A stretch of DNA of 64,000 bases from a bacterium (GCA_017559905.1 JAFYQF010000012.1:186001-250000); one strand, 5' to 3'; shown: positions 1 to 64,000, counted from the first letter of the stretch. The notes: generated by a model not told the origin, from the sequence alone. Numbers and translations: made by a program.

Positions 1-60
1 CTATTGTAAATATTGTTTGTTAATGTAATTTTCATCCTTTAGCTTCCTTAATTTATTTTT

Positions 61-1458
61 TTAGAAAAGCTTAACCTCATGGTTGTCTCGTCCGCCTGTA
101 TGTAAAAGGTTAAGTTTTGTTGTTTCTGCTTGAATTTCTTCAACTTCTGCCATATCAACTCTTGGAGTGTAAGCTTGGTGATATGATTCACTTGCTTTTA
201 TTAATCCTTTTGAGTTTTCTGTGAAGTATTTTAGAGTGTTTGCTATGTCGCCTGTGTATTCCGTAAAATAGTACGGATGAGCGTATGACATAAATATATT
301 GCTTTCGTCTTTGAAAGCTTCAATTACTTCTTCGAATGTATTTTCACTTTGTGCAATTATTTTGCCATTTTCAAAATGTGGTGCTACGTTTCGCAGAATG
401 TCGTTGAATTCAGGCGCATCCTGCATGTCTGAACCCAATTTCCCGCTTTCTCGAAGTTTTTGGATTGAAGGGTAGTTTGTACCTTTCATAATGTTTTCAA
501 AGAACGTTTGTGGCTCTTGACCCATTTTGCTAGCCTGTATTGTTGCAGCATGCTTTGCTTGTACATAATGGTATGCACGCCAGTGAATATTCATTACGTT
601 TCCGTATTTTTTAAATTCATAATATTTTGAAAACTCCTCAAAAGAAAATTTTGTTAGTGGACATTTTTTTCCTGCTTCAGAAATGAATGTTTTTACCATA
701 TTTTCTCTTTTTTGGCGTATATTTTCGATAAATTTTGTAACTTTTTCAGAATATGGGTTAACTCCATATACCAGCACTTCTGACATTTCACAAGGGTTTG
801 AGGAATTTTTTGAACTGTGAGCAAAACTTACCTCAATTCCTGGTACTAATTGTAAATTTTTATATCTTTTTGGATTTGATGCAATAATTTTTAATGCTTC
901 TTTGACTCCGTCCATTGTGTCGTGGTCAGTTAGTGCAAAAATGAATTTTTGTTTAGTCTTTGCATAAAGTTTGTCAGCGTAGTCAGCGGCATTGTCTAAT
1001 ATGGTTTGTACTTTGCCGTTGCCATCTGAATATGTTGAGTGACTGTGCAAGTCAGCTCTGAAAATCCCTTTGTTAACGTTGTCTAGGCTATATACGTAGT
1101 TTTCTTTTTTTAGCTGTGGTAAAAGGCTAAATAATTCATCTCCACTCATTATTGATGCAAGTACGTTAGGTTTTACTTTTTGACCTGTATCTACAGACAT
1201 TGATTTCGCGAGGGTTTTCATAAAGTTGTTTGGTCTTTTACTTTTTATAAAGTAATAAAATCCAGATACTATTGATGCGCACATTGCACCGTAACCCATA
1301 GGCTTTTTAAGTTCTTTAAGGTTGTGGCTTTTTGTTTGCTGTAGTCCTTGCATTGCTGGCATGATTAGCCTTTTGCTTCTTGTAGAATTTATATTTGAAA
1401 TAAGTCTTGGATTGACTTTCATATAATCCCTAATCTCTGCTAATTTTGTGTTTAACAC
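61..1458 (-). CDS. PHP-domain metal-dependent phosphoesterase
   Basis: 465 residues from a GTG start. A PHP (polymerase and histidinol phosphatase) domain begins near residue 137. The sequence shows DLHSHSTYSDG, then LTDHDTMDG, PGIEVSF, YAHPYYF and a terminal GGRDNH, which together supply the His, Asp and Glu ligands expected for a trinuclear metal site. Members hydrolyse phosphate esters or oligonucleotides; the substrate here cannot be told. The first ~135 residues are not PHP: they are basic, with one hydrophobic stretch (about residues 55-70). The start is uncertain: an ATG at 1420-1422 (residue 13) is preceded by AGGGA, a better ribosome site than the GTG has. The stop lies 60 bases from the window edge, so any downstream partner is unseen. 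Confidence 0.8.
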   Translation of the reverse strand: MLNTKLAEIRDYMKVNPRLISNINSTRSKRLIMPAMQGLQQTKSHNLKELKKPMGYGAMCASIVSGFYYFIKSKRPNNFMKTLAKSMSVDTGQKVKPNVLASIMSGDELFSLLPQLKKENYVYSLDNVNKGIFRADLHSHSTYSDGNGKVQTILDNAADYADKLYAKTKQKFIFALTDHDTMDGVKEALKIIASNPKRYKNLQLVPGIEVSFAHSSKNSSNPCEMSEVLVYGVNPYSEKVTKFIENIRQKRENMVKTFISEAGKKCPLTKFSFEEFSKYYEFKKYGNVMNIHWRAYHYVQAKHAATIQASKMGQEPQTFFENIMKGTNYPSIQKLRESGKLGSDMQDAPEFNDILRNVAPHFENGKIIAQSENTFEEVIEAFKDESNIFMSYAHPYYFTEYTGDIANTLKYFTENSKGLIKASESYHQAYTPRVDMAEVEEIQAETTKLNLLHTGGRDNHEVKLF

Positions 1459-1535
1459 CTTTATTTATAATATTAGCGCATAAGATTTTTTGCTATTGTC
1501 TAGTTAGTTTTCTTAATAATAATTTACACAATATA

Positions 1536-2996
1536 TTAGTCGTTTGTATTTTCTTGGCAGATGATTTCTCTAACAAGATTTTCTTTTGTCTTGTCCATCA
1601 ATACAAACAATACGTCATTGGTTTCTACGACAGTGCTACCTGTAGGAATTATGTATTCGCCTTTTTTGTAAATCAAGCTGATTAAGGCTCCTTTTGGCAA
1701 TTTGAGCTCGTAAAGCTGTTTTCCTACTGCAGTTGAGTTTTCTCCAACCGTAAGTTTTATCATTTCGTTATTAGGGTCTTTGTCGCCGTATTCAAGTATT
1801 GAATCGTGATTTATTTCAAGTGGTGCATCAACGCCTAAAAGTTTTGCTACGTAGGGAATAGTTGTACCTTGTAATAATACCGAAATAATTACGACAAAGA
1901 ACACTATATTAAAAATATCAATTGCGTGTGGAATTTCTGCTGTTAGTGGGAATGTTGCCAATACAATCGGTGCAGCCCCTCTTAATCCGACCCAGCTAAT
2001 CATAAGCTTTTCTTTTGTACTTCTGCCAAAACCGATGTCGCATAAGAATATTGCAATCGGTCTTGCTACGAATGTTAAAATTAATGCAACAATTAAGGCA
2101 TCTTTTGTGTGAACAAATCCTTCTTTAAAGTTTACTAATAATCCCAGTAGTAAGAACATTACAATCTGCATTAACCAAGCAACTGCGTCGTGGAATTTTA
2201 TTAAAGTTTTTTTGTTCAAGAATTTTTTTGATGCCATTGCAAGTCCACAAACGTAAACTCCAATGAATCCATTTCCGCCTATTATTGAAATAAATGAGTA
2301 TGTAAATATTACACACGCCAAAGTGATTACAACATATAAACTGTCGTATTCTAATTTTATTTTATTGATGATATCAATTGTTAATTTAGCAATTATGTAA
2401 CCGAATACAATTCCTAAAATCATTTGTTTGAAAAAATCAAAAATTAATCCAGTTGGATTTAGTTGATTTAATATCAAACCTATTACCCCCAATGTTAAAA
2501 AGACTGCCATTGGATCGTTGCTTCCTGATTCAAATTCTAATAAAGGTTTTAATTTATTTCCTAAGCTGATACTTTTTGAACGTAATACCCCAAAGACTGC
2601 TGCTGCGTCAGTTGAAGATATAATAACTCCAAGCAAAAGACATTCCAAAAATGAAAGATTCAATAAATAAAAACTGCAAATTCCAACAACAATTCCTGTA
2701 ACAAAAACTCCCAACGTCGCAAGAATAATTCCCTCTTTCATCACTGGTTTTATTTCGTTAATGTTTACGCTCAATCCACCCATGAAAAGTATGTAAGATA
2801 TTGCGACGATACCAACGTTCTGTGCTAGTGAAAAATTTTCAAATGGTATTTTTAAAATACCGTCAGAGCCAGCCAAAATTCCGACAAAAATAAAAAGTAT
2901 TAATGATGGAACTCCAAATTTTCCTCCAACTTTGTTGAAAATAATTGCTGACATTAATAGGATTGATGTTATTAATAAAATCTCGTTAAATATCAT
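1536..2996 (-). CDS. CPA1-family cation/proton antiporter with C-terminal TrkA-C domain
   Basis: 486 residues, about 12 hydrophobic segments followed by a soluble domain. The membrane part carries the Na+/H+ exchanger signatures SSTDAAAVF and GLRGAAPIVLA, and the last ~75 residues (from about 410) match a TrkA-C/RCK-C ligand-binding domain. This order is that of the NhaP2/CvrA potassium-proton antiporters of the inner membrane, so K+ (or Na+) efflux against H+ is the likely job. I chose the ATG at 2994-2996 because AGAGGAAATTAT precedes it; the open frame runs back to 3098, but the extra 34 residues are hydrophilic and have no ribosome site. Ion specificity is not visible from sequence. Confidence 0.85.
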   Translation of the reverse strand: MIFNEILLITSILLMSAIIFNKVGGKFGVPSLILFIFVGILAGSDGILKIPFENFSLAQNVGIVAISYILFMGGLSVNINEIKPVMKEGIILATLGVFVTGIVVGICSFYLLNLSFLECLLLGVIISSTDAAAVFGVLRSKSISLGNKLKPLLEFESGSNDPMAVFLTLGVIGLILNQLNPTGLIFDFFKQMILGIVFGYIIAKLTIDIINKIKLEYDSLYVVITLACVIFTYSFISIIGGNGFIGVYVCGLAMASKKFLNKKTLIKFHDAVAWLMQIVMFLLLGLLVNFKEGFVHTKDALIVALILTFVARPIAIFLCDIGFGRSTKEKLMISWVGLRGAAPIVLATFPLTAEIPHAIDIFNIVFFVVIISVLLQGTTIPYVAKLLGVDAPLEINHDSILEYGDKDPNNEMIKLTVGENSTAVGKQLYELKLPKGALISLIYKKGEYIIPTGSTVVETNDVLFVLMDKTKENLVREIICQENTND

Positions 2997-3403
2997 ATAA
3001 TTTCCTCTGAATTTTTCTGTGAAAAAATGCACGATTTTTTCTTGTGTTTTTTCATTAAATAAATTTAAATATATTTGAAAATTTATCTTCAATTTCAAGT
3101 AAAAAATATTTTTTTTTAATACAAAAATTAATTAAATATTATAATACGATTTGCTTGATATAACTACATTCTAAGTGTATCACATTTTGAAATCTAATAC
3201 AAAAATATTAATTTTTTTTAAAATTATTCCATAAAATTTTTTTGATGATAAATTATTAGTAAATAAATTAAAATTTTGATAAAAATTTTTTGAAAAATTT
3301 TGATAAAAATGATAATTAAAAAATAAAAAAACATATATATAGAGGATGTTGAAAAAAAAATATTAAATTATATTATGATTAACTACTTAACAAGGAGGTA
3401 ACA
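2997..3403. other. AT-rich intergenic region between divergent genes
   Basis: About 400 bases, very AT-rich, separating the antiporter gene (minus) from the repeat-protein gene (plus). It contains short runs of TTTTTGA/ATAAAAATT repeats around 3230-3320 and the promoter listed next. I see no further gene in it. Confidence 0.5.
3349..3376 (+). promoter_or_regulatory. Promoter of the solenoid-like protein gene
   Basis: TTGAAA (3349-3354), 16 bases, TATTAT (3371-3376). The start would fall near 3383, leaving a short leader with the strong ribosome site AAGGAGGTAAC just before ATG 3404. Confidence 0.5.
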
Positions 3404-3955
3404 ATGAAAAAAGATTACGAACAAATCATCAGCAGCTATAACGGTGGAGATTTAGATTTGTCTGGCTGCACAATCAAAAATTTAGAATTAGGTAACATTG
3501 AAGGTAGCTTAAACCTTTCAAAATGCGTTATTGAAAAATTATCAATCGGCTGGGTTAGCAGAGAATTAAACCTTGCTGGTGCTGAAATTAAAACTTTCGT
3601 TAGCCCTATCGATGCTGATAGCGTTAACATGATGGGTACTAAAGTTAAAAAACTTCCAGCTCACATCTACACTGGAAGCTTAACTATGGAAAAATCAAAT
3701 GTTGAAAAATTAAACACAGATATCAGAACTAACGTATTCAACATTGTAGGTACTAAAATCGAATCATTACCTAAAAACTTCCACGTACATACTCTAATTG
3801 TTGATTCAAAAGTTGCTAAAAACTTGCCATTGACAACTATGAGACAATGTGAAGAATTAATCGTTGATGGTTTCAGATATTTTGGACAAAGCTCAATGGA
3901 AAGCTTCAACTTCTGCAGTGTTTCAGAAGAAGTTAGAGAATGCGCTTGCGTTTAA
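3404..3955 (+). CDS. Repeat protein of leucine-rich/solenoid type, function unknown
   Basis: 183 residues with no signal peptide or membrane segment. It is built of about six units of 20-23 residues with a hydrophobic comb such as LDLSGCTIKNLELG, LNLSKCVIEKLSIG, LNLAGAEIKTF, VNMMGTKVKKLP and FNIVGTKIESLP. This spacing suggests a beta-solenoid related to leucine-rich or pentapeptide-like repeats, usually a protein-binding scaffold. The last ~35 residues break the pattern and contain four cysteines (near residues 148, 170, 179 and 181). Its own promoter, a near-perfect ribosome site and a perfect terminator make it a well-expressed single gene. No family is recognised with confidence. Confidence 0.75.
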   Translation: MKKDYEQIISSYNGGDLDLSGCTIKNLELGNIEGSLNLSKCVIEKLSIGWVSRELNLAGAEIKTFVSPIDADSVNMMGTKVKKLPAHIYTGSLTMEKSNVEKLNTDIRTNVFNIVGTKIESLPKNFHVHTLIVDSKVAKNLPLTTMRQCEELIVDGFRYFGQSSMESFNFCSVSEEVRECACV

Positions 3956-3985
3956 TATTTGAGAAAATTTGAGAACTAATTAATT

Positions 3986-4023
3986 AAAAAAGGTTTTGTG
4001 CTTCCCGCAAAACCTTTTTTTAT
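3986..4023 (+). terminator. Rho-independent terminator
   Basis: Perfect 13-base-pair stem AAAAAAGGTTTTG / CAAAACCTTTTTT around a 9-base loop, followed by T. It closes the solenoid-protein gene; the A/T ends let it work on both strands, so it may also serve the convergent nitroreductase gene. Confidence 0.9.
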
Positions 4024-4058
4024 GTCATGAATTTTTTATGTTATGGATTTAATTTGAT

Positions 4059-4926
4059 TTATCTAATCCAGTTCCAAAAATATCTTTTAATTTTGTCTGT
4101 AAAAGTTGTTTGTTTTTTGTTTTTTCTGACTGAAATTATTTTGTAAGGTTCAGGTTGTGTTGCTCTTTTGTATTCAATTTCGCTAGGACCAAATAGCATT
4201 GCATAACCTACTTTGTAGCCTTCTGGAATTTCAATATATTCGCACAATTCAGGGAACATTTTGAATAATTTATATGCAAGCCCGCACCAAACTGTTCCAA
4301 CGCCCATGCTTTGTGCGTAAAGTTCAAAATAAGAAAGTGCTATTGTTGGGTCAATATCGGCGCAAGGTGCATTAATTGGAGTTGACACCACTATCATGTG
4401 AGGTGCACCCCTAAATATAACATCTTCTCCTCTCAAGAATGCATTTTTGTAACGGTCAAATTTAGTTTTTATTTTTTTTTATAGCTGGGGAATTCAAAAA
4501 ATCTACAAGTTTCCCGTTTGCATAATCTCTAAAATCGTCCATTACTTCAACGTCATCAATAAATGCAAAATGCAAGTTGTGGTTGTTTACTCCAGTAGGT
4601 ACCCAGTGGAGCATGTCTTTAAGCTTTTGCATAGTTTCTGCGTCAAGATTTTCGTGTTTATATTTTCTGAAACTTCTTCTGCATTTAATTAAATTCAAAA
4701 GTTTTTCACTTTCAGGTTTGTTGTTTGCAAGTTCGCAATTTTCAGGATTTTTTCCGTCAATTGATAATGCTCCTGTTGGACAAATCGCAAGACAATGTTG
4801 ACATTTTATACATTTTTTTTCATCAAAAATTATGTTTTTGTTATCGTCAAAAGTTAATGCTTTTGTTAAACAATCGTTTATACATTTTCCACATTTAATG
4901 CATTTTTCATTTACGTTAAATTCCAT
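4059..4926 (-). pseudogene. Ferredoxin-nitroreductase fusion interrupted by a frameshift
   Basis: The gene is in two frames. The first part (4926 to 4462, 154 residues) starts after AGGAGA and has two 4Fe-4S motifs, CIKCGKCINDC and CIKCQHCLAICPTGAL, then RRSFRKYK and HWVPTGVNNH, the start of a flavin-dependent nitroreductase domain. The second part (to 4059) continues the domain in another frame: APHMIVVSTP, SMGVGTVWCGLA, IPEGYKVGYAMLFG. The break is at nine T on the plus strand (4472-4480, A9 in the mRNA). Removing one A joins the halves as one protein of about 288 residues. This may be a real mutation, a sequencing homopolymer error, or slippage. The intact family reduces nitro or quinone compounds with electrons from the ferredoxin domain. 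Confidence 0.8.
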
Positions 4927-4953
4927 ATTTTCTCCTGTAAAGTTTCATAATAT

Positions 4954-6147
4954 TTATAATAAAATTTGTGTGCCTAAAAGAATTCTGTGTGAGTTTGGTT
5001 GATTATTATTTTGGCAGAAAATATAATTCAAAATCAACCTAGCCGCCTGTCCTTTTAAAAAATAATTTATGCCCGCAGTGTACTCACGTCTTTTGTTGTT
5101 TGCGATGTCTTTGTTTGGGTCTAGCTCATCGTATCTGACTAGGACTTGAAGTTTTGGAGTGAGTTTGTAGGCAAGTGTTGTATAAAAACCAGAAGCTTTA
5201 TTTGTGCTAAATCCTGTAGCTCCATTGTACCCATCAGCTTGTGCCCATTCAAAACAGGTTGAGAATTTTTTGTATTCATATCCAGCATAAGCGCCCGCGA
5301 CAAAAAAGTCTTCGTGTCTTCTACCTGTTGCTATGCCTCCGCCTGTGACTATTTTGCCATATTTACCTTTTGTTTTGGCAAGCGGTTTAAAATTTACCCA
5401 GCCGTTGAATTCTGCACCTGGCATAAACGTTGTGAAATAAGTGCCTGAACTTAATGCTCCTAAATCATAATCAACATAATCATAATTGCCGACAACTCTT
5501 AAACCGAATTTGCGAATTGTACCAAAAGTTCTAGATATTTGGGAACGAGCAATAAATGGTAATGTATAAGGGCTTTGTCCACCTTCCATACCAACTGCAG
5601 GGCGAGTGTTGCCAAAGAAAATTGTGTGGTTAGGAATTCTGCTTGTTGAAATCCACGCATCTTGAATGAATGTTTGCATAAAGTTTCTTTGACTTTGTGG
5701 AGTTGGGTCAAGCATTAAGCGGAATTGTTCTTTTCCTCCCTTGAAAGTGCCATCAAGATTTATGTTTATAAGGCTCATTCTATATAAAAAATCGTTATCC
5801 TCGTTTTCAGGCATTTCCATTCTGCCGTTCATCTGTAATGCAACCCAAGGATGAAAACTTTCTAGTGGACCTTTTTCAAATTTCTTTGTGGTGAGGTCTG
5901 TAAACATTCCTCTTGCAATCTCTGTGTTTTCGATTTCGATATCGTAGCAGTTTTTTAATTTTTCAAAAAGAGATTCTTCTTTGAATTCAGGTTTTTGTGT
6001 AGGTGTATTTTCTTCTAGCGTTTTATTTAGTTGCAAGCCAGATTCTAAAAATATTTCAGGTTCTGCAACTAGAGGGGCAAAACTTTCTGCTAATGCAGGT
6101 TTCGCTAGTATTGTTAATAGTATTAAAATGCCTAAAATCTTTCTCAC
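4954..6147 (-). CDS. Outer-membrane porin-like beta-barrel protein
   Basis: 397 residues. A signal peptide is clear: basic MRK, a hydrophobic stretch of about 14 residues and an ALA-like cleavage site near residue 20. After about 80 residues the chain shows alternating aromatic/hydrophobic strands typical of 16-18-strand barrels (for example FRLMLDPTP, YDYVDYDLG, YAGYEYKKF, LQVLVRYDELDP), and it ends in strand-like residues of the phosphate-selective porin (OprP/OprO) type, ILLGTQILL. The role is probably passive solute uptake across an outer membrane; the substrate is unknown. It lies 27 bases downstream of the nitroreductase start and reads the same way, but nothing links them functionally. 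It implies a diderm cell. Confidence 0.7.
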   Translation of the reverse strand: MRKILGILILLTILAKPALAESFAPLVAEPEIFLESGLQLNKTLEENTPTQKPEFKEESLFEKLKNCYDIEIENTEIARGMFTDLTTKKFEKGPLESFHPWVALQMNGRMEMPENEDNDFLYRMSLININLDGTFKGGKEQFRLMLDPTPQSQRNFMQTFIQDAWISTSRIPNHTIFFGNTRPAVGMEGGQSPYTLPFIARSQISRTFGTIRKFGLRVVGNYDYVDYDLGALSSGTYFTTFMPGAEFNGWVNFKPLAKTKGKYGKIVTGGGIATGRRHEDFFVAGAYAGYEYKKFSTCFEWAQADGYNGATGFSTNKASGFYTTLAYKLTPKLQVLVRYDELDPNKDIANNKRREYTAGINYFLKGQAARLILNYIFCQNNNQPNSHRILLGTQILL

Positions 6148-6215
6148 TTTTTTATCTCAAGGATAGTTCCATTGTTCTTATATAATACAATAAAAATTAA
6201 TATTAAAATATTTTC

Positions 6216-6244
6216 TTGACTTTTATGTTTGTTAGATTTACAAC
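6216..6244 (+). promoter_or_regulatory. Candidate promoter of the hydrogenase-related operon
   Basis: TTGACT (6216-6221), 17 bases, TACAAC (6239-6244), the only reasonable sigma-70-like pair in front of the six-gene operon. The leader would be about 45 bases. Confidence 0.4.
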
Positions 6245-6297
6245 AATTTTGTGCGTGAAAACACGATAAGATTACGTAATTAATTTTGGATATAAAT

Positions 6298-8271
6298 ATG
6301 GAAATTTTTTATTATGCTTTATTAGCCCCAATTGCAGGTGGAGTGCTATCTTTAGCTTGTCCTGAAAAGATGAAGTTGAAAGTAGTATCATTTTTTATTT
6401 TTTTATCAACGGTTTTGTGTTTGATACCTGCCTTGAATGTTTTGGTGACAGGCAATACAATAAGTGCAGATTTGAATATTCTTAACGGGATATTTGGAAC
6501 TGTAAAGTTTGTCATTGACCCGCTTTCAGCGTTTTTTATTGCAGTGATTTCTGTGATGAGTTTTGTTGGAAGTGTGTATGCAAATGGTTACTTGAAACCT
6601 TATTTTGATAAGAAAATGAATATTTCATCTCATTGTTTATTTTTCACAATGTTGATTTCGTCAATGTTGGGAGTGGTAAGTATTCAGAATGTAATTTTCT
6701 TTTTAATTGTTTGGGAAATTATGTCATTATCTTCATTTTTCCTAGTGATTTTTGAAGATAATAAAAAAGAGGTTTTGACTGCGGGTATAAAATATTTAAT
6801 ATATATGCATGTGTCTGTGTTATTTATTATCTTGGCATTTGCATTTTTGACTATAAAATCAGGTAGTTATGATTTTGCAAGTTTTGCGAATGTTTTGCAA
6901 GACAATGCGGAGTTCGCAAATTTAGTTTTTGCTTTAGTGTTTGTTGGTTTTGGTATAAAAGCAGGTTTTGTTCCATTCCACAACTGGCTTCCTGAAGCCC
7001 ATCCTGCAGCTCCAAGTCATGTTTCTGCAGTTATGTCGGGTGTTATGATTAAGACAGGTATTTATGGCATTTTAAGAGTGCTAGCGCTTGTTGGGATTCC
7101 TTCTATAGAAATTTCTTACGCTGTTTTAATTATATCTTTGATAACTGCTTTGTATGGCGTTTTGTATGCTACTTCTCAATTTGATGTTAAAAAACTTTTA
7201 GCATATTCATCTATTGAAAATATTGGAATAATCGGTTTGGGTATGGGTGTTGGGATGTTAGGTCTTGCATTCAATTCAACTGCGGTAGCTGTATTAGGAT
7301 TTTTGGGTTGCATTTTGCATATTCTAAATCACTCTATATTTAAAGAATTGTTGTTTCTTGGTGCGGGTGCGGTTTATACAAAAACTCATACAAGAGATAT
7401 TGAATTGTTGGGCGGTTTGGCTAAAGTTATGCCAAAGACTGCGGCATTGTTTTTGGTAGGCTCTGTTGCTATTTGTGGGTTACCACCATTGAACGGGTTT
7501 ATTAGTGAGTTTTTAATTTACTTTGGTATGTTGAAAGGTGCGTTGGTGGATAGTTTAGGAATGTTAATTATTCTTGTTCTATCGCTTGCAGGTTTGGCAC
7601 TTGTTGGAACAATGGCAATTCTTTGTTTTACGAAAGTTTATAGCATTGTATTTTTGGGAATGCCAAGAAGTGAAAATGCTGAACACGTGAAAAATGATGT
7701 TGAATTTTCAATGGTTATTCCGATGGGAATTTTGGCAACTTTTGCGGGATTAATTGGTTTATTCCCACAGTTTGTTTTGAATGTTATTGCAAAATCTGTT
7801 CAGATTTTCGTTGCTGATTTTGAATTGCCTCAAGTAGTTAGTGTGATGCAAAATATTTCAATAGTGTTGTTTGCATTTTTGTTATTTGTTGTATTGCTAA
7901 TGCTTGTTAAAAAATTGGCTAATAAAAATGTAGTTGAACATTGCACTTGGGGTTGCGGGTATGACAAGCCAAACAACCATATTCAATATACTGCTTCTTC
8001 TTATGCAAGTCCGTTTTTGTCAATGTTAACTCCGTTATTTAAAAAAGTTTTTGATATCAAAAAACCAAAAGATTTGTTCCCTAAAGATGCTCATTTTAGT
8101 TTGAGAATTGAAGATGTGGAAGAAGCTTATATCATAAAACCGTTTATAAAAGATGTTGAAAAATTCTTTACTATTTTTGAGAGAATTCAGAATGGAAATA
8201 TTCAGCAATATATTTTGTACGGTTTAGTATTTTTAATATTGTCACTAATTGCACTTGTAATTATAGGATAG
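6298..8271 (+). CDS. hyfB: Proton-conducting antiporter-like subunit, HyfB/NuoL type
   Basis: 657 residues from ATG 6298 (a TTG at 6286 is also open; the ribosome site is weak, GGA). About 15 hydrophobic segments. The conserved core of the NuoL/M/N-MrpA/D family is present: VWEIMSLSSFFLV (with the essential Glu of TM5), VPFHNWLPEAHPAAPSHVSA, and LLAYSSIENIGIIGLG, with a lysine in the HILNHSIFKELLF segment. The C-terminal part resembles hydrogenase-4 component B. It probably moves H+ or Na+ across the inner membrane when electrons pass through the peripheral arm encoded downstream. It opens a tight operon: 6 bases to the next gene. Confidence 0.85.
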   Translation: MEIFYYALLAPIAGGVLSLACPEKMKLKVVSFFIFLSTVLCLIPALNVLVTGNTISADLNILNGIFGTVKFVIDPLSAFFIAVISVMSFVGSVYANGYLKPYFDKKMNISSHCLFFTMLISSMLGVVSIQNVIFFLIVWEIMSLSSFFLVIFEDNKKEVLTAGIKYLIYMHVSVLFIILAFAFLTIKSGSYDFASFANVLQDNAEFANLVFALVFVGFGIKAGFVPFHNWLPEAHPAAPSHVSAVMSGVMIKTGIYGILRVLALVGIPSIEISYAVLIISLITALYGVLYATSQFDVKKLLAYSSIENIGIIGLGMGVGMLGLAFNSTAVAVLGFLGCILHILNHSIFKELLFLGAGAVYTKTHTRDIELLGGLAKVMPKTAALFLVGSVAICGLPPLNGFISEFLIYFGMLKGALVDSLGMLIILVLSLAGLALVGTMAILCFTKVYSIVFLGMPRSENAEHVKNDVEFSMVIPMGILATFAGLIGLFPQFVLNVIAKSVQIFVADFELPQVVSVMQNISIVLFAFLLFVVLLMLVKKLANKNVVEHCTWGCGYDKPNNHIQYTASSYASPFLSMLTPLFKKVFDIKKPKDLFPKDAHFSLRIEDVEEAYIIKPFIKDVEKFFTIFERIQNGNIQQYILYGLVFLILSLIALVIIG

Positions 8272-8277
8272 GAAATA

Positions 8278-9201
8278 ATGATTATTACTGCGATAATTAA
8301 TTTAATAATTTTGCTGTTTGCACCTTTTTTAGTATTGGGTGTAATCAAAAAGACAAAAGCCTTTTGGGCAGGGAGAAAAGGTGTTTCTCTATTCCAGCCT
8401 TGGTGGGATTTTGTTAAGTTGATGAAAAAAGATGCAGTTGTTAGTAATACAACAACTTGGATTTTCAAATTCACTCCGATTTTAATTTTTGCGACAACGC
8501 TTTTTGCAGGGCTATTTGTTCCGATGTTGGGTGGAAGTTCTGTTATAAATATGCAAGGCGGATTTATTTTGTTTGCATATTTGTTGGGACTTGGCAAATT
8601 TTTTGCTTTGCTTTCGGCAATGGATACTGGTAGCAGTTTTGAAGGAATGGGCGCAAGTCGAGAGGCTTGTTTTACAACCATTGTTGAGCCTGCATTTTTT
8701 ATAATTATGGCATCATTGATTGCGTTGAGTGGGAATTATACTTTTGAAAGTTTGTTTTTGATATTGGAAAGTGCTGGCGGGCTTGGAATTTTGATAATGA
8801 TTTTGGCTGTGTTGGCACTTGTTGTAATGCTATTGACAGAGTGTTGCAGAGTTCCTGTAGATGATCCTACAACTCACCTTGAGTTAACTATGATTCACGA
8901 AGTTATGATTCTTGATAACAGTGGTCAGGATTTGGGATTAATAACTTGGGCGGCAGGAATTAAGATGGTGATTTTGGAATCTTTAATCGCTGCTTTGTTA
9001 ATTCCAACTCACTTATTAGGGTTTGGATATTCTGCTTTGGCTTATGTAGTTGCTTTGTTTGTGATTGCGGTTTTTGTTGGTACTTTAGAATCTGCAATTG
9101 CAAGATTAAGAATGTCGCATGTGTTTGAATTTATTTTTGCAATGTCATCTTTTGCTTTAATAACTCTTTCTCTAACTGCGATAAAACTTTATGGAAATTA
9201 G
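8278..9201 (+). CDS. hyfC: Membrane anchor subunit, HyfC/HycD/NuoH type
   Basis: 307 residues with about eight membrane spans. The family signature near the start is clear (AFWAGRKGVSLFQPWWDFVKL), as is the cytoplasmic acidic loop CCRVPVDDPTTHLELTMIHEVM, which in NuoH carries residues of the coupling E-channel next to the quinone/iron-sulfur interface. In group 4 complexes this subunit joins the soluble arm to the ion-pumping subunits. AGGA precedes ATG 8278, and 9 bases separate it from hyfE. Confidence 0.88.
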   Translation: MIITAIINLIILLFAPFLVLGVIKKTKAFWAGRKGVSLFQPWWDFVKLMKKDAVVSNTTTWIFKFTPILIFATTLFAGLFVPMLGGSSVINMQGGFILFAYLLGLGKFFALLSAMDTGSSFEGMGASREACFTTIVEPAFFIIMASLIALSGNYTFESLFLILESAGGLGILIMILAVLALVVMLLTECCRVPVDDPTTHLELTMIHEVMILDNSGQDLGLITWAAGIKMVILESLIAALLIPTHLLGFGYSALAYVVALFVIAVFVGTLESAIARLRMSHVFEFIFAMSSFALITLSLTAIKLYGN

Positions 9202-9210
9202 GTGAAGTAA

Positions 9211-9861
9211 ATGGAAAATGCACTGATAATTATATTTGGACTAACAATGTTGTATATGGCTGCTACAAGCCGATTGATGGCTCACGTGAGAATTCTTGTA
9301 TTGCAAGGAATTCTGTTATTCTTGATTTGTTATTTCGGGATTGAGCATGCTGATATTTTAACTATTTTGTTTTTAACTTTTGAAACTTTGATTGTAAAAG
9401 CAATTGTTATTCCTATGTTTTTGAATAAAATAGTAAAACAAACCCACGAATACCGAGATATGGAAGCTAATATTCCTCATTTTTATTGTTTGGTTATATC
9501 AAGTGTAATTTTATTTGCAGGATTTTTGATTTCTGATTTTCATTTTCCTGCGATAAAAATGATTAATCCGATTTATTTTGGTGTGTCGATTGCGGTTATT
9601 ATAATAAGTTTAATTTTGATTACAATTAAACATAAAATTTTAACAAATGTAATTGAATTTATAACTATGGAAAATGGTATATTTTTATTATCACTTTCTG
9701 TGGCAAAAGAAATGCCTGTGATTGTAAATTTGGGCGTTTTGTTAGACGTATTTATTGCGGTATTTATTTTAGGACTTCTTGTTAATCGAATTAATAAAGA
9801 GTTTGACGGCTTGGAAGTTACGCAGTTATCTGATTTGAAGGATTGTGAATATGATGATTAA
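9211..9861 (+). CDS. hyfE: Membrane subunit HyfE (NuoK-like)
   Basis: 216 residues, about seven membrane segments, matching hydrogenase-4 component E in length. The stretch ILFLTFETLIVKAIVIPMFL has the Glu and Lys inside the membrane expected of the NuoK-like half, and a second acidic residue follows near VIEFITMENGIFLLSL. It is thought to complete the proton path between the HyfC anchor and the antiporter-like subunits. The ribosome site is AGGTGA. Its end overlaps the start of hyfF by about 10 bases, which suggests coupled translation. Confidence 0.8.
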   Translation: MENALIIIFGLTMLYMAATSRLMAHVRILVLQGILLFLICYFGIEHADILTILFLTFETLIVKAIVIPMFLNKIVKQTHEYRDMEANIPHFYCLVISSVILFAGFLISDFHFPAIKMINPIYFGVSIAVIIISLILITIKHKILTNVIEFITMENGIFLLSLSVAKEMPVIVNLGVLLDVFIAVFILGLLVNRINKEFDGLEVTQLSDLKDCEYDD

Positions 9862-11281
9862 TTTGTTGTTGATATTTCCGATAATAGCTTGCTTGATAAT
9901 GTTAATTTTCAAGGCAAAGTGGATGAATAATTTCTTTATAAATTTGTATGCAATAGGGCATTTGGTTGTATCAGTTTTGTGTGCAGTTAATTTGCCTGTA
10001 GCATCAAGCAAATATTTTTTGGTAGATTCGTGTAATATTATTTTCTTATTAATTTTGTCAATTGTATTTATGGCAGTTGCTGTTTATAATAATGGATACA
10101 TTAAACACGAAACAACTGATGTAAAAAGATTAAGACATTATTCATATATGATTTTGATTTTTGTGTTGTCAATGACTGGTGCGATTGTTAGCACGAACCT
10201 TGGATTATCTTGGGTTTTCATTGAGGCAACAACTTTGGCAAGTGCGTATTTGATTTACTTTAATAAAACAAAAACTGCAATCGAAGCAGCTTGGAAATAT
10301 GTTTATATTTGTTCAATTGGTATTGCGTTAGCTTTTGTTGGGATTATTCTTTTAACTATTTCAACAGGTAATATGAATTCACTTTCATATCATGATTTGT
10401 ACGACAGTGCTGCAACATTTAATCAGTTTTGGTTGAAGTTATCATTTGTGTTTGTGTTGTTTGGTATTGGTACAAAAATGGGGCTTGCGCCTGTTCATTT
10501 TTGGTTGCCTGATGCGCATTCAGAATCTCCATCACCTATTTCAGGTTTGTTGTCTGCTGCGTTATTGAATTCAGCGTTTCTTATTATTTTGAATGTTTAT
10601 AAAATTACAATGCTTGCGGGATGTGCTGATTTTGGCAGAGGAATGATGTTGGTAATGGGATTTTTGTCATTGTTTATAACTGCAGTGTTCGTTTTCCATA
10701 TAAACAATTACAAAAGAATGTTGGCTTATTCTTCTGTAGAAAATATGGGAATTCTTGTGATTGGGACTGCGATTGGTGGGGTTGCAATGTATGCTGCAAT
10801 TCTACATATGATTGGGCATTCATTGATTAAAGCATCTTTCTTTTTAACTTCTGGGAATATTTTAGAAATTTATAAAACTAAAAAAATAAAATCAGTTGCG
10901 GGTATTTTAAAAACTGATAAAAAAACAGGCTGGCTTTGGGTTGCTTCTTTCTTGGGTATTGTTGCTTTTCCACCGTCAGTTTTATTTATAAGTGAATTTT
11001 TGATGATAAAAGAAATGATTACTAAAGGTCATTATATCCTTTGTGGATTATTCGTAATTCTTTTGACAATTGTGTTGTATGGTTTGGCAAAAGCTGTTAT
11101 TAGAATGAGTTTTGGGCAAGCTAATTTGGAAAAAAATTACGATGAAAATGTGAAAAATGTTAGTTTTGGAATGTATTTACCTCAAGTAATTTTGCTTGTT
11201 ATGGCGTTTATTTTGGGTGTGTATGTTCCGAAATTTTTGGATGTAATGATTAATGGTACAATCGCGGTATTAGTGGGGTAA
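9851..11281 (+). CDS. hyfF: Proton-conducting antiporter-like subunit, HyfF/NuoN type
   Basis: 476 residues from the ATG at 9851, which sits 8 bases after AAGGA; the frame is open from a GTG at 9845. About 14 membrane segments. Key family residues are visible in LSWVFIEATTLASAYL (TM5 Glu), GLAPVHFWLPDAHSESPSPIS, and MLAYSSVENMGILVIG. A second antiporter-like subunit in one operon is normal for hydrogenase-4-type complexes (HyfB, D, F); a HyfD homologue is missing here, so the membrane arm has two such subunits. Confidence 0.83.
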   Translation: MMINLLLIFPIIACLIMLIFKAKWMNNFFINLYAIGHLVVSVLCAVNLPVASSKYFLVDSCNIIFLLILSIVFMAVAVYNNGYIKHETTDVKRLRHYSYMILIFVLSMTGAIVSTNLGLSWVFIEATTLASAYLIYFNKTKTAIEAAWKYVYICSIGIALAFVGIILLTISTGNMNSLSYHDLYDSAATFNQFWLKLSFVFVLFGIGTKMGLAPVHFWLPDAHSESPSPISGLLSAALLNSAFLIILNVYKITMLAGCADFGRGMMLVMGFLSLFITAVFVFHINNYKRMLAYSSVENMGILVIGTAIGGVAMYAAILHMIGHSLIKASFFLTSGNILEIYKTKKIKSVAGILKTDKKTGWLWVASFLGIVAFPPSVLFISEFLMIKEMITKGHYILCGLFVILLTIVLYGLAKAVIRMSFGQANLEKNYDENVKNVSFGMYLPQVILLVMAFILGVYVPKFLDVMINGTIAVLVG

Positions 11282-11284
11282 TTT

Positions 11285-12742
11285 ATGATGAACTGGATTG
11301 AAACTAAAAATAATGAACCTATAAATTTGAATGAAATTCCTTGCTTAAATATTGTTGATTTGAGAAAAGAAATTTTGGAGATTAAAAAGCGTGTTGTTGG
11401 ATTTTTTGGACAACCGTTTGGTGCTGGTGTAAAACTTTTTGTTATTATGGCGGATGATGAACAAGGTAAACTTTTTGTATCATCAGCATATTTCAATGAG
11501 AATGAAAAATCTTACGATTCTATAACAAAAGATATTCCAGCGTTCCACATGTTTGAGAGAGAATTTTTTGAAGAGTTTAAGATTAAACCTTTGAAACATC
11601 CTTGGTTAAAACCTGTAAGAAACCATAAAAAAGAATATCCGTTCTTTGAAATTCAAGGAGAAGAAATTCACCAAGTAGGTGTTGGTCCAATTCACGCAGG
11701 TGTAATTGAACCTGGACACTTTAGATTTATGTGTAACGGTGAAAAAGTTTATGATTTGGAAATCCGTTTAGGATACCAACATCGTGGAGTTGAAGATTTG
11801 TTTTTACAAAATCCAACTAACCAACTTGCAGAATCTGTTTGTGGTGATAGCGTGATTGCATATAATTTAGCTTATTCAAAAGCGATGGAAGCTTTGTTGA
11901 ATATCGAAGTTTCTAATAAAGCTCAATTGATAAGATTAATTGCGCTAGAGATGGAACGTGTGGCAATTCACATTGGCGATTTGGGTGCAATTGCTGGTGA
12001 CACTGCTTACCAAATGGGTAATGCAATTTTTGGTGCTACAAGAACTTTAGTTATAAATTCTTTGCTTGAAATTTCTGGTAGTCGTTTTGGTAGAGGTTTG
12101 ATTAAAGTTGGCGGTGTAAATTTCGATATTGATGAAAAATTAGCACAAAATATTTTGAAAACTTTAGAAAAAGTAGGCGCTGATGTAAAACGTACGACTA
12201 CAACAATGTTAAAATCAGCAACAGTAATTTCAAGATTAGAAAGAACTGGTGTTGTAAGTTATGAAAGTGCAAAAGCATTGGGACTTGTTGGTATGGCTGG
12301 ACGTGCGTCAGGTGTGGAATTGGATTCAAGATTTGATTTCCCTGACAAATGGTTTATGGATAAAGATGACAAAAAATTCAAAGCAACAGGTGATGTTTAT
12401 TCAAGAACTCGCTTGAGATATAAAGAAATTATGCAGTCATTATCTTTGATTAGAAAATTTATGCGAATGTTGCCTGAATATAAAAATGAACCGCTTTTAG
12501 TTCCTGTTAATAACGGTTTGTATGGTGAAAAATTTGTTGTTTCAATTGTTGAAGGTTGGAGAGGTGAAGTCATTCACACTGCAATTACCGATAATAATGG
12601 CAGATTATCTCGTTACAAGATTAAAGACCCATCATTTAACAATTGGTATGGTTTAGCAATGGCGGTTAGAAACAATGGTATTTCTGATTTTCCATTGTGT
12701 AACAAGAGTTTTAACTTGTCGTATTGCGGAAATGATTTGTAG
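11285..12742 (+). CDS. Fused NuoC-NuoD-type large subunit (HyfG-like) lacking NiFe ligands
   Basis: 485 residues. Residues 1-~130 resemble the 30-kDa NuoC/HycE N-terminal domain; the rest is the NiFe-hydrogenase large-subunit / NuoD fold, shown by GVGPIHAGVIEPGHFRF, LGYQHRGVEDLF and RLIALEMERVAIHIGDLG. True group 4 hydrogenases hold NiFe with CGxC near the first motif and CxxC near the end. Here the first motif reads VCGDSVIAYN (Cys186, but Ser189 in place of the second Cys), and the tail reads PLCNKSFNLSYCGNDL, with Cys472 and Cys481 eight residues apart. So NiFe is unlikely to be bound, and an Ehr-type electron-transfer role fits better than H2 chemistry. No maturation (hyp) genes are present in the window. 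Confidence 0.85.
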   Translation: MMNWIETKNNEPINLNEIPCLNIVDLRKEILEIKKRVVGFFGQPFGAGVKLFVIMADDEQGKLFVSSAYFNENEKSYDSITKDIPAFHMFEREFFEEFKIKPLKHPWLKPVRNHKKEYPFFEIQGEEIHQVGVGPIHAGVIEPGHFRFMCNGEKVYDLEIRLGYQHRGVEDLFLQNPTNQLAESVCGDSVIAYNLAYSKAMEALLNIEVSNKAQLIRLIALEMERVAIHIGDLGAIAGDTAYQMGNAIFGATRTLVINSLLEISGSRFGRGLIKVGGVNFDIDEKLAQNILKTLEKVGADVKRTTTTMLKSATVISRLERTGVVSYESAKALGLVGMAGRASGVELDSRFDFPDKWFMDKDDKKFKATGDVYSRTRLRYKEIMQSLSLIRKFMRMLPEYKNEPLLVPVNNGLYGEKFVVSIVEGWRGEVIHTAITDNNGRLSRYKIKDPSFNNWYGLAMAVRNNGISDFPLCNKSFNLSYCGNDL

Positions 12743-12801
12743 GTATTGAATTTTTAAGTGAATAAGTACATTTTATAAAATTTGAAAATAAAGGATAAAA
12801 A

Positions 12802-13545
12802 ATGTTAGAAACTTTAAAGTTAAGAATATATCAAGGTGAACAGTTTATAAAAGACATTCCAAATGCACCAATGCGAAGCCAGTTCAGAGGATTTCCAAAA
12901 ATAAACAAAGGTGTGGATATTTCTCCTTGCAATGGTGTTTGTCCAACGGGTGCTTTGGATGTGGAAAATTATTCAATTGATATGGGCAAGTGTACTTTTT
13001 GTGGAGCTTGTTCAAATGCTTGTGGAGCAGTTGAATTTACGAATAATTACAAGTTAGCGTCAACAAAGCGTGAAAATTTAATCGTTACATCTGATATGAC
13101 TTTTGAAGAATTTAGAAAAACTGCGTATGAAGTTAGAAAAGAAATTAAACAAGTCTTTGGAAAATCTTTAAAGTTAAGACAAGTATCAGCGGCAGGTTGT
13201 AACGGTTGCGAGATGGAGTTGAATGCTTGCTCTAACGTAAACTTTGATATGGGTAGATTTGGGATTGATTTTGTAGCTTCACCAAGACATGCTGACGGTA
13301 TAGTTATCACAGGACCTATTTCTGAAAATATGGCGTATGCGTTAGAAGATTGTTATAAGTCTACACCTGACCCTAAAGTTGTTATTCTTTGTGGAGCTTG
13401 CGCAATTAGTGGTGGTGTGTTCCAAAATTCAAATAAATTGAATAGAGAATTTTTAGAAAAATACCCAATAGATTTGTATATACCAGGATGTCCAGTTCAT
13501 CCGTTGACATTTATTAATGCGGTTGTAGATTTTATTAAAAAATAA
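12802..13545 (+). CDS. Ferredoxin domain fused to NuoB/HyfI-type small subunit
   Basis: 247 residues. Residues 40-78 are a ferredoxin-like segment with one full motif CTFCGACSNAC (Cys64, 67, 70, 74) preceded by PCNGVCPTGAL (Cys43, Cys47). The first two cysteines of the upstream motif are missing, so only one 4Fe-4S cluster is expected from this part. From residue 120 on it is the NuoB / group 4 small subunit: GCNGCEME (Cys133, 136), CGACAISGG (Cys200) and PGCPVHP (Cys230) hold the proximal cluster. Fusion of what is HyfH and HyfI elsewhere would give a short wire from a soluble donor to the large subunit. AAGGA precedes ATG; 59 bases separate it from the large-subunit gene. Confidence 0.85.
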   Translation: MLETLKLRIYQGEQFIKDIPNAPMRSQFRGFPKINKGVDISPCNGVCPTGALDVENYSIDMGKCTFCGACSNACGAVEFTNNYKLASTKRENLIVTSDMTFEEFRKTAYEVRKEIKQVFGKSLKLRQVSAAGCNGCEMELNACSNVNFDMGRFGIDFVASPRHADGIVITGPISENMAYALEDCYKSTPDPKVVILCGACAISGGVFQNSNKLNREFLEKYPIDLYIPGCPVHPLTFINAVVDFIKK

Positions 13546-13552
13546 ATTTTTA

Positions 13553-13561
13553 TGCGATAAT
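13553..13561 (+). promoter_or_regulatory. Extended -10 promoter placed for a leaderless mRNA
   Basis: TGC-GATAAT, ending 7 bases before ATG 13569. No Shine-Dalgarno lies between. It begins inside the short gap after the hydrogenase-related operon. Confidence 0.4.
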
Positions 13562-13568
13562 TAGTTTT

Positions 13569-14249
13569 ATGGCAACGAATTTTGATTTTTTAAAAAGTAC
13601 AGATAAAAATCTTTTTGATATTATCACAGAGGCAGAGAAGCTTTATCGTGATGAATATTTTGAGCAGTGTATGGGGCAAACCAGACGTTTTGGCGAACAT
13701 GTTTGCAAAGATGTTTTGGGAAACCGTCGTACAACAGAAGAAACTTTTGATGATATGTTGGCAACTTTAAAAGATAAATCAAAAGGTAATCCTCAAGAAA
13801 AAGAATTTTTAGATGATTTGTATTTTCTTAAGAAGAATGGGAACAAATCTGTTCACGGTGCAACTGTGAAAAAAGACGGGCTTGTTGCTTTAGAATGCTT
13901 GCAAAGAGCCTTTGAAGTTGCGATTAGTTATTCTGTTTTTAAAAACGGACCTTCTGACAAATTGATGCGACTTCAGTATGATACAGAATTAATGTTGACA
14001 GGTAAGAAAAATAAATCTTTAAGTGAAAGATATTCTCAAGCTAAAATTAAGGCGCAAAAAACAAAAAGTTTTGAAGAAAAACCTAAAAAATTAGTCAACA
14101 AAACCACTAACAAAAAACAAGCTAAAAAATACAAAGTTCAAAAAGAAAAAACTTCAAAGATTTCATTATTTTGGATAATAATGTTGATTGCATTTACAAT
14201 GTCATTAACTACAATTGGATTGTTGATGCTTTCGGCAGTAAAACCGTAG
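13569..14249 (+). CDS. DUF4145-like protein with C-terminal membrane anchor
   Basis: 226 residues. Residues 10-125 form a helical domain with the pattern of DUF4145 / HEPN-like proteins: a first helix IITEAEKLYRDEYFEQCMGQ, R-x2-E-x2-C around residue 40, a conserved DLYFLKKNGNKSVHG, and a final helix with CLQRAFEVAISYSVF. Residues 150-195 are very basic and probably unstructured. A single hydrophobic segment (about 200-223) would anchor the C terminus in the membrane with the helical domain inside the cell. DUF4145 domains are often attached to restriction or nuclease modules, but no such module is here. The function is unknown. The next gene follows after 11 bases. Confidence 0.65.
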   Translation: MATNFDFLKSTDKNLFDIITEAEKLYRDEYFEQCMGQTRRFGEHVCKDVLGNRRTTEETFDDMLATLKDKSKGNPQEKEFLDDLYFLKKNGNKSVHGATVKKDGLVALECLQRAFEVAISYSVFKNGPSDKLMRLQYDTELMLTGKKNKSLSERYSQAKIKAQKTKSFEEKPKKLVNKTTNKKQAKKYKVQKEKTSKISLFWIIMLIAFTMSLTTIGLLMLSAVKP

Positions 14250-14260
14250 AGAGGAATTTT

Positions 14261-14743
14261 ATGACAGAATATAAAAAATATTTAGACAATGGGATTTACG
14301 ATATTCAAGACGGCAAATTTAAAAGTGCAATTGAAAATATAAACAAATCGTTAGAACTTAAAAACGATTGGGAAATTCCTTATTTTTATAGAGCAGTTGC
14401 ATATCAAGCTTTGGAAGATTTTGATGAAGCGATGCTTGATTATACAAAAGCGTTACAGTTGAATGATAAGATGACTGATGCTTATTACAATCGTGCAAAA
14501 ATTACGCTTTCAAGAAAAGATATTCAAAATCCTGATATTGAAAAAGCTGTTTCGGATTTAGAAAAAGCACTTGAACTTGACCCGAAATTTATTGATGCAC
14601 TTTTTGCAATGGCTGCGGCACAAAAGAAATTAGAAAATTATCATAAAGCGCTTGAGTATCTTGAAAAATTAATTCAAATTGAACCTGACGCAATTCAAGC
14701 AAAAGCACTTAAAAAATTGATTTTGCAAAAGTATATTATATAA
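14261..14743 (+). CDS. Tetratricopeptide repeat protein
   Basis: 160 residues, start chosen at ATG 14261, 6 bases after GAGAGGAA; an earlier open codon at 14171 would overlap the previous gene by 79 bases. It contains about four TPR units: the first around residues 8-40 (GIYDIQDGKFKSAIENINKS), then IPYFYRAVAYQALEDFDEAM with YTKALQLNDK, a longer third unit with ALELDPKFIDALF, and a fourth ending IQIEPDAIQAKA. TPRs bind other proteins. Tight linkage to the DUF4145-like membrane protein suggests the two work together; no further role can be read. Confidence 0.8.
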   Translation: MTEYKKYLDNGIYDIQDGKFKSAIENINKSLELKNDWEIPYFYRAVAYQALEDFDEAMLDYTKALQLNDKMTDAYYNRAKITLSRKDIQNPDIEKAVSDLEKALELDPKFIDALFAMAAAQKKLENYHKALEYLEKLIQIEPDAIQAKALKKLILQKYII

Positions 14744-14815
14744 AGGTTTTGGCTTTATATAAACTTATTTTCATGATAAACTACTGTTGAAATAATAACA
14801 AAAGGAGAGTGAAAA

Positions 14816-16126
14816 ATGACTCAAACATGTATTTGTAATTTAGGATTGAAAAGCGATTTTTATGGCTTTGATTTTTCTAAATATGAAGCTAATGTTGAAA
14901 AATTCGTTTCAGAATTTTCAAAAAGAGCAAACGTAAAAGGACAATTTTTAAACTGGGTTAACCTACCACAAGAACAAGCAAAAAGAGTTGATGAAATTTA
15001 CTCATTAGCATCTAAATTAAAAAGCCAAACAGGCGCTAAAAAATTAAGCGTAATGGGTATTGGCGGTTCAAAACACACAGTAGAACATATGTTGAGTATA
15101 AATGGCTTGAATGTATGTCAAGATGTTGTTGAATTTTATTCAGATGTTGATTCTGCAAGTTTTGAAAGGTTTTTGGCAAGAATTGGTGGAGATGTTACAT
15201 CATCAAACTACATGATTGCATCAAAATCAGGTTCAACTTTTGAAACAAAAGATGGTTTTTTAAGAATTCAAGACAGACTTGTTGAAGCATACAAAGCTCA
15301 AGGAAAATCTCAAGCTGAAGCTGAAACAATGACAGCAAAACACTTTATCGCAGTTACTGATGGTAACAGTGAAAAAAGTGAACTTCGTAGAACATCTATT
15401 GCAAACGGTTGGTTAGGTGATTTGTTCATTCATGATGACGTTGGTGGAAGATTCTCTGCGTTTGATGATCACGCATTGTTCACTCTTGCTTACGCTGGTA
15501 TGAAAAAAGAAGATATGGTTGAAATGTTAGAAGCTGCTCAAGCTGTTTCTGAAAAATCTTTATCTTCTGATTTTAAATGCAACTTGGCTTTAAAAGAAGG
15601 TATCTTCTGGGCTGATGCAAAAATGAATGGTATTGAAGCTTCTGTTCACCAATATATGGGTGCAATTTTTGAAAACACAGTTTACTGGCATGCACAAATG
15701 CAAAATGAATCTGTAAAAGATACATTGAAACAAGTTGCAAAAGTTCCTGATGCTATGCACCACTCTGCTGAAGCTCATTTTAACCCTGCAAACAAATTGG
15801 TATTTGCTTTGACAGTTGTTGCTGATAACGGTGAATGCAGAGAAAACGCAGAAAGCTACATTGATGCATTATGCAAATCTTATGAAGTTTCAGGCGCATT
15901 CTTTAGCGAAAAAGTTGAAACTAGAGGAATGGGCTTGACTCCTGCTGCAGCTGGTGCGTTAACTCAATTAAGAGCATTTGCAACAGTTTACCAAGAAATT
16001 GTTGAAAAAATTGAAGGTGGAGTTGCATTCCCAGAAGTTCTAGATAGCGTTCTTCAACCACACGTTGAATTCTATAAAAAGAACCTTAAAGGTGGAGTTG
16101 TAGTTCCTGGTAGAATTTCAAAATAA
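14816..16126 (+). CDS. pgi: Glucose-6-phosphate isomerase
   Basis: 436 residues. Family motifs present: VMGIGGSKHTVEHML (phosphosugar-binding start), ASKSGSTFETKDGF (the sugar-phosphate SIS signature), and HDDVGGRFSAFDDHALF. It interconverts glucose 6-phosphate and fructose 6-phosphate in the cytoplasm, for glycolysis and gluconeogenesis. It is closer in length to the ~440-residue bacterial form than to the 550-residue E. coli form. The gene stands alone, with ribosome site AAGGAGAGTG before ATG and its own terminator. Confidence 0.88.
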   Translation: MTQTCICNLGLKSDFYGFDFSKYEANVEKFVSEFSKRANVKGQFLNWVNLPQEQAKRVDEIYSLASKLKSQTGAKKLSVMGIGGSKHTVEHMLSINGLNVCQDVVEFYSDVDSASFERFLARIGGDVTSSNYMIASKSGSTFETKDGFLRIQDRLVEAYKAQGKSQAEAETMTAKHFIAVTDGNSEKSELRRTSIANGWLGDLFIHDDVGGRFSAFDDHALFTLAYAGMKKEDMVEMLEAAQAVSEKSLSSDFKCNLALKEGIFWADAKMNGIEASVHQYMGAIFENTVYWHAQMQNESVKDTLKQVAKVPDAMHHSAEAHFNPANKLVFALTVVADNGECRENAESYIDALCKSYEVSGAFFSEKVETRGMGLTPAAAGALTQLRAFATVYQEIVEKIEGGVAFPEVLDSVLQPHVEFYKKNLKGGVVVPGRISK

Positions 16127-16140
16127 TTGCAAATTTGAAT

Positions 16141-16171
16141 ACAAAAGGCGGGTGGAAGCCCGTCTTTTTGT
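16141..16171 (+). terminator. Rho-independent terminator of pgi
   Basis: ACAAAAGGCGGG, 6-base loop TGGAAG, CCCGTCTTTTTGT: a stem of up to 12 base pairs (one G-U) with a T run. Confidence 0.85.
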
Positions 16172-16194
16172 ATATATACTTATTTAGAAAAATA

Positions 16195-16203
16195 TGTTAT
16201 AAT
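16195..16203 (+). promoter_or_regulatory. Extended -10 promoter placed for a leaderless mRNA
   Basis: TGT-TATAAT, a perfect extended -10, ends 6 bases before ATG 16210, so transcription would start at or next to the start codon. There is no ribosome site and no clear -35. Confidence 0.55.
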
Positions 16204-16209
16204 GTATAT

Positions 16210-17127
16210 ATGATTGATTATGATGGTTTGTTGAAAAAGATTCCGCGCGTTAAGAAAATTCTTGACGATGGTTCTAATAGTACGCTTTATCACTATACAA
16301 AGCCTGAAAAGCTGTTAGGTATTTTGGAAACTGGTACTGTTCGATTTTCAAATGCGCTTTATTTGAATGATAAGGAAGAGGTTACGTACTCTTATAAATT
16401 GATTATTAGCCTTATTGATGAGATGCCAAATCTTAATCAAGAACTTTTTTCACGTATAAAGGAACATTTCCATCGCAAATATAAAAATATCGTGAATGGT
16501 AGCGACAACTTAAGCAATAGACATGAATATTATACAATTTCTTTTTCTACTGAGGGCGATAACTTGACGCTTTGGAATAACTATACCAAAGGTCAAAATT
16601 ATACAGGCTATAATATCGGTTTTTGTAAAAAAGATTTGATTGCAGATATGGAAAAACAAGGGTTCCATTCTGTGTATGGGAATATTATTTACAAACGTGA
16701 AATGCAAGAAACTGTTTTGAAATTAATTTTTGAAAAATGGAATAAACAGTTTGAAAAAATTGATTCTTCTAAAAAAACTCAAAAAAATATTGAAAAAATG
16801 CAAACAATAATGTTTGAATTGATAGATATTTTGTCAGTAGTGAGTTTATTTTTCAAAAACCCTCATTTCAAAGATGAAAAAGAATATCGTATAATTTTTA
16901 TTTCGCATTTTAATTTGAATGCGCATAAATCTACAAAAATATTTGAAAAAAATGGTCTTTTTGTCCCATATATTGAATACAAATTTTTGAAAAGGACAGT
17001 TAGTTCAATCAACATCGGACCTACGCTTGAGGAGAATATTTTTTACACAAGCACTTGTCGTATGTTGTTGAATTTTGGCTATGAGAAGAAGACTGTTAAT
17101 CGTTCAAAAATTCCGTTGAGATATTAA
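16210..17127 (+). CDS. DUF2971 family protein
   Basis: 305 residues starting at ATG 16210; an upstream frame to 16135 overlaps the pgi terminator and is rejected. It shows the DUF2971 pattern: LYHYTKPEKLLGILETGTVRF, then FSNALYLNDKEE, the central LTLWNNYTKGQNYTGYNIGF, and a late FKDEKEYRIIF. In this family the 'YHYT' start, the 'LNDxxE' and the 'W..Y' segment form one compact domain of unknown activity, found often as an accessory gene beside defence or mobile loci. No such locus is seen beside it. The protein is soluble and the mRNA appears leaderless. Confidence 0.8.
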   Translation: MIDYDGLLKKIPRVKKILDDGSNSTLYHYTKPEKLLGILETGTVRFSNALYLNDKEEVTYSYKLIISLIDEMPNLNQELFSRIKEHFHRKYKNIVNGSDNLSNRHEYYTISFSTEGDNLTLWNNYTKGQNYTGYNIGFCKKDLIADMEKQGFHSVYGNIIYKREMQETVLKLIFEKWNKQFEKIDSSKKTQKNIEKMQTIMFELIDILSVVSLFFKNPHFKDEKEYRIIFISHFNLNAHKSTKIFEKNGLFVPYIEYKFLKRTVSSINIGPTLEENIFYTSTCRMLLNFGYEKKTVNRSKIPLRY

Positions 17128-17143
17128 AAAAAATAGCAATTTT

Positions 17144-17171
17144 TTGTATTGAAAATACTTTATGGTAATAT
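17144..17171 (+). promoter_or_regulatory. Promoter of the aldose epimerase gene
   Basis: TTGTAT (17144-17149), 16 bases, TAATAT (17166-17171), with an extended TGG just before the -10. GAGGAAG precedes the chosen ATG. Confidence 0.5.
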
Positions 17172-17194
17172 ACTCTTGTATAGAGGAAGTGTGT

Positions 17195-18403
17195 ATGCCA
17201 ATAGATTTTAATACAAATATGTTTTTTATTAACAATAACAGGCCAGTGTTTCAGAGTTTTGCACAAGGTTCTTATTTGAGTGCAAATAACGAGAAAGATA
17301 CGTTTGTTAAAAGTGTTAAAGTTCCTGATAGCAAAAGTCTTTATGACGGTGTGAAAATCACAAAAAAATCTTTTGGCAAAATTGAAAAAAGTGGTGAGGT
17401 TGCAACGCTTTATACTATAACAAATAAAAATGGTGCAAGTGTTGACTTGTCAACTTTTGGTGCAACTATTGTTGGGGTGAAAGTTCCAGATAAAGACGGA
17501 AAGATTATTGATGTTGCGCAAGGTTATTCTTCTGTTACACCTTATGAAAAATCTCCGATAGGTCATGCTGGTGGAACGATTGGACCTGTTGCTAATAAAA
17601 TTAATAATGGAACTTTTTTTCTCAATGGGAAAGAATATAAATTAACTTGTAACAAAGATAATGGGAAAACACATTCTCACGGTGCAGAAGCGGGTTTGGA
17701 TGTGAAAAATTGGAGAGCTGAAGTTTTAAAAGATGGTATAAAATTTACTTATTTGAAAAAAGATATGGATGGTGGGTATCCAGCTAATGTAAAAATTTCT
17801 GCGACTTATAAATTTGATAACAATAATAATTTGAAATTAATTTACGAAGCAGAAAGTGATGCTGATACTATTTTAAACCTTACAAATCATTCGTATTTTA
17901 ATCTTGATGGAGTGGAAAATGCTCACGAAGGTTCTGTAATGGAGCATATTGTACAATTGCCAAATTCTTCAAGATACACTCCTGTAAATGAAATTGCAAT
18001 ACCAACAGGTGAGATAAAATCTGTAGAAGGTACTGACTTTGATTTTAGAGATGCAAAAAAGTTGTCTACAATGAATAAAAATGGTTATGACCAAAATTAT
18101 GTTGTTGATAGATATACTGGTTTAAAAATGATTGATGTTGCAAAAGTGAAATCTGAAAAAACAGGTGTTGAGATGAAAGTTTCAACTAATCTTCCAGGTT
18201 TTCAATTTTATACAGCAAACAATCTAGGCAAATCAGCTCAACCAGAAGGCAAAAATGGCAAACGTTATGAAAAACATTCTTCATTTTGTGTTGAGCCTCA
18301 ATTTTTCCCTGATGCAATAAATTCTTTTGATGAAAAACCTATACTTAAAAAAGGCGAAAAATACAATCGTACAATTGAATATTCGTTTTCTGTAAGCAAG
18401 TAG
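17195..18403 (+). CDS. galM: Aldose 1-epimerase (mutarotase) with N-terminal extension
   Basis: 402 residues from ATG 17195, behind GAGGAAGTGTGT; the frame is open from 17162. Residues from about 65 match aldose epimerases: STFGATIVGVKVPDKDG, PIGHAGGTIGPVANKI, NNGKTHSHGAEAG (first catalytic-site His), NLTNHSYFNL (second His) and HSSFCVEPQFFPDAIN (catalytic Glu). It would interconvert alpha and beta anomers of hexoses such as galactose. The first ~60 residues are extra: polar, with 'NNNRPVFQSFAQGSYLSA', and not part of the usual ~340-residue enzyme. There is no signal peptide. No other galactose genes are nearby. Confidence 0.85.
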   Translation: MPIDFNTNMFFINNNRPVFQSFAQGSYLSANNEKDTFVKSVKVPDSKSLYDGVKITKKSFGKIEKSGEVATLYTITNKNGASVDLSTFGATIVGVKVPDKDGKIIDVAQGYSSVTPYEKSPIGHAGGTIGPVANKINNGTFFLNGKEYKLTCNKDNGKTHSHGAEAGLDVKNWRAEVLKDGIKFTYLKKDMDGGYPANVKISATYKFDNNNNLKLIYEAESDADTILNLTNHSYFNLDGVENAHEGSVMEHIVQLPNSSRYTPVNEIAIPTGEIKSVEGTDFDFRDAKKLSTMNKNGYDQNYVVDRYTGLKMIDVAKVKSEKTGVEMKVSTNLPGFQFYTANNLGKSAQPEGKNGKRYEKHSSFCVEPQFFPDAINSFDEKPILKKGEKYNRTIEYSFSVSK

Positions 18404-18405
18404 GT

Positions 18406-21400
18406 TTATTCATCTTTTGTGAAAAATCTTTTAACACGATTAATTAGTTTTGCATCTTCTTTAGCTTTTGCTTCTTGAGCTGCTAGTATCTGTTCAATAG
18501 TCGCATTTTCTACATCACCAACGATTGATGGGTCTGGTAGCGTTTTTACAAATGCTTCTGCAGCTTGCAATTCAGAATCTAGAGCAAGCCATTTGAAAGA
18601 TTTTACTAGTGAAAATGGTTTTGCAACATCGCCTTTTAAAACAATTTGGAATTTTGTTGCAAGGTTTTCTGCGCTGTTGCCTTGTAAGTTAGGAATAGCG
18701 TCAAGTTCTTCTTGAGAAGCTTCTGCTGTAAATAGAGAGAATGCTTGCGCCATTACAACGTTCAAACCTGGTGTAACTTTCACTAAATTAATTGGGTTAA
18801 GTTGTGCGATAGGTCCTAACATACTTGAAACCATTGATGCTAGTTTTGTTCTTACTTTTATATCAACTGTATTTTCAAGTAGGTTAAAGTCGCCAGCTAT
18901 ATATAAACATAAAACGTTTCCTGCGGATGTAATCGGGTTGATATGTACAATTCCGTCAGAGAATGCTATGTCACCTTTCATTACGTCAAATCTTGAAGTA
19001 TCAATTGTTGCTATTGAATTAATTACTCCACCTAGTGCAGTTTGGAAGAATTTCGATTCTCTGATGTTTTCTGCCAAAATCATATTTTCCAATTTGCCAA
19101 AAGGTCCAAGTTGACCATCAAACATTTCAAAATGAATGTTACCAGCAAGGCTTTTCATTTGTTCTTCTAAAGTTGTACCAGTAAGTTGAATATCAGTAGT
19201 GAATCCTGCTGTACCTGAAATTGTATCTTTCATATTCATTGCAGAAAGTAGTGCATCTTCTACGTCAACTGCAGTTCCTTTTAATTTTATATCAAGTCCT
19301 GTTGTCGGAATGTTTACGCCAATGTTACCTGTAACAAGACCTTTGAACGCTGTGGTTTGTAAATTGTTAAGGTAAAAATTGTTGTTTTTTAATGCAATTC
19401 TTCCTGTTGTGTCGTAGATGTTTATATTGCCTGTAGAAATTTTGTTAAACTTAATTGTTCCTTGAGAAAGTTCTACAGGAATATTCATTGGCTCTGTTGA
19501 TTTTGGTGCAGGATTTGTTGGTTGCACTATATATGGATTTAGTTTGTCCAAAATTTTCAATGTATCATCAAGATTGAAATTTTTTGAGGTTACATCCAAT
19601 CCTGAAATAGTAAATACTGGATGTGGGTTTATGTCTGTTTTGAGTGCAACATTTATGTCAGAACCGTTTAATAACAAGTTGTTTACGTTTAAGTTGATGT
19701 TCTTGTTTGATAAATCAATGTTCAAGTTGTCTAATGTAGTTAGTAATTCAGGAATAGACAAATTGTTTAAATAGAAATTCCCATTCATTAGTGGCGAATC
19801 AGCTTTCCCAAATACAAGAAGCTTTCCGCCTGCTGTGAATATTGAATTTTTAAATGCAGTTAGTTTGCCTTTAATTTCTAAAGGAAGTTTGATTCTTACT
19901 TGGTTAATAAATGGATTAGAGTTAAGGTTTACGATAGTGCCGTTTATGCTTACGACTTCGTGAGTGCCCTCAAGGTTTGACTCTAAATTGTCAGAGAATG
20001 AGTTTACCCCAGTGTAAAAACCAGTATCTCTTATGTGAATTCTATCTCCTTTGTAATCCATTTTGGCTTGAAGAATACTTTTTTTGCCTTGCATTACTTC
20101 TATATCAACAGGAGTTAAGTAATTTTGTGAATCTGATTCTATTTGTGTAATTATTTGTAGTTTTTTTAGAGAACCTTTAACGTCTGCTTTCATTGGCATA
20201 AATCCAGTTGCGTTGATGAATGGAACTGCGCTTTCGCCTAAAAATTGACGTAAATCTTCTGCGCCTAATCTGCCGTATGTAATGATATCAATTAATGGAT
20301 TTTTGAAATAATTTTGGATGTTACCTACGGTTTGAATTTTTGTCGCTTTGTTTATGTCGATTGAAAGTGGTGTGATTTCAATTTTATTTTCATCAAGATG
20401 TACTTTGATTTGTGGAACTGAAATTGTAGAATTTGTTCCGTGTATTTTTACGTTAAGGTTGCTATTGTTTACGCTTGCGTTTAGAGTTTCGATGTCAGAA
20501 ATTCCGTTGATTGCAAGTTTATCATTTGAGATTGTGTAAGTTGATTTTTTGTCAGACATTGAAAAATTTTCAAGCGCCAATCTTATTCTAGAAATCGGTT
20601 TTTTTAATTCGCCTTTAATGTTCGCAACTAGGTTTAAGTTTCCTGAATTTATTAAGATAGATTTTTTTAAATCCGCTGGTGCGAAGGCTTTGAAAAGTTC
20701 AGGAATTGGTAATTTTTCGGCTTCAAATGAGAGGTCTGTGTATGTGTCAGTATCAATTGAGCCTTCAATTTTTGCTAAATTATTGTTTATATAAGCGTGA
20801 GTGTTTACTATTTTCATAGTGTCTTTTAGAAATATCAAATTAGCATTGATTTTGTCAAAAGCTAGACCTGTTACAGGGTTTTCAACTTTTCCGTTTCTAA
20901 CAACAATAGCACCTTTTGATTTTACTTTTTTGAAATTAGTTTTGAAATGTGCATTGCTTAAAAAATATCCGTTAGCATTAATTTGTGCAAGGTTATTGTT
21001 TATGTGCAATGAATTTAGGATTGCTTTTGAAAGCGTTAGCAAATCATTAAAATAAATTGTGTTTGAAATTAAATCTAAATCTGCGAAAGGCTTTTTGCCG
21101 TAATTTAGTTTTCCTTTGATGTTTAAGTTTTGGTTTTCTGCTACAAAAATATTTGTATCAGTGTCGATTTTTGTACCGTGGAATTTTGTTTTACTACTCC
21201 ATTTTGGGAGCTGGTAACCTGCAAGGTTGAGAGTTGTGTTTTCTATGTTTAGGAAACCTTTTAATAACACTTTGCCATCTTTTGTTTGGCGAGCTTTGAT
21301 TTTCATATCAACGTCAGATTGAAGGTCATATTCTCTATATTTCAAAACAGGGTTTGAAAATGGAAATACAATTTTTTCCACAGGGTCATCATCAGGGTCT

Positions 21401-22107
21401 GACGGTTTTGAAGGTGGAATGAATGTGTTTAATGCAATGTTTAGTGTTATGTTTTCTTTTTCATCGCTAAAAATGCTTGCAGAAGTTCTTGCTTTTGCAA
21501 ACTTTCCGTTATTGTATCCTGCAACTAATTTGTCACCTTTTAACTCTAAATAATGCCCTGTGAGTAGGTCGTTAATTTTGATTTGGTAGTTGTTAACTGT
21601 TGCTTTTGGGATTTTTATTTTAATCCATTTTGGATTAAATTGAAATCCTTTTTTATCGGTTTGGACTACAACTTTTTGTGGTTCGTTAAGCTTTTCGTTT
21701 AAAATATCTTCTATAACTTTTACTAACTTGAATTGCTCATTGTTTTCAATATCAAGATTGATTTTTGGAGAATTGATTTCTGCACAAGGTACTTTGACTG
21801 TTAGTAAAAATAAATTCGGTAGAGAAATTCTTACTTGCAAATTTTCTGCATCAAAAAGAGTTGAGCCATCAGGGAGTTTTATTGTGATATCGTCTAGCAT
21901 TATTCCAGCTTGAAGATGTGGCGTTGTTACAAGGCGTGGGTTTTGAAAGTCCAAATTCACTTTGCCTTGTTCTTTTGCAATCTCCTGAATCATTGGTTTG
22001 AATGTGTTCAAATCAATTGCACGTGGAAGATAAAACAAAAATGCCAAATATGCTGATAATAAAGTAATCCCTACTGCTGAACCTAAATATATCCAAAACT
22101 TTTTCAT
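18406..22107 (-). CDS. AsmA/TamB-like envelope protein
   Basis: 1233 residues. One N-terminal membrane helix (about residues 7-28) is followed by LDLNTFKP-like and repeated beta-strand segments with 'L.I....L..P...' patterning over the whole length, typical of AsmA-family bridge-like lipid transport proteins. The C-terminal block (about 950-1150) is the AsmA/DUF3971 signature region: LAGNIHFEMFDGQLGPFGK, GDIAFSDGIVHINPITSAG and ALVSSMLGP-like strands. Members are anchored in the inner membrane, span the periplasm and help move phospholipid to the outer membrane. AGAGGA precedes the ATG. It converges with galM (2 bases apart) and lies downstream of the giant papain-like gene. Confidence 0.75.
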   Translation of the reverse strand: MKKFWIYLGSAVGITLLSAYLAFLFYLPRAIDLNTFKPMIQEIAKEQGKVNLDFQNPRLVTTPHLQAGIMLDDITIKLPDGSTLFDAENLQVRISLPNLFLLTVKVPCAEINSPKINLDIENNEQFKLVKVIEDILNEKLNEPQKVVVQTDKKGFQFNPKWIKIKIPKATVNNYQIKINDLLTGHYLELKGDKLVAGYNNGKFAKARTSASIFSDEKENITLNIALNTFIPPSKPSDPDDDPVEKIVFPFSNPVLKYREYDLQSDVDMKIKARQTKDGKVLLKGFLNIENTTLNLAGYQLPKWSSKTKFHGTKIDTDTNIFVAENQNLNIKGKLNYGKKPFADLDLISNTIYFNDLLTLSKAILNSLHINNNLAQINANGYFLSNAHFKTNFKKVKSKGAIVVRNGKVENPVTGLAFDKINANLIFLKDTMKIVNTHAYINNNLAKIEGSIDTDTYTDLSFEAEKLPIPELFKAFAPADLKKSILINSGNLNLVANIKGELKKPISRIRLALENFSMSDKKSTYTISNDKLAINGISDIETLNASVNNSNLNVKIHGTNSTISVPQIKVHLDENKIEITPLSIDINKATKIQTVGNIQNYFKNPLIDIITYGRLGAEDLRQFLGESAVPFINATGFMPMKADVKGSLKKLQIITQIESDSQNYLTPVDIEVMQGKKSILQAKMDYKGDRIHIRDTGFYTGVNSFSDNLESNLEGTHEVVSINGTIVNLNSNPFINQVRIKLPLEIKGKLTAFKNSIFTAGGKLLVFGKADSPLMNGNFYLNNLSIPELLTTLDNLNIDLSNKNINLNVNNLLLNGSDINVALKTDINPHPVFTISGLDVTSKNFNLDDTLKILDKLNPYIVQPTNPAPKSTEPMNIPVELSQGTIKFNKISTGNINIYDTTGRIALKNNNFYLNNLQTTAFKGLVTGNIGVNIPTTGLDIKLKGTAVDVEDALLSAMNMKDTISGTAGFTTDIQLTGTTLEEQMKSLAGNIHFEMFDGQLGPFGKLENMILAENIRESKFFQTALGGVINSIATIDTSRFDVMKGDIAFSDGIVHINPITSAGNVLCLYIAGDFNLLENTVDIKVRTKLASMVSSMLGPIAQLNPINLVKVTPGLNVVMAQAFSLFTAEASQEELDAIPNLQGNSAENLATKFQIVLKGDVAKPFSLVKSFKWLALDSELQAAEAFVKTLPDPSIVGDVENATIEQILAAQEAKAKEDAKLINRVKRFFTKDE

Positions 22108-22166
22108 TAAAAAATCCTCTTTTTAATGAGATTTTAGCATAAATACATCAATTTTATTAGTTTATT

Positions 22167-25100
22167 TTATTCGGTTATGCGAGTTTTAATTTCGATAGCT
22201 TCAGAATCTTGCATAATTTTTTGAAGAACTTTGTTTCTGTAGTTTTCGATTTCTTCGAATTTTTTGTAGAAACTTTCTTTATATTGATGTGCAATACGAT
22301 ATTCTGGAATATTTAGTTTAGAAATTAATTTGTAGATTGTATTAATTTCATTCAAGTCAGCTTGAACAGAAGAAATATCTTCGTTTGTTTGTGTTGAGAT
22401 ATCATTTCTTAAATCTCTTATTGCTTGTTGAAGAATAATATCTTTTGGAAGGTCTGGGTTTGCACCTACCAAAACTTTGATTGAATCAAATGTTTCTAGA
22501 ATATTTTTTACAGTTTTTTGTCTTGGTAGTTTTTTTGTTTTTTCAATGATGATTGCTTTTGATTTATCAATTTCGTCACAGAATTCTTCTAAAGTCATGT
22601 CGTCTGTTTCGAATTTTTTAACTTCTTCTTCCAAGGCTTTAGTTTGTTTGTTTACTGTTTTTAAAATACTTGCAAGGTGGTTTATTTTTACTTTTGTCTT
22701 TTTAACATCCAAAAGTTTGTCTTCTTTTTCCATAAATTGGTCAGTTAAGCCTAATTTTTCAATAAACATAATGGCAGTTTCATCCGAGCGGGTGTGAAGT
22801 AGTTTTCTTGCCATAAAGTCCATTATTGTTGAATCTGCTAAAGACAATCTTGTGCCAGTTTTGTCATCTATAAAATCTGTATCGTAGTTTTTGAATTTCT
22901 TTGTTGCAAGCGCAGGGTTGCCAAGTTCTGACGCACTATTGATTAGTATTTCTTGCATTTCAATTAGTTCTGCAAAACTCAAAGCATCTTTTAAGCCTTT
23001 TCTTGCAAATCTTCTTTCTGTTTCTAATCTTTCTACTGCAATATCATCTTTTGCCTCAGCAGCTTTTGCAATATCTCCATCTTTTGCGCAAAGTTCTGTA
23101 TAGCGGTCAAGAAGTTCTTGTGGGTGTCTCCAGTAATGATATTTTTTGAAATCTTGCGTTAATGCATACTTAAAATCAACCCATTTTTCTAAACTGAATT
23201 CTTTGCCCTTACCAATGCCTAAAAGTTCTTGTTTGGCATATTTAGGTAAGATTGTAGATACTGAACGTTGGTATTCTGGTTGAATTCTTTTTTCAATAAA
23301 TTTGTTTATAATATCTTCTAGTTTTTGGCTGTTACGTTTTAGTGATGTTTTGTAGTTATTATCTGTTTGGTACGTTTTGTTATATTTCAGAATTCTTGAA
23401 GATAATTTCTGGAATTTTTCATCATTTACTAATTCGCTTATTGGAATGTTTGTGAAATTAGAAACTTCTTTTGCAAATTCTTCTGCATTAAATCCGTTAT
23501 TGTTTCTGTATGTTTCCATTATAAAATCAGGGAATTGTTCAATAATTTCATCCGAAACAGAGTTTTCCATAAACGCTAACATTGCTTCTATTGTTTTTTT
23601 GTTTTGTTTTTCTAGTACATTTTTGTTGTTAAAATATGCTTGTTTGATTTTTTTAATTTGTGCAATTTGCAACTCCATTGTGCCGTAGAATGTTTCGATG
23701 TCTTCGGCTGTAGTTTTTGGATTAGCGTATGTTAGTAGTTTTTGTTTTAAAATACGGCTGTTTGCGTGAATGTCATAACTTGTTTTTGCCTCTTTTAAAA
23801 CTTCATTAACAAAGATATTTACTTTTTCAATGATTTTGCTTCTGTATTTTGGTGGAATATCTGCGTTAACAACAAGTTGAATATCATTTTTTAATTTTTT
23901 TACATCAGCTTGGATTTGGGTTATCAGTTTTTCTTCAGGGTTAAGTTGTCTGATAGCGTTTACTTGTTTTTTCCAATTTGTGAATACTTCCTTATATTCT
24001 TTTGCTGTAGAATGAGCAGGAAGTTCAAGCATTTTTTGTGCAGAGTTAACGCTTGCTTCTAATCCTGTATCATTGTAGTTGTCTGTTATAAATTCTCCAA
24101 TAATATTGTTTAATAAACGTGTTTGGAGTTGTGTTAAGGCTTTGTTGTCAGGGATTTTGTTCAAGAAATTATCAACTCTGTCTGTTGTTGAATATACTTG
24201 TAGGTTAAGCTTTCTACTTTGAATATTTTCAGAGAAAGCATTGATGCTTGAATCTAAAATTTCGATTTCTTTATCAATGAATTCGTCATCAAAAATATCA
24301 ATTTTTGGATAAGCTGGCATTACACCATATTTTCTGTAGTTATTATCTTTGTATTTATTGAATAATTTGTCAAATGTTAAACTTTGCAGAGAGTAGTTGA
24401 AACTTCTGTATAAATCTTCGTATGTTTTGCCACTCGTATAGTAAGCGCCACGAGGTTTTTTCTGAAGTTTTTTATATTGGAAATGTGGTGTAGTTTTAGA
24501 TATTGGAATGTCTTTAATGATGTGTTTTTGATAAACTACGTTTGCAATTTCGCTTTGAATATTTTCGTTTGAAGCTTTGTATTGTTTCAAAATATCGTAG
24601 CCTGTGATATTTTTGAATGCCATATCGGCATTTGTTGCATCAGAAGTTTCTTTTCTGAATTCTTCTAATGTCATGTTTTGCAAACGGTTGTAAATGTTAA
24701 TGAATTCTTCATCAGATTCTGGTTGATATTTTCTATCAATATATTTTCTGATTGCATTGTTGAGTTCAGTGTCTTTTAGAAGGTCTTTTTTAGAGAAGTA
24801 AAGTCCTTTTGCAAGATCTTTTGTTAGATTTTTTCTAATTTCTTCTTTTGCTTTTAGTGAGTCTTCTGTTTGTGGAATATTTGCGTCAAAATTTTTCAAA
24901 ATTTTGTTCACCATAAAGTCGATGGTGTGTTTTAAACTTCCGTCAAATTTAGATATTTCTTCAGGTTCAAATACTGCACAATTTCTTACGATGTTTAATT
25001 TTTTCTCACCGTCAATTTTGATATTGTTGCTCTCTAGTGCGTTGTTTAGTATTGTGTGAACGTTGCTTTTTGTTTTGTTTAGTGCGTATGCATAAAGAAT

Positions 25101-28100
25101 TTCTGGTGATTTTGCAAAAGCGTATTCAAAATTTTCTCTTGCAACTACTCGTTGAGCTTCTCTGAATTTATTTACTTCTTCAACCGTATTAACTTCTGCT
25201 AATTCTTTCCATAATGAAATGAAGTTGTACGATCTGTTGAATGCAACTTTTTCGAATGCAACTTTTAGCGGGTCATCATTTGCTAAAGAGTCATAGTCCG
25301 CTTTTGTTTGAATACCATTGTTGAATGGTGTAGTTTCTAATCTTTTTTCTATTGATTCTAACTCTTTTTTATAAGTTCTGCCTGCTGTTTCGCATTTTTC
25401 TTTTGCTGCATGAATTTCGTCAACTGTCATTTTTGATAATTTAGTTTCAAAATCGTATAAGAATCTTGTATCTGATAAAAAGATGTTATCTTTAATGCTT
25501 GCAGCAACATTGTCGGCTTCATTGCTGATACCAGGAACAACGATGTCTCGTAATAGTGGGAATTTGTAACCCTCATTTTCTCTTTTTAGTTTTTTAATAT
25601 TTTTTGAGTGAATTTTTTCAGGTCTGAAATCCCCAGTTTTTTCTAATAAGTTAGATATGTAGTTTCCGTTTCTAAATCTGCTATCTGTGATATAACCAAG
25701 TTCTCCGCCACGGTCATCGCTGTAGTCGGTTCTTAAAAGTCCTTCAGAGTCAACCCAAGTATTTTCGTGTTCTGAAGCGCCCCAAGAGTTGTCGTGATAA
25801 AGAATTTCTCGTCCGTTGTTTTCTGTGATTTCAGAAATATATTGTGCGTGTCCGCCTGATTTTGTGTGGAAAACGCTTGTGCCTGAAATCCCAGAGTGTG
25901 GTGAGTTTTTGATTATGTCGATAGCTTTGTCAAAATCTTCAAGAATTTGGTATGGTTTGTCTGTTAATTGTTGAAGAATTTTTGATTGTTGGAATGAATA
26001 TAGTCCAGAACTAGCTTCTGGCATGCTCCAGAACATACCCATATTTACACCAATTTTTCTTGCGTGTTCTTCTAATGGCGTTTTGATTTCTTTGTAAATT
26101 CCGATTAATTCCTTGTTCGTATCAGATGCCATTTGGTTTAGAGATTTTTCAATCTTTTTAAGCGTTTCTTTTTCGGCTTTTGTGTATTTGTATAATTCAG
26201 GATTAGAAATTTTCCCTTGACGTGATGAAAATTCGTCTTGAGAACGGATTTTGTCGATTGCATCATAACGTACCTGCAAGCGTAAAAGTTCAGTTGCAGG
26301 AATTATTTTACCGTCTCTTTCCATTTTTTTGATTAATTCAAAGTTAGGATTTGCGCTGTCAATGTAAAGTCCTTTTTCATCCAGAACTTGCAAACTGTTT
26401 CTTACATTTTGAAGGTTTTCTAACATTCCATTGAAAAGATGTGCTAGTTCAACCATTATTGGCTCAAGTTCTTGCAATGGAGCTTCTTCGCTTAAGTTGT
26501 TAGCAAGTTTCATGCTATTGATGATTTTTTGATTATTTTCACTGTCAGGGTTTTTAATCGCATTTGCTACTGTGCGATATGCTTCTGCAAACTCTTCAAA
26601 ACGATTTTTTACTCCTAATTTGTTAATAATCATTGAGTATTCATCTTCTGTTGGTTTGTTAGATAATATTTTTTCAAATTTTTCAAGTTCACCAAGAATT
26701 CTAGTTTTGTTTCTAGGCAAATCCATAGTAACAGAAAGCGTTCTTAAGTTTGTTTTGTCGCCGTTTTGGATACTATCTTTTAGGTAACGTAATTGTCCTA
26801 ATGCTGCTTGAATTCGATTGCCTGCACCAATTGCTCCGTACATGTCGTCAAGGGCTTTTGTCGTATTGTAATCGTAACCAGCTTTGAGGTCTTTTAGAGT
26901 TTTTGCTATGTTTTTTTTGTTTGCTGGTACGCCATAAATTTTTGAAAAATAATTGATATATCGACTGTCGCCATTATTAACTTTGTCTATGAAACGAGCG
27001 ATGCTGTCTGATGTGAATTTTTCACTATCTACAATGTTGTAATGAACCATCATATCAGTTTTTAAGTCATTGTCAGTAATTGAGAATAACATACTTGTTC
27101 TGTAAGCTGATGCCGCATCAAAGAGTTTTCTGTCGTAAGAAACTTTCTTTGCTAAAGAACTTGATGGACTGATAGAATTTGTGATTGAGTTTGACATAAT
27201 TATCAAATCTCTAATATCGCTGATTGCATTGTCAGAAAGTTCAATTTTGTATTCATTTTGTAAGAAAGATTTAATTTTTCTATCTTTAATTATATTTTCT
27301 TCGTTGTGGATAAAGCTGTAATTTTTAAGGTTAGAATTAGCTTTGTCGATGTCTGCGGAATAACCTTTTTCTAATCTCAATAAATCAGAAACTATTTTAT
27401 GAGTTTCGTTTGAAGATAAATCTATGTTTGTGCTTTTTAGATTTTTTGCGATTTGAGAATGTAGTGAACTAATAGTTTCAATATCTGAATTAAAATTGTT
27501 GCGATTTAGAGTTTGTTTTTCTTGAGCTTCTGCTTTGTAAAGTCTAGCAGTGTCAATATTTTCTTTTGCTTTTAAAAGTGCTTGATAGAAAGATTGTTTT
27601 GCGTGTAGGTTTGAGTCTTCTAGAGGTTTGTTGTAGTGAGTATCTGTAAATGTGCCGAAGTGGTTGCCATCAAATGCTGTGTATACAAGCTCGCTTTTGT
27701 TGTCCACGCCAAACATATCTGCAATGTGCATCCATTGAGTAGTAGAAGCGTCAATGATACGATAGCCTTTGTTCATAGCATCTACAAAGTCGATGTCATT
27801 TTTTTGTACAGGGATTTTTTTCTTTTCGCCCAAGTGAGCAATATCGTAAACCATAATTTTGTCGCTGTCATCAAGTTCGGACATAATAGAGTCAACGAAG
27901 TCTGTTTTATATTCATAGGACATCAATTTTCTAGCAATAGAGATTGCAGCACACATCCCGTGTTGTTTTTGGTTAATGGCTTTTGTGTTAGGGATTTTAG
28001 AATCGCCTGTTGTGACAACAAGGTCATTAAGCATTTCAGCTAACACAACGGTCTTTTTGTTAGCCAATTGGGGGTTGATATTGTACTCTGGGCTTAATAA

Positions 28101-28643
28101 GTATTCAAAGCGGTTAAGAATATATTTCTTTTGATGTAGTGGAATTTCAGAAGAAATAATAAAGTGGTTTAAGTTCTTTTCAATATTTTTAATGTTAGTA
28201 TTTTTTTCGTTTTCTAATTCGGATTTGTCGATGTTATTCAGAATATTTTCTTTAGACTGTAGAATTTGTTTTTCGTCTTCAGTGAGGGCTTTTGGGGCAT
28301 AGAAAACTCTGTGAATTTCAGAAGAAAGCTTTTCTTTTGTAATCGGGTCAGACATAGATAATGATTTTTCGGCAGCATTTTTAAGCTGAAGTTTCCAATC
28401 GTTGCGAGGTTTTGCATCGTTTTGAATGTTGGTGCTATATTTAAGATTTTCAGCAACGTTCAATAAGAATTTAACGTTTTTTGCACCCGAATGTTCTGAC
28501 AAATTTTCAATTGCTTTAGAAATTCGTTTTTGGTTGTTTTCGGTTAGTGCGTAATCGTTTTCTTGCTTAAGCTGTTCTGTAGTGTTTCGGTCTTCTCTGA
28601 TACTTTTAAAAGCTAGTGTATTAATAATTTTTTGAATTTTCAT
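22167..28643 (-). CDS. Giant helical protein with split papain-like cysteine peptidase site
   Basis: 2158 residues from ATG 28641-28643 (AGGG before it; the frame stays open to 28715). No signal peptide or membrane segment. Near residue 225 it reads NQKQHGMCAAISIAR, which fits the papain pattern NQxxxGxC, giving Gln225 (oxyanion hole) and Cys231 (nucleophile). At 930 it reads GGHAQYISEI and at 951 DNSWGA, giving His932 and Asn952, 20 residues apart and followed by the papain NSWG. Between Cys231 and His932 lie about 700 mostly helical, charged residues, against about 134 in papain. The remaining ~1200 residues are also helical and unknown. The match is to motif and order only; the target and location are not known. 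It may be an intracellular protease or a delivered effector. Confidence 0.7.
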   Translation of the reverse strand: MKIQKIINTLAFKSIREDRNTTEQLKQENDYALTENNQKRISKAIENLSEHSGAKNVKFLLNVAENLKYSTNIQNDAKPRNDWKLQLKNAAEKSLSMSDPITKEKLSSEIHRVFYAPKALTEDEKQILQSKENILNNIDKSELENEKNTNIKNIEKNLNHFIISSEIPLHQKKYILNRFEYLLSPEYNINPQLANKKTVVLAEMLNDLVVTTGDSKIPNTKAINQKQHGMCAAISIARKLMSYEYKTDFVDSIMSELDDSDKIMVYDIAHLGEKKKIPVQKNDIDFVDAMNKGYRIIDASTTQWMHIADMFGVDNKSELVYTAFDGNHFGTFTDTHYNKPLEDSNLHAKQSFYQALLKAKENIDTARLYKAEAQEKQTLNRNNFNSDIETISSLHSQIAKNLKSTNIDLSSNETHKIVSDLLRLEKGYSADIDKANSNLKNYSFIHNEENIIKDRKIKSFLQNEYKIELSDNAISDIRDLIIMSNSITNSISPSSSLAKKVSYDRKLFDAASAYRTSMLFSITDNDLKTDMMVHYNIVDSEKFTSDSIARFIDKVNNGDSRYINYFSKIYGVPANKKNIAKTLKDLKAGYDYNTTKALDDMYGAIGAGNRIQAALGQLRYLKDSIQNGDKTNLRTLSVTMDLPRNKTRILGELEKFEKILSNKPTEDEYSMIINKLGVKNRFEEFAEAYRTVANAIKNPDSENNQKIINSMKLANNLSEEAPLQELEPIMVELAHLFNGMLENLQNVRNSLQVLDEKGLYIDSANPNFELIKKMERDGKIIPATELLRLQVRYDAIDKIRSQDEFSSRQGKISNPELYKYTKAEKETLKKIEKSLNQMASDTNKELIGIYKEIKTPLEEHARKIGVNMGMFWSMPEASSGLYSFQQSKILQQLTDKPYQILEDFDKAIDIIKNSPHSGISGTSVFHTKSGGHAQYISEITENNGREILYHDNSWGASEHENTWVDSEGLLRTDYSDDRGGELGYITDSRFRNGNYISNLLEKTGDFRPEKIHSKNIKKLKRENEGYKFPLLRDIVVPGISNEADNVAASIKDNIFLSDTRFLYDFETKLSKMTVDEIHAAKEKCETAGRTYKKELESIEKRLETTPFNNGIQTKADYDSLANDDPLKVAFEKVAFNRSYNFISLWKELAEVNTVEEVNKFREAQRVVARENFEYAFAKSPEILYAYALNKTKSNVHTILNNALESNNIKIDGEKKLNIVRNCAVFEPEEISKFDGSLKHTIDFMVNKILKNFDANIPQTEDSLKAKEEIRKNLTKDLAKGLYFSKKDLLKDTELNNAIRKYIDRKYQPESDEEFINIYNRLQNMTLEEFRKETSDATNADMAFKNITGYDILKQYKASNENIQSEIANVVYQKHIIKDIPISKTTPHFQYKKLQKKPRGAYYTSGKTYEDLYRSFNYSLQSLTFDKLFNKYKDNNYRKYGVMPAYPKIDIFDDEFIDKEIEILDSSINAFSENIQSRKLNLQVYSTTDRVDNFLNKIPDNKALTQLQTRLLNNIIGEFITDNYNDTGLEASVNSAQKMLELPAHSTAKEYKEVFTNWKKQVNAIRQLNPEEKLITQIQADVKKLKNDIQLVVNADIPPKYRSKIIEKVNIFVNEVLKEAKTSYDIHANSRILKQKLLTYANPKTTAEDIETFYGTMELQIAQIKKIKQAYFNNKNVLEKQNKKTIEAMLAFMENSVSDEIIEQFPDFIMETYRNNNGFNAEEFAKEVSNFTNIPISELVNDEKFQKLSSRILKYNKTYQTDNNYKTSLKRNSQKLEDIINKFIEKRIQPEYQRSVSTILPKYAKQELLGIGKGKEFSLEKWVDFKYALTQDFKKYHYWRHPQELLDRYTELCAKDGDIAKAAEAKDDIAVERLETERRFARKGLKDALSFAELIEMQEILINSASELGNPALATKKFKNYDTDFIDDKTGTRLSLADSTIMDFMARKLLHTRSDETAIMFIEKLGLTDQFMEKEDKLLDVKKTKVKINHLASILKTVNKQTKALEEEVKKFETDDMTLEEFCDEIDKSKAIIIEKTKKLPRQKTVKNILETFDSIKVLVGANPDLPKDIILQQAIRDLRNDISTQTNEDISSVQADLNEINTIYKLISKLNIPEYRIAHQYKESFYKKFEEIENYRNKVLQKIMQDSEAIEIKTRITE

Positions 28644-28768
28644 AATTAACCCTATATGTCTGAATACTAAATATATTTCGAACGATAATATAAATCGGCT
28701 TGGGGGTAATAACAAATCAAAATATTATTTTTTGTTAGTTTGTAACGAATTATAAAGTGCAGATGTTA

Positions 28769-28935
28769 ATAACTAATAAACGCTTCCTCACCCTTATCAG
28801 GCCTCTCGCAAAACGTGACATTTAGTCACCTTTTGCTCGGCAGAGTGCTCTAACCTCGTACTGAATGCTTAAAGTGCGTCCCTAAATAACGATTAAACTC
28901 AATAGTTGCAGTCATCTACAGATATAAAAAAGGAC
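28769..28935. repeat. Direct repeat copy A, tRNA-Ile-like fragment with hairpin
   Basis: About 167 bases nearly identical to copy B 254 bases further on (a few substitutions and single-base indels). On the plus strand it contains CCTCACCCTTATCAGG and GTGCTCTAACC, the anticodon-arm and D-arm pieces of the adjacent tRNA-Ile in the same order, but separated by a ~43-base hairpin (stem GCAAAA/TTTTGC and GTGAC/GTCAC). After it comes a terminator-like hairpin and GGGCC, as after the true tRNA. Confidence 0.75.
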
Positions 28936-28957
28936 CCCTAAAAGGAGTCTTTTTTTA
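28927..28957 (-). terminator. Terminator-like hairpin beside repeat copy A
   Basis: AAAAAGGACCCCT, short loop, AGGAGTCTTTTTTT. It occupies the same position relative to copy A as the tRNA-Ile terminator does to copy B. Confidence 0.6.
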
Positions 28958-28970
28958 TATGGGCCAAGGA

Positions 28971-29005
28971 CTCCGTTTTGACAATTAAGTATTGTCAAAA
29001 TGGAG
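28971..29005. repeat. 15-base-pair palindrome inside a tRNA T-arm-like segment
   Basis: CTCCGTTTTGACAAT, loop TAAGT, ATTGTCAAAATGGAG (one G-U). It is flanked by GGACTC at 28968-28973 and 29008-29013, as if inserted between two copies of a T-arm piece. Confidence 0.65.
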
Positions 29006-29023
29006 GGGGACTCGAACCTATGT

Positions 29024-29188
29024 ATAACTAATGACGAATCCTCACCCTTATCAGGCCTCTCACAAAACGTGACATTTAGTCACCTTTTGATCGGCAGAGT
29101 GCTCTAACCCCGTACTGAATGCTTAAAGTGCGTCCCTAAATAACGATTAAACTCAATAGTTGAGTCATCTACAGATATAAAAAAGGAC
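29024..29188. repeat. Direct repeat copy B, tRNA-Ile-like fragment with hairpin
   Basis: About 165 bases. With the stretch before it (GGGCC at 28961, GGACTCGAACC at 29008-29018, CCTCACCCTTATCAGG at 29040-29055, GTGCTCTAACC at 29099-29109), it holds every arm of the neighbouring tRNA-Ile in order, broken by hairpin insertions. It has no intact cloverleaf. Confidence 0.75.
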
Positions 29189-29213
29189 AGGTATTAATCC
29201 TGTCCTTTTTTAT
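29180..29213 (-). terminator. Terminator of tRNA-Ile
   Basis: AAAAAAGGACAGG, loop TATTAAT, CCTGTCCTTTTTT: a 13-base-pair stem directly after the tRNA 3' end on the minus strand. Confidence 0.85.
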
Positions 29214-29214
29214 A

Positions 29215-29288
<74 letters not shown>

Positions 29289-29320
29289 TCATTTCGAGGG
29301 GAATTTCTTCCGCAAGATTT

Positions 29321-29349
29321 AATGTACTATAAACAATTTTTAAAATCAA
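29321..29349 (-). promoter_or_regulatory. Promoter of tRNA-Ile
   Basis: On the minus strand TTGATT (29349-29344), 17 bases, TACATT (29326-29321). The leader before the tRNA would be about 25 bases. Confidence 0.5.
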
Positions 29350-29464
29350 CCCTTTTATTGCATTTTAATTGTTAATAAGTGTTACAAATTTTTAAATTGT
29401 TGAATTTTATCCCAAAAAATGCCGTTATTATACATGGAGAGTTGTACCCAAACAAGGACTTCGC

Positions 29465-30373
29465 ATGATTGTATTAAACACAGACCTAAACACTCTGTTG
29501 CAAAAATTGAATATCTCTAAAACTAAAATGGTCGAAATGTATTCGTCCATGTCTGTTGACGAGATTGTTGAAGCCGAAGCTGCACAAGGTAACCAAGCTG
29601 CAGTTGAATATGCTACTCAACTGTTTACTAATGTGGAAACCCTTGTTGAAATCTTTAAACTCGCTGACCCTAACAACAAGTTCCTCATACTTTCAACTAT
29701 GACTTCTGAAAAGTTGAACAAATTTCTCCCTCTTATGGAAGAAGAAGACTTGATGCAAGGGCTTAATTTCTTTACGGAAGATAAACTTCTAGCGATGATG
29801 AGAGAACTTCCGCCTGAACAGTTGGTTAAAACAGTGTTCCAAATGTTCTCTGAAAATGAAGTAATTAAGTTGATGCCAAACGATGAATTGGACAAGTTCT
29901 TGACAAGTACAGATATTGATAAAGATAACGTTTTGAAACACATGCAGTCTATTCCGCCTGAATATCTTGCGCAAATAATCGAAACTGTTACTGGAAACGA
30001 ATGCCAAAATATGGATAGTTTTGATATGGTTAAGCAAATCGGAAACTTTAATCCGCTTCAATATAAAGACGCATTAACCTCTATGCAACCTACACAAAAG
30101 AAACAGTTGACGCTTAATTTGGCACACGAACATCCTGAACTTTATCAATTGTTTAGTCCTGAAGCTTATACTAATATGATTCATGCGCAAAAACAAAAGC
30201 CTGATATGGTCAAAGCTTTGAATGTTATTGAGCCTGAAGAAAAACTGAAAATGCTTCAAGAGCTTCCGAACGATTTGTTGTCTATCGTAATTACTCAAAT
30301 GGATGCGAAAGATTTTGCAGATACTTTGATTAATAAATTCCCTGAAGTTCTGGCTGAAATTATTGCTGGATAA
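29465..30373 (+). CDS. Helical-repeat protein resembling MgtE N-terminal domain
   Basis: 302 residues, acidic and all-helical, with no membrane segment. Repeats of about 25-30 residues have the form 'L..M..E.L...L..M.P' (for example LILSTMTSEKLNKFLPLM, LAMMRELPPEQLVKTVF, HMQSIPPEYLAQIIE, MLQELPNDLLSIVI), as in the MgtE N domain and FliG middle domain superhelix. Those domains serve in ion sensing or protein contacts. The transporter part of MgtE is absent, so this is not an MgtE magnesium channel. AAGGA precedes ATG. It converges with the cinA-like gene and overlaps its end by 14 bases. The function is unknown. Confidence 0.65.
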   Translation: MIVLNTDLNTLLQKLNISKTKMVEMYSSMSVDEIVEAEAAQGNQAAVEYATQLFTNVETLVEIFKLADPNNKFLILSTMTSEKLNKFLPLMEEEDLMQGLNFFTEDKLLAMMRELPPEQLVKTVFQMFSENEVIKLMPNDELDKFLTSTDIDKDNVLKHMQSIPPEYLAQIIETVTGNECQNMDSFDMVKQIGNFNPLQYKDALTSMQPTQKKQLTLNLAHEHPELYQLFSPEAYTNMIHAQKQKPDMVKALNVIEPEEKLKMLQELPNDLLSIVITQMDAKDFADTLINKFPEVLAEIIAG

Positions 30374-30845
30374 GGGTTTTTGTCGCAAGTTTTATCGCCT
30401 TTTCGCTAAACATAAATTTCATAAGCTTTCTTGGCAAAAAGCTTGGTAAAACGTGCTTTTCGACAAAGGTTTTCCCATCATAATGGCAAGAAATATAAAC
30501 AAGTCCTACAGGTTTTTCTTTTGAACCGCCTGTTGGTCCTGCAATTCCTGTGGTGCATAAGGCAATGTCGCAATTCGCAAGCTGAAAAAGCCCTTCTGCC
30601 ATAGCTTTTGCGCATTCAGGGCTGACTGCACCTTGTGTGCTTAAAATTTCTTCGCTTACTTTTAAATATTTGTTCTTTGCCGAATTTGCGTATGTTACGT
30701 GGCTTTCTAGTAAGAAATTAGAACTTCCTGAAACGTCAGTCAATCTTGATGCTAAAAGCCCGCCAGTACAACTTTCTGCCGTTGCAATGGTTAGTTTTTT
30801 TTCTATCAATAGCTTTGCAAGTTTTTTTAAGTTTCTATCACACAT
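30360..30845 (-). CDS. pncC: CinA C-terminal domain protein, nicotinamide-nucleotide amidohydrolase
   Basis: 161 residues, the usual length of stand-alone CinA-C proteins. Motifs: TIATAESCTGGLLASRLTDVSGSS with the catalytic Ser-Cys region, ESHVTYANSAK, GAVSPECAKAMAEG, and TTGIAGPTGGSKEKPVGLVYI. It deamidates NMN to nicotinic acid mononucleotide, recycling the pyridine nucleotide left by NAD-dependent reactions such as bacterial DNA ligase. AGGG precedes the ATG. It is divergent from dnaB. Confidence 0.88.
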   Translation of the reverse strand: MCDRNLKKLAKLLIEKKLTIATAESCTGGLLASRLTDVSGSSNFLLESHVTYANSAKNKYLKVSEEILSTQGAVSPECAKAMAEGLFQLANCDIALCTTGIAGPTGGSKEKPVGLVYISCHYDGKTFVEKHVLPSFLPRKLMKFMFSEKAIKLATKTLIQQ

Positions 30846-30966
30846 CTTGCCCTAATTTAAGCATATTTAAAATAATAAGTAAATATTCTTAACTTAATAT
30901 ATTTATACATGAGGTTTTAATTTGAACTTCCCCTGTAATATCATGAGAAAAAGGATGGTAAAAAGC

Positions 30967-32358
30967 ATGGCTCAATTAAAAGAAAAAAATACGCAAAATA
31001 CTGATAAAGACTTACATTTGATACCTCAAAATACAGATGCTGAAGAAGCTGTACTAGGCGCGATTCTTGTAAATCCCGTAGTTCTAACAAAAGTAGTTGA
31101 AGGTTTGAAACCAGACTGTTTTTACAAACCTTCGCACAGGCATGTGTATGAGGCTATGTTGCAGTTATTCAACCAGAATGAAAGAATTGATATCGTATCT
31201 GTTTCGAACGTTTTGGATTATAGCCAAAAGCTTGAAACTGTTGGTGGTAGAGCTTTTATTAACGACTTGGCATTGAATGCGATTTCTACTGCAAATATTG
31301 AGTATTATGCAAAGATAATTCAAGAAAAAGCTATCAAAAGAGCCTTGATAACCGCTGGTAGCGAAATAGTATCTTTTGGATACGACGTGAATCCTATTGA
31401 CCAGTCTTTAGATCAGGCCGAAAAACTCATTTTTGATATCGCTTCAAAAAAGGCTACGACTGACCTTGTTCACGTTAAAGATTTGGTCTTAAACACTTAT
31501 GAGAGAATAGAATACAGGTATGAGCATAAAGATGAATTATCAGGAACACCGACTGATTTTTATGAATTAGATGCGATGTTGAATGGTTTGCAAAAATCTG
31601 ACTTGATAATTTTGGCGGCACGTCCTGCGATGGGTAAAACGGCGTTTGCTTTGAATATTGCGCAGAACGTGGCTTTGAGGGCAAAAGTTCCTGTTGCTAT
31701 ATTCTCACTGGAAATGTCAAAAGACCAGTTAGTTACCCGTATGCTTTGTTCAGAAGCTGAAATTGATTCGCAAAGAGTTAAGACTGGTAATATGCAAAGC
31801 AAAGACTGGGAAAAACTTGCAGATGCAATGAATGCCTTTGCGCAAGCGCCTATTTATATTGATGATACTTCAGGTTGTACAATTACGGATATTCGTGCGA
31901 AGTGTCGTCGTTTGAAAATGGCAGAAAAGAATTTGGGTTTAATTTTGATTGACTACTTGCAATTGATGGAAAGTTCTGGAAAAGAAGACCGTATGCAACA
32001 GATTTCGGCTATTTCCAGAGGTTTGAAAATCCTTGCGAAAGAATTGGATGTTCCAGTTATTGCGCTTTCACAGTTGTCACGTGCTGTTGAGTCAAGAACA
32101 GATAAACGTCCTATGTTGTCTGACTTGAGGGAATCTGGTTCTATTGAGCAAGACGCCGATATTGTAATGTTTATTTATCGTGATGAATATTACCGAAAAG
32201 AGGGCGGTGAAGAAGAAGAAGCTATAAAAGCGGCTAACAAAGGTGAATCAGAAATCATTATTGCAAAACACAGAAACGGTTCTGTTGGAACTGTTAAACT
32301 TCTATTCCAAGGCAATATTACGAAATTTAAAAACCCTATTAAGACAGATGCGTTTTAA
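30967..32358 (+). CDS. dnaB: Replicative DNA helicase
   Basis: 463 residues from ATG 30967, which has AAGGATGG nine bases upstream; the open frame begins at 30922. The N-terminal helical domain starts at PQNTDAEEAVLGAIL, and the RecA-like motor has Walker A ARPAMGKTAFALN, EMSKDQLVTRML, Walker B LGLILIDYLQLM and the DnaB motif LSQLSRAVE. It unwinds DNA ahead of the replication fork as a hexamer. The length is normal and there is no intein. The stop overlaps the convergent gene by 4 bases. Confidence 0.95.
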   Translation: MAQLKEKNTQNTDKDLHLIPQNTDAEEAVLGAILVNPVVLTKVVEGLKPDCFYKPSHRHVYEAMLQLFNQNERIDIVSVSNVLDYSQKLETVGGRAFINDLALNAISTANIEYYAKIIQEKAIKRALITAGSEIVSFGYDVNPIDQSLDQAEKLIFDIASKKATTDLVHVKDLVLNTYERIEYRYEHKDELSGTPTDFYELDAMLNGLQKSDLIILAARPAMGKTAFALNIAQNVALRAKVPVAIFSLEMSKDQLVTRMLCSEAEIDSQRVKTGNMQSKDWEKLADAMNAFAQAPIYIDDTSGCTITDIRAKCRRLKMAEKNLGLILIDYLQLMESSGKEDRMQQISAISRGLKILAKELDVPVIALSQLSRAVESRTDKRPMLSDLRESGSIEQDADIVMFIYRDEYYRKEGGEEEEAIKAANKGESEIIIAKHRNGSVGTVKLLFQGNITKFKNPIKTDAF

Positions 32359-32768
32359 ATAGTGCCGTAAATGTGAGCGCCCTTTTGTGTGTCACGAATT
32401 TCGTCAAACATTGTCTGAAGATTTTTGTGCGTGTTGTTTTGTGGATTGTTGTCGTCACAGTTTTCGACATTGAGTATTGCAATATTTCTTTCGTTAGTGG
32501 ATTTTTTGCAGATATGCTCGTGTTGTTTTGAGCGGGTTGCTATAATTCGTAGATTTTTGAAGTTTTCTATTATGTTTTTATCTACAGATGAATAAGTGGA
32601 AACGCTTATGACTGTAGCATTGTCTAGCGTTTCTTGAGGAAGTTTTTTTATTGTATCTAGGGTAAGGTTTTCTTCAAAAAATGTTATGTTAAAACCCTCA
32701 ATATTATTTTTTTCAAAGAATGATTTTTCGTGTTCTTGGTAGTCAAAAAACAACATATTTGTAGTCAT
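32355..32768 (-). CDS. Orphan N-terminal domain of D-2-hydroxyacid dehydrogenase type
   Basis: 137 residues. MLFFDYQEHEKSFFEKNN, then ATVISVSTYSSVDKNIIENF and NLRIIATRSKQHEHIC align with the substrate-domain half of fermentative D-lactate dehydrogenases (which read 'NLKLIATRSTGFDHID'). The NAD-binding Rossmann half with the catalytic Arg, Glu and His is missing; the end instead runs into a polar tail. A good ribosome site (AGGAG) argues for expression. It is either a remnant or a reused flavodoxin-like domain; it cannot be a working dehydrogenase. Confidence 0.6.
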   Translation of the reverse strand: MTTNMLFFDYQEHEKSFFEKNNIEGFNITFFEENLTLDTIKKLPQETLDNATVISVSTYSSVDKNIIENFKNLRIIATRSKQHEHICKKSTNERNIAILNVENCDDNNPQNNTHKNLQTMFDEIRDTQKGAHIYGTI

Positions 32769-32914
32769 AATTTCTCCTTTTGATTGGATTATGACTGATT
32801 TGGGTGGGTAATTTATTAAACTAAAGGGTATATTCGGTCGGGGGATTTTAGTTATTAAGTCGAATGAAAGTGAGTTGAAAAAGTTTTAGGATGATAATGT
32901 GAAAGGAGTTAATT

Positions 32915-33439
32915 ATGAAATACGACTTAATGATAAGAGAACCAGAATTATATTTTGACAGTATACATCAGGAATTGAATAATTTTTTGCGTGATACTTT
33001 TATGACGCAGGCGTTTGGACATCCTTTGAATGTTAAAAAGAACACAGTTTGGCGTCCTGCAATTGAAGTTAGGCAGTGCGACAAATTTTACACTATAAAA
33101 GTTCAGCTTCCTGGAGTTAAGAAAGACGATATTGAAGTTGAATTGGATAGTGATTTTATGACAATAACCGCAGAAATTAAAGAAGAAAGTGAAGAAAACG
33201 AAGAAAAAGCTAAAAATGAACGTTTTCACACAAGTGAATTTAGATATGGCAAATATAAAAGAACTATATCTTTTGACACTCCGATAAAGGTTGATGAGGC
33301 TCACGCTGAATATAAAAATGGTCTTTTGACAATAAAAATTCCAAAGCAAAACATAGAGCAGGCAAAACCTAAAAAATTACATATCAAATCTGCAGAATAT
33401 TTGCAAGATAAATCTGAAAAAGAAGATAAAAAAGACTAG
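32915..33439 (+). CDS. Hsp20 small heat shock protein
   Basis: 174 residues. An alpha-crystallin domain spans about residues 45-150: WRPAIEVRQCDKFYTIKVQLPG, KKDDIEVELDSDFMTI, FRYGKYKRTISFDTPI and the A-x-x-x-N-G-L-L-T-I signature (AEYKNGLLTIKIPK). It is an ATP-independent holdase that keeps unfolding proteins soluble. A charged insertion (EESEENEEKAKNE) lengthens the loop after beta-6, and the tail is lysine-rich. AAAGGAG lies before ATG. No CIRCE element is seen upstream. Its 3' end carries a candidate promoter for the RNA that follows. Confidence 0.9.
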   Translation: MKYDLMIREPELYFDSIHQELNNFLRDTFMTQAFGHPLNVKKNTVWRPAIEVRQCDKFYTIKVQLPGVKKDDIEVELDSDFMTITAEIKEESEENEEKAKNERFHTSEFRYGKYKRTISFDTPIKVDEAHAEYKNGLLTIKIPKQNIEQAKPKKLHIKSAEYLQDKSEKEDKKD

Positions 33440-33442
33440 AAT
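33414..33442 (+). promoter_or_regulatory. Candidate promoter within the 3' end of hsp20
   Basis: CTGAAA (33414-33419), 17 bases, TAGAAT (33437-33442); it would start RNA at about 33449. Confidence 0.35.
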
Positions 33443-33448
33443 AATAGG

Positions 33449-33633
33449 ATTTTGCAGAGTCCTCCTGTGATTAAACGGGCGTGGTGCACGGATGGATGCT
33501 TTAAATAGCTGAAAATATGTGCAAAACAAAGCTGTGAAATCCTAATAACGACTGCTGGTGAGCCACCACGAACTCATCTCAAATTGCAGTCATATTAAAG
33601 GCTTTGCGGGGTAATTCTCACAAAGCCTTTTTT
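33449..33633 (+). ncRNA. Candidate structured RNA between hsp20 and the next gene
   Basis: About 185 bases without an open frame, far less AT-rich than nearby gaps. Domain 1 is closed by TAGGATTT (33445-33452) pairing with AAATCCTA (33537-33544). Domain 2 is closed by GACTGC (33550-33555) and GCAGTC (33586-33591), with an inner TGGTG/CACCA hairpin. CGTGGTG (33480-33486) could pair instead with CACCACG (33564-33570), an alternative fold or pseudoknot. A strong terminator ends it. I could not match it to tmRNA, SRP RNA, RNase P RNA, 6S RNA or a riboswitch that I know. Confidence 0.5.
33597..33633 (+). terminator. Rho-independent terminator
   Basis: AAAGGCTTTG, 14-base loop, CAAAGCCTTTTTT: a 10-base-pair stem with a T run. 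It ends the candidate RNA and hsp20 read-through. Confidence 0.88.
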
Positions 33634-33669
33634 ATAAATTAAAGAGGCTGTCATTTCTGACAACCTCTT
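33630..33669 (-). terminator. Terminator of the glycine-zipper protein gene
   Basis: On the minus strand AAGAGGTTGTCA, GAAA loop, TGACAGCCTCTT, then TAATTT: a 12-base-pair stem with one G-U pair. Confidence 0.75.
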
Positions 33670-33690
33670 GTTTTATGTAATAGACAGATT

Positions 33691-35343
33691 TTATTGTACG
33701 AAGATATACTTGTTAGGGTTTGTTGTTGCTTGGGTTTTTGCGAATGTTTCTGCAGCTTCTTTGGTTGCGAAACCTGTTTGGATAACTGTGTTACCGCATC
33801 CTTCTTCAACTCTGAATGTTTCTGATTTGCCGTGTTTTGTTGAGTTATCATAGTATTCAAGTTTTACATCTTCAGGTTTTGTTTGTTTAACTTCACCTTT
33901 GTGGTAAATATATTGTACTCCGTTAACAGTTTTGTTTTTTGGAAGTTCGATTGTTCCGACTCTCAAACCTTTGTTTTTGCCGAAGATATCGTTACGTAAT
34001 GCCATAATGTCCTTGTGAGTCATTGGTTTACCGTCAGCACGTTTGTACAAACCTTTAGTTACTCGGTATGGGTCATCACCTACAACAACCTTATATGGAA
34101 CTGTAGCGATGCCGTCACCATTACCGTATACATTTAATTGACAAGTGTTGTTGCCATTGTTATTATTACAACCTTGGTTGTCAGTTTGTCCTGCTGGTGG
34201 TTGTCCTGCTGGTGGTGTTGTAACCGGTGGCTCTTGTTTTGCAGGTACTGTGCCTGGAAGTTTGTCGAATTCTTTGGCAGGTGTTTGAGGGTTTTTGTTG
34301 CAGAATTTTGCGATTTCGTATGCTGCAAGAAGTTCTCTGTCGTTAACTTTTTTGCCAGTTAATTCGCCATAACCTAATTTCAAGATAAGAGCTTTGTCTT
34401 CGTTAGTTAGGTTTTCCATTTTCAAGATTTCTCTCATAATTTTTTGGTTATGAGAACCTTTGATTTTTGATTCAAGATTTTTATCACCGTCTTCAACGAT
34501 TGCTTCTGCGCTAATTCCTTTGAAGATATCAGCTTGTCCGTTGTCTTTAACTTTAATAGCTGCTAAAACTGCTGGGATTGCAGCGCCTAACAAACCGATT
34601 AATGCACCTGATGCTGAATCAAGTTTTCCATCGTGGGTGATTGTGTCAACGATTTCTTCAGAACCGTCTATGTGATCACCAATAACGTCACTTTTGAATG
34701 GGATTGAGAACTTGTTGCCAATTAATGCACCAGTTCCTGCGCCAGCACCTAAACAACCTAGAGCCGCAAGCGTTTTGTATAGATTTGTTAGATCTTTTTC
34801 ATATTCATAGCCACCAATTTTAGCAGCGTGTTTCATTGTTGTTTTTCTAACGTTGTAAATATCTGCACCAGCTTGACGTTCGTCAAGGTTTAATTTGTTA
34901 TCAAAACCTGTAATTCTACCGATTTGACGTTTGTAAGCATCACTTGAGAATTTGCCGTTTACTACGAAATCTTCAGGATTATTTTCAATCATTCTTTGGA
35001 TTTCTCTTTCGTATCTTTTTTCTGTTCCGATTAAAACGTGTTCAAATTCAGGATGCTTCTTTTTAGCTTCTTCCATTGATTTTGCATCAATGTGAACCAT
35101 TCTGTTGTCAACTACGGCTGCAGCTTTTTCGTTTTTCAATGCGTTTTTACCAAGTTTTGCTGCTTCTTTGTCGGTTAAGCCTGCAACTTCTTTTTTGTAT
35201 TCGTTAGTTTTGTCTGATTTAAAATTAATTGCAGCTTGTTTGTCTGTTCTCAAGCTTTGAGCTTTTTTTCTGTCAAGTCTTGAGCGTCTGTAAAGACCAT
35301 CTTCGTAACCTGTCGCAGTTAAATTCTTTACTGCATCTGTCAT
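33691..35343 (-). CDS. Unrecognised protein with paired membrane segments and a proline linker
   Basis: 550 residues, start after AAGGGGAAAATT. Residues 1-185 are basic and helical. Two glycine/alanine-rich hydrophobic segments follow at about 190-210 (LGCLGAGAGTGALIG) and 245-270 (SGALIGLLGAAIPAVLAAI), of glycine-zipper type. After a charged helical region comes a Pro/Thr/Gln linker (about 375-400) with an Asn/Gly run. The last ~140 residues look folded: KVVVGDDPYRVTKGLYKRADG and IMALRNDIFGKNKGL resemble a LysM-like or FimV-like unit, and the final ~45 residues (TGFATKEAAETFA) resemble a small SPOR-like fold. No enzyme motif is seen. It is perhaps an envelope-associated protein; the orientation is unknown. 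Confidence 0.6.
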   Translation of the reverse strand: MTDAVKNLTATGYEDGLYRRSRLDRKKAQSLRTDKQAAINFKSDKTNEYKKEVAGLTDKEAAKLGKNALKNEKAAAVVDNRMVHIDAKSMEEAKKKHPEFEHVLIGTEKRYEREIQRMIENNPEDFVVNGKFSSDAYKRQIGRITGFDNKLNLDERQAGADIYNVRKTTMKHAAKIGGYEYEKDLTNLYKTLAALGCLGAGAGTGALIGNKFSIPFKSDVIGDHIDGSEEIVDTITHDGKLDSASGALIGLLGAAIPAVLAAIKVKDNGQADIFKGISAEAIVEDGDKNLESKIKGSHNQKIMREILKMENLTNEDKALILKLGYGELTGKKVNDRELLAAYEIAKFCNKNPQTPAKEFDKLPGTVPAKQEPPVTTPPAGQPPAGQTDNQGCNNNNGNNTCQLNVYGNGDGIATVPYKVVVGDDPYRVTKGLYKRADGKPMTHKDIMALRNDIFGKNKGLRVGTIELPKNKTVNGVQYIYHKGEVKQTKPEDVKLEYYDNSTKHGKSETFRVEEGCGNTVIQTGFATKEAAETFAKTQATTNPNKYIFVQ

Positions 35344-35556
35344 AATTTTCCCCTTTCAAATTTGACCTTGTTAAATAGCCGCAAAGCTATTTTTATCCCC
35401 TGTACTTTTATAAACAATTTTTGTTTGTTAAAATTGCCTTTTATAATAAATTAAAAAAATAATAAACTTTGAAAACTTCGTCAGGAGTTGTGTTTTGCCT
35501 GATTTTAAAAGCGTTAACATTTTGTAATAATTCAAAAATATTCACTTCTTTACTTA

Positions 35557-35586
35557 TTTACATAGAGAAAAAGTATAGTATATAAT
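35557..35586 (+). promoter_or_regulatory. Promoter placed for a leaderless mRNA (oppD-like gene)
   Basis: TTTACA (35557-35562), 18 bases, TATAAT (35581-35586), ending 6 bases before ATG 35593; no ribosome site. Confidence 0.5.
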
Positions 35587-35592
35587 AGCTAT

Positions 35593-36546
35593 ATGAATAT
35601 TTTAGAAGTAAAGAATTTGAATTTGGGGTTTAAGACTGAATGCGGGTTTAGGCAGGCGTTGTTTGACGTTAGCTTTTCTTTAGAACGTGGCAAAACACTT
35701 GCACTAGTGGGAGAAAGCGGGTGTGGAAAATCAATTAGTGCTACAAGCATATTAAGGCTTTTACCAAAAACTGCGCAAATTACAGAAGGTGAAATCTTGT
35801 ATGAAAACAAGAATATATTAGAACTTTCTGAAAAAGATATGTATGGTATTCGTGGTGCAAAAATTGCGCTTATTCCGCAAGATCCTATGACTTCTTTGAA
35901 TCCTTTGTATACGATAGAAAATCAACTTTTAGAAGTAATTAAAATCCATCAAAACTTGCAAGGTGAAGAAGCTAGAAAAAAAGCGCTAGAAGCGTTAGAG
36001 ATGGTTCAAATTCCTTGCGCAAAGGAACGCTTGAAGAGTTATCCGCATGAGTTTTCAGGTGGGATGAAACAGCGTGCAATAATTGCGATGGCGCTTGCTT
36101 GTAATGCTGAAATCTTAATTGCAGATGAGCCGACAACAGCGTTAGATGTTACTATACAGGCGCAGATTATGGAATTGTTAAATGTTATAAAAACTGAAAA
36201 AGGCACTTCTATTCTTTTAATTACGCACGATTTGGCGCTTGTTAGAGAAAATGCTGATGATGTTGCGGTTATGTATGCGGGTAGAATTGTGGAAAAAGCG
36301 CCTGTAGCTGAATTCTTCAAAAATCCAAGGCATCCATATTCTTTGGCGCTATTAGACGCAATCCCTTCTAACAGAGGTGTTGCTCTTGAAACAATTCAAG
36401 GTCAACCGCCTACAATTCACCAAGATATTTCTGGTTGTCGTTTTCATCCAAGATGCAGAATGTGTTTTGAACGTTGTGTTAATGATATTCCTGAATTGCG
36501 TAATGTTGGAGAAAATCATTATTCAGCGTGTTTTTTGGATGACTAA
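35593..36546 (+). CDS. Oligopeptide/dipeptide ABC transporter ATPase, OppD/DppD type
   Basis: 317 residues. Walker A GESGCGKS, Q-loop PQDPMTSLNPLYT, ABC signature FSGGMKQR, Walker B ILIADEPTTALDV and switch His in LLITHD are all intact. The C-terminal oligopeptide-transporter extension is present (CRFHPRCRMCFERC), with four closely spaced cysteines typical of this subfamily. It powers uptake of short peptides (or nickel) through a membrane complex. The permeases, the binding protein and the second ATPase (OppF) are not adjacent, so it is an orphan here. The mRNA appears leaderless. Its stop overlaps ispE by 4 bases, convergently. Confidence 0.85.
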   Translation: MNILEVKNLNLGFKTECGFRQALFDVSFSLERGKTLALVGESGCGKSISATSILRLLPKTAQITEGEILYENKNILELSEKDMYGIRGAKIALIPQDPMTSLNPLYTIENQLLEVIKIHQNLQGEEARKKALEALEMVQIPCAKERLKSYPHEFSGGMKQRAIIAMALACNAEILIADEPTTALDVTIQAQIMELLNVIKTEKGTSILLITHDLALVRENADDVAVMYAGRIVEKAPVAEFFKNPRHPYSLALLDAIPSNRGVALETIQGQPPTIHQDISGCRFHPRCRMCFERCVNDIPELRNVGENHYSACFLDD

Positions 36547-37346
36547 ATTAGTTTCACTCCGTCAGGGATAGATTTTAAGTCGTTTTTAATCCAAAATCCG
36601 TCAGTTTCTTTAAAGTTATCTTTTATTAAAAAATAAGTCGAACCTGAACCTGACATCATAGCGTTAGGGTAGAGTTGTTTTATTTTTTGTAATTCTTTAT
36701 AATCGTCAATTATTGCCCATTCTAAATCGTTTTTATAATTATGGCGATCTGTTTCTGTGATAGATTTCTTGTTTGAAAATTTTGTGTAGGCTTCTTTTGC
36801 GCTTATTCCAAGATTGAGTGGCTTAATTAATGATAGCTGAAATTCTTCAAACTCAAGAGGAGTTAAGATTTCTCCACGTCCAGTGGTTATTTGGCGTCCG
36901 CCTTCTAGACAAAAATTTAAGTCGGAGCCAAGTTTTGCGCAAATGGTGTGAAGTTCTGGTTTAGAAAGTGGGTTACCGAAAATTGCATTCAAGCCTTTTA
37001 ATATCCCTGCAGCGTTGGTGCTTCCGCCAGCTAGTCCTGCTGAAACGGGGATGTTTTTTTCTATATGAACATTGATTTTGTGGGCAGGCATGTTTGATTT
37101 TTCAATAAAAAGCATAATCGCCTTATGCACAAGATTACTTTCGTTATAAGGGATTTCAGGGCTTGTGCCTGAAAGTTTTATTTCAAACTCGTCAGAGGGT
37201 TCTATAGTAAGTGTAAGGTAATCATAAAGACTAATTGTCTGCATAATGCTTTCAATGTTATGAAAACCGTCAGGTCTTTTCCCTGTGACTTTCAAGTTAA
37301 GATTGATTTTCGCAGGACATTGAATTATTAATTGTTTGCTACCCAT
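36543..37346 (-). CDS. ispE: 4-diphosphocytidyl-2-C-methyl-D-erythritol kinase
   Basis: 267 residues, GHMP kinase fold. CPAKINLNLKVTGKRPDGFHNI opens it (residues 10-31), the ATP-binding glycine loop is PVSAGLAGGSTNAAG, and the last motif is AMMSGSGSTYFL. It phosphorylates the 2-hydroxyl of CDP-methylerythritol in the MEP route to isoprenoids, needed for undecaprenyl phosphate and quinones. It overlaps the end of rsmA by 8 bases, so the two are co-translated, an arrangement common in bacteria. Confidence 0.92.
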   Translation of the reverse strand: MGSKQLIIQCPAKINLNLKVTGKRPDGFHNIESIMQTISLYDYLTLTIEPSDEFEIKLSGTSPEIPYNESNLVHKAIMLFIEKSNMPAHKINVHIEKNIPVSAGLAGGSTNAAGILKGLNAIFGNPLSKPELHTICAKLGSDLNFCLEGGRQITTGRGEILTPLEFEEFQLSLIKPLNLGISAKEAYTKFSNKKSITETDRHNYKNDLEWAIIDDYKELQKIKQLYPNAMMSGSGSTYFLIKDNFKETDGFWIKNDLKSIPDGVKLI

Positions 37347-38178
37347 TCTTTAACAATTCCTCTGAAAGTTTGCCAAAGGTTTCAATTGAAAGCTTTTCGC
37401 CTCTTGTGTTTTCGTCAATTCCTAATGCAGAAAGAGATTTTGTGATGTTTTCTTTTGAAAAACCACCTTGAAGTAAGCAGTTTTTAATGTTTTTTCTGCG
37501 TTGAGAAAATGCTGCTTTCACGGTTTTTCTAAAATGTGTATAATCTGTTAAATCTAGTCTAGGTTTTTCTAGCACATCAAGTTTTACAAGTGCTGAATTA
37601 ACTTTTGGTGCTGGGTAAAAAGATTTTCTTCCAACAAGCCTGAAAATTTCGACATCCGCCCAAAACTGTGAAAGAATTGTTAATAGTCCATATTGTTTTG
37701 ATGGAGAATTCTCATCGGCAGCCATTCTTCTAGCGACTTCTTCCTGAACCATAAGGATAATATCTTTTATTAGGTTGCGGTTTTTGTTGTTCAAATCATC
37801 CACTTCTCCAAGCAAGTGCGCAATAATTGGGCTTGTAATGTAGTATGGAATATTGGCAACAATTTTAACCTTTTCGTCGACTAATTGAGAAAAGTCTGTT
37901 TTCAAAATATCTTGGTGAATGATTTCCAAATTAGGAGCATCAAGTTTTTTTAGTTCTCTAATTGCTTCTTCATCAAGCTCGATTGCAATAACTTTTTTGG
38001 CATGCTTGACCAATTGTTCCGTTACAAACCCGACTCCAGGTCCAATTTCGATTACTATATCGTCAGATGTAATTCCTGCTTCAGCAATGATAGCGTCAAT
38101 TACATCGGCGTTAATTAGAAAGTTTTGACCGAGTCTTTTTTTAGTTTTGAAAAATTTTGCGCGTTCGAAGTAGTTCAT
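37339..38178 (-). CDS. rsmA: 16S rRNA dimethyladenosine methyltransferase
   Basis: 279 residues. KKRLGQNFLINADVID at the start, SAM-binding VIEIGPGVGFVTEQL, acidic VIAIELDEEA, and the catalytic NIPYYITSPII (N-I-P-Y), with FSQRRKNIKN near the end, identify KsgA/RsmA. It dimethylates two adjacent adenosines in the last helix of 16S rRNA during 30S maturation. The upstream stretch to the gshA start (95 bases) is the divergent promoter region. It leads the rsmA-ispE pair. Confidence 0.95.
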   Translation of the reverse strand: MNYFERAKFFKTKKRLGQNFLINADVIDAIIAEAGITSDDIVIEIGPGVGFVTEQLVKHAKKVIAIELDEEAIRELKKLDAPNLEIIHQDILKTDFSQLVDEKVKIVANIPYYITSPIIAHLLGEVDDLNNKNRNLIKDIILMVQEEVARRMAADENSPSKQYGLLTILSQFWADVEIFRLVGRKSFYPAPKVNSALVKLDVLEKPRLDLTDYTHFRKTVKAAFSQRRKNIKNCLLQGGFSKENITKSLSALGIDENTRGEKLSIETFGKLSEELLKNG

Positions 38179-38273
38179 GTTACCTATTATAATAGCACAG
38201 ATAGGTTAATGTCTGCAAACTTCATGTTTGATATTTTAACAATGGTTATAGTATAGTATCAACGGAGGTTAAT

Positions 38274-39599
38274 GTGAGTACATTGCAGGCTAAAGAAAAA
38301 TTAAATCGTGGGGAGATTTTGAAACTTTTTACTTGTGGTTTTAAGCCAAAGGCAGAACATAAAATTGGTATGGAGTTTGAACGCTTACCAATTTCTGTTG
38401 TAACTAACAATACGGTTTCTTACGATGGTGATTTTGGAGTTTGTAATTTATTAAGGGCATACGCAAAGTCTGAAAATTGGGACTATATAACGGATGATTA
38501 TAATATTATAGGATTGAAACAAGGTCATGATACTATTACGCTTGAGCCTGGTAGTCAGCTTGAGTTAAGTATCAAACCTAAAAATACAATTCATGATTTA
38601 AAGTCAAAAGTTGATGAGCTAAATTCTCAAATGAAACCTATTTTAGACAAGTTTAATATTAAACTTTTAGAATACGGGGTATCTCCTCTTTCTACCCACA
38701 AAAATATTTTATTAATTCCAAAACGTCGTTATAGAATTATGGCACAATATTTGTGGGGAATACTTTCTGACGTTATGATGAGAGAAACTGCGGGTATTCA
38801 GTGTTGTATAGACTTTGAGAATGAAGAAGATGCAATGCGTAAATTTTTGATTGCAAACAAGCTTGTACCTTTTATGACGGCAATGTTCGCTAATTCACCG
38901 ATTAGGGGTGGGGTTGAAACTGGTTATAAAAGCTTTAGGGCTTTGAGTTGGTTAAATACCGATAATGACAGATGTGGCTTTTGTGGGGAAATGATTGAAG
39001 ATTTTTCGTTCGATAAATATATTGATGAAGTTTTGAAATGTCCTATGATTTTTATAAACAGAGAGGATACTCCAATTGCTCTCCGTGGTAAGTTTTCTTT
39101 TGAAGAATTTATGAAAAATGGTTATCGTGATTTTGACGCTGATATTGAAGATTTTAAGCTCCATGCAAATTTATATTTCCCAGAAGTTAGAATGCGCAAT
39201 TTTATCGAAATAAGAAATCAGGATTGTGTTGGCAAGGATATGATTTATTCAGTTTTGGCGATTTACAAAGGAATTTTGTATAATAGTTCTGCAATGGATG
39301 AGGTTGAGGAGTTGTTGTCAGAATTTTGTTATAATGATTTTTCTGAACTTCGTTATAATGTTCCAAAAAGTGCTTTAAATGCAAAGATTAAAAGGACTTC
39401 GGTTTTGGATATTGCAAAGGAACTTCTTTATATTGCCGAAAAATCATTGATAGAAATGGATACAAATGAAGAAGTCTTTCTTGATCCGATTAAGGAATTA
39501 ATTGAAGATGGGATTTGTCCTGCAGATATTCTTATAAAAAATTGGAATGGGATTTGGAACAAAGACATAACAAAATTGGTTAAATATTTAAGTTCATGA
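38274..39599 (+). CDS. gshA: Glutamate-cysteine ligase, plant/cyanobacterial type
   Basis: 441 residues from GTG 38274, five bases after GGAGG (the ATG overlapping it is followed by TGA). It matches the GCS2 family: GMEFERLPI, IIGLKQGHDTITLEPGSQLELS, MMRETAGIQCCIDF, FANSPIRGG and YFPEVRMRNFIEIRNQD. It joins glutamate and cysteine to gamma-glutamylcysteine with ATP, in the cytoplasm. No gshB is nearby, so the end product may be gamma-glutamylcysteine or glutathione made with a distant gene. A related enzyme type (EgtA) starts ergothioneine synthesis, but nothing else of that route is here. A -10-like TATAGT lies about 25 bases before GTG. Confidence 0.82.
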   Translation: MSTLQAKEKLNRGEILKLFTCGFKPKAEHKIGMEFERLPISVVTNNTVSYDGDFGVCNLLRAYAKSENWDYITDDYNIIGLKQGHDTITLEPGSQLELSIKPKNTIHDLKSKVDELNSQMKPILDKFNIKLLEYGVSPLSTHKNILLIPKRRYRIMAQYLWGILSDVMMRETAGIQCCIDFENEEDAMRKFLIANKLVPFMTAMFANSPIRGGVETGYKSFRALSWLNTDNDRCGFCGEMIEDFSFDKYIDEVLKCPMIFINREDTPIALRGKFSFEEFMKNGYRDFDADIEDFKLHANLYFPEVRMRNFIEIRNQDCVGKDMIYSVLAIYKGILYNSSAMDEVEELLSEFCYNDFSELRYNVPKSALNAKIKRTSVLDIAKELLYIAEKSLIEMDTNEEVFLDPIKELIEDGICPADILIKNWNGIWNKDITKLVKYLSS

Positions 39600-39601
39600 A
39601 G

Positions 39602-39628
39602 AAAAAAGGCGATTTTTTGAAATCGCCT
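39602..39628 (-). terminator. Terminator of the GGDEF-type gene
   Basis: On the minus strand GGCGATTTC, A-rich loop, AAATCGCCTTTTTTC: a 9-base-pair stem with a T run. On the plus strand it lacks the T run. Confidence 0.8.
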
Positions 39629-39675
39629 GATAACCAGATTTACACTATGTAAGTGTTCAGAAAGGAAGTCTTTTA

Positions 39676-40551
39676 CTATTCTCCCAAGTTGATTTGAGAG
39701 AATTGAACAATTTTATTTTTGCCACGTTTTTTTGCATTGTACAAAGCGTGTTCTGCGTAGCGGATAATTGTGTTTACGTCTTCGTCTGTATCTTCCAAGC
39801 AAGGGTAAGTTGAAATACCACCTGAAATAGTAATTGGGTGTCTTTCTTCTTCTCCTGCAGGAATGAATTCCATTTTTTCAATATCACGTCTGAATCTTTC
39901 GCCGAAAAGGAACGCATTTTCTTCAGAGGTGTTTGGTAAGATTAGAAGAAATTCTTCGTCACCGTAACGAGTAAGAATGTCTTCTTTTCTGATTAATTGT
40001 TTTAATTTGTCTGCGATTGAGCGAAGAAGTACGTCACCCCAGTCGTAGCCGTAAATGTCGTTAACAACTTTGAAAAAGTCAAGGTCGAATAATAGGCAAG
40101 ATAGTTTTGTGCCATAACGTTTTGCTCTTGAAATTTCTTGTTCAAGACGTTCGTGCAAATATCTTCTGTTGTGAAGTCCTGTTAGTTCGTCTGTTGTTGT
40201 TACTTGCATTAATTTTTCACGTAAATCTCTGATTTTTAATAAAGCTTTTGTTCTGATTAAAAGTTCATCTGTATCAACTGGAGTTTTAATCATATCGTAT
40301 GTGTAAGCTCTTACTGTTGTACCTTTGAAGGTCTCTCCTACAAATAGTACTGGAGCTTTGAATTTTGTAACCATTAAAACATCTTTGATGTTTGGTACAT
40401 CTTCAATTACTAACAACGCAGGATTAAGAGTTTCGTAATCTCTTAATTTTTCAGCGTCTTCAATTCTTACATTAACATCCTCAAGTCCTGCTAAAACGTC
40501 AGCAAGTGATGATGAATTTTGACTTGTATAAACGATTATATTTCTCATCTT
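39676..40551 (-). CDS. GGDEF-domain protein with altered signature and N-terminal receiver-like domain
   Basis: 291 residues from ATG 40549-40551, with AGGATAGG before it; the longer frame to 40626 has no ribosome site. Residues 1-115 fold like a response-regulator receiver (LLVIEDVPNIKDVL, APVLFVGE, then MIKTPVDTDELLIR), but I see no clear phospho-acceptor Asp in the usual setting. The GGDEF domain begins at DELTGLHNRRYLHERLEQE and has LLFDLDFFKVVNDIYGYDWGD. The signature reads RYGDEEF (residues 195-201), that is GDEEF in place of GGDEF. Cyclic di-GMP synthesis is the family role; the change may reduce activity or make it a sensor. It is divergent from the RelA/SpoT-domain gene. Confidence 0.8.
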   Translation of the reverse strand, partial: KMRNIIVYTSQNSSSLADVLAGLEDVNVRIEDAEKLRDYETLNPALLVIEDVPNIKDVLMVTKFKAPVLFVGETFKGTTVRAYTYDMIKTPVDTDELLIRTKALLKIRDLREKLMQVTTTDELTGLHNRRYLHERLEQEISRAKRYGTKLSCLLFDLDFFKVVNDIYGYDWGDVLLRSIADKLKQLIRKEDILTRYGDEEFLLILPNTSEENAFLFGERFRRDIEKMEFIPAGEEERHPITISGGISTYPCLEDTDEDVNTIIRYAEHALYNAKKRGKNKIVQFSQINLGE

Positions 40552-40652
40552 CCTATCCTTACAATATCTCACTCTTACTGAAAATATTAGCATGTAGCGG
40601 ATAACTGCGCAATTTGTAACAATCACTTAACAATATTAAAGTTAATGCTGAA

Positions 40653-43600
40653 ATGTCCGTAAATGTATTTGTTATGTCAAAGGTTAGTAATATAAATTTT
40701 GAAATAAGGAAGTTTTTATCTGAAAACAAGGATTTAAAATTTCTTTCAAAAAGTGAAATTCTCTCTATTATGGTTGCCAGAGGGAAGATTTCTCATATTC
40801 AAGCAAGTGAATATCTTAAAAATTCGACTTTTGATACAGGATTTGTAAATGGGATTGAGGTTTTGCCGCAATGGGGTGGGCAAAAAGAGTCTTTTGATGT
40901 GGCGTTGGGTGTGTTGAGCGGAATTCTTCTTTCGGCTCAATCTAAACTTGTGCAACAAGATAAAACTGATGGGCCTATCGCTAAAACAATTAATTATTTT
41001 AAAGAAAGTTTTGACACTGACAATAAAAAATCGAATACTGTTAAATTAATCAAGCAGACGCAAAAAGATTTAGCAGAGCTTGAAATGGCGTCTTCTCCTG
41101 AAGTTTTTAAGGCAAAATTCAAAGAATTACGTGGAGTAGAATTCTCTCAAAAAAATATTGCTGATTGCGCTGAAAAGTCTGAAATTATGACAAAAGCAGA
41201 AATTATTAAATCGGCTTGTGATAGTTTGAAACAGACTTTGTTGTTATCAACCGCAGATAGTGCAAGTAATGCAACTGGAATTGATGCGAATAGAGCTGTA
41301 ATTTCTACATTAAAAGCTTTGGGTAAAAAAGATAAAGCTTCTATTGATGAAGTTTTAAAAGATATCGAGTTGAAAAATAAAGATAACGAAGTATTTAAAA
41401 AATACGGTGGCAATTTAAGAGTTAATAAAGATAAAAATGGAGAATTGCAGATTTATAGGACTGCAAAAAATGGTTACGCAGAGCCTGTAACGCTTAAGCA
41501 TTTGCAAATTATTTCGCAAGAGTTGGAATTGCGTGTAAATAGGGCTTATGCAATGGCTTTAGGCGCAGAAGTTTCAGAGAATGCAACTTCTAAAGATTTA
41601 GAAAAATTGGCTAACCAAAGATATGATGATATCAAAAAAGATTATTATGAATCTTTTGAAAAAGCTTATGGCAAAGATAATCTTTCAGAATCTGCTGATA
41701 ATTATATATTATCTCAAGAAAAAAATACGGCTTACGTTGAGCTTGGTTTAGATTTTATTTCTATGGCTTCGATGTTTGTGGGTAGCGGAATGGTGTTGAA
41801 GGGCGCTAGGTTACTAGGTGCTGGCACAAAAACTGTAGGCGCGCTTACAAATGCGACTTCTGCTATGGCAAAAGCAACTCCTATTCTTGCAACAACTCAA
41901 ATTGCAAGACCTGTGAGTTTAATCGAAAATTTGGGCGCAGAAGAACCAGATTGGGAAAGTTATGGAATAAGCGTAAAAGAAGGCGCTATGTGGGTGACTT
42001 TAGGTATGGTATCAGGTGCGATTGGAAACAATGCCAGATTATTTTTGGGTCAAAAAGGGCTTGCTCATATAGCAAAAAATACAGGTAAATCTATAGATAG
42101 TCTTATAAAAATGTATAAATCAGGACATAAATTGCCTAATAATTTGCGAACTTGTTTGAGTTTAATTGAAAATTCGGCAAAAATAAGTGGTACATCTGCA
42201 GAATTTGTTGCGGATATTATGATGACTTATTGTATTCAAAAAGGCATCAGAGGAAATGATTTGACAGTGATGGATTATCTGATGTCAGCGAATGGTGCAA
42301 TGATGGGTACAGTTATGCACAAAACTTTTGCAAATATTTCTGATATTGAAAAAGTTAAAGTTATCCAAAAAGCTTTGCTTGAACAAAATCCAAAAATGTC
42401 AAAAGATGAACTTGAAAAAGCTTCAAAGCAACTTTTAGAAATCCATAGACTTGCAGAAGAAAAGCGTAATCCAAGTGTTGCAAAAACTGCAACTAAAAAT
42501 GATTTGAATAAATTTGATGATAATGTGGCTCAATTGCGCAAAAATATTGAAGAAGGACATTTGAGAGGACTTGAAGTTGTCAAGAACTTGTCAGTGCAAG
42601 AACAAAAAGCTTTGATTGAAGGTCTAAAAGCAGGTGCGGATATTGATGACTTTTTGATGACTGCTGTGGGAGAAAAACCTATGTGTTTTGTTGATTGCAA
42701 CAAAGATTTGGATATCGAAAAGTTAAGAATTGCAGGGTTTGAAGCTATAAAATTTAATCATCCGTATGATACTTTAGACTCAATGTTATTGATAAATAAA
42801 AAAATGGTCAAAAATTTAATTGAAGAGCATACTGAATTTTATCAAAAAAGACTTGCTTTGTCTGATGATGCGTCTGCAGATGATATTTACAGAGCATTAA
42901 TAAAAGATTTCTCAAGAGATGATATTCCATTCAAACGTGACCTTTTGGGTGTGACATTGGGTTATGGAAAAGAAAATGCGATGATTTTTGCTTTAGAGGA
43001 TTTTATTCCTGATTTCAATTTTAGTATGCGAAGTGATTTGCGAACTTATAAAAAGGCGCTAAAGACTGCATTGTATAGCGAAAATTCTCCGTTCAAAGAT
43101 TTTGATGATGCGTTTAAGGCAGGACTTGCAGAAAAGATTGATGGTATAAAAAATATTCAAAACCCAAATGTACCAGGGTATCATTCTGTAGATTATATGA
43201 AAAATATTTATGAGCAGACCGAAAGAGTTGACCACTTGCGTTCTGCGACCAAAAAGCTGGAAACAGTTAATGATGATTCAATTATTATTACAAGAACTGT
43301 TAAAGGTGCAGATGGAAAAGATAAATTAGAATTGAATGCTGTCGGAGATAAAAAGGCAAAAGAAACAGCAGAGCGAATTCATAATTTTGCGAAAAAGATA
43401 GAAAAATCAATCGTAAATATAATGCAAGACGCTGGGCTTGGTATTGATAAAAAAGATATGGCGCACAGGGCAAAAAGCGTAAAAAGTTTGTATGACAAAA
43501 TAAGGAGCGCTATTTGTGATGATGGTATGACTTTTAGCGAGGCGGTGAAATCAATTCGTGACCAAGTCGGTTGTCGTACAGAAATGGCGGATTTCAATTA

Positions 43601-44321
43601 TAAGGATTATCCTGAACTTGTTGAATTATACAAAAAAGACCCTAAAGCTGCGATTAAAAAAGCTGCAGAAATGCAATCTCAAATTTATTTAGAAAGAGTA
43701 AAAGCAGTAATTTCTGCACAAGGTTTAGACCCGAATAACAAAGTTAGTGCAATGCGACTTTCAAACTATATGGGGCTAGACGGTGTTCCTTATTTTTCAA
43801 AGGAACAAGTGCAAGAGCTTGTAGATTTGGGTGCGAAATATGGAATTTCGCTTCACGTAAAAACTGCTGATCCAAAAATTAGAGATTCAGGCTATACCGC
43901 TTTGCAGATGAATTTCTATACAAAAGATGGCGATGTTTTCGAGTGGCAATTGAGAGGTTCTAAAGTAAATAAGTTTGCAGAATTTGAACACGTTCCGTAT
44001 GACTTAAGAACTGGAAAAGATGTTACAGGTGGCAAAGCAATTTTGAAAAATCTTTATGCGCCGATTGAAGATGCCGTTATGAATATGAAAAAAGATAAAT
44101 TTGATGCTTACAATAGATATTTGACTGCGCATTATGAACATTTACGTTTGTTAGAGCTTGGATTTGAGTCGAAAGCTCCTATAATGGAAGATTTTGGTAT
44201 TACAGATGCTAGACTTCGTGTTGAAAGTTTAGAAATTCTCCACGATTTAGCTGTAAAATTAAAAGATGGCAAAATAAAAGAATCAGATGCTTTAATACAG
44301 TATACAAATTTGATAAAATAA
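40653..44321 (+). CDS. Large protein with C-terminal RelA/SpoT-type synthetase domain
   Basis: 1222 residues from ATG 40653 (another ATG lies at 40674; neither has a good ribosome site). Residues 1-360 are helical. A hydrophobic Gly/Ala-rich region spans about 370-430. Residues 600-900 are helical and unknown. Residues ~930-1130 match the RelA/SpoT nucleotidyltransferase fold: HRAKSVKSLYDKI (Arg939, Lys941, Ser945, Lys949), SIRDQVGCR (Asp970), DSGYTALQM (Tyr1081), VFEWQLRG (Glu1097, Gln1099, Arg1101) and AEFEHVPYD (His1113). No hydrolase (HD), TGS or ACT domain is seen. It should transfer pyrophosphate from ATP to a nucleotide or, as in toxic small synthetases, to another acceptor. The architecture resembles a polymorphic toxin more than a stringent-response enzyme. 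Confidence 0.75.
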   Translation: MSVNVFVMSKVSNINFEIRKFLSENKDLKFLSKSEILSIMVARGKISHIQASEYLKNSTFDTGFVNGIEVLPQWGGQKESFDVALGVLSGILLSAQSKLVQQDKTDGPIAKTINYFKESFDTDNKKSNTVKLIKQTQKDLAELEMASSPEVFKAKFKELRGVEFSQKNIADCAEKSEIMTKAEIIKSACDSLKQTLLLSTADSASNATGIDANRAVISTLKALGKKDKASIDEVLKDIELKNKDNEVFKKYGGNLRVNKDKNGELQIYRTAKNGYAEPVTLKHLQIISQELELRVNRAYAMALGAEVSENATSKDLEKLANQRYDDIKKDYYESFEKAYGKDNLSESADNYILSQEKNTAYVELGLDFISMASMFVGSGMVLKGARLLGAGTKTVGALTNATSAMAKATPILATTQIARPVSLIENLGAEEPDWESYGISVKEGAMWVTLGMVSGAIGNNARLFLGQKGLAHIAKNTGKSIDSLIKMYKSGHKLPNNLRTCLSLIENSAKISGTSAEFVADIMMTYCIQKGIRGNDLTVMDYLMSANGAMMGTVMHKTFANISDIEKVKVIQKALLEQNPKMSKDELEKASKQLLEIHRLAEEKRNPSVAKTATKNDLNKFDDNVAQLRKNIEEGHLRGLEVVKNLSVQEQKALIEGLKAGADIDDFLMTAVGEKPMCFVDCNKDLDIEKLRIAGFEAIKFNHPYDTLDSMLLINKKMVKNLIEEHTEFYQKRLALSDDASADDIYRALIKDFSRDDIPFKRDLLGVTLGYGKENAMIFALEDFIPDFNFSMRSDLRTYKKALKTALYSENSPFKDFDDAFKAGLAEKIDGIKNIQNPNVPGYHSVDYMKNIYEQTERVDHLRSATKKLETVNDDSIIITRTVKGADGKDKLELNAVGDKKAKETAERIHNFAKKIEKSIVNIMQDAGLGIDKKDMAHRAKSVKSLYDKIRSAICDDGMTFSEAVKSIRDQVGCRTEMADFNYKDYPELVELYKKDPKAAIKKAAEMQSQIYLERVKAVISAQGLDPNNKVSAMRLSNYMGLDGVPYFSKEQVQELVDLGAKYGISLHVKTADPKIRDSGYTALQMNFYTKDGDVFEWQLRGSKVNKFAEFEHVPYDLRTGKDVTGGKAILKNLYAPIEDAVMNMKKDKFDAYNRYLTAHYEHLRLLELGFESKAPIMEDFGITDARLRVESLEILHDLAVKLKDGKIKESDALIQYTNLIK

Positions 44322-44345
44322 AATTATATTAAAAATGAGGTAAAA

Positions 44346-44777
44346 ATGGACGCAATTAATCCTGCAAAATTAAATAGAGTCACACATAGAGGCGCAAAAA
44401 TTAAAACGGAAACATTTGAGAATAAGTTATCAAAAATGGTTGATAATTTGCGTGGTGAAGCTGAACGTCGAGTTTGTGAGTATGGTTCGTTTGCGCCAGT
44501 AAAGGCTAATGTTTTGGCAAAAGACAAATCTGAATTATTGCAAGAGGTTGTGTTGCAGGTTGTTCCATTGCCAAAATCCTTGAAAGAAAAAACACCGAAT
44601 TACGAAAGACTTCGTTATGTAGAACTTATCGGTTATGGTAATAAAGGTCAAGTAGAATCTGTTGTGCTTGCACGAGGTACAAAGGATGAAGTTTTGCAGA
44701 AATTAAACGATATTAATTTCCCATCAAAAGTGCAAGAAGAAGTCGAAGAATTCAGAAGAAGTTTCTTGGAAGATTAA
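44346..44777 (+). CDS. Small partner of the RelA/SpoT-domain protein, unknown family
   Basis: 143 residues, 24 bases after the RelA/SpoT-domain gene, behind AAAAATGAGGTAAAA (GAGG site), so very likely co-expressed. It is soluble and charged: a basic N-terminal third (KLNRVTHRGAKIKTETF), a central beta-rich part (LLQEVVLQVVPLP, LRYVELIGYGNKGQVESVVLARG) and a helical acidic end (VQEEVEEFRRSFLED). I recognise no family. Its size and position would suit an antitoxin, immunity protein or regulator of the upstream enzyme, but nothing in its sequence proves that. Confidence 0.6.
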   Translation: MDAINPAKLNRVTHRGAKIKTETFENKLSKMVDNLRGEAERRVCEYGSFAPVKANVLAKDKSELLQEVVLQVVPLPKSLKEKTPNYERLRYVELIGYGNKGQVESVVLARGTKDEVLQKLNDINFPSKVQEEVEEFRRSFLED

Positions 44778-44817
44778 TGCTTGAAAAATATTTGCAATAA
44801 TGTCTTAAAAATTCTAT

Positions 44818-44846
44818 TTGCTCATAAGTTTTTGTCGTGATAGAAT
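44818..44846 (+). promoter_or_regulatory. Promoter placed for a leaderless mRNA (rimI)
   Basis: TTGCTC (44818-44823), 17 bases, TAGAAT (44841-44846) with extended TGA before it, ending 6 bases before ATG 44853. Confidence 0.55.
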
Positions 44847-44852
44847 TTTTTT

Positions 44853-45389
44853 ATGGCAAATAGAGTTTTGAAAATTGTTCCTATGCAAAAAGAGCATTTG
44901 GATGAGGTTATAAAAGTTGAGGAAAAGGCTTATGGTGAACACCATTGGTCTAAAGAATCATTTTTTAATGAGTTAAATAACCAATTAGCAAAGTATTTTT
45001 GTGCCTTTAACGAACAGGGAGAACTTGTTGGATATTGTGGTTGTTGGCAAATCCTAGAAGAGGCTCATATTACAAATATTGCGGTATCACCTGATTTTCG
45101 CCGTAAAAATGTTGGTGAAGCGTTGCTTGTTGCAATTATTAAATCTTGTTACAAAGAAATGGTCAAATATTTGACTTTGGAAGTCAGGGTTTCTAATGAG
45201 CCAGCGATAAAGTTGTATGAAAAATATGGACTAAAGTCTTTGGGTATAAGGAAAGGTTATTATCAGGATAATAATGAAGATGCCTTAATAATGTGGACAG
45301 AAAACATTTTTTACGATAAATTTAAGAGTGTGTACGAACAAAATCTTGAGAAATTAAACGATAAAGTAGGAATTATTTACCAAATATGA
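44853..45389 (+). CDS. rimI: Ribosomal-protein-alanine N-acetyltransferase (GNAT)
   Basis: 178 residues. GNAT fold: ITNIAVSPDFRRKNVGEALL has the acetyl-CoA loop R/Q-x-x-G-x-G/A in the form RRKNVGEAL, and LTLEVRVSNEPAIKLYEKYGLKSLGIRKGYY is the typical RimI end (quoted in two parts by the family). RimI acetylates the N-terminal alanine of ribosomal protein S18 and may act on other proteins. It is about 25 residues longer at the C terminus than E. coli RimI. It overlaps the next gene by 4 bases (ATGA), so translation is coupled. Confidence 0.82.
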   Translation: MANRVLKIVPMQKEHLDEVIKVEEKAYGEHHWSKESFFNELNNQLAKYFCAFNEQGELVGYCGCWQILEEAHITNIAVSPDFRRKNVGEALLVAIIKSCYKEMVKYLTLEVRVSNEPAIKLYEKYGLKSLGIRKGYYQDNNEDALIMWTENIFYDKFKSVYEQNLEKLNDKVGIIYQI

Positions 45390-46153
45390 TGGACGATACC
45401 GAATTAACTCCACAATCAGAACCAGAGCCTCAAGAGCAACTTGAACAGGTTGAACAATCAGAACAAGTTGAACCTCCTCTTAATCCTGAAAAAAAGAAAA
45501 CAGATAAGAGCCAATTGCCAAGAAGAATAAAAACTCAACGTTCTGGGTTGAAATTTAGCATAAGTAGTTTTATGTTGATAATTTTTTGTTCATTTTTGCT
45601 TGTTGTTTCAACTTTTTTGCAACTTGATATTACGCATTTTGGTATCCCTGCGAAGTTGTTTTCAGGTGAAGATTTGAAATTGCAAGATTACGTTCAAACG
45701 TTTACGCTCATCCCTCAAGTTCCTGCGGTTATGTTTATAACAGGGTTATTGGGTAGGAAATTTGGTTTAGCAAGTGTAATTATTTATTTAATAACTGGAT
45801 TGTTTATATTACCTGTATTTGCTTTAGGAGGCGGTTGGCAATATATGGGTGAATATGGATTTGGTTATTTGTTAGCATATATTCCTGCGGTATTTTTGAC
45901 TGGTACAATTTTGAAAGACGGATTTACTTATAAAAATTCAATAAAAGCCGTAATGGTTGGGGTTTTATTAATCCATTTAATCGGTATTTTGTATATGCTA
46001 GTTGTTGCGACGTTCAGGCATGAGGGTTGGGGTTTTATATCAGGATGGATTGTTGCACAAAGTGGTGTGAAAATCCTTTATGATTTTATATTTAGCTTAC
46101 TTTCGGTTCTTGTTGCAAAATATGCAAGACTTGTACTTTGGTTGTATATGTAA
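45386..46153 (+). CDS. BioY-like transporter substrate-binding membrane protein
   Basis: 255 residues. The first ~50 are a Glu/Gln/Pro-rich acidic stretch then a basic one, unusual for the family. Six hydrophobic segments follow, with the BioY pattern GRKFGLASVIIYLITGLF, LPVFALGGGWQYM and GFGYLLAYIPAVFLTG. BioY is the S component of energy-coupling factor (ECF) transporters and binds biotin in the membrane. The ECF ATPases and transmembrane protein are not adjacent. It starts at ATG 45386 within the rimI stop (or at 45389). Biotin is the best guess for the ligand; another small vitamin is possible. Confidence 0.72.
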   Translation: MMDDTELTPQSEPEPQEQLEQVEQSEQVEPPLNPEKKKTDKSQLPRRIKTQRSGLKFSISSFMLIIFCSFLLVVSTFLQLDITHFGIPAKLFSGEDLKLQDYVQTFTLIPQVPAVMFITGLLGRKFGLASVIIYLITGLFILPVFALGGGWQYMGEYGFGYLLAYIPAVFLTGTILKDGFTYKNSIKAVMVGVLLIHLIGILYMLVVATFRHEGWGFISGWIVAQSGVKILYDFIFSLLSVLVAKYARLVLWLYM

Positions 46154-46163
46154 GATTTAGTTG

Positions 46164-48440
46164 TTATAGAATATCAAGTGGATCTACATCAATTGCAAGT
46201 TTGATGTCTTTTGGAACTGTAATTTTGTTCAAGAAACTTGATATAAATTGGTGACCTTTTTCGCCCATTTTATTTTTAATTATTAGTTGGAAACGGTACA
46301 TCCCGTTAATTCTTTCGATTACACAAGGTGTAGGACCAAGAACTTCTAGCCTTTCTGAAGTCCCGAATTTTTCAATCATAGTGCATAGACGAAGTGCAAT
46401 CTCTTGTGCTGATTTTTCGGCACGGAAATTGTTTGCAGAACTTAAAATAAGTCGAATTATTTGGCTGAAAGGTGGATAGTCAAATTCTTCTCTTGCGACA
46501 ATTTCTGTTGCGTAAAATTCATCGTAATTTTGTGATTTTGCACTTGCTAAAGCGTAGTAATCAGGGTTGTAAGTTTGGAAATAAACTTTGCCTGCGAATT
46601 CGCCTCTGCCTGCACGCCCTGCGACTTGGGTAAGAAGTTGAAATCCTCTTTCTGAAGCTCTAAAGTCAGGCAAGTTGAAGCTTGCGTCGGCCGAGATTAC
46701 GCCAACTAATGTTACGTTTGGATTGTCTAATCCTTTTGCAATCATTTGAGTGCCGACAAGAATGTCGATTTTTCCGCTTTGGAATTTCTCTAAAAGTCTT
46801 ACGTGTTCCCCTTTTCTTACTAAAATGTCGCTGTCGATGCGTTCTATGTTGTTTTCTGGGAAAAGGTCTTTTATGTATTGTTCGATTTTTTGAGTTCCAG
46901 TTCCGCTATTTTTAAGTGCATCAGATCCGCATTCTGGACAAAAATCAGGGAAGTATTGTGCGTGGTTGCAGTAATGGCATTTTAGCATTTGGTCTTTAGA
47001 GTGCCAAATCATAGGGATTGCACAGTTTGGGCATTCTACAACGTGCCCGCAGGCTTTGCATTGAGTGAATGTCGAAAATCCACGTCTGTTTATTAATAAA
47101 ATTACTTGTTGTTTTTGTTCTAAAGTTTCTTTTATTGCGTTTTGTAATGGTATTGAAATTACGTTTTTGTAAGCTGCACGACCGTATTCTTGCATGTTGA
47201 TTACTGTTACTGGAGGAACTTTTGCATCATTAAAACGCTTTTTCATCTCAAATAAGTTGTTTGTATTTACTGCTCTGTAGTATGTTGAAATATCTGGAGT
47301 TGCAGAGCCTAGTAATAGTGGACAATTATGGAATTCTGCAAGCTTGTTTGCAACGACTTTTGCGTCATATCTTGGCGCAGGAGAGGTTTGTTTGTAAGCG
47401 CTTTCGTGTTCTTCGTCTATTATAATTAATCCAATATTTTTTAATGGTGCAAACACGGCAGAGCGAGCACCTGCCAAAATTTTGATTTCATTTTTGTATA
47501 ATTTTTGCCAAACGTCGTATCTTTCACCATCAGAAATACTACTGTGCCAGATTGCAACGTCTTCTGTCCCGAATTTTTTCGCAAGTCGTTTTGTTAATTG
47601 AGAAGCGAGAGCGATTTCAGGAGCGAGGAAAAGTACATTTTTCCCAGCCTTAATGCAGTCTTCAATTAGTTTGAAGTAAACTTCGGTTTTGCCTGAAGCT
47701 GTAACCCCATGCAGAAGAATGGTTTTGTTTACGTTGTCTGAAATTTTATCTTTTATTCCTTGATAAACTTTTTCTTGATCTCCTGAAAGTTCAAAAAGAG
47801 GTTCTTTTTCAGAAATCTTGAGTACATCTAGAGGGTTCCTGTAAATATTTTCTTCGGTAAGTTTTAGGCATCCTAAAGTTTCTAATTTTTTTAATGTTGT
47901 GCGAGTTGTTTTTGCCATTTTTTCTAGCATAATGGCGGGCATTTTTCCTGATGATTTTAGAGTTTCAAGCACTTCGATTTGACGTTTGGTTGCACCGTCA
48001 AAAGTTACGAATTCAACTGCAAGTTCTGTTTTGGATGCTTTTTCAATTAATTTCATTGGAATTGCAGCGTTTAATACTGTTACTAAATCACAGCAATAAT
48101 AGTTTGCAACCCATTCTAAAAGTTTAAGATAATCTATTGAGAAAAGAGGTGTTTCGTCAAGGATTTTGCTAATTTTTTTTACTTTAAAATCTCCAGGGAG
48201 ATAGTCTGAAAATCCTACACAAAAAGCGTTTATAAGTCCTTGTCTGCCAAAAGGTACAAGGATAGCTTGTCCGATTTGAAGTTTATTTTTCATTTCCTCA
48301 GGAATTGCGTAGCTAAAAGTTTTTACGCCCAATCCTGTAATGTTTACTAAAGCGAGCGCATATCTTGGTGATGAGTCTTTTGTTGAAAATGAAGACTCAT
48401 CTTCGAAAAGATTTAGTTTAGTTTGAATTTCATTTTTCAT
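46164..48440 (-). CDS. priA: Primosomal protein N' (replication restart helicase)
   Basis: 758 residues. The N-terminal DNA-binding domain has VPFGRQGLINAF; Walker A is HGVTASGKTEV, motif II IIDEEHESAYK, motif III LLGSATPDI. The zinc-binding insert shows eight cysteines in CKACGHVVECPNC and CHYCNHAQYFPDFCPEC. Helicase motifs V/VI include VGTQMIAKGLD and QVAGRAGRG. It reloads DnaB at collapsed forks. It reads after the PC4-like gene with 31 bases between; GAGGTC precedes its ATG. Confidence 0.95.
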   Translation of the reverse strand: MKNEIQTKLNLFEDESSFSTKDSSPRYALALVNITGLGVKTFSYAIPEEMKNKLQIGQAILVPFGRQGLINAFCVGFSDYLPGDFKVKKISKILDETPLFSIDYLKLLEWVANYYCCDLVTVLNAAIPMKLIEKASKTELAVEFVTFDGATKRQIEVLETLKSSGKMPAIMLEKMAKTTRTTLKKLETLGCLKLTEENIYRNPLDVLKISEKEPLFELSGDQEKVYQGIKDKISDNVNKTILLHGVTASGKTEVYFKLIEDCIKAGKNVLFLAPEIALASQLTKRLAKKFGTEDVAIWHSSISDGERYDVWQKLYKNEIKILAGARSAVFAPLKNIGLIIIDEEHESAYKQTSPAPRYDAKVVANKLAEFHNCPLLLGSATPDISTYYRAVNTNNLFEMKKRFNDAKVPPVTVINMQEYGRAAYKNVISIPLQNAIKETLEQKQQVILLINRRGFSTFTQCKACGHVVECPNCAIPMIWHSKDQMLKCHYCNHAQYFPDFCPECGSDALKNSGTGTQKIEQYIKDLFPENNIERIDSDILVRKGEHVRLLEKFQSGKIDILVGTQMIAKGLDNPNVTLVGVISADASFNLPDFRASERGFQLLTQVAGRAGRGEFAGKVYFQTYNPDYYALASAKSQNYDEFYATEIVAREEFDYPPFSQIIRLILSSANNFRAEKSAQEIALRLCTMIEKFGTSERLEVLGPTPCVIERINGMYRFQLIIKNKMGEKGHQFISSFLNKITVPKDIKLAIDVDPLDIL

Positions 48441-48471
48441 TCAGACCTCATCACCTAGTTTTGCGCAAAAA

Positions 48472-48702
48472 TTATTCTGCCATAAATTCTTTTCTTGCTT
48501 CTTGAACAGCTTCTTCTAATAAATCAAGTTGTTCTGGAGAGAACGTAACTCCTTTTTTTGTTGGAATCCAAGTTGCGCCTTCATCAGTTGTGTAGAATAT
48601 TCTCATATTCAAGTAGCTTTTGCCTTTATATTCACTTACAGAAATCTGTAATTGTTCAGTGTCGCTTCTTTCGATTGTAGCTAAAATTTTTGCATCTGCC
48701 AT
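48472..48702 (-). CDS. PC4-like ssDNA-binding transcriptional coactivator domain protein
   Basis: 76 residues, one domain. ISVSEYKGKSYLNMRIFYTTDEG followed by WIPTKKGVTFSPEQLDLLEEAV is the PC4/p15 fold: curved beta-sheet strands with Lys/Arg/Trp, then an amphipathic helix (motif quoted in parts). Bacterial members bind single-stranded DNA or other nucleic acids as dimers. It leads into priA, 31 bases on, which fits a role near exposed single strands. The ribosome site is AAGGAGAG. Confidence 0.85.
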   Translation of the reverse strand: MADAKILATIERSDTEQLQISVSEYKGKSYLNMRIFYTTDEGATWIPTKKGVTFSPEQLDLLEEAVQEARKEFMAE

Positions 48703-48803
48703 TTTTAATCTCTCCTTATAAACTGTTACCCCATTATTTTATCAGAAAAATTGTTTTTATGGTAATGTAAAGGAAACGAAAAGTTAAATAAGGAGAAAAG
48801 TTT

Positions 48804-49553
48804 ATGATAAAAGTTGCGGTATGTGGTGCATTGGGTAAAATGGGACAAGAAGTTGTAGCTGCTGTTGAAGCATCTGATGATATGCAACTTGTTGCAAAGA
48901 TTGATATTGCGTCTTCTGAAATGTATAGAACGATAGAAGAAGCCGCAAGAGTTGAAGAAATTGATGTTTTAGTTGATTTTACGCAACCAAAATCAATTTA
49001 CGAAAATGCTTTATACTGTTTGAACAATGGTATCAAAATGGTAATTGGTACAACAGGTTTGACTGATGAACAGATTGATAATTTAAAAAAACTTTCTGCT
49101 GAAAAAAATACTGGATGTTTAATTGCACCTAATTTTTCAACAGGTGCAGTATTGATGATGATGTTTGCAAAACAAGCTGCAAAATATTTTGATAATGCCG
49201 AAATTATTGAACTTCACCACAACCAAAAGAAAGACGCTCCATCAGGAACTGCGATTAAGACAGCACAACTTATGGCAGAAGCAAATTCAGATATGGCAAA
49301 AGGTAATTGTGCAGAAGTTGAAACAATTGAGGGTTCTCGTGGTGGAACATCATATGCTAACATTCATATTCATTCTGTTAGAATGCCTGGTTACATTGCA
49401 TCTCAAGAAGTTATTTTTGGTGCATCAGGTCAAATCTTGAAAGTAAGACACGATTCAATGGATAGAAAATGCTATATGCAAGGTGTTTTACTTGCCGTAA
49501 GACATACATTCAAAGAAAATGATTTTGTATATGGATTAGATAATATTTTGTAA
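48804..49553 (+). CDS. dapB: 4-hydroxy-tetrahydrodipicolinate reductase
   Basis: 249 residues. NAD(P)-binding GALGKMGQEV at residue 8, VDFTQPKSIYENA, VIGTTGLT, APNFSTGAVLMM, and the catalytic/substrate motif ELHHNQKKDAPSGTA with the His-His and Lys. It makes tetrahydrodipicolinate in lysine and diaminopimelate synthesis, hence peptidoglycan. AAGGAG precedes ATG. It is divergent from the PC4-priA operon across 101 bases and has no dap neighbours. Confidence 0.94.
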   Translation: MIKVAVCGALGKMGQEVVAAVEASDDMQLVAKIDIASSEMYRTIEEAARVEEIDVLVDFTQPKSIYENALYCLNNGIKMVIGTTGLTDEQIDNLKKLSAEKNTGCLIAPNFSTGAVLMMMFAKQAAKYFDNAEIIELHHNQKKDAPSGTAIKTAQLMAEANSDMAKGNCAEVETIEGSRGGTSYANIHIHSVRMPGYIASQEVIFGASGQILKVRHDSMDRKCYMQGVLLAVRHTFKENDFVYGLDNIL

Positions 49554-49631
49554 TATATTACGAATTGTAAAATTGAGTTTTAAATAGCCTCAAACCCAGA
49601 TATAATGCCCTATATGATATGATATGAGGGG

Positions 49632-49682
49632 CGTGTAGCAAATCCAAAAAAAGATATGTTTTTATAGATACGTGTAGCAAAT
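49632..49682 (+). repeat. Pair of 12-base direct repeats upstream of the MORN-like gene
   Basis: CGTGTAGCAAAT occurs at 49632-49643 and 49671-49682, 39 bases apart centre to centre (about 3.7 helical turns), just before ATG 49701. It could be an operator. Confidence 0.4.
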
Positions 49683-49700
49683 AAATGAAAGGAAGTTAGC

Positions 49701-50708
49701 ATGGTTAGTTTAGGTGTAAAAATGACTCCAATTGTAAAAAATCTGTTTACGCGTGGTAAGACAAACTCCGCAGAATCTGTAGTTAAGACTTTTTCTGAAA
49801 AAATTTCCTTACCAGAAAACTTATCACATTTAGATATGGATTTATTCAAATTAAATGGCAAATTTAATAAGGGTGAAGCTATTTTTAATGGCAAACCTTT
49901 TACAGGTACGATTTATACAAAAAATGACCGTGAATTGATATATAAAAATGGTGTTTTAAAATATGCAAAGGGTGAATCCGGTACTAAATCTTATGATGGT
50001 GGTAAGCTTTCGGAAATAGAACATAATGATATTTTTGTAGGGTATCCAAGATATACAAGTGTTAAAAGATCTCCTGATGGAACACGTGTTATTACAAAAA
50101 GGCTAGCAGATCATAGTCATAATGGTGTAAGACGACTTTTACCTGATTCTCATAATATTGTAACAACAATAAAGCCTGATGGGTCTGTAATGAGAGCCTC
50201 AGGAGGTGTTGAATATCGGGCTAAAGAGATGAAGGGAAAATTTATATGCGATAAAATTGAAAATTTAACTACGGGTGGAGTTAAGCTTGTTAAAAAAGAT
50301 TTTATACCTGCGAATGATGGAGGCTTCTTTAGACAGCAAAAAATTGTTGATGGCAAAAAAGTTACTGAAGAATTTAATGGACTTGGTGAATTGTCTAGTA
50401 CTTGGACAACAGAATTTAATCCTGAAACAAAAGTATCAACACAAATAACTAAAAACTCATTGGGTAATATAAAATCAACTATTCAAAGAGATAAAAATGG
50501 TTATGTACTTGAATGTAAACATCCATCGCCATATTTCTCTGACGATGAGCCAATTTATAAGTTATGGAATACAAATTGTGATGAATTTTTTGATGATTCT
50601 AAATTGGGGTTAGGTAGATTTTCAGGTAGAAACCCGTTTGCAGATGGTGTCAAAAATGAAGTAATGAAAAAATATATTTTGGAAAATAACATACCGTTTC
50701 AAATTTAA
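49701..50708 (+). CDS. MORN/YwqK-like repeat protein, function unknown
   Basis: 335 residues, no signal peptide or membrane segment, ribosome site AAAGGAAG. The middle holds short beta-hairpin repeats with G-x-L/I-K-Y and 'NGKPFTGTIYTKN', 'YKNGVLKYAKGES', 'NGLGELSSTW' patterns, as in MORN-like (YwqK) proteins. The N-terminal ~50 residues are helical. The C-terminal ~60 residues (YKLWNTNCDEFFDDSKLG) look like a separate small domain. Function and location cannot be read. It has its own upstream repeats and a strong terminator. Confidence 0.6.
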   Translation: MVSLGVKMTPIVKNLFTRGKTNSAESVVKTFSEKISLPENLSHLDMDLFKLNGKFNKGEAIFNGKPFTGTIYTKNDRELIYKNGVLKYAKGESGTKSYDGGKLSEIEHNDIFVGYPRYTSVKRSPDGTRVITKRLADHSHNGVRRLLPDSHNIVTTIKPDGSVMRASGGVEYRAKEMKGKFICDKIENLTTGGVKLVKKDFIPANDGGFFRQQKIVDGKKVTEEFNGLGELSSTWTTEFNPETKVSTQITKNSLGNIKSTIQRDKNGYVLECKHPSPYFSDDEPIYKLWNTNCDEFFDDSKLGLGRFSGRNPFADGVKNEVMKKYILENNIPFQI

Positions 50709-50724
50709 AATGTGTGAGTAAGCC

Positions 50725-50758
50725 TAAAAAGGTCGGCTTTATTAAGCCGACCTTTTTT
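50725..50758 (+). terminator. Rho-independent terminator
   Basis: AAAAAGGTCGGCTT, short loop, AAGCCGACCTTTTTT: a 14-base-pair stem with a T run after the MORN-like gene. Confidence 0.93.
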
Positions 50759-50818
50759 AAATAGTAGTGAAGTGGGGTGTAATTATTTATACTATATAAA
50801 CTGATTTTTGACATTACG

Positions 50819-50912
50819 TTTTGTCATTCTGAACTTGTTTCAGAATCTTGTTATAGCACAAAGGGTTAAATTATACGATTGCGAATCAAGTCTGCAATGA
50901 CCGGTGTTAAGT
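50819..50912. repeat. REP-like dispersed repeat region
   Basis: GTCATTCTGAACTTGTTTCA continues to AGAATCT (50824-50847), a near palindrome (ATTCTGAA..TTCAGAAT), followed by GAATCAAGTCTGCAATGACC. Sequences of this kind are scattered in many bacterial genomes as palindromic repeats. One composite copy is seen here. Confidence 0.5.
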
Positions 50913-50927
50913 GTGCGAACAGAAAAA

Positions 50928-50963
50928 TAAAATAGGGGCAATTTTAATGCCCCTATTTTTTTT
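50928..50963 (-). terminator. Terminator of gyrA
   Basis: AAATAGGGGCATT / AATGCCCCTATTT stem of 13 base pairs with A/T runs on both sides, about 20 bases beyond the gyrA stop. Confidence 0.9.
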
Positions 50964-50983
50964 ATTCTGTTTCTTGTTTAGGA

Positions 50984-53542
50984 TTAGCTTTCAGTTGGAG
51001 GAGTATCTAACAAACTTGTTTGTTCAATGTTTGTAGCTTCTTCAACTTGTTTAGCTTCGTTAGGCATAATTGTTTCATCTTCATCTGGGTTAAGGATTTT
51101 GTTTACTGAAACAACTGTATCGTTTTCACCTAAGTTTTGAGCTCTTACGCCTGTTGCAGGTCTGCCTTGACGAGAGATAGAACCAGCGTTCAATCTTGTT
51201 ACAACGCCACTTGCAGTAACCATCATAATATCATCTGATTCTTTAACGATTGTTAGCGCAACAAGTCTTGATGAAGTTGATTTGAATTTAGTTGCAATCA
51301 AACCTAAACCGCCTCTATTTTGACTTCTGAATTCTGAAAGTTTTGTACGTTTTCCGAAACCATCAGAAGTTACAACAAGCAAGTCTGCATCGTAATTTCT
51401 AGGAACAATATCGCAACCAACGATAGTGTCGTTAGTTCTCAATTTCATAGAAGTTACACCTCTTGCGCTTCTGCCTAGTGGTCTTAAATCTTCGATTGGG
51501 AATCTAATTGCCATACCACAAGATGTACCAATAATGATTTCATCGTGGGCAGTTGCTAGTTTTACCCAACATAATTCGTCGCCTTCTTCTAGTCCGATAG
51601 CGATAATACCGTTTCTGCGGATATTAGAGAAGTTATCTAATTCGATACGTTTGATGTAACCTTTTCTTGTAAGCATAATTAAATTCAAATCGTGTGAGAA
51701 GTTGCTTACTGGAACTACCGCAGTAATCTTTTCATCTTGTTCGATTGGTAGAACGTTTACGATTGGCAAGCCTTTTGCTTGACGTCCGCCTTCTGGGAAG
51801 TCGTATACGTTCAAGCTATAAACTGTTCCTTTTGATGAGAAGAATAGAACTTTGTCGTGCATCATTGCTGTAAAGAAGTGTTGAATATCGTCATCTTCTT
51901 TAGTTTTGATACCTGATTTACCACGAGTCGCGCGGTTTTGGCGTTCAAATGTATCTAGTGAAATACGTTTCAAATAACCTTGGTGAGTGATAAATACTGC
52001 CATAGGTGTATTTGGAGTTAAGTCTTCAATAGTTACTTCGCCTTGTTCAGGAAGAATTTGAGTTTTTCTATCGTCGCCGTATTTTTCTTTGTCTTCAAGA
52101 AGTTCTGTTTTGATGATTTCAAGAATTTTTGCACGGCTTGAAAGAATTTCTTCGTATTCTGCGATTTTCTTCAATAGTTCATCGTATTCAGCCTTAACTT
52201 TGTCTTGTTCCAATCCTGTCAAACGACGTAATTGCATTTCCAAAATAGCGTTAGATTGGTCTGCATCAAGTCCAAATCTGCTCATCAATCCATTACGAGC
52301 ATCTTCTGTAGTTTTTGATTTTTTGATAAGCTCGATAACTTCGTCAATTGAACCTAGAGCAATGATTAAACCTGCTAAAATATGTGCACGAACTTTTGCT
52401 TTTTTAAGGAAGAAAATAGTTCTTCTTGTAACGATTTCAACCCTGTGTTCAACAAATTCGTCAAGAACTTGTTTCAAGTTCAATAGTCTTGGTTGTTTGC
52501 CACAAAGTGCAAGCATATTTACACCGAATGTTGTTGCAAGTTGAGTGTATTTGAACAAGTTATTTTTAACAACATCAGGTTTTGCGTCACGTTTAAGTTC
52601 AATAACTATTCTCATACCTTCACGGTCTGATTCGTCACGAATATCAGAAATACCAGTAATTCTTTGTTCTTTAACAAGTTCAGCAATTTTTTCAATAAGC
52701 ATTGATTTGTTAACTTGGTATGGAATTTCAGTAACAACGATTGCTGTACGAGCTTGACGACCGCCTCCGCCTGCAATTTCTTCGATAGTTGCAACTGCAG
52801 ACATCTTTATAGAACCACGACCTGTTTCGTATGCTTGTTTGATATCGCTTAAGCCGATAATAGTCGCAGCAGTCGGGAAGTCAGGTCCTTTAATGTGTTC
52901 CATTAATTCTGCTATTGTAATGTCTGGGTTGTTGATTAATGCGATTGTGCCATCTACGATTTCGCATACGTTATGAGGAGGTACGTTTGTTGCCATACCT
53001 ACTGCAATACCAGAAACGCCGTTTAACAACAACATTGGGAGTCTAACAGGTAAAACTGATGGCTCTTGTAATGAACCGTCAAAGTTTGGTTCAAACTCAA
53101 CTGTTTCGCAGTCTATATCAGCAAGCATAGATTGTGTAATCTTGTGCATTCTTGCCTCTGTATAACGCATCGCAGCCGCTCCGTCGCCGTCAACTGAACC
53201 AAAGTTTCCGTGACCGTCAACTGTTAAATATCTTGTAGAGAAGTCTTGTGCCATACGTACAAGAGCTTCGTAAACAGCACTGTCGCCGTGCGGGTGGTAT
53301 TTACCAAGAACTTCACCAACGATACGAGCACATTTCTTGAATGGTTTATCCGGAGTCATTCCAAGTTCGTTCATTGCATATAAAATACGTCTGTGTACAG
53401 GTTTTAAACCGTCACGAACGTCTGGTAATGCACGACCTACGATTACGCTCATCGCATAATCAATATATGAACGTTTCATTTCTTCTCTTATATTAACTGG
53501 AACAATCTTGCCGTCACTAAACATGCTTTGTTGGTTGCTCAT
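50984..53542 (-). CDS. gyrA: DNA gyrase subunit A
   Basis: 852 residues. The breakage-reunion domain has [39 protein letters not shown] and [11 protein letters not shown] with the active-site Tyr. The GyrA box [10 protein letters not shown] is present (residues about 560), with a beta-pinwheel C-terminal domain of repeated strands after it; this marks gyrase and not topoisomerase IV. With GyrB it introduces negative supercoils. The quinolone-region residue after HPHGD is Ser, with Glu at the second position, the usual susceptible pattern. The ribosome site is GGGAGAGG. gyrB is not in the window. Confidence 0.95.
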
Positions 53543-53644
53543 TTTTTATACCTCTCCCATTAAAGTCTATTCTATGTCAAAATTATATCACAAACACATT
53601 TGAAGTGCTAACTTTACACGAAAACTTTACAATGGGTTAAGCGG

Positions 53645-54016
53645 TTATGTTCTAGACATTCTAATTATAAAATCTTGAACATAAGCATAAGCTACAAATA
53701 ATGAGTAGAATGTATAAATAATTACAACAAAGTCTTTTACAAGTGTTGTTTTTGATTTCGTTTCAAGGGGTTTGTGTGATTTGTGTTTGATTATGTCTAT
53801 TGTAATTATTAAAAACCAAATGCCAGAGCTAATTGCAGTAATAAATAAGCCCGACACAAAAACGATTAAAGGTAAAAGCCCGCCAAACATTTGATATGAT
53901 AGAAGAGTATTAGTTAATAATAAACTTAATCCAAAAATTAAGGCTGCGATAAAAAGCAAAATTCCTGCCCAAAATGCATATTTATAAGATAGTGTGTTTC
54001 TGATAATTTGCAACAT
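53645..54016 (-). CDS. Small membrane protein, paralogue 3 of a MarR-linked array
   Basis: 123 residues from ATG 54014-54016 (AAGGGGA before it; the frame is open further, to 54067). Three hydrophobic segments. It begins MLQIIRNTLSYKYAFWAG, sharing the R-N-T-L/F-S/T-Y-K-Y start with the two proteins encoded upstream. The middle holds a basic cytoplasmic loop (IIKHKSHKP) and the last segment is aromatic. No family is recognised. It is the last gene of the array, 11 bases after the previous one. Confidence 0.65.
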   Translation of the reverse strand: MLQIIRNTLSYKYAFWAGILLFIAALIFGLSLLLTNTLLSYQMFGGLLPLIVFVSGLFITAISSGIWFLIITIDIIKHKSHKPLETKSKTTLVKDFVVIIYTFYSLFVAYAYVQDFIIRMSRT

Positions 54017-54027
54017 AAAATCCCCTT

Positions 54028-54357
54028 TTAAGGCTTGTAGAAGTGTATTGATAATACCATCCACCATATTATACCTGAAATTATTAGATAAATTATAATT
54101 GATGTAATTTCACAAATTTTTCTTGTAAGACTAATTTCTTTTGCGGGTTTAAGTTTTTTACGTTTGCTGAAATCAATTAGTCCTAAAATTATTAATATGA
54201 TATCTGATTTAATAATTAACCCTGCAAGAATATAAAGAAATATCCCTTGCGCCCAGCCGTTTGCAATTTCTTGCAATGCGAAAAATATAAAAATCCCTAC
54301 TATGCAGAAATATCCCATAAATGTGGAAAATTTGTAGCTTAATGAGCTTCTGAACAT
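54028..54357 (-). CDS. Small membrane protein, paralogue 2 of the array
   Basis: 109 residues with three hydrophobic segments. N terminus MFRSSLSYKFSTFMGYF resembles the start of its neighbours; a basic loop FSKRKKLKPAKE precedes the last segment, as in paralogue 1 (VRRKRLKERK). AAGGAG precedes ATG, within the end of the 47-residue gene upstream, so translation is coupled. The function is unknown. Confidence 0.65.
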   Translation of the reverse strand: MFRSSLSYKFSTFMGYFCIVGIFIFFALQEIANGWAQGIFLYILAGLIIKSDIILIILGLIDFSKRKKLKPAKEISLTRKICEITSIIIYLIISGIIWWMVLSIHFYKP

Positions 54358-54482
54358 AAAAACTCCTTGATATTGTCTATTATAACAGAAATTATTGTAA
54401 CTAATACTGATGCTACTACTGCAAAAGATAGTCCCAATACTAAAAGTCCGCTAAATAAATGCAATAAAAATTCGAAAAACAT
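54339..54482 (-). CDS. 47-residue single-span membrane protein
   Basis: A short open frame behind AAAAAGGAGTTTAT. It starts MFFEFLLHLFSGLLVLGL, continues as one long hydrophobic helix (about residues 4-36), then a short polar end (DNIKEF..). It overlaps the start of the following gene by 19 bases in another frame. Its ribosome site, its place in the tandem array and its coding overlap support it being real. It could be a subunit of a membrane complex formed with the paralogues. Confidence 0.55.
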   Translation of the reverse strand: MFFEFLLHLFSGLLVLGLSFAVVASVLVTIISVIIDNIKEFLCSEAH

Positions 54483-54498
54483 ATAAACTCCTTTTTGT

Positions 54499-54834
54499 CT
54501 AAAATGATAGATGTTGTAATACTTCTGGTGCTATTATGTAAAAGACAAAACGTGCCTGTAAAAGAAATGCTAAAATAGCTATAAACTCAATTGTAGTAAT
54601 GAGTACCTCATTTGATTTTCTTTCTTTAAGTCTTTTACGTCTAACTATGTCGATAATTATTGGGATAATTGTTATTAGAGCTGTTATCCCAACTAGCCCA
54701 ACTTGAAAAATCCAAGCTCCAATCGCATCCCAACCTGAAGATGGTAAAGCGATAAATAAAAGAGTGAGAATAGTTGTTATTCCACAAAAAACTAAATATT
54801 TGTAGGTAAATGTATTTCTGATTTTAGCTAACAT
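54499..54834 (-). CDS. Small membrane protein, paralogue 1 of the array
   Basis: 111 residues, three hydrophobic segments. It begins MLAKIRNTFTYKYLVFCG, then has the basic loop DIVRRKRLKERKS. It is the first gene after the operator-bearing promoter, so it heads the array. The family is not recognised; the shared N-terminal R-N-T-x-x-Y-K-Y motif suggests duplication. As the array is tied to a MarR regulator, a role in membrane stress or drug response is possible but only inferred. Confidence 0.65.
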   Translation of the reverse strand: MLAKIRNTFTYKYLVFCGITTILTLLFIALPSSGWDAIGAWIFQVGLVGITALITIIPIIIDIVRRKRLKERKSNEVLITTIEFIAILAFLLQARFVFYIIAPEVLQHLSF

Positions 54835-54873
54835 AAAACGATAAACTCCAGCGAATGAAATCCTTATATAATT

Positions 54874-54902
54874 AGTTTACCATTCAACTATTAACTATTC
54901 AA
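54874..54902 (-). promoter_or_regulatory. Promoter of the membrane-protein array with MarR-type operator
   Basis: On the minus strand TTGAAT (54902-54897), 17 bases, TAAACT (54879-54874). The spacer holds the complement of CCATTCAACTATTAA (54880-54894), the same 15 bases found in the marR promoter. Binding there would block RNA polymerase. Confidence 0.6.
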
Positions 54903-54925
54903 GTGTTATCCTCGATAATGTTACA

Positions 54926-55387
54926 TTATTTAATATTAGTTAACCAGTCAACTAATACCTTTTCCACGTAATCAGCGTCTACGGCTGCGATTTTGTCAAG
55001 TAGTTTTTTTGTAGTTTTTATATATAAAGTCCACGCTTTGTCTAATCTTTTTGAGCCGAAATCGGTTATCCTGATTAGCTTTGCACGTCTGTCGTCTTGT
55101 TTTAGATTGCGGGTAATTAATCCTTCTTTTTCAAGTTTATCTAGAAGTTTTGTTATGTTTGACGGTGTGACCAAAAGCCTTTTGCTGATTTCGTTTTGTT
55201 GAATTCCGTCATAACCTCCAACGTGTTTTATTATCATTAGGATGTTGAATTTAGAAATATTTAAACTGTATTTTGCCAAAACTTCATCCAATCGAAAAGA
55301 GATTTGTGTCCACAATAGCCCTATAACGTGGATTAATTTTGTTTTTTCGTCTTGGTTATTGAAATATATTTCTAATTCTTTTTGCAT
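54926..55387 (-). CDS. MarR-family transcriptional regulator
   Basis: 153 residues from ATG 55385-55387 (AGGAGAATTTTT before it; the longer frame to 55438 runs through the promoter). Winged-helix domain: LNISKFNILMIIKH, then QQNEISKRLLVTPSNITKLLDKLEKEGLI (recognition helix TPSNITKLLDKLE), and the wing NLKQDDRRAKLIRIT with the D-x-R-A/x motif. Dimer helices lie at both ends. MarR proteins repress by binding palindromes and release when a small molecule or oxidant binds. The operator in its own promoter and in that of the downstream array points to joint control. Confidence 0.88.
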   Translation of the reverse strand: MQKELEIYFNNQDEKTKLIHVIGLLWTQISFRLDEVLAKYSLNISKFNILMIIKHVGGYDGIQQNEISKRLLVTPSNITKLLDKLEKEGLITRNLKQDDRRAKLIRITDFGSKRLDKAWTLYIKTTKKLLDKIAAVDADYVEKVLVDWLTNIK

Positions 55388-55409
55388 AAAAATTCTCCTG
55401 TTTGGTCTT

Positions 55410-55438
55410 ATTTTACCATTTAATAGTTGAATGGGCAA
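55410..55438 (-). promoter_or_regulatory. marR promoter with operator in the spacer
   Basis: On the minus strand TTGCCC (55438-55433), 17 bases, TAAAAT (55415-55410). The spacer is CATTCAACTATTAAATGG-like and palindromic at its ends (CCATT..AATGG); 15 bases match the array promoter in inverted orientation. Confidence 0.65.
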
Positions 55439-55481
55439 GTAAAATTTGTAAGGTATAGTATTTTCTATATTTTATATTTCA

Positions 55482-55490
55482 TGTTATAAT
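55482..55490 (+). promoter_or_regulatory. Extended -10 promoter placed for a leaderless mRNA (proB)
   Basis: TGT-TATAAT ending 6 bases before ATG 55497; no ribosome site. The -35 is weak. Confidence 0.55.
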
Positions 55491-55496
55491 CTAGTT

Positions 55497-56636
55497 ATGG
55501 ATAGAAAAGAATTTATTAATGCAAGACGTATCGTTGTAAAATTAGGTACAAATATTTTGAGAAATGAAGAAGGTTCAGTTTCTTCAAGAGTTTATTCGTT
55601 CATTGAGTGTTTGGCGAAATTGGCTAAACAAGGCAAAGAAATTATTGTAATTACTTCTGGTGCAGTGGGTTTAGGTCGTAAAAGATTAGGTTTAGAAGGA
55701 ACTACTGGAACTGCTTTGAAACAGGCATGTGCTGCGATTGGGCAGGGTAAATTGATGTCAATTTACGAAAGTGGATTTGATACTTACGGGTTGGTTGCTG
55801 CGCAAATTCTGTTGACAGAAGATGATTTTTCAATTCGTACAAGATATTTAAGTCTTCGTACAACATTGAACAAGGTTCTTGAGTTAGGTGCAATCCCTAT
55901 TATTAACCAAAACGATACGGTTTCTACAATCGAAGTTGACCAAAGATATGAGCATATGCAAGTTTGTTTTTCTGATAATGATAAGTTGTCAGCGCTTGTT
56001 GCGAGTGAACTTGATGCAGATTTGTTGGTGATTCTTTCAGATGTAGATGGTCTGTATGACAAAAATCCGAAAGAAAATCCAGATGCGAAGATAATTAATG
56101 TTGTTGAAGAAGTCACAGATGAAATTCTATCAATGGGTACTGATGCGTCTGAAGGTGGACGTGGCGGTATGAGAACAAAGTTAGAGGCTGCAAGATTAGT
56201 AACTCGCTTTGGTGGAAAAGTTTTGATTGCAAATGGTAGAATCCCTTATGTTATTGGTAAAATTTTCGATGGAGAAGAACTTGGAACGATGTTTTTGCCT
56301 CAAAGAGAAGGGCTTTCTGATAAAAAACGTTGGATTGGTTATGCGACAAATATTTTGGGCAAAATTAAAGTTAACAACGGTGCTAAAAAAGTTTTAATTG
56401 AAAAAGAAAAGAGTCTATTACCGATTGGTGTAATAGATGTAATTAATGAATTTAAAAAAGGTGATGTTGTTTCGATTATTGATGAGCAAGATCACGAATT
56501 TGCAAGAGGTATTGTAAATTATGATTCAGAATCTTGCAAAAAAGTTATCGGTTCGCATTCTGATAATATCATCAAAATTCTTGGTTTTAAGAACTATGAC
56601 GCAATAATTACACGAGATAACATTACTATTTTGTAA
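55497..56636 (+). CDS. proB: Glutamate 5-kinase with PUA domain
   Basis: 379 residues. Amino-acid kinase domain: IVVKLGTNIL, VITSGAVGLGRKRLG, NQNDTVSTIE and LSDVDGLYDKNP, with GRGGMRTKLEAARLV near residue 220. The C-terminal ~100 residues (from KIKVNNGAKKVL) are a PUA domain, as in E. coli ProB. It phosphorylates glutamate as the first step to proline and is usually feedback-inhibited by proline. It leads a proB-proA-tyrA operon; 9 bases to proA. Confidence 0.95.
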   Translation: MDRKEFINARRIVVKLGTNILRNEEGSVSSRVYSFIECLAKLAKQGKEIIVITSGAVGLGRKRLGLEGTTGTALKQACAAIGQGKLMSIYESGFDTYGLVAAQILLTEDDFSIRTRYLSLRTTLNKVLELGAIPIINQNDTVSTIEVDQRYEHMQVCFSDNDKLSALVASELDADLLVILSDVDGLYDKNPKENPDAKIINVVEEVTDEILSMGTDASEGGRGGMRTKLEAARLVTRFGGKVLIANGRIPYVIGKIFDGEELGTMFLPQREGLSDKKRWIGYATNILGKIKVNNGAKKVLIEKEKSLLPIGVIDVINEFKKGDVVSIIDEQDHEFARGIVNYDSESCKKVIGSHSDNIIKILGFKNYDAIITRDNITIL

Positions 56637-56645
56637 GGAGTAGAA

Positions 56646-57896
56646 ATGACTGATTTTATTGAAATAGCAAAGTCTGCAAAAGAGGCTTCATTGAAAATTG
56701 CTTCTTTGAGTGAAGATGTGAAAAATCGTGCGCTAAACGCAATAGCTGATGCGATTGAAGCAAATAAAGCTAAAATTTTTGACGCTAATAAAGTTGATTT
56801 AACACAAGCTGAACCTCTTGTGGCAAGCGGAGAAATTTCAAAATCAGTTTATAATAGATTAAAACTCGATGAAAACAAAATGCGTGATATGATTGCGGGT
56901 GTTCGTGAGATTGCAAAATTGGCTGACCCTGTTAATAAAAAACTTTTTGTAAGAGAGTTGGATGAGGGATTAACTTTGTATAAAGTTTCTTGTCCAATTG
57001 GAGTTTTGGGTATAATTTTTGAGGCAAGACCTGATGTTATTTCTCAAATTTCTTCACTTGCAATAAAATCATCAAATGCGGTTATCTTAAAAGGTGGAAA
57101 AGAAACAACTAATACTAATAGAGAAATCTTGAGTGTTATAAATTCTGCTTTAGCTAAAGTTGATGGCTTCCCAGAAAACGTAGTTCAGCAAGTATTTTCA
57201 AGAGATGATGTTGCTGAAATGTTAAAATGTGATGGTTATATAAATTTAATTATTCCACGTGGTGGAAATAGTCTTGTTAAATTTATAAAAGAAAATACAA
57301 AAATTCCAGTATTGGGTCACGCAGATGGTATTTGCCATATTTTTGTAGATGAAAGCGCTGATTTGATTACTGCGCAAAAAATTATTGTTGATGCCAAAAC
57401 TCAATATCCGAGCGCTTGTAACAGTGTTGAAACTTTGTTAATCCATGAGAGCTTTGCCAAAAAAGATGAATTGTTGGCATCGTTGCAGTTGGAAGAAATT
57501 AAGCTTGTTGCAAATCCTGATTCTTGGGCGTTTGAATATGGTGATAAAATTTTATCTTTCAAAACAGTTGGAAGTGTTGATGAGGCGATTGAACATATTA
57601 ATAAATATGGTTCAGGACATACTGATTGCATAATTACAAAAGATGTGAATAACGCAGAAATTTTTATGAATAATGTTGATTCTGCTGGCGTGTATTTTAA
57701 TGCTTCAACAAGATTTGCGGACGGTTTCAGGTACGGTTTTGGTGCAGAGGTCGGAATTTCTACAAACAAAACTCATGCAAGAGGTCCTGTTGGATTAGAG
57801 GGGTTGACAATATATAAATATAAATTAATTGGTCAAGGACATATCGTTGCAGATTATGTTGAAGGCAGAAAACAGTTTCACCACAAAGATTTGTAA
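56646..57896 (+). CDS. proA: Gamma-glutamyl phosphate reductase
   Basis: 416 residues of aldehyde-dehydrogenase fold. CPIGVLGIIFEARPDVISQI, LKGGKETTNTNRE, LIIPRGGNSLV, HADGICHIFVD, and the catalytic Cys in YPSACNSVETLLIH. It reduces glutamyl phosphate to the semialdehyde with NADPH. The ribosome site AAGGAGTAGAA overlaps the proB stop. Confidence 0.95.
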   Translation: MTDFIEIAKSAKEASLKIASLSEDVKNRALNAIADAIEANKAKIFDANKVDLTQAEPLVASGEISKSVYNRLKLDENKMRDMIAGVREIAKLADPVNKKLFVRELDEGLTLYKVSCPIGVLGIIFEARPDVISQISSLAIKSSNAVILKGGKETTNTNREILSVINSALAKVDGFPENVVQQVFSRDDVAEMLKCDGYINLIIPRGGNSLVKFIKENTKIPVLGHADGICHIFVDESADLITAQKIIVDAKTQYPSACNSVETLLIHESFAKKDELLASLQLEEIKLVANPDSWAFEYGDKILSFKTVGSVDEAIEHINKYGSGHTDCIITKDVNNAEIFMNNVDSAGVYFNASTRFADGFRYGFGAEVGISTNKTHARGPVGLEGLTIYKYKLIGQGHIVADYVEGRKQFHHKDL

Positions 57897-57906
57897 GGAG
57901 TAGTTT

Positions 57907-58671
57907 ATGAAAATTGGTGTTATAGGTTTGGGGCTTATTGGCGGTTCTATTTTTAAGAAGTTGCAACTAGAAGGCTTCGAGGTTGTTGGAGTGTCTAAAT
58001 CCCAAGACGGTGAACATATTTATAAAGAATATTCCTATCTTAAAGATTGTGATATTGTTTTTGTTTGTTCTGCGATGAATAAGACTATGGCGATATTGGA
58101 TGAGCTTGAAGCTGTTTTGAGTTCAGAAGCTATAGTTACAGATGTTTGCAGTTTGAAAAAGTTTGTTTGTGAAAAGAAAAGACCTTATAAGTTTATTCCA
58201 TCTCACCCTATGGCAGGAACAGAACATCAAGGGTTTGAAAATTCATTTCCAGAGCTTTTTGTTGGTGCAAACTGGGCTTTAACACCTTATGATAAGATGG
58301 ATGGTATCACTGATTTAATTCAGGTTATACAAAAAATGGGTGCGTCAGTTGTTTTAACTACTGCCGAAAAACATGATGAGGCAGTTGCTTTGATTTCTCA
58401 TATGCCTATGGTAGTTGCGCAAGCTTTGTTTATGACTGCAAGCGAAAATCCTTTGGCGATGGATTTGGCAGCAAGTGGCTTTAGGGATATGACTCGTTTG
58501 GCTTTGTCTAATACTGAAATGGCAAATGATATGGTTTCTATGAATAGTGAAAATATTCAGAATGCAATTCTAAAATTATATAAATCTTTTGGCGATTTGA
58601 CTTCTGGTGATTATGCAAAAACAATTGAGCAAATAAAAGAGCAACGTGCGAAAATGTTTATAACCAAATAG
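57907..58671 (+). CDS. tyrA: Prephenate/arogenate dehydrogenase
   Basis: 254 residues, shorter than most because it lacks a C-terminal ACT domain. The Rossmann start GVIGLGLIGGSIFKKL is followed by VTDVCSLKKFV, SHPMAGTEHQGFENS (substrate-site His) and ISHMPMVVAQAL. It oxidatively decarboxylates prephenate or arogenate toward tyrosine. The ribosome site is the same AAGGAGTAG as that of proA. The gene ends in a terminator. Confidence 0.9.
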   Translation: MKIGVIGLGLIGGSIFKKLQLEGFEVVGVSKSQDGEHIYKEYSYLKDCDIVFVCSAMNKTMAILDELEAVLSSEAIVTDVCSLKKFVCEKKRPYKFIPSHPMAGTEHQGFENSFPELFVGANWALTPYDKMDGITDLIQVIQKMGASVVLTTAEKHDEAVALISHMPMVVAQALFMTASENPLAMDLAASGFRDMTRLALSNTEMANDMVSMNSENIQNAILKLYKSFGDLTSGDYAKTIEQIKEQRAKMFITK

Positions 58672-58678
58672 TCAAAAA

Positions 58679-58711
58679 CAGGACGTTTTGGTGGTTCGTC
58701 CTGCTTCTTTT
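58679..58711 (+). terminator. Terminator of proB-proA-tyrA
   Basis: CAGGACG, 11-base loop, CGTCCTG then CTTCTTTT. Confidence 0.8.
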
Positions 58712-58737
58712 ATTGACATTACATTACTATTTTATAT

Positions 58738-59448
58738 TTAGGCTTCTGTTTTGGTGGATAAAACGTTGTGTACAAACGCTGTTGCAAATCCTGCTGCTGC
58801 ACCTGCAATAATCAATGGCGCTGTGTAGCGTTTTTCTTTCATAACTTTGTGGCATGCTTGTAGAAGTTTTCTTGATACTTTAGAAGCGTCTTGGTCAACT
58901 TCTTTGATAATGCGTCTGAATTCTTTTCCTGCATTAGATTCTTCGCCACCTAGAGATTTTACGACGTGTGCAATATTTTCAGAAGCAAACACGTTTGTCA
59001 ATTTAGAAATACGTTTTACTTCTTTAGCTTCTGCGGTATCTTTACCTAATGCGTTGATAACTCCGTTCAAATCAATGTTTTTGTTAGCATCGTCATTGAT
59101 GATGCCGAGTACTTTTTTACCGATTTCAGTTGTTTGACCGCCAATCCTTTCTGCAATATCTTTAAGCGTTGGATTTTTAAATGGTTCTTTGTTGTCAACC
59201 AATTTAATAAACGCATCTTGAGCTTCGGTTCTGTTTTTCAAAACTTTGAAAGAATTTGCTTTGTGCAAATTAACATCTTTACGGCTAGCGTTCACGATAG
59301 CTTTGTAATTGATGTCTTTCTTTTCTCTATCAGTAAGACTAATAGCGTATTTTGCCCCGTAGCCTACAACACCACCCATTGCTGTTGATGTAATAACTGT
59401 TGATAGCGGATTTCTTTTTTCATAATTATTCACTGCACTTACACTCAT
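58738..59448 (-). CDS. Unrecognised helical protein with two glycine-rich hydrophobic ends
   Basis: 236 residues. A short hydrophobic stretch near residues 17-35 (VITSTAMGGVVGYGAKYAI) and one near 212-230 (APLIIAGAAAGFATAFVH) flank a charged helical middle. The layout recalls the glycine-zipper protein at 33.7-35.3 kb but without sequence identity that I can see. The middle contains LKDIAERIGGQTTEIGKKVLG and VKSLGGEESNAGKEFRRII, two similar units (GG..T/N.GK), perhaps a repeat. No function is assigned. Confidence 0.55.
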   Translation of the reverse strand: MSVSAVNNYEKRNPLSTVITSTAMGGVVGYGAKYAISLTDREKKDINYKAIVNASRKDVNLHKANSFKVLKNRTEAQDAFIKLVDNKEPFKNPTLKDIAERIGGQTTEIGKKVLGIINDDANKNIDLNGVINALGKDTAEAKEVKRISKLTNVFASENIAHVVKSLGGEESNAGKEFRRIIKEVDQDASKVSRKLLQACHKVMKEKRYTAPLIIAGAAAGFATAFVHNVLSTKTEA

Positions 59449-59626
59449 AGTTAATAAACCCTTACTTAACTAACACTCGTAATTTCTATACTCCACTGGC
59501 AGGAATTTTTCATCCTAGCCCTTAAAATATATTGCAGATTTACACTTAAATATTTTAAACAAGCGAACACTAAAAACACTCGATTAAAACTGAGTAATTA
59601 AATCCACCGAGAATTATAACGTATAA

Positions 59627-60664
59627 TTATTTTTTTGTCAATACTTTTATGAAATTTAGTAACAACATAATAAAAATAATTACTAAAATATAAACGGCAT
59701 AATGTTTAATTGTATTTGGTCCCATAAGCAAAGATGCGATAGCACCTGCAATTATGGCAACTGATGTTAATATTAATACAGTCTTTTTTTGTGAAAAACC
59801 TGCGTGTAACAATTTGTGATGAATATGTTCTGCATCAGCTACGAAAGGAGATTTTCCTTTGCAAATTCTTCTTAAACTGCTAAAAGTAATATCCATAATT
59901 GGTACTGCTAAAACAACGAATGGTAAAAGAATTGTTAAAGTTGCAGCTTTCATTACTCCTGTGATAGAGATAGCTGCAAGCAAAAATCCTGAAAATAATG
60001 CTCCGCTGTCGCCCATAAAAATTTTGGCAGGGTTGAAGTTGTATGTCAAAAACGCCAACATTGAACCCGCAAGAATAAATCCTATCAAAGCAACAATTGG
60101 GTTTGATGGTGTCATTGCTATAGCGATTATAGCAAGAGTGATTGAGTTTACAGTGATTACAGACCCTGCAAGCCCGTCTACTCCGTCAATAAAATTGACT
60201 GCGTTAGAAATCCCAACAATCCAAAGTAAAGTTATAGGGTATGACCAAAAACCAAGTTCAATCCCGCCAAAAAACGGAATTGAACTGATTTTTACGCCTA
60301 ATAAATAAACAATAGTTGCTATTGAAAGTTGTATAAATAATTTGAATTTAGCATTCAAATTGTAAATATCATCAATAAGTCCTAATAGAAACATCAATGA
60401 GCTTCCTAATAATATCCCTGAAAGAAGACTTCCATAAGGATAATAGCTTAAGAATACTAAAGATAAGAAAGTTAGCATTGTGCTAGCCCAAATTGCAACA
60501 CCGCCAAGTCTGGATACTGGTATCGTGTGGATTTTTCTTTCGTTTGGTAAGTCTACTAATCCTTCTTTTTTAGAAAAACTGATTACCAAAGGTACTAAAA
60601 ATACTCCGAATATATATGCGATAATTGTTCCGATAACGTGAGCGTGTGTTAATTTGATTAGCAT
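59627..60664 (-). CDS. wecA: Undecaprenyl-phosphate GlcNAc-1-phosphate transferase-like protein
   Basis: 345 residues, about ten membrane segments. Family residues: KIHTIPVSRLGGVAIW, LGLIDDIYNLNAKFK (catalytic Asp-Asp), NAVNFIDGVDGLAGS, IFMGDSGALFSGF and the cytoplasmic DAEHIHHKLLHAGFS (HIHH motif of WecA/TagO enzymes, not MraY). It loads a sugar-1-phosphate onto undecaprenyl phosphate to start a surface polysaccharide. It begins 3 bases after the glyA stop with a weak ribosome site, so coupling to glyA is likely. Confidence 0.88.
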   Translation of the reverse strand: MLIKLTHAHVIGTIIAYIFGVFLVPLVISFSKKEGLVDLPNERKIHTIPVSRLGGVAIWASTMLTFLSLVFLSYYPYGSLLSGILLGSSLMFLLGLIDDIYNLNAKFKLFIQLSIATIVYLLGVKISSIPFFGGIELGFWSYPITLLWIVGISNAVNFIDGVDGLAGSVITVNSITLAIIAIAMTPSNPIVALIGFILAGSMLAFLTYNFNPAKIFMGDSGALFSGFLLAAISITGVMKAATLTILLPFVVLAVPIMDITFSSLRRICKGKSPFVADAEHIHHKLLHAGFSQKKTVLILTSVAIIAGAIASLLMGPNTIKHYAVYILVIIFIMLLLNFIKVLTKK

Positions 60665-60667
60665 TTT

Positions 60668-61960
60668 TTACTTTCTTTCGATTTGTGCTGTTTCTGGGAT
60701 TTTAACTGATGCAATTGGTCTTTCATCATATAGCGGGTATTTTTTACACAATTTCATAGAACGTTCTTTCAAATTGTTTAACCCGATTTCATTATCTGAT
60801 GAAAATATTGCAGATGCAATAATTTTTGCAACTTCAACCATGTCTTCTTCTTTGAAGCCTCTAGTTGTAACAGCAGGAGTTCCAAGGCGGATACCGCTTG
60901 TTACGAATGGACTTTGTGGGTCGTTAGGAACAGTGTTTTTGTTAGCTGTAATGCCCACTTTTTCTAACACGTTTGCCATATCTTTACCAGTTTTGCCAGT
61001 TCTTCTCAAGTCTAATGTCATAAGGTGGTTTTCTGTCATACCGCCAACGATATCCATTCCTTCATCAATTAATCCTTGAGCTAGAGCTTTTGCGTTTTTA
61101 ACGATTTGTTCTGCATAAAGTTTGAAGCTTGGTTTTGATGCTTCAAGAAGTGCAACTGCTTTTGCGGCAATAATGTGTTCTAGTGGTCCACCTTGCATTC
61201 CAGGGAAGATTGCTTTGTCGATACCTGCTGCGTGTTCAGCTTTGCACATTGTAATACCGCCACGTGGGCCTCTTAAAGATTTGTGAGTGGTTGTAGTTAC
61301 GAAATCTGCGTAAGGTGCAGGTGATGGGTGAAGTCCTGTAACAACAAGTCCTGCGATGTGTGCAATATCAGCTAACAAGTATGCGCCAACTTCGTCTGCG
61401 ATTTCTCTAAACTTTTTGAAATCAATTATTTTTGAATAGTTTGAAGCTCCACAGATGATAAGTTTTGGTCTGTGTTCAAGCGCCATTTCTCTTACGTTAT
61501 CATAATCAATATTGCCTTCTGCGTCTATTCCGTAGCTTTTTACGTCAAAGTATAAGCCTGAAAAGTTTACAGGAGAACCGTGAGAAAGGTGTCCGCCGTT
61601 AGACAAATCCATACCAAGAACTTTGTCACCAGGTTTTAGGCAATACATAAATACTGCCATATTAGCTTGAGCGCCACTGTGTGGTTGTACATTGGCGTGA
61701 TCCATTCCGAAAAGTTCGCAGGCACGTTTTTGTGCAATTTCTTCGATAATGTCGATGTGCTCACAACCGTTGTAAAATCTTTTGTGAGGTTTGCCTTCTG
61801 CATATTTGTTTGTAAGAACACTGCCTGCAGCTTCCATAACTGCTAAAGATGTACAGTTTTCTGATGCGATAAGTTCGATTGTGTTTTGCTGTCTTTCAAG
61901 CTCTAATTCTATTTGTTCTGCCACTAATGGGTCAGTTTGTTTTAAATGTTTAAGTTCCAT
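60668..61960 (-). CDS. glyA: Serine hydroxymethyltransferase
   Basis: 430 residues from ATG 61958-61960, with GAGAGG eight bases before it (a GTG three codons earlier is less likely). Motifs: [31 protein letters not shown] with the pyridoxal-phosphate Lys, and [20 protein letters not shown]. It converts serine to glycine and charges tetrahydrofolate with a one-carbon unit. The wecA-like gene follows immediately. Confidence 0.95.
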
Positions 61961-62190
61961 ACATATCACCTCTCAATCTACTTTTCCTGAATTATAGTTC
62001 AAACAAGAGTTTCAGGCAAAAAAATTGAGTTTTGTTAAGCGGTTATAAAAATTAATAATAATTCCAATAAATAAATGATTTATATTATGAAAAATGTGCT
62101 AATGTGAAAGTAGGGCAAGCCCTAAACTTCTTGACTTGAAAGCTCAAACTGAAAATTTGTTAAAACTTTTGAGGAAGGAGGTGATGTCGG

Positions 62191-62265
62191 ATGATTTTCG
62201 CAGTAAGCGAAAAAGCACTATTCTTATTATTGCTAATAATCATAGTGCTTAAATTCCTAAATTAG
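62191..62265 (+). CDS. Candidate 24-residue hydrophobic peptide
   Basis: ATG 62191 to TAG 62263-62265. It starts MIFAVSEKALF and continues LLLLIIIVLKFLN, a single short membrane helix. AAGGAGGTGAT (62175-62185), the full complement of the 16S rRNA tail, lies before it. The coding region is itself a stem: AAGCACTAT pairs with ATAGTGCTT. Upstream is a hairpin TAGGG/CCCTA (62111-62124). Length, hydrophobicity and mRNA structure resemble type I toxins or leader peptides; no antisense RNA has been shown. Confidence 0.45.
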   Translation: MIFAVSEKALFLLLLIIIVLKFLN

Positions 62266-62276
62266 GGGCTTTTAAA

Positions 62277-62310
62277 GAGGATGTTAGCGCATCCTCGCCC
62301 TTATATTTTT
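62277..62310 (+). terminator. Hairpin after the hydrophobic peptide
   Basis: GAGGATG, loop TTAGCG, CATCCTC, then a T-rich stretch about 7 bases on. It may be a terminator. Confidence 0.4.
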
Positions 62311-62373
62311 ATTATAACCTTTTTTTTGCAGATTTCAAGTAATCTTTGAGATTATTAAAAAATGTGTTAATTT

Positions 62374-62402
62374 TTGTTTTTTCTTTTGTTTTGGAATATA
62401 AT
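62374..62402 (+). promoter_or_regulatory. Promoter placed for a leaderless mRNA (alr)
   Basis: TTGTTT (62374-62379), 17 bases, TATAAT (62397-62402), ending 6 bases before ATG 62409. Confidence 0.55.
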
Positions 62403-62408
62403 TCGGGT

Positions 62409-63530
62409 ATGAAAAATGTTAGACAGGCAAAGGTTAATATTCATAGGGATTCGTGGGTTGAGGTCAATATTGAGAACTTGGCTCATAATGCAAAGGAAAT
62501 TAGAAAAAATGTTTTCACTGATACAAAGTTGTTAGCTGTTGTAAAAGCGGATTCTTATGGACACGGGTCTGTTATGCTTGCGCCGACATTGTTAGCATCA
62601 GGATTTGATATGTTGGGAGTTGCATCTATTGATGAGGGAGTTGATTTAAGGAATGCAAAAATAACTTCTGAAATCCTTGTGTTAGGAGCAGTTCCTGTTT
62701 GGGCTGTTGAAAGTGCAGTTGGTGCAGATTTGACGATTTCTATTTTCTCAAAGGAACACTTACAAGCTTGCGAAAACGCTTACAAGCGCACCGGAATAAA
62801 GCCTAAAGTTCACATCAAGCTTGATACTGGAATGAATAGAATTGGTGTTAGAATTGAAGATGCGGTTGAGTTTATAAAGACTGCGCAAAAGGCAAAATAT
62901 TTGAATTTGCAAGGTGTATTTACCCATTTTGCAAATGCTGAAAATAGAGAAAAAACTCAACTTCAAATTGATAAGTGGAATGAAATTCTTTCGCAAGTTG
63001 ATACAACTGGTTTGTTGTTGCATATTCAAAATACAGTAGGGACAATGTGTTATGATGTGCCAAAATCAAATATGCGCAGAGTTGGCATTGCGTTGTACGG
63101 ATTATGGACAGATATGCCTGATGAAAAAGGGTTTAGACCTGAATTGAAACCTGTTATGTCTTTGAAAGGTCGGATTGTAAACATTCACACTGCCAAAACT
63201 GGTGAGGGTGTAAGTTACGGCCATACTTTCAAGCCTCAAGCTGAACGTGTTATTGCAACAATCCCAATAGGTTATGCAGATGGAGTTTCAAGAGGGCTTT
63301 CTAATAAAATAAATGCGACTTTAAATGGCAAACAAGTTCCTCAAGTCGGAAATATCACAATGGATCAGATGATGTTTGATATAACTGGGGTTGAGGCACA
63401 AGTCGGAGATGTAATTACTTTGTTAGATGAAAACAATACTATTGACAATTGGGCGAAAATTTTAGGGACTATTAACTACGAATTAACTTGTAGATTAAAA
63501 GTTCGTTTACCAAGAGTTTATACGAGGTAA
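62409..63530 (+). CDS. alr: Alanine racemase
   Basis: 373 residues from ATG 62409; the frame is open to 62346, but the -10 box lies inside that extension. AVVKADSYGHG carries the pyridoxal-phosphate Lys; HIKLDTGMNRIG, RVGIALYG and GYADGVSRGLSN follow, with the second catalytic Tyr in GEGVSYGHTF and QVGNITMDQMM. It makes D-alanine for peptidoglycan. The mRNA appears leaderless. A REP-like repeat follows the stop. Confidence 0.94.
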   Translation: MKNVRQAKVNIHRDSWVEVNIENLAHNAKEIRKNVFTDTKLLAVVKADSYGHGSVMLAPTLLASGFDMLGVASIDEGVDLRNAKITSEILVLGAVPVWAVESAVGADLTISIFSKEHLQACENAYKRTGIKPKVHIKLDTGMNRIGVRIEDAVEFIKTAQKAKYLNLQGVFTHFANAENREKTQLQIDKWNEILSQVDTTGLLLHIQNTVGTMCYDVPKSNMRRVGIALYGLWTDMPDEKGFRPELKPVMSLKGRIVNIHTAKTGEGVSYGHTFKPQAERVIATIPIGYADGVSRGLSNKINATLNGKQVPQVGNITMDQMMFDITGVEAQVGDVITLLDENNTIDNWAKILGTINYELTCRLKVRLPRVYTR

Positions 63531-63538
63531 TTATGATT

Positions 63539-63573
63539 TCTCGCCCCTTGAGGGAGAGGGTTAGTGTGAGGGT
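63539..63573. repeat. REP-like repeat between alr and the dehydrogenase gene
   Basis: TCTCGCCCCTTGAGGGAGAG followed by GGTTAGTGTGAGGGT. This GC-rich palindromic type (CCCTTGAGGG core) contrasts with the AT-rich surroundings and resembles dispersed repeats of other genomes. Its end, GAGGGT, sits at ribosome-site distance from ATG 63577. Confidence 0.55.
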
Positions 63574-63576
63574 ATT

Positions 63577-64000
63577 ATGGAAACATTTGATATAGGAATA
63601 ATAGGAGCAGGTCCTGCAGGTTATACAGCAGCTTTTCAGGCAAGAAAATTAGGCAAAAGTGTTGTTCTTTTTGAAAAAGATTTTGTTGGTGGTGTGTGCT
63701 TAAATCGTGGGTGTATTCCAACAAAAACGATTTTGCATTCTGCAGAACTTTTTGAAGAAATGAAATTAAGTGAAGAATTAGGACTTGTTGTTTCTGATAT
63801 CTCTGTGGATTTTGCAAAAGTGATTGAGCGAAAGAATAAAGTTGTTGAAAAATTACGCAAAGGGCTTGAATTGGGCTTAAAAAGTGCAAAAGTTACGGTT
63901 GTGAACGAATTTGCTGAAATTGTTGATGCAAAAACAATTAAGGCGGGTGAAAATATTTATTCTTGTTCAGAAATAATTTGTGCTATAGGCTCTGAACCTG
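63577..64000 (+). CDS. lpdA: Dihydrolipoamide dehydrogenase family protein, 5' part
   Basis: The gene runs off the window; 141 codons are seen. FAD-binding GIIGAGPAGYTAAFQARKLG at the start, and GGVCLNRGCIPTKTI with the redox-active disulfide (CxxxxC), mark a class I pyridine-nucleotide disulfide oxidoreductase, closest to Lpd (E3) in the spacing G-V-C-L-N-x-G-C-I-P-T/S-K. It would re-oxidise dihydrolipoamide in 2-oxoacid dehydrogenase or glycine cleavage complexes. The ribosome site falls inside the REP-like repeat. Confidence 0.85.
   Translation, partial: METFDIGIIGAGPAGYTAAFQARKLGKSVVLFEKDFVGGVCLNRGCIPTKTILHSAELFEEMKLSEELGLVVSDISVDFAKVIERKNKVVEKLRKGLELGLKSAKVTVVNEFAEIVDAKTIKAGENIYSCSEIICAIGSEP

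What the first reader, a model, noticed from the sequence alone, without database searches (positions are those of the whole stretch)
40653..44777. RelA/SpoT-type synthetase domain on a toxin-like protein with an adjacent small partner
The C-terminal ~200 residues keep all synthetase residues I can place (RxKS..S...K, Asp970, Tyr1081, Glu1097, His1113) but have no HD hydrolase, TGS or ACT domain. They sit behind ~900 residues that include a hydrophobic Gly/Ala-rich segment. A 143-residue gene of unknown family follows after 24 bases. Known single-domain synthetases of this fold include toxins (toxSAS, Tas1) paired with antitoxin or immunity genes. This could be a new, large member.
Basis: partly seen in the sequence, partly recalled or inferred. 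Interest (0 to 1): 0.8.

Follow-up and report, generated by a model that had tools for sequence, protein, structure and literature searches.

The report
RelA/SpoT effector-like protein with obligate partner
A gut bacterium of the non-photosynthetic cyanobacterial order Gastranaerophilales carries a very large protein ending in an intact alarmone-synthetase-type enzyme domain, and that domain is almost always followed by the same small, unfamiliar gene, which suggests a built-in weapon or growth switch with its own neutraliser that standard annotation misses.

Summary
Window 40653-44321 encodes 1222 aa; aa ~881-1222 form a RelA/SpoT-type pyrophosphotransferase domain ("R"). A profile of relatives finds RelP/RelQ-type synthetases in the PDB (E 1e-8), and a high-confidence model (pLDDT 95) matches CapRel, SaEAS, RelP and RelQ. 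All catalytic motifs are kept, although the domain falls below the Pfam cut-off. The domain is widespread in Gastranaerophilales (135 of 386 phylum genomes, all but one from that order) on mosaic proteins of about 320-4355 aa.

The 143-aa gene is the key finding. Its family lies directly downstream of the R gene in 63 of 64 assessable named loci, even where R ends up to about 1660 aa before the end of the protein. It is absent at loci that share only the N-terminal region. One genome keeps the partner alone at the ancestral locus. A partnerless side clade has altered active-site residues.

Best explanation: an effector/toxin enzyme with a dedicated neutralising partner. Toxicity, product and delivery are untested. 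RelA/SpoT toxin domains on large secreted proteins are already known (T7SS, XopAD, MuF, Tas1). New here are the lineage-wide family, internal enzyme domains, and a partner family matching nothing in Pfam or the PDB.

The parts
40653..44321 (+). Large mosaic protein gene, 1222 aa (probable true start 40674, Met8)
   Evidence: most genus members share N and R regions
40653..42497 (+). N-terminal region (aa ~1-615), shared with other large Gastranaerophilales proteins that lack the RelA/SpoT domain (L104-L108); no Pfam match
41718..42062 (+). Gly/Ala-rich, mildly hydrophobic segment (aa ~356-470)
42495..43274 (+). Inserted region 'M' (aa ~615-874), absent from genus orthologues; related regions occur in separate proteins of about 330-400 aa in other genomes
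43293..44318 (+). RelA/SpoT-type synthetase domain 'R' (aa 881-1222)
43467..43499 (+). ATP-site motif RxKSxxSxxxK (R939-K949)
43560..43577 (+). DxxGxR motif (D970-R975)
43764..43808 (+). Family-specific insert motif NYxGxxxxxYFSxxQ (aa 1038-1052)
43887..43907 (+). G-loop SGYTALQ (aa 1079-1085)
43941..44003 (+). ExQxRG...EHxxYD (E1097-D1117)
44337..44341 (+). Shine-Dalgarno-like GAGGT before the partner gene
44346..44777 (+). Partner gene, 143 aa; disordered N-tail then helix, four strands, two helices; family with no Pfam or PDB relative found

Best explanation
The two genes form an effector/immunity (toxin/antitoxin-like) module. The large protein carries a catalytically intact RelA/SpoT pyrophosphotransferase domain that would transfer pyrophosphate from ATP to a nucleotide or tRNA and stop growth where it acts. 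The 143-aa protein, encoded directly behind it, binds the domain in the producer and holds it inactive. Shown here: the fold, the intact active site, lineage-wide conservation, and tight genetic coupling of partner to enzyme domain. Inferred: enzymatic activity, toxicity, co-transcription, neutralisation by the partner, and delivery out of the cell. The N-terminal and linker parts, which shuffle among large proteins, are inferred to serve delivery or extra functions.
For: Fold and motifs. Partner directly downstream, same strand, in 63 of 64 assessable named loci, gap mostly 5-130 nt; R ends more than 300 aa before the protein's end in 27 of these 63. At phylum scale all 95 genomes with a partner match also have an R match; none has the partner alone. 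The partner follows R, not the N region: N-only loci (L104-L111) have none. An orphan partner is kept at the ancestral GGDEF-rimI locus of G012 after loss of the big gene there (L095), as is known for immunity genes. The partnerless solitary clade has H1113 changed to D and R1101 to M/L/I. In the genus the module diverges faster than its neighbours: mean identity partner 61%, N 61%, R 73%, against GGDEF gene 95% and rimI 83%. Precedent: RelA/SpoT toxin domains in polymorphic toxins and XopAD (PMC3482391), exported alarmone synthetases (PMC12691689), MuF Apk2 with immunity proteins (PMC12226406).
Against: No toxicity, activity or binding data. The enzyme domain is internal in many members, unlike classic C-terminal toxin domains. 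The genus locus is chromosomal and syntenic, with no phage, plasmid or viral-contig copies, so it behaves like a resident gene. Pairwise distances do not single out R-partner coevolution (R-partner r 0.77, N-partner r 0.91). No T6SS sheath or VirB4-type T4SS gene was found in 59 relatives, so no delivery route is established. No R-partner fusion exists in the loci searched.
Confidence: 0.6

Rival explanations
1. A resident, regulated alarmone synthetase: the large protein is a signalling enzyme of the producer itself, and the 143-aa protein is its regulatory subunit (activator or inhibitor that responds to a signal), not an immunity protein against a delivered toxin.
For: Vertical inheritance at one locus in the genus; chromosomal, none in phage, plasmid or viral collections; all catalytic residues kept; partner-R coupling equally expected.
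Against: A canonical Rel is present. Proteins are up to 4355 aa with shuffled N and C parts and diverge fast. The partner alone is retained at the ancestral locus in G012.
Confidence: 0.22
2. The partner is a secretion chaperone or adaptor for the large protein (as with type III effectors and their class I chaperones), and the enzyme domain is an effector cargo.
For: Small gene next to a large effector-like gene. Order-wide FHIPEP export gate plus FliE/FliF/FliH genes in this genome, whose genus shows no flagellin. The R domain weakly matches the XopAD type III effector model.
Against: The partner follows the enzyme domain, not the N-terminal region where such chaperones bind. Median partner pI is 7.9, not acidic. 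No chaperone fold match. It is also found next to stand-alone R proteins (e.g. L089).
Confidence: 0.13
3. The R domain is a degenerate pseudoenzyme with a structural or binding role.
For: It is below the Pfam RelA_SpoT cut-off as a single sequence; the motif after the G-loop reads TALQ instead of the usual S-x-H (PMC12226406).
Against: Near-invariant catalytic residues in 47 aligned domains, and in the partnered clades of a 110-domain alignment.
Confidence: 0.05

Closest known systems
RelA/SpoT-like toxin domains of polymorphic toxins and type III effectors (XopAD/SKWP family; Zhang et al. 2012, PMC3482391; Ahmad et al. 2025, PMC12691689)
   Same: RelA/SpoT synthetase domain on a very large multidomain protein; the R domain weakly matches the XopAD model (E 1e-4 to 4e-4).
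   Different: Not an SKWP-repeat protein by these searches; different phylum; one R domain per protein; a conserved dedicated partner gene; delivery route unknown.
Tas1/Apk1 (T6SS) with immunity Tis1; Apk2 (MuF) with immunity proteins (PMC12226406)
   Same: Enzyme domain on a larger protein with a small adjacent gene; Tas1 appears among the fold matches (6ox6, rank 28, E 0.047).
   Different: Tis1 is not among the best 50 fold matches of the partner; no T6SS sheath gene in relatives; the R domain is often internal.
toxSAS toxin-antitoxin pairs (CapRel, FaRel2, PhRel, FaRel; PMC11782079)
   Same: Same enzyme fold (CapRel 7ztb is the best fold match), with an adjacent small gene.
   Different: About 320-4355 aa, mostly far larger than a short stand-alone toxin; no pZFD, Tis1-like or Panacea antitoxin domain was detected in the partner.
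Small alarmone synthetases RelP/RelQ and exported SaEAS
   Same: Best sequence-profile relatives (YwaC, E 1.1e-8); SaEAS 8vx3 is the second fold match; same ATP-site and ExQxR motifs.
   Different: A longer stretch between motif 2 and the G-loop, TALQ instead of SxH, extra C-terminal helices, near-obligate partner gene.

Membership tests
RelA/SpoT synthetase (SYNTH) superfamily | Nucleotidyltransferase fold of the SYNTH domain | tested here: met
   Model pLDDT 95, Foldseek to CapRel/SaEAS/RelP/RelQ prob 1.00; profile to YwaC E 1.1e-8
RelA/SpoT synthetase (SYNTH) superfamily | Catalytic motifs RxK..S...K, D..G.R, G-loop Tyr, ExQxR, His | tested here: met
RelA/SpoT synthetase (SYNTH) superfamily | ATP-dependent 3'-pyrophosphotransferase activity | not testable with these tools
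   needs enzyme assay
toxSAS toxin-antitoxin module | Adjacent cognate small gene that follows the toxin domain | tested here: met
   63 of 64 named loci; all 95 partner genomes have R
toxSAS toxin-antitoxin module | Known antitoxin fold (pZFD, Tis1-like or Panacea) | tested here: inconclusive
   No Pfam match and no confident PDB fold match; absence of a match does not prove a new fold
toxSAS toxin-antitoxin module | Toxicity neutralised by the partner | not testable with these tools
   needs expression tests
Polymorphic toxin with immunity gene | Same toxin domain on different N-terminal parts, immunity gene downstream | tested here: met
   R occurs behind several different N-terminal types and nearly alone; partner downstream
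Polymorphic toxin with immunity gene | Toxin domain at the extreme C-terminus | tested here: not met
   Met in the window itself, but in 27 of 63 paired named loci more than 300 aa follow the domain
Polymorphic toxin with immunity gene | Recognisable trafficking domain or secretion system | tested here: inconclusive
   No known trafficking domain; no VirB4 or VipB in relatives; flagellum-type export genes present
XopAD/SKWP type III effector | Full-length match to the family model | tested here: not met
   17.8-19.7 bits against a cut-off of 2000; only about 80 residues align
Canonical long Rel/RelA/SpoT | HD hydrolase, TGS and ACT/RRM domains | tested here: not met
   None found; the canonical 744-aa Rel is a separate gene

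The most novel reading that the evidence does not exclude
Gastranaerophilales deploy an order-wide arsenal of giant alarmone-synthetase effectors, exported by a flagellum-derived type III apparatus kept in members without flagellin, each paired with a partner of a previously undescribed neutraliser family that blocks the enzyme in a way different from Tis1 or pZFD antitoxins.
Probability: 0.15. Interest if true: 0.8.

Novelty: new variant of a known kind. Interest (0 to 1): 0.55.

Why it matters
If right, it adds a large, clearly defined and so far unannotated family of alarmone-synthetase effectors with its own neutraliser family to a poorly understood gut lineage. A 2012 survey (PMC3482391) noted that polymorphic toxins are strikingly rare in cyanobacteria. 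It gives a ready-made test pair (342-aa domain plus 143-aa partner) for a possibly new mode of control of pyrophosphotransferases. The partnerless side clade, with two changed active-site residues, is a natural control for linking partner dependence to activity.

Tried and rejected
Single-sequence PDB search of the domain: no hits; only the profile worked. A genome-contig scan with the full protein found nothing; the domain profile found 67 loci. PADLOC and PHROGs gave no relevant match. Viral contigs, phages and plasmids: none, so mobile spread was dropped. The idea that the partner belongs to the N-terminal region was rejected because N-only loci lack it. T6SS and VirB4-type T4SS delivery are not supported. 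A Mantel test for R-partner coevolution does not discriminate. The 120-134-aa ORFs downstream of the small 317-325-aa clade could not be shown to be partner homologues (hhalign probability 1.8). The insert region M (aa 615-874) has no Pfam identity. Nucleotide specificity was not predicted: swapping such motifs does not convert specificity in Apk2 (PMC12226406).

Full report
What is there. The window lies in a 1.84-Mb genome (99.96% complete) whose nearest named relatives are MAGs of Candidatus Gastranaerophilales / Melainabacteria. The homologues start at the equivalent of Met8, so the protein is probably 1215 aa.

The enzyme domain. As a single sequence the C-terminus reaches only 17.9-21.5 bits against Pfam RelA_SpoT (cut-off 27), so routine annotation would miss it. 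With relatives it is clear. An alignment of 47 domains keeps R939, K941, K949, D970, R975, Y1081, E1097, Q1099 and H1113 almost without exception. The profile finds GTP pyrophosphokinases in the PDB (YwaC 1.1e-8, then other RelP, RelQ and Rel entries). A model from 35 sequences has mean pLDDT 95 and pTM 0.89, and Foldseek returns CapRel, the exported synthetase SaEAS, RelP, RelQ and, lower, Tas1. TM-scores are modest (up to 0.58 by target length): the core is shared, but the domain has its own insert with a conserved NYxG...YFSxxQ motif and extra C-terminal helices with conserved Tyr and Arg residues. The same genome has an ordinary 744-aa Rel elsewhere.

Distribution and architecture. In 386 genomes of the phylum, 135 have the domain, all but one of them in the window's own order (the other a weak hit, E 7e-5). 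Proteins range from about 320 to 4355 aa. The domain sits at the C-terminus, in the middle, or nearly alone. The N-terminal ~600 residues of the window protein recur on other giant proteins without the domain (L104-L108), some of which carry an HD domain, and in other relatives the R protein has a different N-terminus. The window protein has an extra insert (aa ~615-874) that its genus orthologues lack and that is related to separate proteins of about 330-400 aa elsewhere.

The partner gene. A profile of the 143-aa protein finds a relative directly downstream of the R gene, on the same strand, in 63 of 64 assessable loci from named genomes (three further loci end at or near a contig edge). The 64th (L194, the same contig as L078) has an unrecognised 148-aa ORF in the same place. 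R ends within 60 aa of the protein's C-terminus in 28 of these 63, but more than 300 aa before it in 27, and up to 1661 aa before it. The partner is nevertheless always after the end of the ORF. In the first set of relatives 36 of 46 R genes have it. The ten without are four members of a side clade (L097, L102, both copies in L103), a small-clade member with a different downstream ORF (L101), one contig end (L081), one degenerate copy (L085), one with an unrecognised 148-aa ORF in place (L078), one where the following region shows only short fragments (L096), and one true absence (L080). At phylum scale all 95 genomes with a partner match also have an R match. Loci that share only the N-terminal region have no partner. 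So the partner tracks the enzyme domain.

Three further signs. First, in the genus the pair sits at one syntenic place next to a GGDEF gene and, where the contig reaches, rimI/bioY; in G012 the same place keeps only a partner gene (L095), the pattern of an orphan immunity gene. Second, a clade of solitary 317-405-aa R proteins without partner (L102, L103, L209-L220) has H1113 changed to Asp and R1101 to Met/Leu/Ile: where the partner is missing, the active site has changed. This may be a single evolutionary event, so it is suggestive only. Third, the module evolves faster than its neighbours.

What the partner looks like. It is modelled as a disordered tail followed by helix, four strands and two helices (pLDDT 87.5), with no confident PDB fold match (best E 0.15), no Pfam family, and a median pI of 7.9. 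It is thus not recognisably a Tis1, pZFD or Panacea antitoxin (PMC11782079) nor a typical acidic type III chaperone.

How it most likely works. Shown: fold, intact active site, coupling. Inferred: the domain transfers pyrophosphate from ATP to a nucleotide or tRNA and arrests growth, and the partner keeps it off in the producer. The product cannot be read from the sequence: the syn3 motif reads TALQ, neither the SxH of (p)ppGpp synthetases nor the GxN of Apk2, and such motifs do not by themselves decide specificity (PMC12226406). Delivery is open. No VirB4 or T6SS sheath gene was found in 59 relatives. The genus lacks flagellin yet keeps a FlhA-type gate with FliE, FliF and FliH neighbours. 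Partial flagellar gene sets in this order have been noted before (PMC5877343). Whether this is an export machine for such proteins is speculation.

Known or new. RelA/SpoT toxin domains on large secreted proteins are known from T7SS toxins, XopAD-type effectors and MuF toxins (PMC3482391), and a 2025 survey lists hundreds of exported alarmone synthetases without mentioning cyanobacteria, Melainabacteria or Gastranaerophilales in its main text (PMC12691689). The kind is therefore known. The family, its scale in this lineage, the frequent internal position and the partner family are new as far as these searches reach. Interest 0.55.

Noticed in passing
G000 contig C6:33000-49000 (L233:6913-13010) and relatives: FlhA-type export gate (FHIPEP) with FliH, FliF and FliE genes in a genus with no flagellin match; the ~720-bit FHIPEP type is present in nearly all relatives, flagellated ones having an additional ~870-bit type. 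Possible non-flagellar type III apparatus.
   Followed up: partly
L234:7396-8871 and L235:6864-8588 (window's own genome): Two further proteins carrying only C-terminal FHIPEP regions (491 and 574 aa), one with an N-terminus resembling the 348-aa protein encoded in the FliF/FlhA-type cluster.
   Followed up: no
Partner N-termini, solitary R proteins (L103, L209-L220) and unrelated ORFs (e.g. L106:3527, L070:5044): Short N-terminal motif like I-N-F-x-G or T-V-S-F-x-G; 14 of 519 ORFs have it in the first 44 aa against 1.6 expected from internal windows (the set is enriched in partner genes). A possible lineage-specific sorting signal; its presence on the partner is unexplained.
   Followed up: partly
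L071, L073, L104, L108 (large mosaic proteins): HD domain matches and a shared C-terminal end like EFLxFxxxNLPII; L070 has a calpain-like match. Other modules of the same mosaic pool.
   Followed up: no
window 42495-43274 and L077:4228-5403: Region M (aa ~615-874) of the window protein is related to separate 330-400-aa proteins elsewhere; no Pfam identity.
   Followed up: partly
L103:3591-5589: Two tandem solitary R-type genes (317 and 344 aa) with altered active-site residues and no partner.
   Followed up: partly
L221-L224, L101: Small R clade (317-325 aa) followed by a conserved 120-134-aa ORF that could not be shown to be homologous to the partner; possibly an independent or very diverged partner.
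   Followed up: partly
window 22167-28715, minus strand: 2182-aa protein without significant Pfam match; another giant uncharacterised protein in the window.
   Followed up: no
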